Positions 1 to 64,000 of a DNA stretch of 64,000 bases are shown piece by piece (within the stretch, counting starts at the first letter, position 1; the number at the start of each line of letters is the position of its first letter). The stretch covers positions 525,109 through 589,108 of the forward strand of contig JAEVLN010000007.1 in NCBI GenBank assembly GCA_018350325.1, in the 5' to 3' direction. Below the pieces are notes generated by a model. That model was not told the origin of the DNA. It was given only the letters and a program-made list of their open reading frames with translations, and ran no database searches. A program made the position numbers and the translations under genes. This stretch comes from Globodera rostochiensis (Eukaryota > Nematoda > Chromadorea > Rhabditida > Heteroderidae).

Positions 1-2443
1 TGATCAATGCATTTTTGATCAAACTCCACCACTGCGTCATCGCCCTGTGAACTTAAAATGCCGAAAGTCACTCGGAATCAGAGCTGGGCGAAACTCAAAT
101 TTTTTTTCCGACGAAACGAAACGAAAAATTTTTTGTTTTCAATTAACGAAACGCGAAACGAAACGAAACAAAAAAAATTCCATTTAACGAAACACGAAAC
201 GAAACGAAACGGCTAAAATTCTACGAAACGAAACGAAACACGAAACGCCCAAAAAGTAACGAAACACGAAATAAAACGAAACGAAACGAAATAATTTTTT
301 TTTTTAAATTATGTTTGATTTTTGGGGCATTATTTTTCTAGTTTTCTGCATTTCTGTGATTTTTCAAGAAAACAAGTTTTTTAACATTCTACGGCCGGGT
401 GGGTCGGCGGTGCCGATAGGCGCCGCCGAGAAAATTTTGAATTTTTGACTCAATTGTTAAGCGATTTGCAACCAAAATTTTAAAAATATGGGCAATTTTT
501 TTTGAGAGCCAATTGTTTTGTCAAATTATTATTTAATTAAAAAAAATACAGAAGCCCATTTCTCTATTTAATTTTAATAAGGAAATGGCAATTGTCTCGC
601 AAAATTCATAAATTTTACTAGCGCTAACACCATCAAAAAAAATCTCTCCGAAAAAATACCACCATTAGGGGTGCTTAACCCGCCCGGATCCAACCCCCGG
701 ATACCGGGTATCCCGGATCCTGGACACCCGGATACCGGTCCCGGATAATTTGCCCAAAACACCCGGATACCGGTCCCGGTTCCGGATACCCGTTCTTGTC
801 CAACCCTATTGTTTATATATAGCCATAAATGTTCAGCGAAATAGGAAAAAATCGTTTACACAGTAGAGGATCTGAACCCAAGCGTCACCTACAACTCCAA
901 ACACTAACCACTACACCACCACTTGAGTGGAATTTTGATCAAAAACCTCAATCTTTAGGGGTGCTTTTTCGTGGTTTTTTTCGTTAAAATCGTCCTTAAC
1001 GAAACGCGAAACGAAACAAAAAAAATTCCATTTAACGAAACACGAAACGAAACGAAACGGCTAAAATTCTACGAAACGAAACGAAACACGAAACGCCCAA
1101 AAAATAACGAAAAACACGAAACGAAACGAAACGAAATTTCGCCCAGCTCTGCTCGGAATATAAACTGAACGGTCCGTGATCCTGTACATATACGATTTTC
1201 TGTAACCAACCGGGACGGGACCGGGGACATAAATTCCAAAAATAAAAGTCTTTTATATTCCGAATGTTTTACAAAAGTAAGCAACCAACCGTTCCAGATT
1301 TTTAAGAAGTTTTGCGCGTTCACTGTGATATGTGTTTATGATCTAAACCCAAAATTAAATAAATCTGTAATTTTTTTTTGTTTACATAAAAATGGTTGTC
1401 TATTGTTTCGTGCAAGGCAGTGACTGTTTGTTTGGTTATACGCTTAAAGAAATGAAATTGTACATAAGTTTTGTTGTCGTTATTTTAATTTGTTGAAAAG
1501 TTTAATCTGACCAATTCATCATAAATGATCACTTCACCCTTGATCACTGGATCGGATGTGAGTATATGCAGTTTGGAAACAATCAATTTCAAATTTGACT
1601 GTGCGGAAACTGTAAAATGAGTATTTTATGTTTTTGGCACTTTTCGGAATCTGTGCAAACAATTCAAATTTTAAAAAATGTTAACAAATTTTTGCGCGGA
1701 AACAAAAAGTCATTCACAACTGAATAAATGGTGGCACGACTTTTCGTCAATGGACTCTTCGTCAATGTGCATTTTTAAATTTCCAAAAAATCATAGATGT
1801 TAAAATCATAATCAGATGATGTCACGTTGAATCTGTTGTCATATTCGTGATCACTGATCAGCGATTTCGATAACCCCCGAGTAATTTTCAGAATTGCGTA
1901 AAAGCCTCTTAAAATCTTTGTTTGTGGGAAAAGTAAACTACTACATATTACCAAAAATTTTAATTTTAATTTATTTACACAGAACCGATAAAAGTACTTT
2001 TTTTACATAGAAGCTCCACAAATCACCAAATATATGCCGAGCCTCCTCCAAAATTTGTTGAATGAATTGTCCATCCAATTGGTTTTTTACATTTTCATTT
2101 ATTTTTGTCAATATATTGTCCATTTGGAGGATTTTCTGAGGCAATTTCGTTTTTACATTCTCTTCCAAATGACGCTCCAATTTCAGCTCAAGCTCATTAA
2201 ACTTAAATCGAAATTAAAGTTTTTTTCAAATTTAATTATTTAATATAAAATATATTTATATTAGTTTTACATTTTTTATTTTTTTGAAACAAGCAAACTT
2301 GCCTTATTTGAATAAGTTTGAGCAGGTTTTATATCAGTGGACGTGCCAACATTTTGTACAATATCAGATTCTCCTCCTTCAACATGTGTAATAATATTGG
2401 ACAAAAAGAATGCCAAAGCAATAAATATGAAAATTTTATGCAT
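1..2443 (-). CDS. Secreted helical protein, paralogue C (5' part; runs off the window start)
   Basis: I do not recognise this family. Exons (minus): 2303-2443, 2027-2201, 1512-1609, 1290-1342, and 1-51 (incomplete). Residues 1-23 form a signal peptide beginning MHKIFIFIALAFFLS. The rest looks alpha-helical and charged. Exons 2 to 4 have exactly the lengths and phases of paralogue B at 8.4-9.9 kb (175, 98 and 53 nt). Exon 1 is eight codons shorter than in B, an in-frame loss. Intron 1 has a GC donor (AAG|GCAAGT), as in B. Intron 4 carries a 1.07-kb transposable element that B lacks. The start is the only ATG that opens a signal peptide. Secretion is inferred from the N-terminus; function is unknown. 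The end of exon 5 and the stop lie outside the window. Confidence 0.7.
79..1151. mobile_element. hAT-like non-autonomous DNA transposon in intron 4 of paralogue C
   Basis: The ends are a perfect 15-bp inverted repeat (CAGAGCTGGGCGAAA). The element is flanked by an identical 8-bp duplication CTCGGAAT at 71-78 and 1152-1159. An 8-bp duplication and a terminus starting CAG are hAT hallmarks. The subterminal regions are arrays of CGAAACGAAACG-type repeats on both sides. No transposase ORF is visible, so it must depend on another element for movement. A GC-rich dispersed repeat (about 398-480) and a CCCGGATACCGG-rich patch (about 680-780) are nested inside. Paralogue B has the uninterrupted site at about 8600. 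Confidence 0.88.
398..480 (+). repeat. Dispersed GC-rich repeat (GGTCGGCGGTGCCGATAGGC type)
   Basis: A GC-rich head GGTCGGCGGTGCCGATAGGC is followed by GCCGCCGAGAAAATTTTGAA and TTTTTGACTCAATT. This copy is nested in the hAT-like element. Other copies are at about 6287, 8140 (reverse), 21628, 22118, 34735, 50060 (reverse) and 63800. Confidence 0.8.
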
Positions 2444-2513
2444 TTTTTTGTTTCAGCTAAATTGAATTATTTATTTTTTTTGTAAACCTTTTAAATTATA
2501 AAAAAAAATTAAA

Positions 2514-2770
2514 ACTTCTTGCGCGTCAACGTATATTCAAAATGTTGAACAAGCATTTCAAAAACATTTAGTCCAAAATTATGGCTCGCAAATTAATTTA
2601 TCTAATCGATCTCTACGGGACCAGGGATCCTGAATACTTATCCAATTGCACAAAGAGTTTTTTTGATAATTTTTAAATAAATAAATCAAGGATTGTTTGC
2701 GTCACGATGAATGGCAAAGAAAAGGACAAAATAAAAACACATTGAAAAGTTTGAGAATTTTTTTCACCAT
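2514..2770 (-). pseudogene. Decayed relic of the A/B/C secreted-protein family
   Basis: Two pieces lie just upstream of paralogue C on the same strand. Positions 2514-2590 match the exon-5 segment of paralogue B (8437-8510). Positions 2697-2770 match the first exon of paralogue A, reading MVKKILKLFNV from the ATG at 2770 and then breaking by frameshift. The sequence beyond 2770 also resembles the upstream region of paralogue A. The simplest reading is a former fourth family member that lost its middle. It is not expected to make a protein. Confidence 0.65.
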
Positions 2771-2799
2771 TTTTTAGCTGAATTTTTTTTGGATAGTAA

Positions 2800-5289
2800 A
2801 GATTTAACTGAATAATGAATATGTAAAAAAATGCGATTAGCTCTGAATTTATGTGGCTAAGCTGGCTTTATTGCATCATCATTGCTTAGAAATAAATATT
2901 AAAAATTGACTTACTAAATTATTGTTGCTATTATTTTGCTAATTATATTTACTTTTATTCTAAAAATTGTTGAAAACTTTTATTTTACGCAGAATTCGTC
3001 AATAAAAAAAATAAAAATTGAGAATTTAAATCAGTTTTTGTAACCGGTTGAATTTTTGAAAATTAGGGAAAAACGAAGCAATAACAGCGATTTAGTAAAA
3101 GCAATTTTTAATATTTAATTTCTAAGCAATGATGATACGATATAAGAGTTTGAGAAGTTTTTCACCATTTTTTTAGCTGAATTTTTATGATAGTAAAGAT
3201 TTAGTAAAAACTGAATTTATGTGGCCAATGTTTAATGAATATGGAATTTTTAGTTGCCCCTTGCTCATTTCTTTCTTAATATAAAAATATTGCGTCATTA
3301 TTGCTAAATGAAAATTATATTTAGTAAATCAATATTATTGAATTTAAATTCATATTTGCGTTAGCTGTTGTTTAGATTGTATTACGATGGCGATAGTTAT
3401 TTTGTGTTCGACGAGGCCCGCTAAAATATTCGATAAGATTTTGCGATCAAGGCTAATCAGGGTTGGAAAGAAGGGTTTTTTACATTGCACAAAAAAGTTT
3501 TGGATTTAAATCTTTTCGGTGAATCAAAATTACGTAAAAACCGAAAAAAATGCACACCCCTAAAGAGTGGATGTGAATTTACCCCATAACACCTTGAAAT
3601 GTACTTGATGAAGAGCCTTTCATCAGAAAATCAAAGAAATAATTTGGTAATTAATGATTTGCTTATGCTTAAATTTGGTTTAAAATTTTCGTGTTTTTCG
3701 TTTCGTACAAAAACGTATTTTGTTTGTTTTGTGTTTCGTTTTCGTGCTAAACAAATTTTTTGTTTCGTTTTCGAAAATGAAAAATATTTGTTTTCGTCCA
3801 CCCATGTTAATCGCATCACATGAGCGAGCAGCTCGTCCCTCTTTTTTAGGGCTCTTCAATTTAAATTTTGTATTCGAATGGTAGTGACAGTCAAGAGAAA
3901 AACATTATTATAGTGTGTCTGCCCCACGCATCATCACTCATCCCTACGGTAATGTGCATGATCCCAGGTTACGGTAACATTGTTTAACGATCGTCTCAAA
4001 TTGGCGATTTGACTTTTAGATTATTTCAGGTTACCAGCTCCTAATGTCCAATTTTCCGAAAAATTGGTGGAGCTTTTTAAATATGACTCTCGGTCTCGAA
4101 CCGAGAAATTTCTCAGTTTTTTGGGTCTCGGTCTCGACTCTCGGGTTTTTAGTCTCGGAAAACGAGACTTTTTTGCACTTAACGATGGTGTTTATGGTGA
4201 GAAATCATTAAAGGATTATGTGCTTGAAAGATTTGAAAATACACAATGACAAAATTTAGAAATCCTTTAATACTTTATCAACTTACACAATACAGTGCGC
4301 GTATGGGGCGCTGTGGTTAAATTCTGTTTCGCTATTGTCGTAAGTTCTACCCCCCCCCCCCCCCCCCCCCTCCCCTCCCCCTAGTGAAATCATTTTCTTC
4401 ATTAAATTGATAAATTAGATACTCCTTTTTACTGATTCTTAGTCGAACAACAAAAAAATCACACCGTAAACCTTATATTTTTTGCAAATTGTAAGCATAT
4501 TTTTCTAATTAAATTTACTAAAACTTCCATTTTTTCTTTGTTAATATAAGGAAATGCGTGGACATTTTAGGCCCAGCCTGTACGGTCCCAACCATCTCAG
4601 TGGAGGAAAGGGATGCACTCAAAAAGGCAGGGGCAGAAGAAGTGCAAAACATGGCTGGCTATGACCATCATGGCCAAGCACTAACCCCCAAACCTGAACC
4701 CGAACAGCAAGCAGCCAAAGGAAGCGGAAATTGTGCAACGGCACACTCAAATCTGAGAACCCGCAAAGAATAAAAACCCCAACCTTACCCTCCAACTTCA
4801 TACAAAGGCACAACTCAGAGACTCAAATCCCCTCTCGTTCCCGCTTGCCGAAGACGGACATGGGCACGGCCATGACTCTCAAATGCCCTCATTTCCACAT
4901 GGCCTAAACCGCAACCCATTGCTAACGGAATGCAACCACAACACAAAGTGAATAACAAAATCCCACCCATTCAGATTACTACAAATCACAAATTCACCAA
5001 CATTCCAAATCCCCAACTTCAATTAATTCCCAAAATACAGAACTTCATCAAATCACCAAAGATGAATGAGGACCAACAAAAGAGAGTGAAGAATCGGTGA
5101 AAAACCCAGAAATGGCGCAAATGGTGTCGGAAGGCTTTGCCAATTCTGGCTTTGACGATATATGGAGTGCTCGAAGTGCCACGGCACAATGACGGTAAAG
5201 TGAGGGAATATTGGGTCTCCCAAATATAGAAAAAGGGGTGGTCTTGGTATACTCCAACTCGAACGAAGAAAACAATTTTCCGTCCTAAT
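2800..5289. other. No convincing gene; simple and TE-derived sequence
   Basis: The stretch contains the second relic above, a TTTCGTTTTCG-rich patch at about 3690-3790 resembling the inside of the hAT-like element, and a CTCGG-palindrome patch at about 4088-4170 of the same type as in serpin intron 1. A run of about 19 C residues lies near 4352. From about 4540 the composition turns GC-richer and codon-like, leading into the helicase-like relic. A short open segment at 4558-4773 resembles nothing I know. Confidence 0.6.
3140..3185 (-). pseudogene. Second relic of the paralogue A start region
   Basis: On the minus strand the leader AATTCAGCTAAAAAA and ATGGTGAAAAACTTCTC echo the start of paralogue A at 10446. 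The match stops after about a dozen codons and nothing open follows. Confidence 0.45.
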
Positions 5290-6080
5290 CCTCCTTGACA
5301 ATGAAACAGGTGAATTCGAAAGGCCGCTACTGTCGGGGGCCCGGGTTTGGGTTGAGGAGTATGAGTATATCTCAGAACCACAATGTGGGCGCCGAAAGGA
5401 CCGGTGGAACTACCAAAATATTTTTGGCTCAAATTTCAGACAGGCGATCGCAAGAACGTGAAGCAACTGACGGAACAATGGGAAACCGACTCACCGCTCA
5501 GCGCAAAGTCGGACTATGCCACCGAAGCATTCGCGCAGAGGCAAGTCATCCTGGTCAACAAATCCAGCGAACTCCAACCGGAGGCACCAGGCGATTTCTG
5601 GTGAACGTTAAGGGTACAGTTAATCCCCGCCTCGGCTAGCAAATCGACCGAGATTCGGTGAGTCGTCTCAATGACGAGCAAAAACAAACGTTGGCACTGG
5701 TGGCGTGCTCGCAACCGCTCGCAATTTTTCAACAAGCACCTCCGGACACGGGTAAAACGCTGACCCTTGCGACAGCCATTGAGCTCCTGACCAGGTCGAA
5801 CGGACGGAAACGGTTATTATGGTAACAGCCACCTCAAATCTCCCGGTAACAAAAATGGTGGAGGAGACCAGGTCTGTTGGAGTGGATGAGGAATGTCTAG
5901 CTCACGACGAGGATGAAAGCGGAAGGCCGGACAAACACGGACGGCAGCAACGGCATCGGACTTTTTCAGAGATAAGAGGAGAGCGACTGTCGCGTTGTCG
6001 CGTGCCAGGGAAGGAATGATTGTCATATCGGACTTAAAAACACCGATCGCAGAACCTTTCGAATTGGACGACACTTTGGC
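5290..6080 (+). pseudogene. Degenerate superfamily 1 (UPF1-like) helicase fragment
   Basis: The key segment is about 5660-5830. It reads RLNDEQKQTLALVACSQP, then FQQAPPDTGKTLTLATAIEL, then VTATSNLPVTKMVEE after a frame change. This is the order Q-motif, Walker A (GPPGTGKT in intact proteins) and motif Ia of UPF1-like SF1 helicases. The Walker A box here has APPD in place of GPPG. Upstream, 5383-5604 is open in another frame (residues such as PVELPKYFWLKF). Frames change repeatedly with stops between, so the sequence is decayed. It is much GC-richer than its surroundings, consistent with a former coding sequence from a mobile element or a processed gene. A very divergent spliced gene is less likely. 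Confidence 0.5.
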
Positions 6081-6286
6081 AATGTGCTTTTCATGCGTGA
6101 AATAGTAGGGGGGGGGTCAACGGCCCTTCGTGCGAACGATGGAGGAGGGGGGGCCAAGGGGGGGGGGTCGACCCTTTGGAAATACGATGTTATACAAAAT
6201 GAAAAATACGCACTTTTTTGAGTAAGAGTACCCGATTTTCGTGTTTTATTTCGCGCACTTGATTCAACAAATTAGGCTTGTAGACT

Positions 6287-6380
6287 TGGAGGTGGGGCGC
6301 CGGCGGTACCGAAAGGCGCCGCCGAGAAAATTTTGAAAATTTTGACTCATTTGGGATTTTTGACTAAATTTGTTTAGAAA
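6287..6380 (+). repeat. Dispersed GC-rich repeat
   Basis: GGCGCCGGCGGTACCGAAAG precedes GCGCCGCCGAGAAAATTTTG and a TTTTGACT tail. It is the same family as the copy at 398, preceded by a G-rich stretch. Confidence 0.75.
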
Positions 6381-6419
6381 ATTGGTCAAAAATTACGAAT
6401 TTTCTCTTTTTTTCTCTGT

Positions 6420-6890
6420 GCTCTTCGTTCTCTCCCCACTCCCCCCCCCCTCCCCAACTCGTGAGGAGAAGGTGACGACGACGCAGGACGACCGCACACG
6501 GCACAATACCGACGACTCAAGCGCACCCCCTTCCCAACCCTTCTCCCCACACCGTCGTCCTGCAGAAACCCCCCCCCCCCCTCCCAAGCTCCAAACACGA
6601 CTTCATCACCCCCCCCCCCAAAATCACACCCCCACCATTCCCAACTCCAAACACAAAAAAAGCGACGACAAATGAGGTAGAGAAAAAAAAAGGTGAAAGA
6701 GAGGAACCAGGGTCGGTTCCCGCATCCAGTCCCGTTCCCATCCCCACCTAAGGGAGCCGTCCCCTGCTCACGGGCTGAGCCTTTCCGCGGGGGCGAAAGC
6801 CCGACCCAAACATCTGAGTGGGTGAGGGAAGAGATCGATCACGAGGGGCTTGAGGAGACCATTCCCGACGCCCAGCACTAAGCTTTACTA
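6420..6890. other. GC-rich block with poly-C tracts, no supported gene
   Basis: Three C runs of nine or more interrupt a CCGACGACGCAGGACGACC-like stretch. A more ordinary GC-rich block follows (6700-6885). ORFs exist on both strands but change frame across the C runs and show no family signature. The block is abruptly different in composition from the flanking AT-rich DNA, like the 4540-6080 block, and may belong to the same decayed insertion. Confidence 0.5.
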
Positions 6891-8394
6891 TATGGACTCA
6901 AGCGTTGGATGCTTTTCAGATGAGCATTCCATACGCCATGCCATGTCTCAATTTGTTTTCTAAGCACATTATTGATTGGTTTATCTTTACCTCCAGGCTA
7001 TTATTTGTTCTAATGATGCTCATATTCACAATGCTAACTATCTGTAGATAAATCGCTAGCAACAGATAAATCTATATTCACAATGCTATGGCTAGGGTAT
7101 CCGTGTTATGAAATAGCAAAATAATCCTTATGGGTAGCTACTAGCTAGCTCTATCCTTATTTCTTATTCACACTGCTAAGGATAGGGATAATTTAGGGTA
7201 GCTGCAGATAAAATCCTTAGCACTCCACTTATTAATTAAGCGAAAATTTTTGGGTGAACGAACGGCCTGAATTTCTGGTAGGAGATTCCTCAATGTTGTG
7301 AGCTTCAAAATGATATATCAAATTTAAAATTAAATTTTGAAATTTAAAATTAAATTAAATTAAATTAATTTTATACAATAAATTAAGATTAAAAAGCTGA
7401 GCTGAAACAAAAAAATTGTTTCTGATCAGAACTGGTCAAGTTAGGGTCCGATCAATTTTGAAGGCAAAATAGTGTGAGGTAGGTAGCTGCGGACCAAATT
7501 ATCATTAACGTTGTGAATGACGGATAGACAAACCACCAGACGATTGGTTTACTAGCTGGAGTCTTGTAAAAAATGTCAAAAAGTACTTAGGACAAGAGAG
7601 ACCGGCAAAATCAAATTTGCGGATCCTGTTGCAGGATTGGAATTCAAAATTGTTTGCAGGACCCCGGATCCTGCAGGATTAATCCTGCAAATCCTGCATT
7701 AGAATTTGCAGGATCCTGCGCAGGATTGCGGACCGGATTCTGCAAAATCCGGCGCAGGACTCTACTCACGACCCACAGCCCGGTCCTCGGCAAATTAATA
7801 TTTATAAAATGATTAAGTAATGGTTTTTAGTCAATGATTTAGTAGTAAGTTCTGTTTTAAATAGGTTTTTTTGAAGAGTAAAAAAGGGTAGCGAGTTGAG
7901 ACAAAAGTCTTCGTCCAACCCCTAAGGGGATGTTGTGCTGACCTTCCATTCTGCCTGTAACCGGATGCCAAATTCCGGAAACCGGTATGCCAAGCCCAAA
8001 AATGTCCAGAAACCCGGAATTCGACAAATTTTGAATTTTACAAATTTGACTTTCTAATTTTTCAGATCATTTTTTTCTCCCTAGCGATGCAGTTCTAGAC
8101 AAATTTCTTAACAAATTCCTTCAAATTTCAAATTTTCTTGGCTATCGGCACCGCCGACCCACCCCCTCCCCCCGCATATGCCGCATCTATCAAAAATTCA
8201 AATTACTCGGTGGCGCTTATCGGCACCGCCACATTAACACAAAAAAAGGAAATAATCTCAATGAAAAGCACTAAATGAAATTGGTACATATACGAAGGAA
8301 AATACTAAGTAAAATAAAAGAATCCTAAAAAAAATTGAATCGCTTTTGACTCATCAAAGATCGATGATAGGACTGACTTTGCGCAGTTTTCTCG
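6891..8394. other. Intergenic; nested short repeats
   Basis: No gene is supported. About 7015-7215 repeats ATTCACAATGCTA-like words. About 7320-7375 is an AAATTTAAAATTAAATT simple repeat. About 7615-7765 is a dense palindromic array of GCAGGATCCTGC-like units that looks like a MITE. A reverse copy of the dispersed GC-rich repeat lies at about 8140-8230. Confidence 0.6.
8140..8230 (-). repeat. Dispersed GC-rich repeat, reverse copy
   Basis: GGCTATCGGCACCGCCGACC followed by a C-rich tract is the reverse complement of the repeat at 398. A second GGCGCTTATCGGCACCGCC lies 50 bp on. Confidence 0.75.
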
Positions 8395-9889
8395 TCAAGT
8401 GTACATGGAATCATGAAATTCTTCAATTTTTGACTTCTTCTTGAGCGTCAACATATATTCAAGATGTTGATCAAGCATTTCAAAAACATTTAATCCAAAA
8501 TTACGCACCATCACAAAGAACAATTTTAGTTGATCAATGCATTTTTGATCAAACTCCACCACTGCGTCATCGCCCTGTGAACTTAAAATGCCGAAAGTCA
8601 CTCGGAATATAAACTGAACGGTCCCTGATCCTTACATATTACGTACGACTTTCTGTAACCAACCGGGACGGGATCGGGGACCATAAATTCCAAAAATAAA
8701 AGTCTTTTATATTCCAAATGTTTACAAAAGTACGCAACCAACCGTTCCAGATTTTTAAGAAGTTTTGCGCGTTCACTGTGATATGTGTTTATGATCTAAA
8801 CCACACACAAAATTAAATAAATCAATTTAATTTTTTTTTTTCGTTTACATAAAACTGGCTGTTAATTGTTTGGAGCAAGGCTTTGGTTGTTTGTTTGGTT
8901 TTATGCTTAATGAAATGAAATTGTACAAATAAGTTTTGTTGTCATGTGGTTATTTTAATTTTTTGTTGAAAAATATTAATCTGACCAATTCAGCATAAAT
9001 GATCACTTCACCCTTGATCACTGGATCGGATGTGAGTATATGCAATTTGGAAACAACCAATTGCAAATTTGACTGTGCGTAAACTGTAAAAAATGATTAT
9101 TTTCCCTAAATACGTGCCGGCCTCATAAAATTCTAAAGATGCACACTTAAGAATGGACTTTTTTTTGGCATGGCACCTCCCCCCCCCCCCCCTAGAAAGT
9201 TTTTCTGGCTTTTTGGAGGGATTTGTTAAGAAAAAATTGGTCCAAAATTACCAATTTTACAAAGAAAATTTGTTTCGTTTACCATAGATGCTCACCGAAA
9301 GTGATAAAAAATAAATTACTCAGTCGGGGATGGGGTCACTCAACCTTGAACAAAGTTATTCATTTTAAATATTCAGTGAATTCGTCCAATTAAAAAAATA
9401 AAATGAAAAACTTATGAATTGTATCTAATTTAAAACGATTGGGATATTTGAACTAACCAACTATAAGCCGAGCCTCCTCCAAAATTTGTTGAATGAATTG
9501 TCCATCCAATTGGTTTTTTACATTTTCATTTATTTTTGTCAACAAATTGTCCATTTGCAAGATTTTTTGAGGCCATTTCGTCTTTACATTCTCTTCCAAA
9601 CGACGCTCCAATTTCAGCTCAAGCTCATTAAACTTAATTCGAAAATTAAAGTTTTTTTTTCAAATTTAATTATTTAATATTTATATTAGTTTAACATTAT
9701 TTTTTTTGAAGCAAGCAAACTTGCCTTATTTAAATTAGTTTGAGCAGTTTTCATATCAGTGGGCATGCTGGTTGTTTTTTCCAATAAATCGGTAACATTT
9801 TGTACAATATCAGAATCTTCTCCTTCAACATGTGTAATAATTTTGGACAAAAAGAATGCCAAAGCAATAAATATGAAACTTTTGTGCAT
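8395..9889 (-). CDS. Secreted helical protein, paralogue B (225 aa)
   Basis: Five exons (minus): 9725-9889, 9458-9632, 8986-9083, 8743-8795, 8395-8581. They total 678 nt and code for 225 residues. A signal peptide (MHKSFIFIALAFFLSK) is followed by helical, charged segments such as FNELELKLERRLEENVKTKW in exon 2. All phases join cleanly, and exons 1, 3 and 4 have exactly the same lengths as in paralogue A (165, 98 and 53 nt), which supports the model. Intron 1 uses a GC donor (AAG|GCAAGT). It is divergent from paralogue A, with 556 bp between the two start codons, so they could share control sequence. There is no recognised domain, and no cysteine pattern suggests a knottin. Function is unknown; secretion is inferred. 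Confidence 0.78.
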
Positions 9890-10445
9890 TTTCTGAAAAT
9901 TTCATTTTAAGTTATATGGGGATTGATTGTTAGATTGAATTTTAAAAAAAATCTTTGTTTCTGCTTCCTTAATAAATTAATAAATAAATGGAATAACATA
10001 TTGACTAAATAAAATATGTAAAAAAAAAGGATTAGCTAAGAATTTATATGCCCAAGCTGTCTTATATTGCATCATCATTGCTTCTGAATGAAATATTAAA
10101 AAATAATTTTAAAACGCACAATTATTGCTGATTATTTTATATATAATACTTATAAGTTGTTTTTTTCCTTAATTTTCAAAAATCTCAACCGGTTCAAAAC
10201 ATAATTTATATTCGAAATTTTTATTTTATTGACAAATTCGTAATCAATGCGTCAAAAAACATATTTTCAACAATTTTTAGCAAAAAGCAACAATAATTTA
10301 TAGTCAATTTTTAATATTTATTTCTAAGCAATGATGATGCAATAAAAGCCAGCTTGGCTACATAAATTCAAAGCTAATCGCATTTTTTTACATATTCATT
10401 TATTCAGTTAAATCTTTACTATCCAAAAAAAAATTCAGCTAAAAA

Positions 10446-12067
10446 ATGGTGAAAAAAATTCTCAAACTTTTCAATATGTTTTTTATTTTGTTGTCCTTTG
10501 CCTTGACATTCATTGGAAATGTTGACGCAAGTGGAAACCTCCATCATAAAAACAAAACATTGGAGTCGGCACAATTTGATGATAAAAATGAAAAAGATCT
10601 CAAAATCAGTGTAATTACTATTTTTATAAATTATTTTATTCAATTTAATATGATGAAAAAGAATTAATGCATTTTTATTTAGATAGAAAATCTCAGAAAA
10701 AAGCTAGACGAGCAGCTGATCACGGTAGTGGAAGAAAAATTTCACAGGCTTGCAATCAAACTGGATGAACTTGCAAACAAAATTGTTGAAAATAAACAGC
10801 AACATGAAAAAGCATTTATTGTACAAATAATCGACGAAACACGGCCATTGTACGGTAAGTAAAATCAAAAAAAACTTTTACGATAAATTTCAAAATGGAA
10901 CACCGCTTTTCGTGCTACGGTTTCGTACTAAATGTTACTTTAAAATGTTATTTAATTCTTTTCAAAAATTCAATTAATTCTAATCAAAATTGAGCCCAGC
11001 TTTTTTATTGAAAATTACAGTTGATGCAGTGATTGACCACCTGCTTTTGTTGGCCAAATTGCGCCGACTTTTCAATGATCCGAAGATAAAAAATGAAGTG
11101 GTCATTAGTGAAGTTTTGGTAAGCAAATTTATACAATAATTAATGAATGGATTTATCAGGCATGCTCACGGATATCCGGATATCCGCGGATATATCCGGA
11201 TACGGATGGATAACGGATATGACCTTAATAGCCGCGGGTATCCTTCGCATCCGTTGTTTTTTTACTGCTGAAGGAAAATTTATTAAGACGATTTTCTTAA
11301 ATTTTGTTTTTTTCTCAAGGATATATTTCAAATTTGAACATTGCCTAGTGGTTAAACTTTTAGGGTGATTCTACTTTGGGTATATTTCATAAAAAAACCC
11401 GGGCATTTTTTTAGGGCTCAAAAGTATTAATGACTAACGTAAAATTACCTTAAAAACAAGGGTGCAGTCTCAAATCAGGCCTCAGCGTTGTGCGACAACT
11501 TCAATACTGAAATAATGGTTTTGTTTTTAAAAATAAATTATTTTTAAAATTTTATATTTTAATTAAGAAACTGCAAACTTATCACAAAGAGCGCACAAAC
11601 TTGGAACGTGAACTGGAGCGGTATGTTCTAATTTTAATTAATTGGAATGGGCTTTTATACACCAAAAATGGGCAATATAGGCAAATTTATGGCAAAAATG
11701 CATTTTCAAAATAATCAAAAAAAGAAAAATAGCAACGTAACGTAACAAACAACACATTTTTTGAGCTAAAAACATATTAGACTAAAAATAAGCAAATGCC
11801 CATAAATCCCATCCCTATTAATTACATTATAATTTTGTTTTAATAAAAATTTAAAAATTAAAAAAAAACAATTTTTTTCTAAGAAGCCAAGGCGACGAAG
11901 CTCTAATTGAATATGACCAAAAATTTGTCGACATTTTGCTTCTCAATTTGGAGGAGAATCGCGACTTCATCATCACACTCCTCGCCATGCTTGAGAAGCA
12001 TAAGGAACTTGTGTTGGCATGTGAAAAGAAAATCAAAAAAGACGATTTCATTTCCATCTACAATTAA
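10446..12067 (+). CDS. Secreted helical protein, paralogue A (223 aa)
   Basis: Five exons: 10446-10610, 10683-10854, 11021-11118, 11568-11620, 11884-12067. They total 672 nt and code for 223 residues. A hydrophobic signal peptide (MVKKILKLFNMFFILLSFAL) ends near residue 29. The mature part is charged and helical (exon 2 KKLDEQLITVVEEKFHRL, exon 5 SQGDEALIEYDQKFVDILLL). It aligns exon by exon with paralogue B: SQGDDAVVEFDQK in B against SQGDEALIEYDQK here. An AATAAA lies about 110 bp after the stop. Intron 3 (11119-11567) contains a GGATATCCGCGGATAT-type repeat. The family is unrecognised. Gene duplication and divergence on both strands suggest a local secreted family; function is not inferable. 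Confidence 0.78.
11155..11240. repeat. GGATATCCGCGGATAT-type MITE remnant in intron 3 of paralogue A
   Basis: The stretch GGCATGCTCACGGATATCCG and the palindrome ATATCCGCGGATAT are shared with the intact 84-bp element at 24441 and with about 56165-56345. Confidence 0.65.
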
Positions 12068-13385
12068 TGAGCTCAATTTATTGTGGAACCTTTTCGTAGC
12101 CATTTTTCGAGTAGTTTTACGGTTTGGTATACTCATTTTGTAGCTTATTCTGTTTTTTCTATAATGGAAAATCATCGCAAATAAAAATATCTTATCTACC
12201 AAAGAAAACCGGTGTCAAAAATTCTGCGTTATTGGGGTTCTAAAAAGCATTGTACTCTACAAAATCAAAAAATGCTGGCAAAAAAATTTCCCCTTAAAAA
12301 ATTTCCAAAAATAATTTAAACAACACGGCACACTCAAGGACCATCTATGGAGCGGAAACCCCCGGTCCGACAACCCAACCAGAAAACGTCCCACTCTAAA
12401 ACGGCATAAATGATATTCCTACCGAACGATTTGTCTCGACGAGACAAATCGGTCAGAGGCCATTTGGATAGGCCAACTGAGTCCCAGTGTAAAAAGGACA
12501 CTTTAGTACCCGTGTAAAAGAATAACAGGGGAAAAGTTAGAGACTTGGGGGTTCGTTAGGCTTAGGCCTAAGCCATCCTGCTGGCTGGCTTGGGATTCGG
12601 TAGGCTTAGTTAGGCCTAAGCCACTCTTTCCCGTTTATGGCAGTGTTGATGAAAAAAAGGTAAACAGAAAAATTCTGAATGAATTTTGCAATTTTTTAGG
12701 TTGAAAAGCGCAAATTAACGAAAATTGTTGGTGGAGCTTTTTAAAAGTTGCAATAAACAATTTTAACATTTAAAAACAATAATAATTGAGAAATGCTGAG
12801 TTTAAAAATTTAAATTTGCGCTACAAACAAACTTTGCGCTTGTTCTTAACATATTGTATCTCGTTAATGAATTTCTATGAGTAAAAATGAAGATCCGCTT
12901 CAGAACAATAATTTTCAGGCTTGCCATAAATTGAGATATTTTGATAGGCACCGCAACAATTGATAGTGCCCATATTAGTGACTTCCTGTAAATGCTAAGT
13001 TCAATTAAATAGTATAAGAGCAAAAAATTGGAAAAATTATTCCAACAATCGGCTTAGATTTAGAGAAGCTCACCAAAACACTTAAATAAAAAGTTCTAAA
13101 AATTCAAAATAGGTTTTATAATGCGAATTGAAGGGATTATTCTCAATAATATCACAAAATTGTCATTTACACAATTAATAACTATTATTGGTAGTTACCT
13201 ATTTAACTAGTCCATTTTTGGACAAGAAATGCTCAAAATTCCTACGGGATTTTATTTTAAAAAATCGATTTTTGGAATGAAATTTAGTTAAAAAATTTCG
13301 CAAAAAGGCTAAATAGGTATTAAAATCAGAAAAAAGTTAAAGCTTTTAAAAACTAATGCTTTTCATAATGCTAAAATGCCAAGTT
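12068..13385. other. Intergenic between paralogue A and the transporter 3' end
   Basis: No gene is supported. The stretch holds the 3' end of paralogue A (AATAAA near 12179), a short palindrome TTTGTCTCGACGAGACAAA near 12430, and a TTAGGC-rich palindromic repeat at about 12549-12625. The minus ORF at 12802-13023 has no signature and is not called. Confidence 0.6.
12549..12625 (+). repeat. Interstitial TTAGGC/GCCTAA palindromic repeat
   Basis: Two units carry GTTAGGCTTAGGCCTAAGCC-like sequence. TTAGGC is the common nematode telomere unit. The same unit occurs in reverse at 21171-21262, so this is a dispersed repeat, not a telomere end. Confidence 0.6.
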
Positions 13386-16300
13386 TCATACTTCTTTGAT
13401 TGAAGAAGTAAAGGCGGAAATGTAACAAGGAGGAACAAAATGAGTAAATGTAAGTGCTCGAATTGCTGAAAATGTTGCAGCCAATCCGCCCAACAGTCCG
13501 AAAGCTTAAATTTTTTTTTTAAATTCAAAAATTTAAAAATTTAAATTGTACCGCTTATGAAGGTGCATACAAATAGCATTTTAACATCAGTGTAGTTAAA
13601 AACGCTAAATATATATTTTTAAACATTTTTTAATATTTTATTTTACTCAGAAATAGTGGCGCGTTGTTTAAATGACTCAAAATGCATTTCTATTTTTTTG
13701 TCCGCTTTGTTTAGCCAGGCTCGTCTCATTTCCATTTTTCTGAATAAATTACATTATATTAATTATACACAAACATTCAAATAAATTGGAAAATTTGTAA
13801 TATAGGAAAATGCTATTTATTTTAAATGGATTGATAACATTTTTATTCATAAATCAGTTTTTTTTATTTTAAAGTTTAATATTATTTTTTTGCTATTTAT
13901 AAATAAAAGATGAATTAAATTAGCAATACTTTTCCGCGGCATTTAAAAATAAATAGCAAATGGGCGGAAAGATCAATGACATTGAACTTTGTGTTGAGCC
14001 ACCGCTTAAATCCAATAGTGGACCAAATGTTGGCACTGATTCGGCCACAAAAATTGCCAATCCCAACACAGCCGCACGGACCAACACTCGTTGGATGCCA
14101 AATTCTATATATTATGAATTTTTTCATAAAAAATTAATAAATAAATATAATTTTATCAAAAAAAAAACATGTTGAATATTCACACTAAAGCTATTAACAT
14201 TTTTATTTTGTTTTTAAAATTAAAAATATGTATTGATAAAATAGAAAAAGACTTATAATATACTTGGAGGGACTTTACAAAATTTTTCAGCCGTCTGATT
14301 TATTGGGTTAAGCACAATGATAACGCTGAATATGGCGTGTCCAGTTATTAAAAAATTAGCCAACTAAAAAAAATTAATGTCTAAAAATTAAAACATTTAA
14401 AAAAACGATTTGCCTGTTGAATCCAGACATGCTGAATTGAGCTGGTCACTGAATCTCTCAAACTGTTTCCGTAGACAAAATAACCAAACAGACAAACCGG
14501 TAAATACAAAAGGGTCAGAACTGAAAAAGAATATTTAATTAAATTTTAAACGTAAAATTAGAATTTTTATAATAAAAAGTTTTAACCAATAAATGCAAGG
14601 ATGGATGATTTGGTAAAATCTTCAGGCTTCTTCATGTCGTGTTGAGTTGTCGGAAAGCCTAAAATTAATTGCAAAAATAATGTCCTATTTTGCAGCATAT
14701 AAATATTCTCACATTTTTATTGTTTATTATTATATATTTAGTTCGGAATATAGTGTAACTGTGCTCCCCTCCCCTCCTCCCCCCCCCATCCCCTCCCTCC
14801 TCAAGAACGGCCAAGAAATCATCGAGATCTATCTGAGCTTCATCGGGCGGCAGCGTAGCTCAGTCGGGAGAGCACCCAACCGGACATTGGAAGACTCCGG
14901 ATCGTTCCCGGGCGTTGTTTGCCTTTTTCCTCGGGAAAAGGGTATTAGCCAGAGGCGAGGAGAAAATCGAGAGGATTTCTTGGCAACGGGCCCAACACGT
15001 TCACTGGTAGCACCGGATGGTTGCCCACCCGTCGCCAGCTGGTGATTGATCAGACCATCGATCGATCTGGACCGAGGGACCGGTCCCGTGAAGGAAAGAG
15101 CTGTAAGGAAGCGTGTCCAGCTGGCTGGGACGGTTAAAACGCCTACGGCGGGGGCATAAGATCCATAAGAGAGACGGCTCGTGGGACGCCCCGGTAGCTC
15201 AGTTGGTAAGAGCATTGGTTCTGGGTGTGAAGCTGATCACTGCACCGAAGGTCGTAGGTTCGATTCCTGCCCGGGGCTACCTCTTATGCCCCCGCCGTAG
15301 GCGTTTTAACCGTCCCAGCCAGCTGGACACGCTTCCTTACAATAGTGATTTTTATATTTTTGGACTAGATAACCGGATTTTATTGGATTTGGGTACATCC
15401 CGATTATTCAAATTTGAATTTAGAGTAATTTAAAAATTAGGATCCGTACCAGGATCCACAAATTTCTAAATGGTTTTCCGGATATTAATGTTAAAATGCT
15501 TATTTTAAACAAAAAATTTTCTTTGAAATTGACCTGAATGCCCTCCGTATGCAAATAATATGGTGCCCAATGAGAGAAAATAATTTGTCGGATTTATGTT
15601 AATTTGATGGTAAGAATGAGGTGCACAAGTTGCTGAATCCATTGATGCTCCAATGCAAATTAACACAGCGGCAAAAGTTGTTGTGCAAGCAGAAATAATG
15701 CCGGCCCATCGAAAATAATTAATTTTGTATTAATTTATCAAAAAATATTTAAATCTCAATTATTTTTACGTTTTAGTAAATTTTTGAGCATTTAGATCTT
15801 TTCAAAATTTGTTATTACAATATAAAGCAAAAAAATTAAATCTTAATAATAACAAAACAAATCTATCTATTGGATATAATTATAAATATTTAAACAATTT
15901 AAAATTTGTACAAAAATTATAAAATTTATAAAGTTTGTAAGTTGCTTTACATATTGTTTTTAAAAAGAGTTTTTGTCTAGTGATCTGTCCAAATTAAATT
16001 TATAACTTTGTATTAATAAACTCAGTTGTTTTATAATAAATTTCGATCAAATTTTAAATTAAAACTTAATAAAAAATTCAATAAATTATATTTTTAGCAC
16101 CCGAAATCCTCTGGAGATTTGAGCAAAGTTGCCGGGAATAGCAAAAATGCGATAGCGATGATCAGCAAACAAAAGCTGATGTCAACACCGGTGAACACTT
16201 TGACAAATTGGTGAATGTTCTTTGAGGACAGCAGCAGGAAAACAACAGCGATGGAAAATTGATTGAGTAGCACAAAAATGTTGGCAACACAACTAAATTA

Positions 16301-18650
16301 GGTAAATGAAAGAGCATTAAATTAATTAAAAAATAGTTAAAAATAAACACTAATTAGTATATTTTTGCAAAACATTGAACTTAAACAATAAAAAGAGGAC
16401 CAGAATTTCCCGGGAATTTTAGAAATTCTAAAATTTACCACTTTGGCGGGAAATTACGAAAATTTTGGAATTGAACAATTGAAGGAACAAAATACATTAA
16501 TTAAAGAAGAAATTTTGAATTCGTTAAAAAATAAATTTCAAAAATTTTCACATATATATTAAATAATATTTTTAAATAATAAAAAATATTAGTGTACTTC
16601 CAAAATGAATAATTTCCAGTAATTGCAGTAATTAAAAGAAGTGAAAGTTTATTCTATGAAATAATTTAAAAATTTCCAAGATTAAAAAGTCAAAATATCA
16701 CCTTAAAATGTTTTCTTTGTGAAAAAGAAATGTAAATTTTCGCCTTTCCAATTTTGTTGCAATTCAATAGAAATTATTTTGTGTATTGCATAAAGAAATT
16801 ATTTTCTTTTTGTTCATTCATTTGAAATTGCTATTCATATTCCACAACAAAAAGTATATAAACACAACGCAATCTTAGCACAAAATTGATAACCAACACT
16901 TTCATTAAAAATTGCTTTTTTTTTACAAAAATAATATTTGAATATTCATTTTTAAATCTTAATTTCTATGCTCTTTTTAACTTTATATGCTAAAATATAA
17001 AATTAAATTAACGCTATAAAAATAAAATTTGAAACGAAAAATTAAAACATTTTCTTTTCACCAAAGAGTAAGGCACTTGTAACTAGTGTTAGGCACGGTA
17101 CGGTATTACCGCGATTATTACATTTTCGGTATTTTACCGAAATACCGATACCGAAAAACCTCATTTGCCTAACACTACTTGTAATCGGTAATAATTGATG
17201 ATATACAAAGCTGCATAAAAACCTTTTATTATTAATTTTTTTTAAAGAGAAATTATACTAAAGTATTTACGTTTATAATTGCATGCGCAATTTTATTGGC
17301 ATCAGCCGCTCAATTATCCGTTGATGAGAAAAAAGCGGCAGATGCAGGACAAAATGCAGATGGCGGAAGAAACGCTAAAGCACTGGACAAAAACTCGGAA
17401 TTGCCGAACCCGACAACAGGATTGCCGAACCCGACAACAGGATTGCCGAACCCGACAACAGGATTGCCGAACCCGACAACAGGATTGCCGAACCCGACAA
17501 CAGGATTCCCGAACCAGACGACAGGATTGCTGAACCCGACGACAGAATGCCCGAATCCGATGACTGGATGGCCAAATCCGATGACTGGAGTGCCAAATCC
17601 GGTGACTGGAGTGCCAAATCCAATGATTGGAGTGCAGAATCCGATGACTGGAGAGCCAAATCCGGTGACTGGAGTGCCAAATCCAATGATTGGAGTGCAG
17701 AATCCGATCACTGGAGTGCCGAATCCGATGACTGGATGGCCAAATCCGATGACTGGAGAGCCAAATCCGGTGACTGGAGTGCCAAATCCAATGATTGGAG
17801 TGCAGAATCCGATGACTAGAGTGCCGAATCCGATGACTGGAGTGCCGAATCCGATGACTGGAGTGCCGAATCCGATGACTGGAGTGCCAAATTCGATGAC
17901 TGGATGGCCAAATCCGGTGACTGGAGTGCCAAACCCAATGACTGGAGTGCTGAATCCGATGACTGGATTGCCAAATCATTAACTCTATGATTAACCCATT
18001 CACTAACTTATGGCATATTTTCAATAAATCCTACCCAATAAAAAAATGTCATGTTTCCGTGGAAATATTAGCAAAAGTGTTAGTATACCCTAAGATAATT
18101 ATGAATATATATAATTTTACCGAAATTTTTTGCCCAATGATCGTTCACACATCTCCGGGTATGGCTGATGGCAATGCCTTTCACGATAAATTGAAGGCCA
18201 TCTTCGCCTTAAAAGTACCCAACACTTTCCGAGCATAATCGATGTTGATACAGTCATTACTAAAAATTTATTTTTATAATAAAATAGAAATAATTTAATA
18301 TAGAGCCTTTTTTTATAAAATTAATGTGTATATAAAAAATAATTGTTTAAAAGTATATTAAAGTAATTAATAAATATATATTATTCTTTAATAGTTTTAA
18401 CATACAGGTCAAGGCGACGTTCAACGTCAGCCCCGGCACTAGGCCTAAATGTTTAAATTTATATATATTTAAATAAAAAATGTTTACCAGATTGTATAAT
18501 TGCTGTGGGTAATGCGACAATTCCGCCGCCGGCCATTTGGGCCACAATGAAAAATGCAGCGACAAAAAGATTGATGCCGTGCCGATTTCGATGCGCTTCA
18601 AAGCTTCCGATTTCTTCAATTTCATTATTTTTGGTATTCAAATTATTCAT
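13386..18650 (-). CDS. Amino-acid transporter, Aa_trans family (SLC36/AVT-like), 475 aa
   Basis: Twelve exons (minus): 18488-18650, 18406-18444, 18121-18259, 16101-16292, 15534-15709, 14587-14658, 14414-14520, 14264-14363, 13930-14104, 13647-13739, 13552-13604, 13386-13504. They total 1428 nt with all phases joining. The family moves amino acids across plasma or endolysosomal membranes, usually with protons. Diagnostic stretches are MAGGGIVALPTAIIQSG (exon 1, first TM helix), CWVLLRRRWPS (exon 3), VLLNQFSIAVVFLLLSSKNI (exon 4), AYGGHSGFPTTQHDMKKPED (exons 5-6), VYGNSLRDSVTSSIQ (exon 7) and FGPLLDLSGGSTQSS (exon 9). The last helix is FGLLGGLAATFSAIRALTF. Length and about 11 hydrophobic helices fit the family. 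Oddities: exon 7 has a GC donor (CAG|GCAAAT), the acceptor of exon 5 lacks the AG, intron 3 hosts an antisense repeat gene, and intron 5 hosts a tRNA-like element. Substrate cannot be read from sequence. Confidence 0.92.
14848..14925 (+). other. tRNA-like head with good A box, degenerate B box
   Basis: TAGCTCAGTCGGGAGAGC is an excellent tRNA D-arm and pol III A box. Forty bases on, GGATCGTTCCC stands where the B box GGTTCGANTCC belongs. No full cloverleaf forms. It resembles the head of a tRNA-derived SINE. Confidence 0.5.
15103..15340. repeat. Perfect 59-bp inverted repeat around a tRNA-like sequence
   Basis: Arm 15103-15161 begins GTAAGGAAGCGTGTCC. Arm 15282-15340 is its exact reverse complement over all 59 positions. 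The 120-bp loop holds the tRNA-like sequence. Perfect identity suggests recent origin or active maintenance. Confidence 0.9.
15188..15278 (+). tRNA. tRNA-like sequence with enlarged anticodon loop (Thr-like arms)
   Basis: The acceptor stem GCCCCGG/CCGGGGC pairs fully. The D arm is GCTC/GAGC, the T arm GTAGG TTCGATT CCTGC, the variable loop AGGTC, and the A and B boxes are perfect. The anticodon stem TTGGT/ACCGA encloses 24 nt instead of 7. Either a 17-nt intron is present, or the sequence is a degenerate copy: the base at position 33 would be C, not the near-invariant T, and no anticodon can be read safely. The D and T arms and ACCGAAGGTC recall tRNA-Thr. No T-run terminator follows directly. 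Confidence 0.45.
17084..17177. mobile_element. 94-bp hAT-type MITE
   Basis: Perfect 12-bp terminal inverted repeats TAGTGTTAGGCA and an 8-bp flanking duplication CTTGTAAC/CTTGTAAT (one mismatch). The inside is palindromic CGGTATTACC/GGTATCGG sequence. It lies in transporter intron 3, just upstream of the antisense repeat gene. Confidence 0.8.
17248..17982 (+). CDS. Secreted PNPMTG-repeat protein nested antisense in transporter intron 3
   Basis: The open frame reads KVFTFIIACAILLASAAQLS, a good signal peptide with an AxA-like cleavage site, then VDEKKAADAGQNADGG, then about 27 tandem heptads of the type PNPMTGV to a TAA at 17980-17982. AATAAA lies about 40 bp on. No ATG opens the signal peptide in this exon: the codon before KVF is ACT, and a possible acceptor (TTTTTTAAAG) lies just upstream. 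The start may therefore be in an undetected first exon, or lost. The heptads begin as PNPTTGL and change to PNPMTGV, PNPVTGV and QNPMTGE in higher-order blocks. Proline- and asparagine-rich low-complexity repeats suggest an extended structural or surface protein. Function is unknown. Confidence 0.55.
   Translation, partial: RNYTKVFTFIIACAILLASAAQLSVDEKKAADAGQNADGGRNAKALDKNSELPNPTTGLPNPTTGLPNPTTGLPNPTTGLPNPTTGFPNQTTGLLNPTTECPNPMTGWPNPMTGVPNPVTGVPNPMIGVQNPMTGEPNPVTGVPNPMIGVQNPITGVPNPMTGWPNPMTGEPNPVTGVPNPMIGVQNPMTRVPNPMTGVPNPMTGVPNPMTGVPNSMTGWPNPVTGVPNPMTGVLNPMTGLPNH
17401..17980 (+). repeat. 21-bp minisatellite coding the heptad array
   Basis: About 27.6 copies of a 21-bp unit (GCCAAATCCGATGACTGGAGT type). 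Because 21 is a multiple of three, several frames on both strands stay open along the array, giving long shadow ORFs. Confidence 0.92.
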
Positions 18651-20059
18651 TTAAATAAATATGTGTGCCTTAAGATCAAGAATAAATGTTAAAATGCTAT
18701 TGCATAATGAATGATCAAAGAAGCCTTGAGTCTCCTCCGACACATCACTTCCCAACTGATCACCACCCAATGATCACTACCCAACTGATCACCACCCAAC
18801 TGATCACCACAAAAAAATCGGGTAAGGCTGTTGTGATGATGACGCCAGAAGCCTTAAATCTTTAAGTAATGCTATATTCGTGATTAGCAGCTAAAATAAG
18901 CCTCAAAAAAGTATTTTAGATTATAAATTTGGCAAAAGGGTATGACCCTGGCATTGAGTCCCCAGCAAATTCGACTCTTCAGTACCAAGGTCTAAACCGG
19001 GTTTGAACATTTTTCTGTGTTAAATTTTTGATGTAAAATTTTTCAGCACCAAAGAAAACATTTAAAAAATAAGATTTTGGATAATTCGGAGTCTGGGACC
19101 GATATTTACCACTTTGATTTTACACCAAATTGATTCATTTTTCAATAGATTTGGGGCAATTTTTGCGAAGATTGCTGATAAGAATGGCCTAAAATGTGTC
19201 GAAATTCAAAAGCAATAATAATAAAAACAGTACAGTCATAAGCAATATTTTTTGCTGAATTTACGAAAAATTAATCAATTTTAACTCTATCTATTTATAA
19301 TTTTGAATTAAAAAATATTTTTTGCTGAATTTACGAAAAATTAATCAATTTTAACTCTTTATCTATTTATTAATTTTTTGAATTAAAAAATATTTTTTGC
19401 TTTAAAATATAAATTTTGCAACATGTGATTTTTCAATGCATATTTGGTCAAGTTTCGGCATAAACTTTTAGGGTAATTTTGTTAAGTTTAAGGTTTGAGC
19501 CCTTCTCACGATATCTTTTTGTTTTAAAAAAAATTTAAACTTAAGTCTTTCTTTTTATTTCTTTGAAAGAGATTATAAAATTATTTGCTCCTTTTTGCAT
19601 TTTCTCCGCTTTGGCATTTTCTTTACTGACACTTTTCCCTCTGGCTCTTCACTTATTGGCATTTCGCCAGTTGCACTTTTCCCGCTTGGCATTTTCCCTT
19701 TTGGCACTTTTTCTTTCCCTTTTTGGCATTTTTCCCTCTTGGCACGGCATATGCCATCAACGAATTCCTTTCACCGCAGACTTTTAAAACAAAAATCGTC
19801 AAATTTATGCAACAAATAATTCATATAAAAAACAAAGGTACTGAACAGACAAAAACTTTTAAAAAATATAGAAGATATTGAAAATTCGAACAAAATGCCT
19901 TCAGCAAAATGACGTCATCTGTTAGTCTCCACGGTTCTATTTGCGTGGCCCTCCTTTAAAACAATATAAATGCATATTAATTTAAATCGTAAAGGCTATG
20001 CTTTTTTGTCATTATTTAAATTTATTATAATATTTTAATTTAAACAAAACAGACTTTGG
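18651..20059. other. Intergenic upstream of the transporter
   Basis: No gene. TGATCACCACCCAAC-like words repeat at about 18755-18815. About 19255-19390 is a roughly 75-bp direct duplication containing TTTTTTGCTGAATTTACG. About 19600-19750 is a degenerate tandem array of GGCATTTTCCCTTTT-like units. From about 19840 the MQFF-module flank begins, with TGACGTCA at 19912. Confidence 0.55.
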
Positions 20060-20283
20060 TTAGTTGGGGCACCTAGGTATCGGGGTCCAGTTTTTTGGTT
20101 TCTCCTTTAATTACAATTTGAATTATTTAATTCATTATTATATAAATTGGCCACAAAAAGAAAAAGGCAACCAACCTTCGGCCTCGGTGGAGGCTTTTCT
20201 TTCTTTCCATCACCGCCACCGCAGCCGGAGCACAAAGCCACAGCCAAAATGAGAAGAACAATGAATTGGATAAAAAATTGCAT
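20060..20283 (-). CDS. MQFF-family secreted peptide, copy 1 (50 aa)
   Basis: Exon 1 20176-20283 (36 codons, phase 0) and exon 2 20060-20104 to TAA. The signal peptide is MQFFIQFIVLLILAVALCSG. The mature part is CGGGDGKKEKPPPRPK plus EKPKNWTPIPRCPN, a basic, proline-rich peptide with two cysteines. The intron starts GTTGGTTGCC and ends AATTAAAG. Eight copies of this first exon exist in the window, nearly identical over the signal peptide and intron but different in the mature part. A relic of the terminal exon, with its TGACGTCA tail, persists downstream at 19912 though translation already stops in exon 2. Function is unknown; a secreted effector or defence peptide is only a guess. Confidence 0.65.
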
Positions 20284-21170
20284 TTTTCTTAAAATATTGT
20301 CAATTTTTGGAAATTGAATTAATTTCATGAATTATTTAAATGACAAAAAGATATTTAACAAATGAATGAATATATTCACAAACAATGGCGGTATATGATT
20401 TAATTAATGGAGGCAATTCAATTTGAATTGTTTTAATGTGAAAATATTTGCCAATAAAGCCCTTAAATGGGAATATTTCTGCCCTTTAGCATATGCCCAT
20501 ATTTCCTCAGACATTTGACAAGAAATAAAATTGAAACAAAGAAAATGTGCACTTATTCATGCGCCAAAGATTTGTCTGAAAAATCCAAAATCGTAAAATC
20601 CATTAATGTATATATTATTATTATACGTTTATGTTTTAAATAAAATTGTATTATAATGTACAGTCTGAAGAATTTCCTTTTTTCAAAATGTATAAACAAA
20701 ATCATTTGTCTGACGCAAATACGGATTTCGATAAAACTTAAAAAGTAAAAAATGGAGAACTTTTTGGAAATCAAATTAATTCATGAATTATTTAAATGGC
20801 AAAAAGATATTTTAACTAATGAATGAATATATTCAGAAAAATGATTTAATTAATAGAAGGTTTGAATTCTTTTAATGTGAAAATATTTGCCAATTTTAGC
20901 CCTTAAATGGAAATATTTTTGTTTCCACTCACATGACAAAAGTAAAAATTGAAGCAAAGAAATGTGCAAAATATTCATACTACAAAAATTTATTAATTTT
21001 ATCTGGCAAGCCAAAATGTACATTAATTTATATAAATATATATATATATACTTTGTGGTTTAAATAAAAATGTCAGAAAAAGCTGTTTCGGAAAGCAGCT
21101 GGACAAATATAAAAACAAGGGAAATGTTTTGAAGACACAAACTTTCAGTCATTTTATCCTAACACACACG

Positions 21171-21262
21171 CAAAGCCAGGGTGACTTAGGCCTAAGCCTA
21201 ACGAAGCCCAAGCCGGGGTGGCTTAGGCCTAAGCCTAACGAATCCCAAGCCAGGGTGTAACT
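21171..21262 (-). repeat. TTAGGC/GCCTAA palindromic repeat, two units
   Basis: Two units of about 38 bp each contain CTTAGGCCTAAGCCTAACGA followed by AGCCCAAGCC or ATCCCAAGCC. It is the reverse complement of the repeat at 12549. Confidence 0.65.
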
Positions 21263-21627
21263 CTTCAGAATTTCGTCACTCATTTTTTTTTAAATTAGAA
21301 AAACGCTAAATTTTAACGTATGTAAATGATAATGGCGAAAAATAGGAACTATGTACGGACTTAGTTAGATAATTTTAAAAATTCACGGCATGGGGGTAGG
21401 GGGAGGGCTATAATTAGAGAGGGGCTTCAAATGGAGAGTGGGCTACTAATAGGAAAAATACGGTAAACGAGATTTTTTCGAGATTTCAATATTTTTGTTG
21501 ATGTGAATTGCCAGAGATAATATTCAATGTTGTGGGAAGATCAGTTTGATAATTAAGTAATCAATGGGAATATTTGCTTCATAAAAATCAACAAATTTCC
21601 ACGAGCTTTTTTCACGGGAATCCCGCG

Positions 21628-21710
21628 GGAAGGGGGGGGGGGGGTCGGCGGTGCCGATATGCGCCGCCGAGAAAATTTTGAATTTTTGACTCAATTTATA
21701 ACCAAAATTA
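21628..21710 (+). repeat. Dispersed GC-rich repeat with G-run
   Basis: A run of 12 G leads directly into GTCGGCGGTGCCGATATGCG and the usual AAAATTTTGAATTTTTGACT tail. Confidence 0.8.
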
Positions 21711-22117
21711 AAAAAAAACGGTTGATGCTTGGGAATCGGACCGGGAATCCCGTAGTTTTCCAGCGGGAATCCTGTTTCCGCCGATCTCTTTTTAAAAGAT
21801 CAATAAAATAAGTCCAGTCTTTAGGGGTAACAAAGCCAATCAAATATTTTTCGATCGAGATTTCGATCGAGAATCTCAAAAAAATCTCGACGAGATTTAC
21901 CGAGATTTCGATCGAGAATCTCGATCGGTCCGATCTCTAGTAGAGAGCTTAGCAGTCTTTTGGGTTTGGTAGAGAATTTGGTAGGCTCTCTCCAAATAGG
22001 TTTTTGCAAAAAACAAATTTATGCTCTCAGGGATTTTTTTCCCAAAATCACCCCCATATTCAGTGTATTTTGGAATGTCGGGATCTCCACGGAGGTGTCT
22101 GATCTACTTGGCGCAAT

Positions 22118-22190
22118 TATTGGCGGTGTCGATAGGCGTTGCCGAGAAATTTTTTGAATTTCTGACTTAATTTGTGATGAAAAATGGTCG
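22118..22190 (+). repeat. Dispersed GC-rich repeat, diverged copy
   Basis: TTGGCGGTGTCGATAGGCGT and TTGCCGAGAAATTTTTTGAA match the repeat at 398 with several changes. Confidence 0.65.
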
Positions 22191-22964
22191 GTCAAAAAGT
22201 TGCAGAAATAGTCGACTATAGGCTTTTAGTGGCGGCCCAGCGGTGCAGATAGCGATGCAGGGAGAAATTTGGGATTTTTGATAGGAATTTCTCCAAAATT
22301 TTCGCAAAATTGTGCATTTTTCTTTGTAATTTCGTTACATAAGAGTGGATGCCGCTTCTGAAGGCCTTAAATACCATTTAATGTAAACAAAAAGCCCCAA
22401 AAAATGAATGGCAAATCGACGTGGAATGTGCCATTTTTTCAAAAACACCGGATATGTTTTTTTCCAATCGCATGAAGTTGTCCGCGCGTGACCCGGCATT
22501 TTCAACTTCGTCCCGGTCTCAAAGATATAAATAACAGAGACCTCGAGACCCGAGACTCTCGAACATCCCTACTAGGGGGGGGGGGGGGGGGGGGGAGCGC
22601 GCGACCCACGGAATGGGCGCGCGGGGACAACTCTCGTAGCCCGAAGTTTCGCTTTGAGTGATTTCGATTTCTGGGAGATCATATCAATATTTTCCAACAA
22701 ATTTATGCAACAAATAATTCATGTGAAAAACAAAGGTGCCGACCGAACAGACAAAAACTTTTAAAAATATAAAAAGAATGAACAAAATGCCTTCAGCAAA
22801 ATGACGTCATCTGTTAGTCTCAGCGGTTCTATTTGCGTGGCCCTCCTTTAAAACAATATAAATGCATATTAATTTAAATCGTAAAGGCTATGCTTTTTTG
22901 TCATTATTTAAAGTTTTTATTATATTTGCATTTAAACAAAACAGACTTTGATTAGTTGGGGCGC

Positions 22965-23185
22965 TTAGATCTCGGGGGGGTCGTGTCTTGATCTCTCAAT
23001 CGGTACCTTTAATTACAATTTGAATTATTTAATTCATTATTATATAAATTGGCCACAAAAAGAAAAAGGCAACCAACCTTCGGCCTCGGTGGAGGCTTTT
23101 CTTTCTTTCCATCACCGCCACCGCAGCCGGAGCACAAAACCACAGCCAAAATGAGAAAAACAATGAATTGGATAAAAAATTGCAT
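22965..23185 (-). CDS. MQFF-family secreted peptide, copy 2 (49 aa)
   Basis: Exon 1 23078-23185 (36 codons) and exon 2 22965-23006. The signal peptide MQFFIQFIVFLILAVVLCSG and CGGGDGKKEKPPPRPK match copy 1. Exon 2, VPIERSRHDPPEI, is unrelated to copy 1's exon 2. The joint is phase 0 and splice sites are GTTGGTTGCC/AATTAAAG as in copy 1. The terminal-exon relic with TGACGTCA lies at 22803. Near-identity of intron and first exon with copy 1 shows recent duplication, so the exon 2 difference is notable. Confidence 0.65.
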
Positions 23186-23450
23186 TTTTCTTAAAATGTT
23201 TTTTAATTTTTTGGGTTTTATAAATGGCAAAAAGATATTTTAACTAATGAATGAATATATTCAGAAAAATGATTTATTAATAGAAGGTTTGGATTCTTTT
23301 AATGTGAAAATATTTGCCAATTTCAGCCCTTAAATAGGAATATTTCTGTTTCCACTCACATGACAAAAGTAAAAATTGAAGCAAAAAAATGTGCAAATAT
23401 TCATACTACAAAATTTATTAATTTTATCTGGCAAGCCAAAATGTACATTA

Positions 23451-23453
<3 letters not shown>

Positions 23454-23539
<86 letters not shown>
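23454..23539. repeat. (TA)n microsatellite
   Basis: Uninterrupted TA repeat of about 43 units. Paralogous flanks at 21035 and 27388 carry only a few units. Confidence 0.95.
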
Positions 23540-23540
<1 letters not shown>

Positions 23541-23969
23541 TTTGTGGTTTAAATAAAAATGTAGTCAGAAAAAATATTAATGTTTTCAAATGTACAAATA
23601 AACAAAAGCATGTGTTTGGCACAAATATTGATTAAGATCGTTTTTTTCCGAAAAATTTATTATCTTTGATATTTTTTGTAAAATTTTCCAAAACATGTGA
23701 AAATAAATTACATTTACAATTGTGAAAGGGAAACTGATAAAGCTCAACGAAATTTAAGGATTTTACGCGTTTCGTCAGTTTTAGCTATCTTAATCAATAT
23801 TTTGGCACTTTTGGCACTTTTGGGGTGGGTACTTATTAGAGAGTGGGTAATTATTTTTCAACCTTCTCCTAGAGTGGGTAATTATTACAGGGTGGGTACT
23901 TATTAGAAGGTGGGTAATTAAAAGAGTATATATTTTGGCATTTTTGCACCTTTGGCGAAAGACAGTTTT

Positions 23970-24160
23970 ATATTAACCAATCATTTATGCGAATTAACAT
24001 TTTAAGCGTTTTCACAACGGAATCAAACAAAAAACGATTTGTCAAGTAGCAAAACATTTCAACACATTTATCTGAATATATTTTGTAACTTTTATTTGAA
24101 TTAATAAATCGGAACTTATATTTGTGGCGCGCGGACCTGGCAAATTTTCTTAACAAAAAA
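23970..24160 (-). pseudogene. Decayed BTB-like exon copy
   Basis: The minus frame reads SYKIYSDKCVEMFCYLTNRF and LFDSVVKTLKMLIR, aligning with ESHKIYSDEYVENVLLLNNH at 30.2 kb. The flanking DNA is also similar (GGCAAATTTTCTTAA, TTTGTGGCGCG). The copy lacks the downstream exon. Confidence 0.45.
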
Positions 24161-24440
24161 CTCGAGTTCGCCCCGTAGCAGGCCCGGGTTTTCCGGCCCA
24201 GTAGTTCTGGTTCGGTTAACTTAGAAAAAACCCGGATTTGTTGATCCGAGTCTGATTTTTTCCTAAAATGTTTTCAATTTTTGGGGGTTTTCACTTTTTC
24301 GAATTTAATTTTCATGAATTATTTAAATGGCAAATTTAGCTCTTAAATGGGAAATATTTCTGCCCTTTAGCACATGTCCATATTTCCCCAGACATTTGAC
24401 AAGAAATAAAATTGGAACAAAGAAAATGTGCACTTATTCA

Positions 24441-24524
24441 CAGAGGCGTGCTCACGCATACGAATTTTTATCCGTCCGTATCCGGATATATCCGCGGATA
24501 TTCGGATATCCGTGAGCACGCCTG
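24441..24524. mobile_element. 84-bp palindromic hAT-type MITE
   Basis: The ends are CAGAGGCGTGCTCACG and CGTGAGCACGCCTG. The inside is ATCCGCGGATAT palindromic sequence. It is flanked by an identical 8-bp duplication CTTATTCA (24433-24440, 24525-24532). The paralogous site at about 20550 reads GTGCACTTATTCATGCGCC without insertion. Confidence 0.9.
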
Positions 24525-25321
24525 CTTATTCATGTGCCTGAATTATATTTATCTGACAATTCAAAATCGTAAAAGCCCTTAAATGTAAATATTATTATAT
24601 GTTAGTCGTTTTAAATAAAATGCATTATAATGTACAGTCAGAAAAAGAATATCCAAAATTGTAAAATCCATTAATGTAAATATTATATATATTAGTCGTT
24701 TTAAATAAAATGCATTATAATGTACAGTCAGAAAAAGTATATCCAAAATTGTAAAATCCATTAATGTAAATTTTAATGTTTAAATATAATGTAAATAATT
24801 TGGGGTCTACGGGCTACGGAAAAAGTCCGCGCATGACCAGGTAAGCGTTAATGAATAGGGTTGTCGGTCCGTACCGGACCAAACGGTAGAACCGGGATTT
24901 TTTGGTTTGGTTATCCGAAACAGGGCTGAGTCAAAACTAAAAATATATCAAAATCGAAATCGAAACCAACAAGTTCAAAATCAAAAATCTAAAGGAAAAA
25001 TGCCAAAAATCGAAAATTTTTTATGAGATTAAAAAAATTATTTTATTAAAATAGTTTATTTTAAGAAATAGAGCATTTTTCTTCGTAATTTCAGAATAAA
25101 AATTTGCTTTACATAATAAAACTTATGAATTATTTAAATGCCAGCGGCATATGATTTAATTAATGGAGGAATTCGAATTGTTTTAATGTGAAAATATTAC
25201 TGCGCCAAATTGATTTTTTTTTTGGCAAATTTGAATAAAATTTTTATTGAATTTGATCCTTAAAATAAAATTTATATGGACTAATTGCTTTTTTTGTGCC
25301 GATTTCGTGGGATTTTGGAAC

Positions 25322-25417
25322 CTATTTCGCGATTGGTGCCACCAGGCAGAAATCGCTATTCAGCACGCAGACAATTGCGAAGCCGGAGAACATAAGCCGA
25401 GTTGAAAGATTCGCCAT
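25322..25417 (-). CDS. MANLS secreted peptide, copy a (31 aa)
   Basis: A 31-codon ORF reads MANLSTRLMFSGFAIVCVLN then SDFCLVAPIAK, which looks like a short signal peptide plus a tiny tail. A TATTTAAGG box sits about 70 bp upstream of the ATG, inside a block conserved in about seven places in this window. The copy at 33858 is identical in protein and differs in the ORF by one synonymous base seen here. It could be the first exon of a longer gene, because donor-like GT sites occur near its end. Function is unknown. Confidence 0.45.
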   Translation of the reverse strand: MANLSTRLMFSGFAIVCVLNSDFCLVAPIAK

Positions 25418-26767
25418 TTTGTTTTAAGTCTTGTTGAATTTGTGAAATGGAATTGGTTGATGGCATATGCCAGTTCTGAGAGCCTTAAATACCATTTGAT
25501 GACGGCAGAAAGTCCCCTCAAAAAAAAGAATGGCAAATCGACGTGGAATGCCACCGGCTTAGACAAAGGCGGAATGTTTTTTCCACAAATTTGTCAATCG
25601 CACAGAAATTGCTGTAATATTATGCCGATGTTCAAAGATTCTTTTTTAAATTTATAAAATACCAAAGCAAAAACATTAACAAATTCCATTTGATAATGAA
25701 ATATTTATTTTAACGAATTTGTTATAGATAGTTCAAATTTTGCCCTCATTTAAATTGACGTTTAACATTCAAATTGCTGACACTGAATATAATAATGGAA
25801 TCAGTTATTTGTTCCATTTGACTTGTGTTGGGCGAGAATTAAATAATTTTTATTTTGAAACAAAAAGATGGCGAAAAATGTACGCAAATTTCACTCGTTA
25901 AAAAAAATTAAGTAAAGGCTATGCTTTTTTCATTATCGCGAGGCTTAAAGATGACGTCATTTTGGTGAAGGCATTTTGTTCTAATTTTCAATTTCTTTTT
26001 ATATTTTTTAAAAAGTTTTGCCTGTTTGGGACTTTTTTCACTTGTATTATTTGTTGCACTGTTGCACAAGATTTGTTGGTTGTTTTTTATATAAAGCGAT
26101 TTATTTTATTTTATATTTTAATAAGGGTAAAGTTGATATTAAGACTTTTTAATAATTAAGATAAAATTAATCATAAATCGATTCTGTGACGGCGTCACTG
26201 AAAGAGCAGTAGAGCATGCGCAAAATGAATTTGTTTTTGCCAAATTTAATAAAATTTTTATTGAATTTGACCTCAAAAAAGGAATTTTTATGGCCTAATT
26301 GCATTTTTTGTGCCTATTTTGAGGATTTTTGGTTGAGTAGAATTGAAGCATTGACATTTTGATTTAAGTTTTGTAGAATTTGTGAAAGGGAATTGGTTGA
26401 TGGCATATGCCGTTTCTGAGGGCTTTAAATACCATTTGGTGTCAACAGAAAGCCCCACAAAAAAGTTAGCTTTTTTTTCATATAAAAACTTCCCCGATAT
26501 TATGTCTTATTTGTAAAATGATCATAATTTGGCGTGAGAGAATTAATGGGCATCAACGGCTAAAAATATAATATATTTGTCAATTAAAATTATCAAAATT
26601 TGTCCCATCCTTGCGAAACTCCAATTAAAAAATCGAAATAAATTACCCTTATGAAAAATAGGCAACAAATTTATGCAACAAATAATTCTGTGAAAAGCAA
26701 AGTTTTCGAACAGACAAAAAGAAAGTGAAAATCAGAACACAATGCCTTTAGCAAACTGACGTCATCT
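25418..26767. other. Repeat-module sequence
   Basis: This holds the MANLS promoter block (GGCATATGCCA near 25463, CTTAAATACCATTTG at 25486), an inverted copy of the MQFF tail (TGACGTCA near 25954), a decayed MANLS module at about 26230-26460 with no good peptide, and MQFF 3' flank from about 26640. No other gene. Confidence 0.55.
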
Positions 26768-27115
26768 TTAGTCTTCTGGGATCTGCAAATACATTTTTTA
26801 TTATTTTTTATTTAACATTCAGAATCAGGAAAAACCATATCAAGAACTCACCTTCTTCTGCATGCTTGTTCCTCCACTAGTTCCTTTAATTACAATTACA
26901 TGAATTATTTAATTCATTATTATATAAATTGGCCACAAAAAGAAAAAAAGCAACCAACCACCACCATAAGCATAAGCCGATGGCGGAAGTCGTCCACCCG
27001 GTCCTTGTAAAACTGGCGGTAGCGGCTTTTCTTTCTTTCCATCACCACAACCGCAGCCGGAACACAAAGCCACGGCCAAAATGAGAAGAACAAAAAATTG
27101 GATAAAAAATTGCAT
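26768..27115 (-). CDS. MQFF-family secreted peptide, copy 3 (67 aa)
   Basis: Exons 26959-27115, 26852-26883 and 26768-26782. The signal peptide MQFFIQFFVLLILAVALCSG is followed by CGCGDGKKEKPLPPVLQGPG, GRLPPSAYAYGG, then GTSGGTSMQKK and IPED. The exon 1/2 joint is phase 1 and the exon 2/3 joint phase 0. The terminal exon has only four sense codons before TAA, and TGACGTCA follows in the 3' UTR. The glycine-rich, proline-rich mature part is longer than in copies 1 and 2 owing to insertion before the donor. This copy defines the three-exon form of the family. Confidence 0.62.
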
Positions 27116-29019
27116 TTTTCTTAAAATGTTTTTTAATTTTTTGGGTTTTATAAATGGCAAAAAGATATTTTAACTAATGAATGAATATATTCAGAAAAAT
27201 GATTTATTAATAGAAGGTTTGGATTCTTTTAATGTGAAAATATTTGCCAATTTCAGCCCTTAAATGGGAATATTTTTGTTTCCACTCACATGACAAAAGT
27301 AAAAATTGCAGCAAAGAAATGTGCAAAATATTCATACTACAAAATTTATTAATTTTATCTGGCAAGCCAAAATGTACATTAATTTATTTATATATATACT
27401 TTGTGGTTTAAATAAAAATGTAGTCAGAAAAAACAGAAATATTATTCATAAAAAATTATTCATTATATGTTTTCAAATGCACAAATCAACAAAAGCATGT
27501 GTTTGGCACAAATATTGATTGACGAAGTGCCAAGCTCGTGAAAATTTTGATGAATATTGTTAAGGAATTGATCCAAACTACAATAAAATTTGTTTTCACT
27601 TTTTTTTTACGCAAACTTCAAATTTTCTGTTCGTGTTAGACCCGGACCAGGCCCGGATTTTTGCGGCCCGGCATACCGACTTCCAAGTTTCGAAATTTTT
27701 GAGGTCGTCGGCACCCATCCCAGCTGATGTGCTTGCCATTGTCACAACAAATCGATCGTCATCGTCAATTAATGACGCAAAAAGCGGAAATTTTCTGTTT
27801 ACCCTTGGGGCATTATTATGCAAATATAACAAACTATACTTTTGCAAAAAACTATTTTATAAATTATCGGAATCTTTGTGAAGAAGGTTCATCAAATTTT
27901 TGCAAAATTAAGCAATGTCGATGCCTCTCATCGGATAAAAAAGATATAGTCTAGCAGTCTTTTGGGTTTGATAGAGAATTTTGTAGGCTCTTTCCAAATA
28001 GGTTTTTGCAGAAAAAAAATTTATGCTCTCAGGGATTTTTTTCCAAAAATCACCCCCATATTCAGTTATTTTGGAATGTCGGGATCTCCACGAAGGAGGT
28101 GTCTGATCTAAACTTAACATCAAAAACGCCAAAGATTCTTTTTTAAATTTATAAAATATCTAGGCAAGAACATTAACAAAATTCCATTTGATAATGAAAT
28201 ATTTATTTTAACGAATTTGTTATAGATAGTTCAAATTTTGCCCTCATTTAAATTGACGTTTAACATTCAAATTGATGACACTGAGTATAATAATGGAATC
28301 AGTTATTTGTTCCATTTGACTTGTGTTGGGCGAGAATTAAATAATTTTTATTTTGAAACAAAAAGATGGCGAAAAATGTACGCAAATTTCACTCGTTAAT
28401 AATGGCATGGCATTTTCAATTTTAAACAATTCATTTTACAAGAACATTTGTTAAGTAAGGAATAATAAACATAAGAAAAAACAAAGTTGTTTTTTATGAA
28501 AATCTCAAATTTCAAGAATGCTTTCAAAATACAAAAAAAAAGTCTCAAATGAACAACTTTTGGTGAAATATCAACCAAACAATACCTATAGCAGAATAAC
28601 TACCCAAAATAAATATATTGCTTTATGAAAAACAGCCAACAAATTTATGTAACAAATAATTCATGTGAAAAAAGAACAGACAAAAACTTTTTAAAAAAAT
28701 ATAAAAAGAAATTGAAAATTCGAACAAAATGCCTTCAACAAAATGACGTCATCTGTTAGTCTCCACGAATCTTTTGGAGTGATCCTATATTCTTTAATTA
28801 CAATTGCATGAATTAATTTAATTGTTTTATATATAAATGGCAAAAAAAAATTAAACACAAAATTATTGCTACGTATACAAATAATTTAACTCGTAAAGGC
28901 TATGCTTTTTTTTCATTTATTTAAAGTTGTTATTATATTTAAATTTAAACAAAACAAACTTTTTGGCCGACTTTTAGCGAAAAGGGGGTTTTTTATTCCA
29001 GTCGGGCGCACTTTTTCTT
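27116..29019. other. Repeat-module sequence
   Basis: This holds the MQFF upstream flank (27120-27420), a segment at about 27625-27850 resembling about 30600-30710 (ATCGTCATCGTCAATTAATG shared), a single-copy cousin of the 82-bp minisatellite unit at about 27950-28115, a roughly 260-bp duplicate of 25650-25900 at about 28130-28400, and MQFF tail with TGACGTCA at 28745. Confidence 0.55.
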
Positions 29020-29103
29020 TCTTTCCATCACCGCCGCGACCACAGCCGGAACACAAAGTCACAGACAAAATGAGAAAAACAAAAAATTGGATAAAAATTG
29101 CAT
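29020..29103 (-). pseudogene. MQFF copy 4, broken by a 1-bp deletion and intron loss
   Basis: The first-exon sequence begins ATGCAATTTTTATCC, one T shorter than in the other copies. The frame becomes MQFLSNFLFFSFCL and stops. The donor and intron are also missing: the exon runs straight into the region matching the exon 2 tail of other copies. Confidence 0.75.
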
Positions 29104-29944
29104 TTTTTTTTTTTCTTAAAATGTTGTCAATTTTTGTGGGGGTTCGACTTTTTCGAATTAATTTAATGAATTATTTAAATGGCAAAATATGGTTAAACTA
29201 ATTAATGAATATATTCACAAACAATGGCGGAATCATTTAATTAATAGAGGAATTCAAATTGTTTTTTTTTGTTTTCAAATGTACAAATAAACAAAAGCAT
29301 CTGTCTGGCACAAATATTGATTGCGACGAATCACCAAAACATGCTCAAAAATAAAACAATTCCGGTAGTTACTACCGCCAGGCCAACTCATCGCCACCGG
29401 GGCCATCTTAGCTCCAGCTAGCCATTTCAGCACCGCCATTCCGAAAACCCCCGAATGTTAAAATATGTAATTTCAACCTTGTCTAAAAAAGCTCAAACCA
29501 ATGCGAAAAGGCTATTTTTTAGGCCTGCATTCATCAGAACATTAAGCACAAAAAACATAAAAATCCGGTCTCTAATAATTATGTATCTTAACAAGAAAAA
29601 CAATTTTCGTGTTAATCGAAACGACCTAATGCGTGCACATCATCAGGGTTACCTAGAGTTTTAGAACAAGTTCGAGTCGAGTTTTGAGTTTGAAACCCCT
29701 CGGGGGTTTCAAGCGGCAACCCGGATGCGCGTTTAAACTGAAGACTGCGCTGCTTTCACGACTGAAATGTTTTCTGATTTTTTTGTTTACATTTTGTCTT
29801 TGACTTTGATGATGAGCCGCCCCAAGCAAGTTATTGAAAACCAGAAATGCATTTTATTCAAAAGGGCAACAAATTCAAAAATAATAAATTGAATTTATGA
29901 AAATCAAAAAATAATAAATTCGTTTGGTTTGATCAAGACTTCTT
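29104..29944. other. No gene seen
   Basis: MQFF-flank sequence to about 29260, then unassigned DNA. A strong short palindrome GAAACCCCTCGGGGGTTTC lies at about 29692. Short plus ORF 29455-29664 lacks any signature. Confidence 0.5.
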
Positions 29945-29948
29945 TGCC

Positions 29949-30367
29949 TCAGCTAATTTCATTGTGCCGTTCTCGAAGTTCCACCATTTCTTTGATTATT
30001 CCCAGTTTGATGGTCTCCGATAGATTGTTGATGAAATAAGCAATTCCTGAAAAGTGTCTTTGCCTGTCATATTCTCCAAGGCTTTGTCCTAAAATTTATT
30101 GGAAATTGATTTAAATTAATCAACAAAATTGCATTTTGGATCTTCATGCCAATGCTGCCCCACTGATGTGCCAATCGGAATTTGCAAAGAGTGGACTTTT
30201 TGCTTTTTTTTCAACAGAAAGTCAACGCATCGATTCACAACGGAATCCAACAAAAAATGATTGTTCAATAGCAAAACATTTTCAACATATTCATCTGAAT
30301 ATATTTTGTGACTTTCATTTTGGACTAATAAATCGGAACTTATATTTGTGGCGCGTGGACCTGGCAA
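29949..30367 (-). pseudogene. BTB/POZ-like gene fragment
   Basis: The upstream exon (about 30150-30367) reads SDLLVQNESHKIYSDEYVEN and VLLLNNHFLLDSVVNRCVDF. This fits the BTB C-terminal pattern in which a helix of 'ellelAdkf' is followed by 'v...C..fl'. A second open exon ends at about 29949-30088 after an acceptor (AAATTTTAG). With the phase-0 donor it reads DKALENMTGKDTFQELLISS and stops at 29996. The N-terminal half of a BTB domain is not visible upstream, and the intron would be only 36 nt, so this may be a truncated gene. A poorer copy lies at 23970. Confidence 0.38.
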
Positions 30368-30379
30368 ATTTTCTTGAAA

Positions 30380-30904
30380 AAAAAAACAAGTTGCCAGCAG
30401 GTCCTGTCCGGGCTCAATAAATGCAATTAAAAAGATAAAACTTCAATTTTAAGGTTATATATAAACAATTTTTTTTTTTAATTTTGATTGTAGAAATATA
30501 GCGAAAAAGCCTCAGAATTGCCATAGCTAACAAAATCAATAAACGTAAAAATGGTAAAATTGCAATTCAAAAATTTGCACACGATTTTCATTGTTTTACT
30601 CCATTGATGTGCGTGCCATTTTCATAAATTGATCGTCATCGTCAATTAATGACGCCAAAGCTGGTTATCTTTGGCTTTATTATGTAAATTCTAACACACT
30701 ATTTCTTCGCAACATTACATTTATGATTTCTCTAAAATTGAAAATTTCAAATAAATTGGAATTTTTCATTGATTTTATTGGATTAGGCAACAATGGGCGT
30801 ATACAACGTATGTGATTTGTACATGCATATAAACAAAAAAAATTTTCAAAATTTCATTCACATTATTTGCAAAATAAATCTTTATAAATAAATCAGCATC
30901 TTCG
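30380..30904. other. Intergenic upstream of the TTL-like gene
   Basis: Nothing coding is seen. A segment at 30600-30710 is shared with about 27735-27850. Confidence 0.55.
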
Positions 30905-32471
30905 ATGCTTACAAAATATTGCATAATTTTGCTGATTTTCATTACCGTACTACTTTGCCCTCTCAATGTGTACGGTATGGACGGCGCTTCCAATTCTAAT
31001 TACGGCAATAAATCAAAATCAATTGCTGTTGATGGTGAACAAAAGTACGTATTATTCAAGGGATTCGTGCAAATTGGAAATCGTCATGCCACGGAAAATG
31101 AAGTGGTAAACGTTTGTCGCTAAATAGAAGCATTAAATTTTTCATTAATGTAAAATTTTAATGAAAAAAATACCATTAAATTTTGTTAAAAAAATATTAT
31201 CATTAAAAAATACATTGTTCCTTAGGTTATGGAAATTTTTTGTGTTGAAAAGGGTTTTACTGGTGGTATCTTCACTGATAGTTATGGCAAATTTGAAGTG
31301 GTAATGCATGCGAGTGATGTCAAAGCACTTGAAAAATGTAATGAAAATGAGCTCAACATTGGTTTTTACAGAAAAAATCCTAATCAAGTGAGTTCAAAAA
31401 ATAAATTGAAACTATTTTTGATTAATTTTATCGATATAAATTTAAACCAAAATGTGTTGTTAGACCACTCTACTACCAGAGATGTTTTCCGTTCCTTATT
31501 CCGTAAAATTCCATATTTTATTCCGGGTTCCGTATTTTTTTTTGACACGAAAGCTACCTAACTACCTATCCGGCTTTTAATGATTTGTCCAAATTTTGCT
31601 AAACATTATACCAACGATCTGATGCTTTTTGACGTTGCGCCCATTTGTTCAAATGGTCTACGATTCAGTAACCCAACCGTTTTCACTCGATTTACCCTTT
31701 ATAAAACAAAAAGATCATTTTAGTCGTGAAACTTTTATTTAAAAAAAGCCAATTTTAGATAGGAAACTTTGTAAAAGACGGTGTGATCAATCCGTTAGAT
31801 GCTAAAGCCAAAAGTATGCAGCGGTTTTTCGCTATAGTGCACAGTTTTGCGTGTCTTAAGTTTAGCGAAGAATTCACTGAAAATGAACTCGAAAATTTAG
31901 AACAAGAAAGGGAAGAAGAAAAGAAAAACAACATAAATGAATCTTTAAATAAACAAATCACAAAACAGGACGATGAGAATATCTTCGAGGTCAGTTGCAA
32001 TATTTTAAATCCGAGAGAATTTTTATGCAAAAATATTCTCATTTTTAAAAATTTTTCTCTTGGGTTTAAACAAATAATTAAAAATGTTTTTAAAAAATTT
32101 TTATTGTTGAATTATAATTTAAAAAGCAATGCCATTAATATTGCACCAAATTGCAGATTTGTTTCAATCCGAATTATGCCGCGATCAACGAAACAAAAGT
32201 GCTTTTGGATGTTAAGGAGCGATACCGTACTTATTCCACCAACAACTATTTTTTTAATAGTAAGTATGGCATTTAATTAACAAACATGTTTAAATTGAAA
32301 TTAAATCTTTAAATTATTAATAAATTAAAAATAGCAAAATAAAGAAATAATTTAGGTACAGAAGATTCTGCTAAGCCGGAGACATCGTCAAGTGAAATAT
32401 TGGTAAAGAAGATATGCAAGAAGGTCACAACATTTTTCGGCAAAAAAGAAAAAAAGCAGAATCATTTTTGA
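30905..32471 (+). CDS. Transthyretin-like (TTL/TTR family) secreted protein, divergent, 270 aa
   Basis: Exons 30905-31105, 31226-31387, 31759-31989, 32157-32259, 32356-32471; 813 nt with all phases joining. Signal peptide: MLTKYCIILLIFITVLLCPL, to about residue 24. The domain begins KYVLFKGFVQIGNRHATENE and continues VVMEIFCVEKGF, FTDSYGKFEVVMHASDV, EKCNENELNIGFYR. This follows the TTL pattern: G-x-(v)-x-C/I-G-x-x-x-(a)..V.(v).(v), (T)D..G.F.(v)..., C..... A highly charged insertion (LENLEQEREEEKKNN, around residues 160-180) precedes ICFNPNYAAINETKVLLD, and the C-terminus is lysine-rich. The TTL family is large, secreted and nearly nematode-restricted; individual roles vary. This one is longer and less conserved than usual, so the call is moderate. 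Confidence 0.65.
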
Positions 32472-33474
32472 TTTATTTGCTTGCATATTTATTCATCTTT
32501 CTTTCTCCTTTCGGGCATTTATTTGTTTCTTTCCAAATTGAATTTTTTTCCTATTAAAAAACTCGCTCATTTTGTTCAAAAACAAATTTTTTTATTAATT
32601 AACTAGGAAGAGCATTTTTGTTTAGTTTCAGAAAGCTCAAAATAAAATTTTGGGATTGCGACTTTTTAGTGGCAATAAATGTCATTTGGTGTTTATGCGC
32701 TGTTATTGCTTTTGACGTTTCGGATATAAATCTGTAGAAATAATGCGATTTAAACCCGTGATTCTATCAAGGGCAAGTGGAACTTTAACCGTTTTTATTT
32801 AGTTAAATATTGAAAAATGGCTTAAAGTTTATTAATGACTTATCTGAAATTAATTGCTTCACTGAAATCGGAAAATCGATTTACCCAAATCACGTTACAG
32901 TAGCCCCAATAGACGGTCAGTGTCATGTGTTTGCATCCGCCCCATGGCATTACTTTTAATTGAAATGACGTCATCTTTAGATTCTACGGCATGCAAATAA
33001 AGTTTTTATTATTTTATTTGACATTAAAAATCAGAAGCCTTAAAGAATGCGCACACTCTCCAGCATCATTTCCTTTTTTAAATTAATTATATTATTATAT
33101 ACTTATAAGATTGGCCAAAAAAAGAAACACTACCAGCCACAAAAAATTTACAAAAAAATTTGTCTCAAAAAATTCCTGTTTGACAACAATGTACAATAAT
33201 TAAATTAATTGTTCATAAAGAAATCACTGTCTTTTTTATCATTTCAAAAAGTTGTTATAAAAAACCATTTAAATTTAACCAAAACAGACCTTAGTCCGAG
33301 TCATAAGACGCAGATTTCCTTAAAAACAATTTAAATGAATTAATTCAATTTATATAATATTGGCCACATATAAATAAAAAACAAAAACACCCACCACTTA
33401 AGCTTCCAACCATCAGGCGGCCCGTTTTTAGTCCCCATACTCTGTAGCGGCTTTGTCGGCTTTTCTTTCTTCGA
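32472..33474. other. Intergenic; MQFF 3' flank
   Basis: No gene. The MQFF tail is recognisable at about 32960-33010 (TGACGTCA at 32967), with the terminal acceptor changed from GCAG to GCATG. Confidence 0.55.
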
Positions 33475-33561
33475 TTAATCATTCTTTCCAAAACAATTGC
33501 CGCCGGAACACAAGGCCACAGCCAAAATGAGAAGAACAAAGAATTGGATAAAAAATTGCAT
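33475..33561 (-). pseudogene. MQFF copy 5, prematurely stopped (28 aa)
   Basis: The signal peptide MQFFIQFFVLLILAVALCSG is intact. The mature part is only GNCFGKND before TAA. After the stop the same frame stays open (EKPTKPLQSMGTKNGPP) up to the usual donor position, so a nonsense change is the simplest explanation. A very short secreted peptide cannot be excluded. The terminal-exon acceptor is also damaged. Confidence 0.6.
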
Positions 33562-33857
33562 TTTTCCTAAAATATTTTCAATTTTTGAGGTTTTGACTTT
33601 TTCGAATTAATAAAATTTATAATTATTTAAAATGGCAAAATATGGTTAAACTAATGAATAAATATATTCAGAAAACAATGGCGCCAATGATTTAATTAAT
33701 GGAGGGATTCGAATTGTGTTAATGTGAAAATATTACTGCGCCAAATTGTTTTCTTTTTGGCAAATTTGAATAAAATTTTTATTGAATTTGACCGTTAAAA
33801 TGAAAACTTATATGGACTAATTGCATTTTTTGTGCCGATTTCGTGGGATTTTGGAAC
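33562..33857. other. MQFF upstream flank running into the MANLS module
   Basis: Conserved flank words (AATTAATGGAGGGATTCGAATT) and nothing coding. Confidence 0.5.
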
Positions 33858-33953
33858 CTATTTCGCGATTGGTGCCACCAGGCAGAAATCGCTATTCAGC
33901 ACACAGACAATTGCGAAGCCGGAGAACATAAGCCGAGTTGAAAGATTCGCCAT
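33858..33953 (-). CDS. MANLS secreted peptide, copy b (31 aa)
   Basis: The protein is identical to copy a at 25322 (MANLSTRLMFSGFAIVCVLN then SDFCLVAPIAK). The only base difference seen in the ORF is synonymous (TGT/TGC). The upstream TATTTAAGG box and GGCATATGCCA palindrome are retained. Preservation of the protein among otherwise drifting repeats is the argument for function. Confidence 0.45.
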   Translation of the reverse strand: MANLSTRLMFSGFAIVCVLNSDFCLVAPIAK

Positions 33954-34734
33954 TTTGTTTTAAGTCCTGTTGAATTTGTGAATGGGTGGAATTGGTTGAT
34001 GGCATATGCCGATTATGAGGGCCTTAAATACCATTTAATGTGAACAGAAAGCCCCCGAAAAAAAGAATGGCACAATTCAACGTGGAATGCCACCGGCAAA
34101 GACAACTCCTAAAGTTTTGAAAACAGCGAATTTGTTAGCAAATGTTGTTGGCGATTATCAACAAAATAATGCAGTTCGACTTAATAAACAAATTAATTAT
34201 TTTTAAAATTAATACAATGACATATTATTTTTCATAACAAATCATAAGAATCTTGGTCCGAAACCCCAAAAATCCCAAACGATTTAAAATCCGAAATTTC
34301 CGAAAACCCAAAAATCCCGAAATTTCCGAAATCCGAAACCCTAAATTTTTTCAAGGAAATTTTTGTATTTCTAATAAAAAAAGTGCATATTATTAGTGCT
34401 TCACTCCAATATGCATAATTATTATATATCATTCAACTCCTCTCGTCAAGCTGATTACGAATCAGCAAATTTTGAGTCGCTCTTGACTCTCTAAGCAAGT
34501 TATAGCCCACTCAAAGTTGACAAAACCATAGGGGGGACTCTTTTAGTCAAAATGTTAAAATATTTTATATCTAAAAATTGTTTGAAAATATGTTCTTGAT
34601 GCACTTGTTACGAAAAAAAATTTGGGTCACGTTGGGGTAAATTTTAGATAATTTTTTTAGAATTAAACATTTTGTTAAGAAAATTGGTCAGCAATAAAGG
34701 TTAAAGCTTTTTGAGAACTTTGCTTTAGATCTGG

Positions 34735-34810
34735 GGGGAGGGGGTCGGCGGTGCCGATAGGCGCCGCACGGTAAAAATTTCTAAACATTTTAACGAATCT
34801 TGTTAAGAAA
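34735..34810 (+). repeat. Dispersed GC-rich repeat with G-rich lead
   Basis: GGGGGTCGGCGGTGCCGATA follows a GGGGGGAG stretch. The usual tail is partly diverged. Confidence 0.75.
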
Positions 34811-34861
34811 ATTGGCTTTTCTGCATTTTAGGCACTAATTTGTAAAGTAATTTACGATCAC

Positions 34862-35465
34862 ACAACTTCTCAACTCAAAGTTCGACAAGCTCTAAGATTG
34901 CATCATAAAAATGAGAAAAACATGGAGAATTTTTTAAAAATAAGAAAGGAATCACTAGCTTTAAAAAGATTGTAAGTTTAAACGGTAATAGTGAAGTTGG
35001 TCGCCCCCAGCTCATCACTTTTTTTAACAAAATAATTTTTTTTTCAAAATCGGGAAAAAGGTGTTTTTCTAGGGGTATTCGAGATCGAGGAATCCGAATC
35101 TGACCTTCGTTTTACCCGATTCTAAATCGAAAACCCGAATTCGAATATTTAAACAATTCAATTTTTTCAAAGTCACTTTATTTAACTATCTTGTTCGGGG
35201 TTCGGAATCGGCCGAAACAGAAGACAGATATGGATTCTACGGCACCGAATACCCTTAGAAAAACACCTTTTTCCCGATTTTGAAAAAAAACTTATTTAAA
35301 AAAAAAGGGCCGAGCTGGGGGTGACCATCGCCACTAATACCGTTAAATTTATAACATTTTTAAAACTTTGGATTCATACTTATTTTTCTAAAATTATCCC
35401 TGTTTTTCTCAATTTTTTGATGCAAAAATCTTAGAGCTTGTCGAACTTTGAGCTGAGATATGATT
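34862..35465. repeat. Imperfect long inverted repeat (foldback element)
   Basis: The outer arm CTCAAAGTTCGACAAGCTCT (about 34877) returns reversed at about 35430. The inner arm TCGGGAAAAAGGTGTTTTTC (about 35050) returns reversed at about 35262. The arms are roughly 200 bp and imperfect, and the centre carries CGAATTC/GGTTCGGAATCGG sequence. No ORF. Confidence 0.75.
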
Positions 35466-37125
35466 TTTAAAGTCCCTGCACAGTGTTTTTCAAGAAAACA
35501 TGCAATAATTTCAATTGCATTTTTCGACCCTTCACTGTGTGGGCGGGGAAAAAAAGCCGAAAATTTACAAAAGTAAATCGAGGGTGCTCTACACGATAGG
35601 CATGGTTTGAAAGTGATCTGAGTGGTCGCAGTAAGGGATGTTCCCCTCGTGAGAAAGAGATAACTCCTAATAAATCATTTCTAATAAGTTTATATCTAAG
35701 CCTTTTTTAATTAGGTATGTAAATAACTAGTGGAGATCAAACCTCTAAAATATGGCAAAATTATGGCAAGTGTGGAAATATGGCAAATTTCCAAAATTAT
35801 GGCATTTGCCATAAAAATAGGGCATTTTGACCGCCCTGCGCTAATGCTCTCGGAAAATTGCTCTCCGCGCAAAAAAAGAGGAAAATTGCTATCGAAATGT
35901 GTTGCCTATTTTTCATATAAAACGATTTTTTTTAACTTTAGCATATAGTTATATAATATGAGTTCCTACCATTTATGAAATTAGGGTTTTTTTTCTTAGA
36001 AAAATATACTCCAGTAACGATTTTTTCGTTTTCAAAAATAACTTAAAAAATTGATTTTTTTTTTCAGGCAAAAATTACCCCCTGAGGAAAAATCGAATTT
36101 TTCTGGACCAAAAATTACTTTAGATAAATGGGGCTTGACAACATTTTAAGAAAAAAATCCATTTTTTTTATCAAACCCCCTTGCCACTAAAAGTCAGCCA
36201 AAAAGTTTGTTTTGTACTTTAAATAATGAAAAAAACATAGCCTTTAGATTTAATTGTAATTATTTTGTTGTTAAACATGCTTAATATTTTTTTCTGACTA
36301 ATTTAAAAAAACTAACATATTTTACGGACGATTTTGGAGATAATAATTCAGGCGCATAAAGTGCACATTTTTAAATTTTATTTCTGTCATATCCGGGGAA
36401 GGAAATATGGACATGTGCTATAGGGCAAAAATTTAAAGGCTGAAATTAGAAATATATTCACATTAAAACAATTCGAATTGAATTCCTCCATTAATTAAAT
36501 CATATGGCGCCATTGTTTGAGAATATACATTAATTTAAATAGCATTTAAATAATTCATAAATTTTATTAATTCGAAAAAGTCAAACCCCAAAAATTGACA
36601 ACAATTATAGCAAAAGTCAATGCCAAAAAGGAAAAATCCAAATGTGAGAAAATGTCAAAAAAGTAAATACCAATGGGGAAAAAATGCCAAGTGGAAAAAT
36701 GCCAAAAAGAAAAATGCCAAATGGGATAAAAGCCAATGCCAAAAAGGAAAATGCGCCAAAGTAGAAAATGATCAAAAGCAGAAATAAAATTAATATTATT
36801 AGAATTGTCATTTTAAATCGTCGAATTAATAAAATTGGGCAGACATCATCTTAACGGAGATCCGAAAACCCCAACATTTTGTCACTTTGAGGGGGTCGTG
36901 CTCAGCTCGATGAGAGAAATTAATGGGCATCAAAAGGCAAAAAATATAATATATTTGTCAATTAAAATTATCCCGTCCTCGCGAAACTCCCATTAAAAAT
37001 TGAAATAATTAGCCTTAAGAAAACAGACAATAAATTTATGCAACAAAATAATTCATGTGAAAAGCAAAGTTTTCGAACAGACAAAAAGATCAGAACACAA
37101 TGCCTTTACCAAACTGACGTCATCT

Positions 37126-37801
37126 TTAGTGTTCTACGACCTGCAAATACTTTTTTAAATTAAATTATTTTTTATTTAACATTCAGAATCAGGAAAACCT
37201 TATCACAAACGCACCATTCTCCAGCATTAATTAAAATTACAAAAAATTTTAATTAAATAAATTATATTACTTATAAGATTTCCGTAAAAATACAAACCAC
37301 CAATGAAATTTGCAACAAAAAAATATCACTCAAAATTCCTGTTTTGCCAACTTTAAATTACGCATAAATAAATCAACGCATTTTTTTTATCATTATTAAA
37401 CGTGTTAAAATTTTACCAAAACAGACCTCATTTGTCAGTACTTTTTACGCGTAATTATCGTTTCTCCTTAATTTAAATGCAATTACATGAAATTATTACA
37501 ATAGTTTATTCATTATATTAAACATTAACCACAAAAAAGACAAATACTAACTACCAATTTAACTTGATGTTATATATATATATATATTTTAAATTTAACA
37601 AAACAAAACCGTTTTTGTTTTTGCTTCTCACTTCTACAGGACGTCCTTTAGCATTTCCTTTAATTCATTATATGTGATATTAGGTCACAAAAAGATAAAC
37701 CAACCACTACGGCGTGGTTCTCCTCTGCCATCACCGCCACAGCCGGAACACAAAGCCACCGCCAAAATGAGAAGAACAAAGAATTGGATAAAAAATTGCA
37801 T
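37126..37801 (-). CDS. MQFF-family secreted peptide, copy 6 (44 aa)
   Basis: Exons 37708-37801 (phase 1), 37632-37657 (phase 0) and 37126-37140. The signal peptide MQFFIQFFVLLILAVALCSG is followed by CGGDGRGEPRR, RNAKGRPVE and VVEH. This is the same three-exon layout as copy 3, with a four-codon terminal exon followed by AGATGACGTCA. The exon 2 donor is GTGAGA. The mature peptide is arginine- and glycine-rich. Exon 2 is only 26 nt, so the model needs transcript support. Confidence 0.52.
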
Positions 37802-40618
37802 TTTTTTCTTTTAACGGTTTCGAATTTTTATGAATTATTTAAATTGCAAAAAGATATTTAAATTATAAATGAACAAACAAAAGCATATGATTTAACCAAT
37901 AGAGATATACAATTCGAATTGTTTTAATGTGAAAATATTTGCCAATTTCAGCCCTTAAATGGGAATATTTCTGCCCTTTAGCACATGTCCATATTTCCTC
38001 AGGCATTTGACAAGAAATAAAATTGAAACAAAGAAAATGTGCACTAATTCATGCGCTAAAGATTTGACTGACAATCCAAAATCGTAAAATCCATTAATGT
38101 ATATATTATTATACGTTTATGTTTTAAACAAAATTGTATTATAATGTACAGTCTGAAGAATTTTCTTTTTTCAAATGTATAAACAAAAACATTATTTCTT
38201 TTTTTTTGTGTCGATTTTGTGGGTTTTTGGTTAAGCAGAATTGAAGCATTGACCATTTGAGTTAATTTAATTTGTGAAATGGAATTGGTTGATGGCATAT
38301 GCCGTTTCGGTCTTAAATACTTAGTGTCAAGAGAAAGCTCCAAAAAATGGATGGCAAATCGACGAGGAATGTGCCAGCTTTTCAAACTCACCGGATATGT
38401 TTCTTCCACAAATTTTATAACGTTAATTTAAATATTATTATACGATGGTGTTTTTGCTTAAACATTTCCGACACGGCATCGACATCCACAACTTTACGTT
38501 GGGAATAAAAAAATTGAACCAAAATCGCCAAACATTGATTATTTTTATGACAATCCAAAATCGTAAAATCCATAATGTAAATATTCATGTTTTAAATATA
38601 ATGCACAGCCATTTTTAATTTAGCTTTTAGTGCCATATTTGTAAATGCCTATTTTGGCACTTTTGACCTTAAGTTCCTATTTGGCATTTTTAGTATTTGC
38701 CATTTTTTTTAAATTTTCCTAAGAAAAATGTTAAAAATCGAAAAATGCCCCCCACCCCCTCCATAAAAATCTCTTTTTTTATTTAAAAAAAATTTTTCTC
38801 TTAAAATTGATTTATTCTTTGAAAAACTGCAGCTAAAAGTGCGGGTCGAGAATCCCGCACTTTTCCCGAGGGAATCCCGTTCCTGCCCATCTCTACTTAC
38901 TACCCATATTTATTATTTGATCAAAATTCACAATTCCAAAAGCATTTTATTGTTACAAAAATTACATTTTGGTTCAAAAAATAATAAAAATTGAATTATA
39001 TAAATAATTTTCGAAAATTTTATGTTGAAAAATAGTACCCCCCCCCCCCCCCCCCCCCTCTATTTGAAACCCTCCCTCTAATTGTAAACCCTCGAGGGGG
39101 GGGGGGGGTGAACAATAGAACCCCGGGGTTACTAATTGAGGAAATACGGTATTCAAAAATAATGGCGCCAATGATTTTAATGGATGATTATTTTGAAACG
39201 AAAGTTGGCGTACACAAATTTCATTAGCCCTATTTATTCATCATTAACTTTAAGCTGGGTTATGCATTTTTTTTTTTTTATAATTTTCTGATTTTGCTGA
39301 GCAAAAATAGGCAATTTTCAAAAAAATTGTTGAAGACTTCAATAAATTTCTATTTTTTACCAGGGGTTTAGCATTTAGCAGAAAAATTGTTGGATAACTC
39401 ATAGAAATCGAATAGTTTTTTTTTTTTCAATAATAAAATTTTTGGCCACAATTGGCTATAACTTATTTGATCCAATCGCTTAGCTTTGCCTTTTAAGCTT
39501 CTACCCATTGCATGCTTTCGTGATATCAAAAATGTTTGATTTGGTTAGCTTTGAAAGAAGTTATAACAAAAAAACTTTTGAAAAGGGTTGTGTTGTTCAT
39601 ACCAAAAGATTACTTTTTTTAGGTAACCAACTATTTTTAAAATCTTTCAATAACAGCTTAAAATATAAAAAACAACCCTCTTTGGAGCCCCATTTGCCTT
39701 TTTTAGGAATCGGGTCGTTTCGTAAAAAAGGCGAGCGTGGGCGTTTCGTAAAAAAGGCAAATGAGCCGCTTTTTAAAAGTTTTTTGTTATAACTTCTTTC
39801 AGAGCTAACCAAATCAATTAGTATAATTCGAAAGCTTAGGAGGAGGAGAAGCTATTAGCAAGCAAAAGCTAAGCTATTGGCCAAATCTTAAAAAAGCTAT
39901 GGCCAGAAAACGCTCTTTTGGTCACAACTTTTTTTAGAATTGTCCTATAGCTTAGCTTTTTTCGAATGATATCAAAAATTGCTTGATTTGGTTAGCTTTA
40001 AAAAAAGTTATAACAAAAAAACTTTTAAAAAGCGCCCCATTTGCCTTTTTTACGAAACGACCTAGCACCGTTTCAGAAGACCTAGTTTCCCTCCCCCCTC
40101 CTCCACTCCGCCCCCGAAACCACTGGGTGTTTTAAACTATATTTAATATTAAATGCCTAAATTATTTATATAAATTTAACTTTTTGCTAAAATGAAAATT
40201 CAAATAATAATTTGATAGTTCAATATTTGCAAAATTGTGCTTTTTTTTGTTGCAAATGGCGTACAAATATTACATATATTTTACTGTGTTAACTATACTG
40301 CGCATAGAAGACCGCCTGTGGGTTTATTTAATTGATAAAAATATATTGCTTTATGAAAAACAGCCAACAAATTTGTGTAACAAATAATTCATGTGAAAAA
40401 GAACGGACAAAAACTTTTTAAAAATATAAAAAGAAATTGAAAATTCGAACAAAATGCCTTCATCAAAATGACGTCATCTGTTAGTCTCCACGGTTCTATT
40501 TGCGTGACCCTTCTTTAAACAAAATAAATGCATATTAATTTAAATCGTCAAGGCTATGTTTTTTTTCATTAATTTTAATTTAAACAAAACAAACTTTTTC
40601 CAGTTGGGAGACCATCAT
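37802..40618. other. Gene-free repeat region
   Basis: This holds MQFF flank (37810-38050) and a MANLS-type promoter module (38280-38330) whose ORF (MVNASILLNQKPTKST, about 38262 downward) has lost the signal peptide. C and G runs lie at about 39039-39058 and 39094-39110, and a foldback element at 39536-40065. MQFF tail lies at 40360-40500. Confidence 0.55.
39536..40065. repeat. Foldback element with three related arms
   Basis: GTTAGCTTTGAAAGAAGTTA then AACAAAAAAACTTTTGAAAA at about 39544 returns reversed at about 39770-39812 and again directly at about 39990-40030. The segment between is open on both strands by chance. An adjacent word AGGAGGAGAAGCTATTAGCA (39840) recurs at about 63527. Confidence 0.7.
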
Positions 40619-40839
40619 TTAGAAGGCCTCTCTGATGTATGGTTTTTCCTCCAGCGTTCCTTTAATTACAATTCGAATTATTTAATTCATTATTATATAA
40701 ATTGGCCACAAAAAGAAAAAGGCAACAAACCACCAGCAGCAGGCGGTCGCTTTGGTGCTTTCTTTCCAAAACAATTACCGCCGGAACACAAAGCAACAGC
40801 CAAAATGAGAAGAACAAAGAATTGGATAAAAAATTGCAT
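40619..40839 (-). CDS. MQFF-family secreted peptide, copy 7 (48 aa)
   Basis: Exon 1 40734-40839 (35 codons plus one base) and exon 2 40619-40659. The signal peptide MQFFIQFFVLLILAVALCSG is followed by GNCFGKKAPKRPPAA and, through a phase-1 joint, GTLEEKPYIREAF. The donor is GTGGTTTG and the acceptor AATTAAAG. The GNCFGK stretch is shared with copy 5. The mature part has one cysteine. Unused terminal-exon sequence with TGACGTCA remains at 40470. Confidence 0.62.
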
Positions 40840-42842
40840 TTTTCCTAAAATATTTTCAATTTTTGAGGTTTCGACTTTTTCGAATTAATAAAATTTATAA
40901 TTATTTAAAATGGCAAAATATGGTTAAACTAATATATTCAGAAAACAATGGCGCCAATGATTTAATTAATGGAGGAATTCAAATTGTTTTAATCTGAAAA
41001 TATTACTGCTCCAAATTGATTTTTTTTGGCAAATTTGAATAACATTTTTTTGAATTTGACCTTAAAAATTGAAATTTTTATGGGCTAATTCAGTGTTTGA
41101 ATTGGTTGAAGCAGATTTGAAGGATTGCCATTTTGTTTAATTCCTGTTGAATTTGTGATTGGGTGGAATTGGTTGATGGCATATGCCGATTATGAGGGCC
41201 TTAAATACCATTTAATGTGAACAGAAAGCCCCCGAAAAAAAAGAATGGCACAATTCAACGTGGAATGCCACCGGCAAAGACAACTCCTAAAGTTTTGAAA
41301 ACAGCGAATTTGAAATGGTGTGGGCGATTATCAACAAAATAATGCAGTTCGACTTAATAAACAAATTAATTATTTTTAAAATTAATACAATGACATATTA
41401 TTTTTCATAACAAATCATAAGAATCTTGGAAATATTTTAACCATAAACTTTTTTTTTTTTTAATTGTGTCATATATTTATAAACATCAGACAATTTTAAC
41501 ATTTTTAATTAAAAATAATAATTTGAACAATTAAATAATGAAAATTTAAATTAAAAATAGGTGACCATCGAGGAGGCCGAATCTGATCAGCAGACGACTG
41601 ATCAAACTGTTGACTTTCTATCGCGTCACTAATCAAGAAATTTGACTTTAGAAAATAGCCTATTTTGTATTTTTGTTTGTTTAAGCAGAATTGAAGGATT
41701 GGCCATTAGTGTCAACAGAAAGCCCCAAAAAATGAATGGCAAATCGACGTGAAATGTGCCATCTTTTCAAACAACACCGGATTAACCGTAACATAAACCT
41801 CAAATCTGGGGATTATTCACGAGCTATTTTCATTTATCGTACTTATAGTTGTCCAAAACGGAATTTTGAGTGAAATTATATTCGTTTTGCAAATTTAATT
41901 GGTGCTTAATATTTTGGTTTCTTTCTTTGCAGCCAATTAAGTATATAAAATCAATGAAACGAAATTTGTATTTGTTATTGTTATTATTTCATGTGAATTT
42001 CATTAATTATTAGATTATAAAAATTCATTATTTTAAATATTAAAATATTATTTTTTCATATGTCAATAACAGTTAAACAAACAACCGTTGTCGAATTGAT
42101 TGAATGAAATTTTTAACGATTCTTATAAGTAAACTGGAGCAGGACAGAATGGACGAAGAAAGAGATGAAGATGGCTTCATTGATGTCATCGGATGATTGG
42201 TAATAAATTATCACGAATTTTTGTTGAAAAAATGGGTAATAAATGATTAAAATAGATGGGAAGCTTTCAGCGAAATTCACCGAAAATCGAAATATCGTTT
42301 CGTGCCGAACATTAATCGGCACCGCCGACCTCAAGGGCGGAGCCAGGATTTCTATTCGAGGGTCGCAATCCAAAAGTCAATTCTTATGGGTGATTTTTTT
42401 AAAAAATCAGAATTGTTGCAGACTTCTATATTTTGTTTGTTTAAATAATGGTTTGGCTTTAAATTTTATAATATATTTGTCAAAAAGTGCCGCACAGAAG
42501 ATACCAACCCCGTTCCCGTTCCCATAAATTTTATTTGACCGAGCTCTAGTTCGAGCAGACTGAATTTATTAATTTGAAATAAATTTTTGGCATAATGTTT
42601 AATACAATTATTAATTTTCTCAATAAACTCCCATTAAAATTCTATCATTAGGGGTGTATTTTTTTCGTTTTTACAACCGAACACGGAAAACCGGTATCCC
42701 CGGGTTTCGGCTTTTCAATCAAAAACCAAAAATCCGGACGTTAAAAAATCGGTAAATAAACTCCAAAAATAAAAAATAAAAAGAAATACAAATAAATCAT
42801 TCGGATATAATCATATCTCCGCCATCATTCGATTCGTCCATT
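40840..42842. other. Gene-free repeat region
   Basis: MQFF flank, then two MANLS-type modules (about 41100-41310 and 41690-41780). Their ORFs (MAILQICFNQFKH; MANPSILLKQTKIQ) are different from the 31-mer and weak. A nearly exact duplicate of 33980-34230 lies at about 41170-41430. A short open plus segment MDEERDEDGFIDVIG (42151) is not callable. Confidence 0.5.
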
Positions 42843-44895
42843 TTATGGGGCATAATGTTCCTTCAAATTTTGAAGCATTTTCACAAAAGTTGTTGCCAAA
42901 GGTCGAATTGCAACGGCTTTTTTGTACTTTTCTTCAGCAATTCTTTTGGGATTGTTTTTCAAAAATTTAATATCTTTTTCCAATTGTTTTGTATTTATCT
43001 CTTTTTTTGCTTTCTCCAAATTAGCCTTTTCTTCCGGAATTGTCACTTCCGCCAGTGTTTTTATTTGATCAAATAATGTTACCAAATTAAACTCTTTCCC
43101 TATCAAAGCATCAATTATGCTTATTCGCTCTCGATTTGTTTCCAATGTAAAATGTTCAATTTTACGAAACATTTCCGATGCATTCTTTTTCACATATGAT
43201 TCTCCGGAAAGCGGAATGATTCCATAGATGCTCAACCCACAACCGTCGAACCAAACAGACAACAAATCTCTCGCTCTGTCATGAACATCTTAAAATTGTT
43301 TAATTTTATGTTTCGGGCATTGTTTACACTACTTACCCTTCCGTTGGTTGAACTCAAAATTTATTGCCAGTTCATAGTGTATATTATTTAAAAATATAAT
43401 TTTTGCTTCTTCATTATCACTAAAAATGTAAATGTAAATTTTCAAATTTTGCTTTTAGTCAAATTAACAAAAATAAATTTACAATTTTTTGCAGCTTTCC
43501 TCGATATCGTTTTGAACATATTTTCGAATTGCTTTGTCTTGCGAATCCAAGTGCAATCCCGGGTCAATCCCTTTATCACTCATCATTTTCATGAGGCTTT
43601 CCGAAATATTTTGGAAAATTATTGCATTGGCACATTTTTTGTTTTTGTCATAATTGTCATATTCCCAATTAAAGCGAAATACCCAATGTATTTGAGCTAA
43701 CAAATTCACAAAAATTTGCAGTATTTTCCCGCTCGGAATTCTTATTGGAGCGTACCCCCAATTGAATGCTACTCTTAGAAGATTTGTTGACTCGTAAATT
43801 GAGAATTTTTGATCATTTAATTGCTTCAGAATTTTGTAATTTTCTAAAGATTTAATTTTGAAAAATTTATTTTTATTTTTTATTTAACAAAAAATCAAAT
43901 TATTTTACCTCGAGAGAGTTTAAAAGCCCGTTCTTTGCTGTATTCACTTTTGTATATGTCGTATTTTTCTTTGTATATTGCAACTCCAAAAATGGGGTTT
44001 TTACTTTCTTCGGTTTTCATTTTAATTATTTCAATCCAATAATCAAAAATGCTAAAAAAGAAAATTTAATTAAAATGCTTAAAATAATATAAAATTATTT
44101 TTTTTTACTAAAATCCTTAAATTACCTTAATTTTGATTCTGGAAAGCATTTCGGCACGGCAAGAAATGTTTGAATTTTGTCCTGTGGATTTTCTTGTCTT
44201 GCTTTAAGCGTTCCGTCACTATTTTTTCCGTGTACGAGCGCCTCCAGTCTTGCCGCAAAAGAAAATAATAAATTGAATAATTTTTCGTCCGAATAAAATT
44301 TCTCAGAGTCGACACTTCCCGCCGATGGTATTTGATCAGATTCCGATGGTATTTGATCATCCGATGGTATTTGATCAGATCCCGATGGTATTTGATCAGA
44401 ACCCGATGGTATTTGATCAGATTTTTTTGGCACAAAAAGTGCGTTTAGCAAATTTAGCACCTTTTTATTCGGAATAAATTTTTTGCTCAAAACCGTTGAG
44501 AGAGCGTATTTTTCATTGCCCGAAGATTTCACAGAAAGTACTTTTAGCATATTTAGCATATCTTCGTCCAAAATCGTTTTGATAACCATTTTAAAATCAG
44601 GTTTTTCGGATTTTTTACACTCAAATTCGCCATTTTCATTTTTTGTGACTATTTCAAGAGTTGCAAATCGGTGCAATCCTTTCAAAAATGAGTTGACGCC
44701 ATTCAAGTCGAGTTCTAACGCTTTCTCAGCGTCATTAAATTCTCCGCCAAAATGTTCACCAATCGTCGTCATCAAATCGAAGAATTTGTCATTTTCATTC
44801 CGCTTAATTAAAATTAAATTTCATTTAATTTTTTTCATAATTACCTGGGCTTCCAAGTTGGCTGATGAAAGGATCAGAATGAAGAGAATGGCCAT
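42843..44895 (-). CDS. Secreted multi-exon protein X1 (586 aa), unrecognised family
   Basis: Six exons (minus): 44845-44895, 44126-44802, 43909-44051, 43483-43843, 43337-43419, 42843-43288; 1761 nt with all phases joining. Exon 1 is precisely a signal peptide (MAILFILILSSANLEAQ). Exon 2 carries five SDQIP pentapeptides separated by S/G residues at about residues 145-177. Later exons are rich in helices and aromatic residues (FRFNWEYDNYDKNKKC). Exon 5, FDNEEAKIIFLNNIHYELAI, and exon 6, IYGIIPLSGESY, resemble motifs in the large gene X2 (SSEEAKFAAETFYKIPLS). No known domain was recognised. Secretion is inferred. The SDQIP block looks like a linker. The tandem-family relationship with X2, about 9 kb away on the same strand, suggests local duplication. 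Confidence 0.72.
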
Positions 44896-45322
44896 TTTGG
44901 CCGAATGAAAAAAGTACAAGTCTATCATTGAAAGCAAATCTAAAGATTATAATGAGCAAAAATATTGTTTTTAAATCAAATGCTTAGAATGCTTAACAAA
45001 TTTTTTACTAAAAACTCGAGCGTAGAACTCGAATCGGGGTTTCTTTTTTGCGTATGTCGAACCCAGGACCCAAAATTCGAACAATTAGTCGAAAAAAAAT
45101 TTTTTTCAAACAAAAAAACAAAAAAAAAAAATTTTTTTACAGCCCTTAAATTGGGATATTTTTGCCCTTAAATCAAACGTCTCTGTTTCCACCACACGGG
45201 CGTAAACAAAAATTCTTTCCCATTGATTTATTTACTTTCCGTTTATTAATTATATTGCGAAATTTGGCATTTCCGCCATTCAATCGATTTTATTCATTCG
45301 GATAGATTTATATTTTGAAATT
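44896..45322. other. Region between X1 and the next ORF
   Basis: Upstream of X1. Nothing coding is seen; T- and A-runs at 45090-45140. Confidence 0.5.
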
Positions 45323-45631
45323 ATGCTATGCAAATATTTCACAATTTTACTTTCATTGATTTATTATTTCATAACTCTATCCAAAATTGCAATTATTTTA
45401 CCCACAAAACACGGGGACAGCAAAACAGCAAATGCCACGAAAAAAATTACTAAAAGATGGCAAAAAATTTTATGGAAATATTTCATTATTTTTAATTTAA
45501 TTGATGGGAGCCTGGAATGTCGTGTTTATCTCGCCGGATATCCTTTTTCGAGATTTTTATTTAAAAAATCAAAAACAAAGTTTAATTCGTGTTCAGCGCA
45601 CCAAACTTTTTGGATTTTGAAAATTTCATAA
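45323..45631 (+). CDS. Hypothetical secreted protein (102 aa)
   Basis: A real ATG opens MLCKYFTILLSLIYYFITLS, a plausible signal peptide resembling that of the TTL-like gene at 30905 (MLTKYCIILLIF). It continues with KIAIILPTKHGDSKTANATK and a C-terminal part holding cysteines at SLECRVYL and SCSAHQTFW. It is unspliced as read, though it could be a first exon with introns following. No family is recognised. A TATATTTTG box lies just upstream. Modest confidence, because signal-like hydrophobic ORFs arise by chance in T-rich DNA. Confidence 0.35.
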   Translation: MLCKYFTILLSLIYYFITLSKIAIILPTKHGDSKTANATKKITKRWQKILWKYFIIFNLIDGSLECRVYLAGYPFSRFLFKKSKTKFNSCSAHQTFWILKIS

Positions 45632-46762
45632 AATATTATTTGACATTTAAATTCCGCTGATTTTTCTGACTTTTATGACACTAAAAAAAAATTAGGATCA
45701 CTCAACACTGAACAAAGTTATGATTTTGAAACAATCTGTGATTTCATCCACCCAAAAAAATGAAAATTTTTAAAATTTCTGAATTTCCACGAAAAATATT
45801 TTCAAAAAATTTGGAAATAGTGATTTTAATTCTTTAAAATACTTCCCTCATTTAAAAGACAAAATAAATTCATTTTGACGAAATTTGTGAGTAAAAAAAT
45901 TTCGATGACATTCCAAAAGGGGGGAGGACCCTTTGGTTTGGAACTCCAAAATCACTTTTCCGATCATAACTCCATTTTGTGTTAGGCTTTTAATTCAACT
46001 AAAATAATTTAATAGAGCAAAAAATAAGCTATTTATCTAATTAATAAGTTTTTGAAAATTTCTATTCTAAAAATAGTTATGAATTTTTTTGTGAAAATTC
46101 ATGAACCAATTTTGGTGACCAAAAAATGAAATTCTAAAAAATTTCCAAATAACCCACAAAAATATTTTTAAAAAAACTCGATAATTTTTAAGAATTTAAA
46201 AATTGTTTCCACTCTTTCATTTTAAGCTAACATTTCTAAGCAGCTTCAACTTCATATGTCCACTAGAGTTGTGTGGTGGTAAAAATCTTTGCTCTGAACA
46301 ATTGTCTTCGTCGTCGTCGTCGACCATCGTTTTGGCCATTCAGCCCCCCCCCCCTCCCGGTGATCTGATCACACACACTTGGGACTTGGGTATAATAAAT
46401 CACATTTATTTATCACAAAAAAAAAAGAAAATTTTCGGCCACACAACAGATGGCTGCTGGGACTGGTTGTGCAGCAGCAGAAGCAGAAGCAGCAGCTTCA
46501 GGCACCAGATGACAGTGGCCATGGCCAACCAACACAAACCCAAACACGCCATCTGTTTCAGCAAAAAAAAGGAAAAAAAAATTCTTTTAATTTCTCCTCA
46601 AAATGCACCCACCCACCACACCACCAGCAGCACATATTGCACCTTTATTTTTCGTTTTTATTGTGGTATAAAATCACACATTGCCAATTTAACGACTTCA
46701 AGTTTAAATTACTTTAATCTCTTTGAACGCAAAGCTTAGGCGTCTTTGTAGACAATTTTGGG
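45632..46762. other. Gene-free; GC-richer block at 46240-46740
   Basis: AT-rich to about 46240. After that come a GTCGTC run (46307-46322), a poly-C run, CAGCAGCAGAAGCAGAAGCA (46471) and ACCACACCACCAGCAGCAC. These are trinucleotide-like repeats. The long plus frame here begins at a TTG and has no signature. Confidence 0.5.
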
Positions 46763-47472
46763 TGCTACTTATTCTCCTCATGAGCGTTTTTTTGCAGAAA
46801 AATTTGCAAGCCCTCCGGGGATTTTTTTCCCGAAAATGACCCCAATGGGCACTTATTCCTCATGAGCGTTTTTTTGCAGAAAAATTTGCAAGCCCTCCGG
46901 GGATTTTTTTCCCCGAAAATGACCCCAATGGGCACTTATTCCTCATGAGCGTTTTTTGCAGACAAATTTGCAAGCCCTCCGGGGATTTTGTTTCCCGAAA
47001 ATGACCCCAATGGGCACTTATTCCTCATGAGCGTTTTTTTGCAGAAAAATTTGCAAGCCCTCCGGGGATTTTTTTCCCGAAAATGACCCCAATGGGCACT
47101 TATTCCTCATGAGCGTTTTTTTGCAGAAAAATTTGCAAGCCCTCCGGGGATTTTTTTCCCGAAAATGACCCCAATGGGCACTTATTCCTCATGAGCGTTT
47201 TTTTGCAGAAAAATTTGCAAGCCCTCCGGGGATTTTTTTTCCCGAAAATGACCCCAATGGGCACTTATTCCTCATGAGCGTTTTTTTGCAGAAAAATTTG
47301 CAAGCCCTCCGGGGATTTTTTTTCCCGAAAATGACCCCAATGGGCACTTATTCCTCATGAGCGTTTTTTTGCAGAAAAATTTGCAAGCCCTCCGGGGATT
47401 TTTTTTCCCGAAAATGACCCCAATGGGCACTTATTCCTCATGAGCGTTTTTTTGCAGAAAAATTTGCAAGCC
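46763..47472. repeat. 82-bp minisatellite, about 8.7 units
   Basis: The unit holds GGGCACTTATTCCTCATGAG, then CGTTTTTTTGCAGAAAAATT, TGCAAGCCCTCCGGGGATTT and TTTTCCCGAAAATGACCCCA. Units differ mainly in T-run length. The array stops at a poly-C run (47472). Single diverged copies of part of the unit occur at about 21990-22050 and 27995-28065. It lies just upstream of the serpin. Confidence 0.92.
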
Positions 47473-47677
47473 CCCCCCCCCCCTCCTGGGATTGTCAGTT
47501 ACAATCCAAACCTATTATTGAAAAAAAAACATTTTGGTTCTCAACATTTTTTCAAAGCCTAGTATAACCCTTTTAATTTTGATTTATCAACGCGACTAAA
47601 CATATAATCATATGACTTAACCTTTAAACTTGCCAAGTTCGAAATTATGTTTTTTTGAAATTTTTTGGTCCAAAAAA

Positions 47678-50453
47678 ATGCCCCCGACGGACCTCAATGC
47701 ATCAATAGCGAAGGTGCAAAATGAATTTGCACTCAAATTGTTGCGTGAATTTGCGACAACAAACAATTTGTCGGCATGCGTTTCGCCGCCGGCAGTTGCG
47801 GTAACGCTCGCGTTGGCACTTTCGGGTGCCAAAGACAAAACTTCGGAACAACTGAGCCAACTGTTGGCTAAAGGTAACAAAATTTAAGAATATTGAATAT
47901 AATATCATTAATGTTTAAAACACTGTTTAAAAAAATATAAAAATTTATTATTTATAATTTTAATAAAAATATGTTTGATTGTTTTATTCGGAAACGCTCT
48001 AATGCATAAATAACAAAACGAATTTAACTTCGCTCGAAGGAAGCTCGAGATTCCGATCTCGAGCCCAAATTTTTAAACAATTTCTTTTAAATAACAATTT
48101 TCTTACCGGCAGACACAAAAATCTCGAATCTCAACTGTTCCGGCTCGAGATTTTTCGAGACCGAGAATTTTCAAGAATCTCGACTCGAGATCTCGCTCGA
48201 AGTTCAAGTTCGGTCTCTAGTTATAATGGCTAAAAAAAATCTTCCATTTCCCAAGGTCTTAAAAATCTTTTTAAATTTTGCATGTGTTAAGGAACGCCAA
48301 AGTACCGTATCCTACCACATTTTGGCGCACTGTTGAAGCTGCTTGACGGAGGCGGCAAAAAGTTTGCAAAATTCAATGTTGAATCCGTGTGCAAATTATG
48401 TGTAAAGTCGGACATTGGCGTTCTGGACGCATTCAAAGCATCTGTTGATAAATATTTTGGTGCTCATCTTGAATTGGTGGACTTCGGTGAGAATATGAAA
48501 CAAGTGCTGGCCACCACAGCACAGGTCACACAATATTATCATAATTTTCTGCCATTAAATTCGTGGTCAAAAAACTTGGTCATAAAAGTGAGCATTTTAT
48601 GCATTTATGATCCGGAATTTGGGAGTTGAAAAATGGCTAATGCTATTTTGATCACTGAAATTGTCGGACCACACAAATTCAATCTAATTAATGAGTGAAC
48701 AAACAAATAATTAAAACTAATAATGTTTGTAATTTACAAATAAATTAAGAAAAATGCAAATAACTCAAACCGATCTTTTTTATAAAAACTGTAAATTTTT
48801 TAATAAAATACAATTAATTGTATAATTTTTTAAATTTTTTTTGTGCAGATCAATAAAATTGTGCAAGATGCTTCTCATGGTACAATTAAAGAGGTCCTTA
48901 AACCGGAGTTATTCAATGATCAGACTCAGTAAGTTTAATAAATTGTTTTATTTATTTATTTTTTATAATTTATTATTTTAACAATTTTATTGAAAAACAT
49001 TTTTATTTATTTTTAATATTCAATTTTAAGTCTTCTCCTTTTGAGCGCCTTTTATTTCAAAGGCAAATGGGCAGAAAAATTTGATCCAGATTTAACACAG
49101 AAAAAGGCATTTTTTGTTGAGCCAACAGGAACACAAAAAGAGGTAAAAAAAGCAGCGATTATTTAACAAAAATATAATTTTTAGGTTTATATGATGCAGA
49201 AGACGCATTTATTTGATTGTTACGATGATAATAATGTAATTTTTTAATTTATAAAAATAAATAAATTAAAAAATAAGAATTAAATACGCTTCAACTTCAA
49301 GGTCCAAGTGCTAGCATTACCTTGTGACGAAGTTTCGCTGTACGTAACATTGCCAAAAGAACGCTTTGGGCTTTCACATTTTTTGGCCAATTTAACCGTC
49401 GATTCACTCTTTGAAATGGCACAAAAGTGCCAAAAAGTCAAATTGAATGTGAGTTTTTTGTTGCCGATTTTAAAAAAAAATTTTTAAGCTTTATAGGTGG
49501 CACTTCCAAAAATCAAACTCGATCAAACCGTCGAATTAAGCGAACCTCTGAAAAAATTGGGACTCATAAATGTGTTCGAAAATGCAAATTTTCAAGGAAT
49601 TGCGCCTCCTGCATCATTGGCAATCTCAAAAGTGCTTCAAAAATCGGTGCTTGAGGTGAATTTATTTTTCGAAATTTAAAAGTTATAAAATATAAATGTT
49701 TTTATTTATGTTTATTGATTCTAATGAAGTTCAGACTTTTTTTATTATTAAATCAAATTGAAATTTAAATAAATAGTAACCTTTTAATTGGACAATTAAT
49801 TCACTTGCTTAATTCATCAACCAACAATAAAATAATTTAAAAAGTGTTTTTTTATTAATTCTAATGAAAGTTCAGAATTCCCTAATTTTTATTAATATCA
49901 AATTGAAATTTATAATAAATATCAGCATTTTATCATTTTGCTTAATTCAACCCCTTAAAATTTGCAATATTTTTTTAACGGCAGCGCCGAACCTCCCGAA
50001 ATGTGCCATTTTCTGTTCGTTTTCAAAAACTTTAAAAATTTGGTTGCAAATCTGTTAACAAATTAGTCATCAAAATTTTCTCGGCGGCGCCTGGCACCGC
50101 CGACCCCTTTCCCCCCCCCCCCCCCCCACCCCCAGAAGTTTTCAAAAAAAAATTGTTTTACGAGAAATTGAAAATCGGCAAAATTTTTGAAAATTTTCCC
50201 ATCTCTAATACTTTTTATTGACGGTATTTACCCATTTAATTAAGCTTTGCTTTTGGCTATTTTGATAAAACTAATTATTTTATTAATTGTTAAGATTGAT
50301 GAACAAGGTGGCCATGATGATGCAAAGTCGGAGGCCGGACTTATTTCGCCAACCTCGCCTCCGTTGAAGTTTGTGGCCAATCATCCATTTGCCATTTTTG
50401 TTGTTTCACACACTCATCAAACCATTCTTTTGACTGCCATTTACCAAGGATAA
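47678..50453 (+). CDS. Serpin, clade B-like, no signal peptide (378 aa)
   Basis: Eight exons: 47678-47873, 48292-48524, 48849-48928, 49031-49142, 49185-49235, 49302-49448, 49497-49655, 50295-50453. Serpins are conformational protease inhibitors. Landmarks in order: NNLSACVSPPAVAVTLALAL (helix B), FNDQTHLLLLSAFYFKGKW (the 'naiyFkG.W' signature), VALPKIKLDQTVELSEPLKK LGL, and the C-terminal FVANHPFAIFVVSHTHQTIL. Using the donor ACAG|GTCACA for exon 2 gives a continuous serpin alignment; read-through to 48587 would insert 21 residues. With no signal peptide it is probably intracellular. The hinge reads DEQGGHDDAKSEAG instead of small residues, so inhibitory activity is doubtful. Intron 1 holds a CTCGAGATC-palindrome element, intron 7 a dispersed GC repeat. 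Confidence 0.93.
48030..48225. mobile_element. CTCGAGATCTCG-rich palindromic MITE in serpin intron 1
   Basis: GCTCGAGATTCCGATCTCGA and TCGACTCGAGATCTCGCTCG arms surround AT-rich DNA. Related words occur at about 4090, 21850, 22530 and 59070. Exact ends were not fixed. Confidence 0.5.
50060..50130 (-). repeat. Dispersed GC-rich repeat in serpin intron 7
   Basis: AAAATTTTCTCGGCGGCGCC and TGGCACCGCCGACCCC lead into a C run of about 15, the reverse of the G-run form at 21628. Confidence 0.8.
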
Positions 50454-51015
50454 ATTGAAATGTTTTACGCATTTTTTTTAAAATTTAATAACAAATTTAA
50501 AAAAAATAGAAATCTTATTTGGAAAATGTTTCTTTTTTAATTTATTTTTTGGGAAGTCTGGTCTAAATGCATCCAAGTAGAAAAAATGAAATAAATAATT
50601 TAAATTTTTATAAAACTTTAAATAAAAAATTTTGAACAAAGCCTTATCCAAAAGAACATAATTAACAATCGAAATCAAAAGTATAAAAATTTGGAACAAT
50701 AACTTTATTTGTTAAAGAGTTGGTTATTTTTCTTGAAATTAAAAGTAATAAAACAAAATTAAATAATTGTGGAAAATCTGATTCCCCATATATTTTTTGT
50801 CCCGATTATTGATGTTAGCGAATTCATTAAACCCATTTCATATTTATATATAAAATAATAAAAATAAATAGTTTTATATGAAAAACTGGCACAATTTATG
50901 CAATTACATGTGAAAAACAAAGGTGCCGCCTGAACTGACAAAAACTTTTTGAAAAATAAAAAAAGAAATTGAAAATTTAGAGCACAATGCCTCGTTCAGC
51001 AGAATGGCGTCATCA
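50454..51015. other. Serpin 3' region and MQFF tail
   Basis: AT-rich with no ORF. From about 50880 the MQFF 3' flank is recognisable. Confidence 0.5.
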
Positions 51016-52767
51016 TTAGTTTTTGCGTTTCGAATCTGTAATTACAATTGCATCAAATATTTAAAATTTTTTTTATTATACAAAATTTTCACAAAAAAAA
51101 TTTAACACTAATTTGTAAAGTTACGTTTTTAACAACAAATAAATGCAAAATATTTTAGCTCATAAAGAATCCTTTTTGTCGTTAATTTAAGCAAACCAGA
51201 CTATTTGCTGGTTGCATAAAGCGGAAAAGCACAAGTAAATTCCCATAAAGCTATTATGTCCTTTTTATCATTTTAATTAGTTAATTTTCAAAAAATATTG
51301 GTTTTTTCTCTTGACGGAGTTTGTCCAAATTTACTCGATTCAATGATTATTTATTTAGCCAAAACTTACTTCTTCTAGTATAGTAAACATTTGCTTCTTT
51401 GTCGTATTCTTTATAATTATGAATTCATTATTATCTAATTATTGGCTACCATAAGAGAAAAAAAACTAACCCCCAATTTAATTATAAATGCATAAATCAA
51501 AAAAAAAATCAGCAATTTTTGGTATTGCATAAATAAAAAATAATTTAGCTTATAAAGCTATGCCCTTTTTTTGTCCCTTTAATTAGTTAATCATCAAAAA
51601 AATGTTTGGCCTTTACGGAAATTGGCCAATTTTATTCAATTAAATGATTATTTATTTAACCAAAAAAACTCACCTTTTTTCTTTAGGTCTACTTTTTCAA
51701 ATTCTTAAATTACAATTACTTATATATTCTTTGATTATAATTAAATGAGATAATTGAATTTATTAATATAAATTAGCCCAAAAAAAAATACTAACCCGCC
51801 CAAATTTACTCGATTAAAATGATTATTTATATAAGCAAAAAACTTACTAACGGCATTGAAAGAATCACCATTTTGTGCATCGTAATAAGTTATTCTTTCT
51901 TCAATTATAATTACATGAGATAATTTAATTAAACATTAATTACATGAGATAATTTATTAATTCATTATTATGGCCACAATAACAAAAAATCTAACCCCTC
52001 CGAATTTAGATTAAAATTATTATTTTATTTAAGCAAAAAAACTTACGGCTTCTACTGGCATTGAAAGAATCACCATTTTGTGCATCGTGATAAGTTATTC
52101 TTTCTTCAATTATAATTACATGAGATAATTTAATTAAACATTAATTACATGAGATAATTTATTAATTCATTATTATGGCCACAATAACAAAAAATCTAAC
52201 CCCTCCGAATTTAGATTAAAATTATTATTTTATTTAAGCAAAAAAACTTACGGCTTCTACTGGCATTGAAAGAATCACCATTGGCATCGTAATAAATTGA
52301 GTTCTCTTCAATTATAATTACATAAGATAATTTAATTAATTCTTATTATGGCAACAATAAAAAAAATCTAATCCCTCCAAATTTACTCGATTAAAAATCT
52401 AACCCGTCCAAATTTATTCGATTTGAGTATTTATTTAAGCAAAAACTTACGGCTTCTACCGTTCAAAGAACCACTTTTTACATAGCAATTAGTTTTATCT
52501 AAGTTAACTTTAATTAAAATTAAATGGTTTAATTCATTGTTAGGTATATAATATTCGCAACAATAAGAGAAAAATACTAAACCACATTATAAAGCAGCTA
52601 GCTATATTTTTTTTGTCATTTTTTAAAAGTTGGTTATTTATATTTAAATTTAAACAAAACAGACTTTTATCAGTTGACTCGCTTGAGTCTTTCCCAATAC
52701 AACCACCGCCGGAACACAAAGCCACAACCAAAATGAGAAGAACAAAAATTTGGATAAAAAATTGCAT
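51016..52767 (-). CDS. MQFF copy 8: micro-exon gene with tandemly duplicated exons (136 aa)
   Basis: Eight exons (minus): 52665-52767, 52451-52507, 52252-52305, 52047-52103, 51848-51898, 51674-51703, 51370-51408, 51016-51035. All seven introns are phase 1. Internal exons are 57, 54, 57, 51, 30 and 39 nt, each a multiple of three, and total 411 nt to TAA. Signal peptide MQFFIQIFVLLILVVALCSG, then GGCIGKDSSESTDK, INLDKTNCYVKSGSLNGRS, and three near-repeats of the type QRITYYDAQNGDSFNASRS. Charged short exons (KFEKVDLKKK, EYDKEANVYYTRR) and NSKRKN end it. Donors are GTAAGT or GTGAGT except for the first (GTCTGT). Introns 3 and 4 carry a roughly 205-bp direct duplication that copies an exon with its flanks. 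The terminal exon and following TGATGACG match the tail of other MQFF copies. Function is unknown. Confidence 0.72.
51850..52270. repeat. 205-bp tandem duplication carrying one micro-exon
   Basis: Units at about 51853-52058 and 52058-52263 are almost identical, from GGCATTGAAAGAATCACCAT through the intron words ATTACATGAGATAATTTATT and CTAACCCCTCCGAATTTAG. A further diverged unit follows at 52263. Confidence 0.85.
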
Positions 52768-53641
52768 TTTTTTTTCTTAAAATGTTTGTCAATTTTTGTG
52801 GGGGTTCGACCTTTTTAAATTAATAAAATTTATTTGAATATTTAAAACGTACAAAATATATTAATTCGAATTGTTTAATGTGAAAATATCTGCAATTTCA
52901 GCCCTAAATGGGAATATTTCTGCCCTATAGCACATGGCCACGTTTCCTTCCTCACATGACAAGAATAAAAATTTAACCATAGAATCGCCAAAGATTGATT
53001 TTATCTGACAATGCAAAATCAAAAATCCATTAATGTAAATATTATTTTATATTTTAGTGCTTTAAATGTAGTGTAAAAATTGTGTTTTAAAAGGCTGAAA
53101 ATTGGTGAAAAAGGCATTGGTTGATGGCATATGCCGTTTCTGAGGGTCTTAAATACCATTTAGGTCATTTTCGAGTTAAATTACTATTTGTATTTATTTT
53201 GTTGTTAAAGACAACAATAATTTAGTGTTTAATAGTGCCATTTATATATTAACAATTTAAATAATTGATCTAATTGTAATTAAAGAATAGAGGGTCACTT
53301 CAAAAGAACCGTGGAGGCTAAAGATAACGTCATTTTGTTGAAGGCATTGTGTTCGAATTTTTAATTTCTTTTATATTTAAAAAAAAGTTTTTGTCGGCTT
53401 TTTCACATAAATTATTTGTTACATAAATCTGTTGGCTGTTTTTCATAAAATATATTTTATTTTGGGTAAATTGTTAATATTTTTTTTCAGAAATAGGTAT
53501 TTTTAAAATCTATATTATTAATGTTCTAATTTTGGCTAATAATAATGCCGGATTTGTTTCTAGCAAAGTCGTAAAGATCAATCACAACGTCAAAATAATA
53601 AACATTTTTTTGTTGTCGCCCCCTCCCCCCATTGGAAAACA
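52768..53641. other. MQFF upstream flank and inverted tail
   Basis: MQFF flank to about 53060, a MANLS-type promoter block at about 53105-53165 without a peptide ORF, and an inverted MQFF tail (GATAACGTCATTTTG) at about 53320. The 3' region of X2 begins below 53641. Confidence 0.5.
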
Positions 53642-56600
53642 TCATTTGATCATCATTATGCACGTGAGGATGTAAAATGCAGCCGCAATGAACAGGATGG
53701 CCCAGCCGATCATGTGCCCATGGAGCACGGCCATGTACACGGCCAACTTGACGGCATGCCTCCAGTAGACCAGGCCATCCACAATGATCAAGTTGAAGGT
53801 GAACAGAAGCGCGGACGAAATTTGGCCGTCCATGAGCAGACTGTCGTTGCCGATCAGCACCGGTGGTGCATCTGCGGCATGCAACCAATGCAGGCGGAGG
53901 CCCGGTATAGTGGAATCGATAATGTGAGAGTTGAACATTTTGGAATCCTCAATTCCTAAATAAATTTTATTGCAAAATTTAAAATAAAAAAAAAATAAAT
54001 AAAATCTTCAAAAATTTAGGTAATATAAATATAAATAATTAATACCCGGTGGAACTGTAATGGATGCTCCTTGTGCAATTATTTCACGCTTTTTCCTTTT
54101 TGAACTAATTTCTTTAGAACTTTTATTAATTCTTCTATGACTCTAAAATGACAAACTTTACTTCTTTATTTTAAAAATATTTTTAATATTAATTTATACA
54201 CATAAAATTTAAATAATTTTCGATAGTTTTTTACTTTTTGAAATTTTTTGATAATAAATTCAAAGAAAAAATCCTGGAAAACTTGTGCAACATTTCCAAA
54301 CATTTCAACAAATTTTCGGCTTGATTTTATAGATTTACGCATCACATCTGCTGATTTTTTGGATCGTCTTTTAAAATTTGACGAAAATTTCCCACTAATT
54401 TTTGGTAGTTGAATATTTGAGCCTGAATTTGTTCCTTGGGCTTCTGATGGTTTTGGATTTTGTTGATTTCTTTTGAAAGATGGGTTTGGATTTTGTTGAT
54501 TTCTATTAAAATTTGATGAAAATTTCCCACTAATTTTTGGCAGTTGAATATTTGAGCCTGAATTTGTTCCTTGGGCTTCTGATGGTTTTGGATTTTGTTG
54601 ATTTCTTATAAAATTCGACGAAAATTTGCCCGTAATTTTTGATGGTTGAATATTTGGGACTGAATTTGTTCCTTGGGCTTCTGATGGATTTTGTTGATTT
54701 CTTTTAAAATTCGACGAAAATTTGCCCGTAATTTTTGATGGTTGAATATTTGGGACTGAATTTGTTCCTTGGGCTTCTGATGGATTTTGTTGATTTCTTT
54801 TAAAATTTGATGTAAATTTGCCCGTAATTTTTGATGGTTGAATATTTGGGACTGAATTTGTTCCTTGGGCTTCTGATGGTTTTGGATTTTGTTGATTTCT
54901 TTTAAAATTTGATGTAAATTTGCCAGTAATTTTTGGTGGTTGAATATTTGGGACTGAATTTGTTCCTTGGGCTTCTGATGGATTTTGTTGATTTCTTTTA
55001 AAAAAAGATAGTTTTGGATTTTGTTGATTTGTTTTAAAATTTGATGAAAATTTCCCACTAATTTTTGGTAGTTGAATATTTGAGACTGAAGTTCCTTGGG
55101 CTTCAGATGGATTTTGTTGATTTCTTTTAAAATTTGATGAAAATTTCCCACTAATTTTTGGTAGTTGAATATTTGGGAATGAATTTGTTCCTTGGGCTTC
55201 AGATGGATTTTGTTGATTTCTTTTAAAATTTGATGAAAATTTCCCACTAATTTTTGGTAGTTGAATATTTGAGACTGAAGTTCCTTGGGCTTCAGATGGA
55301 TTTTGTTGATTTCTTTTAAAATTTGATGAAAATTTCCCACTAATTTTTGGTTTTTGAATATTTGGGAATGAATTTGTTACTTGGCTTTCTGATAAATTCT
55401 GCATATCTTGCTGAGCTTGTTCAACAATTTTATTCAAAATTACATTGATTCTTTCATTTATTTGTTGATTTTCAGTAAAAATTTGCAGACTCAATTTTGC
55501 CATTTCAGCCGTTTCAATATTCCTTTCTGAATGAAAATGACAAATTTCTTTTTGTTTTTGATTATAAAATAGAATAAATAGTAAAGCATGATTTATTAAC
55601 CTGTTTCCAACACTTTTCTTTTGCCTTTATCATTCCCGTGGAAAGTTGCGTTCAACGAATTAAACAATTTGATCAGCCACACATAAAATGCATCCTTTTA
55701 ATAATTTTAATAATTTAAATAAAATGATTAAAATAAGAATTGCAACTTCAAACGGTGAAATTTGGCCGCCCATTAGTGGGGCTAAGCCCTCATTTATGTC
55801 GTGAATGTTGACATTGTAAAAGCGTTCCAACAAGTTTTGCTGCCGCTTGGCATTGTGTCCAAATTTGTACATCGACCGATTCAATTTTTTGAACAATGAT
55901 TCAACAGCCTTTTCCAATGTGCCCATTTGATCGCGGCGGCTTTGTTTACCCAACAATGAAAAGCGAAAGAGTTGCGCATCAAAGTCGAGCTCGTCAGATG
56001 CCATCATTAAGCATTGGTTTAAGCCGTCCGTTATGTCACAATCCGCTGAACAGTAAAAAAAATTATTCTAATTTTTAAATTAAAGCAATTTTAGAAAATA
56101 TATTCTATCATAAGCCTTGTTTATTATTGAAAGGTACGTACATAATATATTCATTCCAAAATATTTACTTTTTGGTTTTGGGAGGATAACGGATATTAAA
56201 ATCGACTTATCCGTATATATCCGCGGATATCCGGGATAACGGATACGAATTTCGAAAAATGAGACGGATACAAACGAAAACGGATTCAAAAGGCACGGAT
56301 AATCCGGACACGGATTTAAAAAATTGTATCCATGGACATCCCTGATTTTTAGACAATTTTTTTTGCGGAAAAATGTCGAATAAATACTGAAACATGTCAC
56401 AACATATGGGCTATTCAAAAACGTCCGAATATGTTTTGATATGAGCAAAAAATTCGTCCTAATTTTAAAAGTTTTCGGGAAAAGATATTTTTTTAGATCT
56501 TAAAACATATAAACCCATATAAAACCGGGCCCTAGTTATTTTTTTAAAAAAACAAATTTATCAGTATTTCGGTCGTCATCAAATGCTAGTAATTTGAAAA

Positions 56601-59600
56601 AAAATTTAAGCAACAACAAAAAAAACTAACTGTCCCAGCTGATGCCAAACTGGTCCATGTTCAGCTTCATTTCCTCCATGAATGTCGCCAACAGTTCGCT
56701 TCCGTCCCTCTCATAACTGTAGCCCAAATGTCCCAACTCGAAGCCGAGCCCGATAACTTTGTCTGCCAATATTTGCTGTTCATTAAGTACAAAATGGCCA
56801 ACTTCAATTGGCCGAATGAGCTTAATGCTTTTGTCAACTTCATTATACCGTTTGTCCATTGTTTCTTCACGATTGGCCAACTTTTTGTTCATAAATTTTA
56901 TTGGCAAACGATTTGTTTTTGTCAATTTTTTACCCATTCGTTTTCCAATTTGATCAAAAATTTGGAGATTTTTGAACTTTTTTATTTTTTCTACATTTAA
57001 TCGGTCTTTCATCGACACTGCGGGGGCCGGCGCCGTCTCGTCAATGTGCCCAAAAATATAAGGCAAATTGATCAATCCACCATTTTCCAATCGATCAAAT
57101 AGTTCCAAAGCCAAGGCAATATTGAAGGCTTTGTAAAAATTTGCATAAACTTCAATGCGCTTGCCAACCGGATGTTGCGCAATTTTGTACGCGATTTTTA
57201 TAATGTTTGGATCAATTTGACGATTATTTTTAAATTCCATAATATCATTGGCTGAAAAATTGTAAAACCATTATTTTTTAATAAAAATTAAATTATAAAA
57301 ATTGTTTTTAAATAAACCAAAAAGAATTTGAGATCGGATTTTAACAATAGGCATTTTGGTCAGGATTCCGTATTGGTATTAGCGATACCGAATGCATAAA
57401 AATTTTGTTAGAACATCCGATACCGTCCTATGTTTAATAAAAATAACTTTTTTAATTTTGGTTTAAAATAAACATTACCATTTTCATAATCCGAAAATGG
57501 TTCATCTTCATCTGTTGTTGCACCTGCTGCTGCAGAAGTTTCACCAATTTCATATGCTCGCTTCTTTCTTCCACCATTTGTTGAAGAAAACGTTTTGTCA
57601 ACTTTGGCATCCCCTTTCGTCGTTTTTCTGATCCGTTCCCTCAATTTTTGGTATTGATCTCTGATCGGATGTTTTTTGATCGAGTTAGCGTTGCGCAGAA
57701 TTTCGTCATTTTTGTTCAAATTTTTTTGGAAGCTTTCTGTCCACCTTTGGTCCTGTTGCTTGAGCAGCAAGTCTTCAAGTTTCTCATGCAATTTTACCCA
57801 ATCGTCCTTCTCACTGCGCTTTGTAATTTTCTCAAAATTCAGGCGATTTGTGATACTTTTGTTCAACGAATTCAACACTTCACTGTTTGTAAAAAACATT
57901 TTTACAGCAATAAATACAATTCAAATTTTATTTGAAAAATGCGCAAAATTACGACGAAAAAAGTGCAATATGACAAAAACTTTTAATAATGAGTAGGGCG
58001 GCGATTTATATGGATAAAAAATCTCGAAATATGGCCATAAAATATGGATGAAAAATTGCAAAATATGGACGAAATATGGATAAAAAATTTTCAAATATAG
58101 CAAGGAAGGGGCAGGATTTTCCTAATTGAAGTAAAAATAAAAATAAAAATTTTTATATGTAAATTAAAGGCATTTCAGAATATGGATAAAAATCGCGAAA
58201 TATTGAAAATATGGATTATAAATGGTCTCTAGAAGCTCCAACCAAAGCTAAAAATACTATTTATGGCATTTAGAAGCCGTTTCAAGTGCGCAAAAAAATA
58301 TGGATTTCCATATAAATCGCCGCCCTAATAATGAACAAAACCACCAAAAAAAAGTGCCAAAATATGGACAAATGAATCCCAAAAAAATCTAAAATACGAA
58401 TATATATTATTCTCATTAAAATATTTTTAAAACTTTGGTTTTCAAATAAACGGACATAAAAATGAGTCTTTAAATTTTAGTTAAAATTACCGCATAAAAT
58501 AACAGTTGTCTTTTGCATTGGGTGCATCTTTTTTCGCCAATTGATCGGGAAATTCAATTTTTGAGTCCAATTGTTTTGAATAAAAATTAACAAAAAGATA
58601 ATATTTGAATTGATCGGAGGCAACTGCTTCAAGAAATTGGCTAACACACATCATCAAATGGTCATCAAAGCTCTTTGTGAAAACATCTAAAAATTAAAAT
58701 TAATTTTTTAATTTCGAACGCGCCGATTCAGTACCGCCAATTCAGGGTCTTGCCATACAGTGCAGGCGTTGGTCGAAACCTTTCAATTTCGATAATTTTT
58801 GATTTAGAAAACGAAAAAGAAATATTCGAAATTTTTTCTAAAGGGTTATAGATAAAGGGGCAGATTTTGAACTTAAATGTTGCTTTTTATTCATCAAAGT
58901 GACTGTTCAAGAAGAGAGTTATGGCACTTTTGCTGAACGCCCAATCGAAAAAGGGTTCATTTCAAACCCGCCATGATGATTTTTTGATTCGGAGTCCGAT
59001 TATTTAAATTTTTGGCGCTTAATCACTATAACCAGTAGGGTGCTCAAGACCTAAAATTACACCAAGACTCGAGACCGATACGCAACCCCAAAATACCAGA
59101 CTTATCGCGAATTCAAACTGAAAGCAGAATAACATTTTATTTCTACGTGACGCATTTGATCAGCAGTACTGAATCGGCGGCACTAAACCTTCTCAAATTA
59201 TATATTTATAATGATTTTTGTATTTTTGAATGCCCTAAATCAGCATATTTATATATCATTTTACACTAATACCATCGGCAGTGGATTTTAATGAAGACTT
59301 ATTGTTTGGAATAACATTTGCACAATTTTTAAAGGGATCATCATTTGCTAAAGCATTTTCAAGCCAATCATTCATTTGATCCAAACCATCCAAATACACA
59401 TAGACAGTCTTCATTGTTTTCCACATTTTTTTGCGCAAATTTTTGTAAATTTTACGAAATATTTTCATTTGTTTTTGATCACTTTTATTGCTATGGCATT
59501 GATGGCATGGTTCATAATTGATTGCCTCAACATTTTCAATCAAATTCAGTGAAAACGCGTACAAATAGTGGTAAATGCACGTGACAAAATTTGAGTCCAT

Positions 59601-62043
59601 TTCATTTTCATCGTCATTCAATTGCTTGAAAACTTTCAATATTTGCGCACTTTTTTTAAACGTTTCGCCAATTTTGGCGCCCATTCTTTTCAAAAAATTG
59701 ATTGGATTTTTGCGCAATTTTTGGCACTTTTCTTCAGCAATATTCACCAAAATTTGAATCCGGACTTTTATTGCCGGTTCGACTTGTCGCCACCTTCTCA
59801 ATTCATCAACTTTTTTATTTAAATAATTGGCATTTTCTTCTTCCAACTCGTCCATGCATTTTCTGTGTTCTAATTTCAGCGAATTCAATATATTGGTGGC
59901 CATAAATGCAGTCTTTTGGCCTTTATTCTGTTCAAAATTCAGTGCGGAAATTGGAATTTTGTAAAAATATTCGACGAAAAACAGGGCATCTTCACTGTTA
60001 ATAGGCTCACACCTCAGACCTAAATAAAATAAAATGCGTATATAAAAAATTCAATTTGCAATGCTACCAAGCGATGGAAAAATGATAGATGATGAGGGAA
60101 ATGATATAGCCCCCGGGGGCAGAAACTAATTAGATCCCCTAAAGTGCATAAAAACCCCGTCACTTATGGGCCATGATTAAATCTGGCATGATCCGCAGGT
60201 ATGAGTCAGTTAATGGAAGGGGGAAGTCCAGATTTCAATATTTTGGCATTGCATTTTTTTATTTTAATTTTTTGGCCTTTTGTGCATCGTTTTTCAAAGG
60301 TGTGAGTCAGGGGGATTGACACCGATGACCTCCAAAAATTTTGGAAAATAGAAAATTAAAATATCGGAATTCCGCCCATCCCTATAGGGTTAAGCTTAAA
60401 CCCATAGCAACACTGTTACCATCACACAAAAGCCCCTTATTTATACATAAGTTTTGAATTATGCTTTTTGCACATTTTTTAAAATTAGTTTACGTGTTTC
60501 GTCCTCAATCACAAGGCAATATTCAAATTTTTGACGAATTTTTTCACTTTGACCCTCCAAAAATTTGTCAAATTCATTTCGGTAAATAATTGTCATTTTC
60601 TGCAAAGCATTTGCCTTTTTCTCAGTGTAAATGTTCAAAAGTGAATTGTTTATGCCCAAATTTGATTGGTCAAGCGGCACATTTTGCCAATTTATTCCCC
60701 ATTTGTGCATCAAACGCCAGACAAGCCGTTGCATATGTTGGTAAAACAAAAATTCAACACATTTAACAAAGTCTGATGACATTGACAAGCTAAATTGAAA
60801 GTTTTAATATTAATTAGAGCATAGGGGTATTTGTTCAAGAAATTTCTATTAAAAGTCAAAATATGCATTTATTACAGGGCTCCGATGTCTGCGGATTTTT
60901 CCTCATTCTCTGTGGTTTTTAGAAAGGCCAATAAGGATATTTTTTGAAATGCGAATTTGCGGATTTTTGTGGTCTTTTTGAGTTCCTTGTGGACTTTTTG
61001 TGGTTTTTTTTTGGAAAAATGACCAATAAAAAGCATTTTTCTTAACAAATATCGTTAAAAAATCTTTTTAAAAAAAATCCCGGGACCTCTTACATTCATT
61101 CTTAAGAACTTCAAAAAATTACAGTATTTTTAAAATGTTGGTTAGAAATCTCTTAACAAATTGAGTCGAAAATTCAAAAAATTTTGAGATCGGAGCCCTG
61201 ATTTATTATGAATAATGTCGAAATATTGATTTATTCTCAAAAACCCGAAATATTGATTTATATTGAATAAAAATTTGTTCAATTCTAAAATTTTTCGAAA
61301 TGAATGGCTTTTGCAAAAAAAAAAGAGGTTAAAACTTGAAATCTGGTCTCAATATGTTAGGGTTTTGTCATCCAAATCCCGCAAGTTTATGGCATTTTCG
61401 TGGTTCCCCTACCCCGACACTTCTAACCCCCGACCTCGAAGCCCATCCCCGACGTCGGGATGACAACCCTAATAAAAATAATATTTCAAAAAACGGGAAT
61501 ATTTAATCTGAAAATATTCTCTCCGGGCCTTTCTGAACAATTCAAAGATAGGCAAAAAAACAATTATGTATATTTTAGAGCCAAAATGCACGCGTACTAA
61601 ATGCTTTTCAAATTTATAAAATGGCAAACCCGTTGTATTCCTTTTGTGGCATTTTGTTGCACAAATCTGTTGCTATAGTCACAATATTTCTGGCATTTTG
61701 CTGTATCGTTTCTTTTTCAATTTCTTTGTTTTCGGCTTTCAATAAATTGTTTTTCAAATTTTTAATAAAATTTTCAACAATATTTGCAGACGGAATTATT
61801 TTGTTCACATTTTTATTAATTATTCCGGCAATATCTTCAGAAAGAGGGATTTTATAAAAAGTTTCGGCCGCAAATTTTGCTTCTTCTGATGAAAATGATT
61901 TGCAATTTATTGCTTAAAAAAGTATTTAAAATTAATGATTAAATCATTTTCAATTTTTATAAACCTTCGTTAATTTTTCCAGCAGAAAATTGTAAAAAAA
62001 ATAATCCTGGATAGGATAAAGTTAAAATTAACGTTGAGAACAT
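53642..62043 (-). CDS. Large secreted or membrane-tethered mosaic protein X2 (about 1573 aa)
   Basis: Twelve exons (minus): 61965-62043, 61630-61912, 60494-60789, 59273-60019, 58491-58686, 57479-57882, 56631-57251, 55747-56045, 55601-55694, 54235-55526, 54046-54142, 53642-53955; 4722 nt with every phase joining. Signal peptide: MFSTLILTLSYPGLFFLQFS. Two copies of a module start in exon 2 (SSEEAKFAAETFYKIPLS) and exon 4 (NSEDALFFVEYFYKIPIS). Exons 3-8 are helical and basic. Exon 10 encodes ten roughly 32-residue repeats (KITGKFSSNFKRNQQNPSEA, then QGTNSVPNIQP). Exons 11-12 have a basic KRKKREII and two hydrophobic helices (ALLFTFNLIIVDGLVY; GWAILFIAAAFYILTCIMMI), suggesting a C-terminal membrane anchor. 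No family is recognised. The exon 10-12 joins are the least certain; exons 11-12 could be a separate gene. Introns hold several MITEs. Confidence 0.6.
54370..55430 (-). repeat. 96-105-bp coding repeat array in X2 exon 10
   Basis: Ten units of about 32-34 codons. Two units contain an extra partial RNQQNP block. Differences between units are conservative (IS/IT, FSSNF/FTSNF, SVSN/SVPN/SGSN), implying expansion under coding constraint. Confidence 0.88.
56165..56345. repeat. GGATAT-palindrome MITE in X2 intron 7
   Basis: CCGTATATATCCGCGGATAT plus several CGGATACG-like words, the same family as at 11155 and 24441. A likely end is CATGGACATCCCTG near 56343. Confidence 0.6.
57994..58327. mobile_element. 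334-bp hAT-type MITE in X2 intron 5
   Basis: Perfect 21-bp terminal inverted repeats beginning TAGGGCGGCGATTTATATGG. Flanks ATAATGAG and ATAATGAA form an 8-bp duplication with one mismatch. The inside repeats AAATATGGATAAAAAAT. Confidence 0.85.
58722..59178. mobile_element. 457-bp inverted-repeat element in X2 intron 4
   Basis: The ends GCCGATTCAGTACCGC and GCAGTACTGAATCGGC are inverted with one mismatch. No ORF, and no clear target duplication was found. Confidence 0.6.
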
Positions 62044-62492
62044 CTGTTATTAAATGAAATATAAATAAGCATTTAAAATACAACATAAATATAAAAATAT
62101 TTTTTCTGGATTTTCTAAATTTTTAAGGATGAAAATGTAATTTAAAAATTTAAATTAACATCCTGATATATTTTATAGATAAGCTCATAAGTATTGATTT
62201 TTATATTTATGTGATGTTTTCAAGGAAGAAAATATAATTTGGAGAATTTTAATATCACGTTCATATAATAAAGTGATTTTAAATATTATTAAATATAATT
62301 CATTTAACAAATAAATGATGATAATGTAATTATTTTATATTCAACTTAAATTGTATAACATAATTAATTATTAATTATCTTTTATCAATTTAATTTCCAA
62401 AAAATAATAAAAATGCTAACGTCAATTCGCCGAATTATGTAAAAAATTTTTCACAATTCAAGATCTTGACATGAAAAAGCTATTAGCGCGCA
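62044..62492. other. Divergent intergenic region, X2 and the 83-aa gene
   Basis: About 450 bp of AT-rich DNA between two start codons that face away from each other. No clear motif beyond AT runs. A shared promoter region is possible. Confidence 0.5.
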
Positions 62493-62822
62493 ATGACTGA
62501 ACAAACCATTAGTGCTTTATCAGTTAATGGTAAGTAGCGGTAGGGTGGGCCGTTAGGAATTGAGAAACTTAAATAGTAAAAAACTAACTCAAAAAGCAAA
62601 AATTCAGCAAAAGTAAATGAAGGACCCGCTGAAGATGTCTTGCAGGCGTGCGTGCCAATTCGTTCACGCTGCGAGCGGATTCCAAAGCAGGTTAGCTGCA
62701 CGATGGTCAAGGGTTTAAGCACTGCACCTGCAAAACCGGATGCGACGGCAAGCAATGCAAGTGCAGGCGAGCAAGTGTCGCGGACGCTTATCGTGCACAA
62801 ACAAATGATTTTTCAATTGTGA
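62493..62822 (+). CDS. Small two-exon gene (83 aa), unrecognised
   Basis: Exon 1 62493-62529 (MTEQTISALSVN plus one base), strong donor G|GTAAGTAG, a 78-nt intron, acceptor AATTCAG, exon 2 62608-62822 to TGA. The product continues KVNEGPAEDVLQACVPIRSR, CERIPKQVSCTMVKGLSTAP and AKPDATASNASAGEQVSRTL, ending HKQMIFQL. AATAAA lies about 125 bp downstream. Exon 2 is far GC-richer than its surroundings, which supports coding. It has no signal peptide, three cysteines and an alanine/serine-rich middle. I recognise no family. A second frame of exon 2 is cysteine-rich (CTCKTGCDGKQCKC) and recalls metallothionein, but it has no matching splice phase here, so I prefer the first frame. Confidence 0.6.
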
Positions 62823-63335
62823 TGACATTTTCTTAGATTTTTATTATATTGTTGTTGAAATTTTGTTAAATATTAATCTCATTTACTTGTTTTATTACCA
62901 ATGGCCATTGATTTGTTGTGAAAAAAATCATTTACCCTTAAAAAAAGAAACAATAAAGAAAAACGCAATTTCAAATACATAATAATAGGATTATTCGAAT
63001 TTTCCCGAGTTTAAAAATAATTTTTTAAAATTCAAATAATACTAACTCGCCGCCGTATTATTTGAATGTTTTCAAATAATGCTAGTATTATTCGGATAAT
63101 CTCAAATAATACGCCGACATATATTCAAACAAACCGTTTTCCTGTTTTTCTTTCGATTGGCTCAAACTCACAATCAAAATGATCAAAATGAAGTAAGTAA
63201 TAAGACGGAAATAAAGGATCAATGTTTCTTTAAATATAAAATAGATGATTAAATTTAAATCGAAATTGAGGTTTTTGATTGCAATTATTATTTTTCAATA
63301 TTAATACAAAGAAATGCTTGAATAGAGCTATGATA
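62823..63335. other. 3' region of the 83-aa gene and unassigned DNA
   Basis: AATAAA near 62949. Repeated TTCAAATAATAC words at about 63030-63125. A possible tiny plus-strand first exon, ATGATCAAAATGAA followed by a consensus donor GTAAGTAATAAG (about 63177), has no identifiable second exon inside the window. Confidence 0.5.
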
Positions 63336-63419
63336 TTAGATGTTGCCCAATGGCACATGTTCACATTGCACTCCAATAAATATTAAAGCTAAAATAAAAG
63401 CCACAAATAGAAAGTGCAT
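63336..63419 (-). CDS. Tiny secreted peptide or lone signal exon (27 aa)
   Basis: ATG opens MHFLFVAFILALIFIGVQC, a strong signal peptide, then EHVPLGNI and TAA. As read, the mature peptide is eight residues. It may instead be a first exon spliced at the internal GTGCCATTGG. No downstream partner exon was recognised. Function is unknown. Confidence 0.4.
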   Translation of the reverse strand: MHFLFVAFILALIFIGVQCEHVPLGNI

Positions 63420-64000
63420 CTTCACCTTTGGAAAAATAACGAAGTGGGGGGAACTGAAAGATCCGGTCCACCCACGTCTCCAAGCTTATTAATCAAGCAA
63501 TTTTCGATATTTCTTCGAAAGCATAGGAGGAGGAGAAGCTATTAGCAAGCAAAAGCTAAGCGATTGGCCAAACATTAAAGGCCAATTGAACTAAAAAAGA
63601 ACCGCAAAAAAAGACCTTTTCTTGGGCTAAAATGCACATCAAAAGACGAGAGCCCGACGGTGCCACCGACAAGCGCTGTCTGGGAAAAGTTTTGGATTTT
63701 TGGAAATAAATTTCACCACAATTTTCAAAAAAAATAATAAGCATTTTTGCTTTAAAATTTCTTAAAAATTAAAAAAAAAAATTGTTTTATATTAGAGTGG
63801 AAGATGTCCGGCGGTGCAGACAGGCGTCGCCGGAGAAAAAAATTTGAATTTTTGACTCAATTTGTTAAGAGATAGAGATCGAAATCGGAATTTTCCTAAA
63901 TATTTTATTTTTGATGACATTTATACATTCTTTAATTATTCTTTTTCTGACTGCACATTATAATGCAAAAACGCAAACGTATAATAATATTTACAGCCGG
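63420..64000. other. Repeat-bearing end of window
   Basis: A segment at about 63527-63570 (AGGAGGAGAAGCTATTAGCA) matches 39840. A dispersed GC-rich repeat lies at about 63800-63870. The last 80 bp resemble MQFF upstream flank (GACTGCACATTATAATGCA). No gene. Confidence 0.55.
63800..63870 (+). repeat. Dispersed GC-rich repeat, diverged
   Basis: GTCCGGCGGTGCAGACAGGC then GTCGCCGGAGAAAAAAATTT and GACTCAATTTGTTAAG. It matches the repeat at 398 over head and tail. Confidence 0.7.

What the first reader, a model, noticed from the sequence alone, without database searches (positions are those of the whole stretch)
51016..52767. Micro-exon secreted-peptide gene built by tandem exon duplication
Seven introns are all phase 1. 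Six internal exons of 30-57 nt are all multiples of three, and the frame runs cleanly from a signal peptide through to a stop. Three adjacent exons encode near-identical 18-19-mers (RITYYDAQNGDSFNASRS type), and the exon-plus-intron unit is visibly duplicated in the DNA. Symmetric micro-exons let any exon be skipped or added without a frame change, so one locus could yield many secreted variants. This resembles the micro-exon genes known from schistosomes, but I know of no such family by this sequence.
Basis: partly seen in the sequence, partly recalled or inferred. Interest (0 to 1): 0.9.

Follow-up and report, generated by a model that had tools for sequence, protein, structure and literature searches.

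The report
Nematode peptide gene with copied exons
In what is almost certainly the potato cyst nematode Globodera rostochiensis, one gene of a clustered family with a shared, predicted signal peptide has lengthened its middle by copying a short exon together with its intron without breaking the reading frame, which would let the worm make longer or shorter versions of a likely secreted protein whose role is untested.

Summary
On the minus strand at 52767-51016 lies an 8-exon gene with seven phase-1 introns and six frame-neutral internal exons. A second entry (A0A914H7V9) equals it minus exactly exon 4. Exons 2-5 are four copies of one exon. Introns 3 and 4 are identical (148 of 148), and exon 4 is a mosaic of exon 5 (5' part) and exon 3 (3' part), as one recent unequal exchange inside homologous exons would leave. 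The gene is not alone: the signal-exon search gives 24 places, 21 on one contig; many share 5' and 3' ends around a differing middle. The DNA search finds 8 copies in this window. Another member (C67:428 kb) carries its own exon+intron duplication. Protein searches found relatives only in Globodera, apart from one non-significant row. It resembles schistosome micro-exon genes but fails their size definition, and its layout is not that of HYP effectors. Splice variation, secretion and function are untested; a shorter allele explains the second protein as well as exon skipping does.

The parts
52665..52767 (-). Exon 1: start codon and hydrophobic N-terminus (predicted signal peptide), then KDSSESTDK; family-conserved
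   Evidence: 24 genome places with this exon; helix 2-18 is the only confident part of the model
52451..52507 (-). Exon 2 (57 nt; 48 nt in the UniRef model, acceptor 9 nt further in); diverged copy of exons 3-5
52252..52305 (-). Exon 3 (54 nt), repeat exon NSIYYDANGDSFNASRS
52104..52251 (-). Intron 3, 148 nt, identical to intron 4
52047..52103 (-). Exon 4 (57 nt), mosaic of exon 5 (5' part) and exon 3 (3' part); absent from UniRef A0A914H7V9
51899..52046 (-). Intron 4, 148 nt, identical to intron 3
51848..51898 (-). Exon 5 (51 nt), repeat exon RITYYDAQNGDSFNAV
51674..51703 (-). Exon 6 (30 nt), lysine-rich
51370..51408 (-). Exon 7 (39 nt), EYDKEANVYYTRR; resembles the C-terminal part of G. pallida P0006
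51016..51035 (-). Exon 8 (20 nt), NSKRKN and stop
50880..51040 (-). 3' module as queried: last bases of intron 7, last exon and 3' flank, shared with family members (17 genome matches including itself)
52874..52922 (-). Upstream element (variant of ATTCCMATTTAAGGGCTGAAATTG, one base shorter), 107-155 bp 5' of the start codon
   Evidence: C67:577982-578030
51847..52256 (-). Two head-to-tail 205-bp units, 99% identical, each holding one intron plus most of one exon
20203..20283 (-). Family member, signal exon (C67:545311-545391)
23105..23185 (-). Family member, signal exon (C67:548213-548293)
27044..27115 (-). Family member, signal exon (C67:552152-552223); its annotated protein P0003 maps as 3 exons (157, 32, 15 nt)
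29039..29125 (-). Family member, 5' region by DNA match only (C67:554147-554233)
33469..33561 (-). Family member, signal exon, with an in-frame TAA inside the match (C67:558577-558669)
37724..37801 (-). Family member, signal exon (C67:562832-562909)
40756..40839 (-). Family member, signal exon (C67:565864-565947)

Best explanation
This is an 8-exon gene that is predicted to code for a short secreted, likely unstructured protein, and it belongs to a clustered Globodera gene family whose first exon is shared, and often the 3' end too, while the middle differs between members; here the middle has grown by tandem duplication of exon-plus-intron units. Shown: the gene structure fits a public protein exactly, exons 2-5 are copies of one exon, introns 3 and 4 are identical, and exon 4 is a mosaic of exons 5 and 3. 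Inferred: because every internal exon is flanked by phase-1 introns, unequal exchange between two repeat exons always yields another frame-neutral exon, so repeat number can rise and fall in the germ line without harm to the frame (an accordion locus), with exon skipping a possible second source of length variants. Inferred and untested: the product is secreted, probably from a gland or other secretory tissue, and repeat number alters how it binds or is recognised.
For: Exact 133-residue, 8-exon fit of UniRef P0001, and P0002 equal to it minus exon 4. Real score above all 200 shuffles with an untrained splice matrix. Introns 3 and 4 match at 148 of 148; exon mosaic. Exon 2 against exons 3, 4, 5: 0 of 1000 dinucleotide shuffles as good; intron pairs 2-3, 4-5, 6-7 and 5-7: 0 of 500 each. 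24 signal-exon places, 17 places of the 3' module. A 3' module was found by BLAST in 16 of 24 members; leaving out the target and L036, whose hit is its neighbour's module, it starts 262-608 nt after the start codon (or after the signal-exon position where no ATGCAAT was found) in 14 of 14, in the target 1727 nt. None of the 47 other genome matches listed for the gene falls in query positions 284-1600 (that search scores only the best candidates and skips common words). The member at C67:428 kb has a 66-nt exon together with a near-identical 69-nt intron, matched by annotated protein P0009. AlphaFold model: mean pLDDT 44, confident only for the N-terminal helix.
Against: No RNA read was seen by me; the public gene models come from a pipeline that used RNA-seq only as hints, if they are from the line-19 annotation described in PMC8359618 (passages), which I infer. 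No signal-peptide predictor was run. P0002 may be a splice form, which would move weight from germ-line change to splicing. The weaker intron pairs are close to chance level: 1-2 with 6 of 500 and 5-6 with 1 of 500 dinucleotide shuffles as good. Exons 6 and 7 show no kinship to exon 5 or to each other, so only exons 2-5 are shown to come from duplication. The dorsal-gland DOG box is not enriched upstream: 13 hits in 24 stretches of 500 nt (0.54 each), against 0.52 per 500 nt in random window stretches. 8 of 24 members show no 3' module, and 5 of 24 signal exons carry an in-frame stop, so part of the array is decayed or different. The C-terminal likeness to G. pallida P0006 is modest (24 of 1000 shuffles score as high); P0005 and P0007 show none beyond the shared N-terminus (736 and 804 of 1000). 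The AlphaFold alignment held only 5 sequences, which by itself lowers confidence.
Confidence: 0.72

Rival explanations
1. Variation comes mainly from alternative splicing: symmetric exons are skipped or included, as proposed for schistosome micro-exon genes, and P0002 is the exon-4-skipped transcript of this very locus.
For: P0002 fits this locus at every residue with exon 4 left out as one 353-nt intron. A 30-base E4/E5 string, searched with up to 3 mismatches, occurs only in exons 4 and 5 of this locus in the genome (2 matches).
Against: A haplotype without one 205-bp unit would give the same protein. My reading of the accession numbers puts P0002 (H7V9) three steps from P0003 (H7V6, a neighbouring locus) and about 1270 steps from P0001 (H4C8), which suggests two separate gene entries; this is inference from the accessions. 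The last 31 bases of E3 and E4 are the same, so short reads could fake an E3-E5 junction.
Confidence: 0.35
2. A decaying or non-functional tandem copy in a repeat-rich region: the exons are fossil repeats and the gene model is a prediction without a product.
For: Other family copies carry in-frame stops (5 of 24); the window is rich in tandem repeats (53 rows); Pfam finds no domain above cut-off.
Against: All eight exons stay open and in phase after several duplications, with 0 of 200 shuffles matching; the fit to two public proteins is exact.
Confidence: 0.12
3. A peptide precursor: each repeat exon adds one peptide between RSQR or dibasic sites, processed in the secretory path as in neuropeptide-like precursors.
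For: RSQR occurs at the E3/E4 and E4/E5 junctions of P0001 (residues 67 and 86), with RR and KR near the C-terminus; there are NAS sites at residues 64 and 83.
Against: RxxR is absent from the G. pallida proteins P0005, P0006 and P0007, and the third repeat (exon 5) has no NAS site, so neither feature is constant.
Confidence: 0.15

Closest known systems
Schistosome micro-exon genes (MEGs)
   Same: N-terminal hydrophobic exon, several short symmetric internal exons, no known domain, rapid divergence between relatives.
   Different: MEG exons are 6-36 bp and make up about 80% of the coding region (PMC5825161, passage); here 30-57 nt and 70%. Part of the exons here are visible recent copies of one exon+intron unit. 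No sequence comparison with a MEG was made.
HYP effectors of potato cyst nematodes
   Same: Globodera, shared ends around a repeat-bearing variable middle.
   Different: In HYP the whole variable domain is a single exon and its variation is genomic (PMC4177990 passages; PMC11228951 passages); here the repeats are separate exons with introns between them, and population variation is not shown. HYP sequences were not aligned with this gene.
Unnamed Globodera family with the MQFFIQFFVLLILAVALCSG N-terminus (UniRef and NCBI entries P0003-P0007, P0009-P0011)
   Same: Same first exon; the same upstream element and 3' module in many of the G. rostochiensis members.
   Different: The other members with a correctly paired 3' module are short (it starts 262-608 nt after the start in 14 of 14), and the two others whose annotated proteins could be mapped have asymmetric exons and phase-0 introns (a third, P0004, could not be mapped).

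Membership tests
Unnamed Globodera MQFF signal-exon family | Homologous first exon | tested here: met
   24 places in the genome including this one; G. pallida and G. rostochiensis proteins
Unnamed Globodera MQFF signal-exon family | Shared 3' module downstream of the first exon | tested here: met
   17 genome matches including this one; found in 16 of 24 members, one of them (L036) pairing with its neighbour's module
Schistosome MEG | About 80% of coding region in symmetric exons of 6-36 bp (definition as) | tested here: not met
   1 of 6 internal exons is 36 nt or less; all six symmetric internal exons make 288 of 411 nt
Schistosome MEG | Internal exons symmetric | tested here: met
   6 of 6
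Schistosome MEG | Signal peptide | tested here: inconclusive
   Hydrophobic N-terminal helix; no predictor available
Schistosome MEG | Variants by alternative splicing | not testable with these tools
   No RNA reads held; P0002 is ambiguous
HYP effectors | Variable repeats within one exon | tested here: not met
   8 exons, repeats split by introns, against passages
HYP effectors | Sequence homology to HYP1-3 | not tested
   No HYP sequence was fetched or aligned; the motif YERGGG printed is not in P0001

The most novel reading that the evidence does not exclude
An accordion gene in a plant parasite: symmetric exons that recombine with one another inside the coding sequence, so that every unequal exchange adds or removes a whole in-frame exon, giving individuals of one species different repeat numbers of a secreted host-facing protein. 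It would be the exon-level counterpart of HYP variation, arisen separately in at least two members of one family.
Probability: 0.4. Interest if true: 0.8.

Novelty: new variant of a known kind. Interest (0 to 1): 0.62.

Why it matters
It gives a readable example of how a multi-exon secreted gene lengthens: the last step shows in the DNA (identical introns, mosaic exon). If repeat number varies between populations, the locus would be a natural marker of fast-changing host-facing proteins in a quarantine pest, and it would suggest that a micro-exon-like layout arose in nematodes as well as in flatworms. The shared upstream element also offers a handle for finding co-expressed secreted genes.

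Tried and rejected
Dorsal-gland DOG box as a sign of gland expression: not enriched. HYP membership: the architecture reported does not fit. MEG membership: the size rule fails. Gene models of other members with the target's splice matrix were mostly unusable because their introns use other donors; I relied on annotated proteins instead, and P0004 gave no GT/GC-AG splice solution (0). Peptide-precursor idea: cleavage sites not conserved. Kinship of exons 6 and 7 to the repeat exons: none found. Fold search was not run because the model is of low confidence. A PDB sequence match at E 0.028 and sub-threshold Pfam rows were treated as chance; so was P0008 (E 2.7). Paper searches for earlier reports; none of the rows listed was a Globodera micro-exon gene (terms globodera + micro-exon: 0 papers), but the lists were cut (20 of 39 and 15 of 437 shown), and most subscription papers are not held. 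Of the six papers opened (- seven in all with PMC4413821) I saw passages only. Supplements were not read.

Full report
Where it is. The window is contig C67:525109-589108 of an unnamed 92.6-Mb, 80-contig assembly. Two UniRef proteins that fit this locus residue for residue are labelled Globodera rostochiensis (taxonomy), so the species is almost certainly that potato cyst nematode; the assembly itself is unnamed.

The observation. The gene is on the minus strand, 52767 to 51016. P0001 (133 aa) fits with one difference: the exon-2 acceptor lies 9 nt further in, which is also frame-neutral. With a generic splice matrix and free phase, the same exon lengths are found except for the last exon, at a score that 0 of 200 dinucleotide shuffles reach.

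How it grew. Introns 3 and 4 are identical over 148 of 148 bases. Exons 3, 4 and 5 share a central 21-base stretch; 5' of it exon 4 agrees with exon 5 except for one base (His versus Tyr), 3' of it exon 4 agrees with exon 3 (alignments). This is what one unequal exchange within the shared stretch would leave: a new exon, symmetric by necessity, plus a copied intron. Exon 2 is an older copy (0 of 1000 dinucleotide shuffles as good against exons 3, 4 and 5). Exons 6 and 7 show no kinship to exon 5 or to each other. Among introns, pairs 2-3, 3-4, 4-5, 6-7 and 5-7 beat all 500 dinucleotide shuffles; 5-6 (1 of 500) and 1-2 (6 of 500) are weaker (an earlier test with mononucleotide shuffles gave z 5.1-29.6 for 8 of 8 pairs). 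P0002, which lacks exactly exon 4, is what the state before this last step would code for (inference), or a splice form that skips it. I cannot tell which. The accession numbers hint at two separate gene entries (inference).

The family. The first exon occurs at 24 places in the genome, 21 on C67 between 281 and 988 kb and one each on C30, C45 and C70; 5 of the 24 have an in-frame stop. Seven lie in this window, eight by DNA, all on the minus strand. The 3' module occurs 17 times. A BLAST pass over the 24 members found a 3' module in 16 and none in 8; leaving out the target and L036, whose hit belongs to its neighbour, the other 14 have it 262-608 nt from the start, the target 1727 nt. No other genome match was listed for the expanded middle (0 of 47 other matches within query 284-1600; the tool warns that its lists are lower bounds). 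A second member, at C67:428 kb, has a 66-nt exon and a 69-nt intron that repeat the preceding exon end and intron; annotated protein P0009 contains it. A third, on C45, has a 30-nt unit repeated 6.9 times inside its first open frame. So members lengthen their middles in different ways.

Relatives elsewhere. Three protein searches returned only Globodera proteins apart from P0008 (E 2.7). G. pallida P0006 ends in YYRRNSKRNY, like YYTRRNSKRKN here, and repeats IYHSAR twice, but the mature parts align only modestly (24 of 1000 shuffles as good; P0005 736, P0007 804). All searches share a word-matching limit and a length window, so absence from other genera is weak evidence.

Function. No Pfam family reaches its cut-off. 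The AlphaFold model is of low confidence beyond the N-terminal helix (mean pLDDT 44, 5 sequences). The DOG box, reported as a dorsal-gland motif (passages), is not enriched. Instead a 24-base element, ATTCCMATTTAAGGGCTGAAATTG, is found at 56 places with up to 2 mismatches against 0 for the reversed control, 42 of them on C67; it lies upstream of many family members (alignment). Of 10 further stretches fetched around it, 3 show downstream an open frame of another kind with a hydrophobic N-terminus and 7 show none by the filter used. The target carries a variant one base shorter. I take this as a sign of shared regulation of secreted genes; expression was not tested.

Verdict. It works like a micro-exon gene in that exons can be added or lost in frame, but the DNA shows duplication, not splicing, as the demonstrated source of change.

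Noticed in passing
window 20203-40839 (seven copies) and C67:281-988 kb: Array of related genes sharing the same first exon, all on the minus strand in this window; 8 including the target by DNA search.
   Followed up: partly
C67 (42 of 56 places); in the window e.g. C67:552356-552379 = window 27248-27271: Upstream element ATTCCMATTTAAGGGCTGAAATTG shared by this family and, in 3 of 10 fetched stretches, by another predicted secreted kind (L086, L087, L088); 56 places against 0 for the reversed control.
   Followed up: partly
L036 (C67:428 kb): A second family member with an in-frame duplication of an exon plus a 69-nt intron, matched by UniRef P0009, whose model is fused to another upstream N-terminus.
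   Followed up: partly
L038 (C45:2509.7 kb): A family member whose first open frame holds 6.9 copies of a 30-nt repeat (GVHQPSTAHG type).
   Followed up: no
window 54166-55626 (-): Open frame of 486 codons with about 32-residue repeats (KISGKFSSNFKRNQQNPSEAQGTNS type) just upstream of the target; no Pfam family above cut-off.
   Followed up: no
window 17236-17982 (+): Open frame with a hydrophobic stretch near its N-terminus followed by many 7-residue repeats (LPNPTTG and VPNPMTG).
   Followed up: no
window 53318-53395 (+): Copy of the family 3' module in the opposite orientation, about 550 bp upstream of the target's start codon, with no first exon seen beside it on that strand (C67:578426-578503).
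   Followed up: no
window 46775-47473: 83-bp tandem repeat, 8.5 copies, 98% matches.
   Followed up: no
window 14849-14920 and 15188-15278 (+): ARAGORN calls tRNA-Ser (GGA) and tRNA-Pro (TGG); Rfam confirms only the second at its gathering score.
   Followed up: no
whole window: 2-kb blocks run from 27% to 46% G+C, 25 of 32 between 28% and 34%, against 38-39% reported for two G. rostochiensis lines (passage).
   Followed up: no
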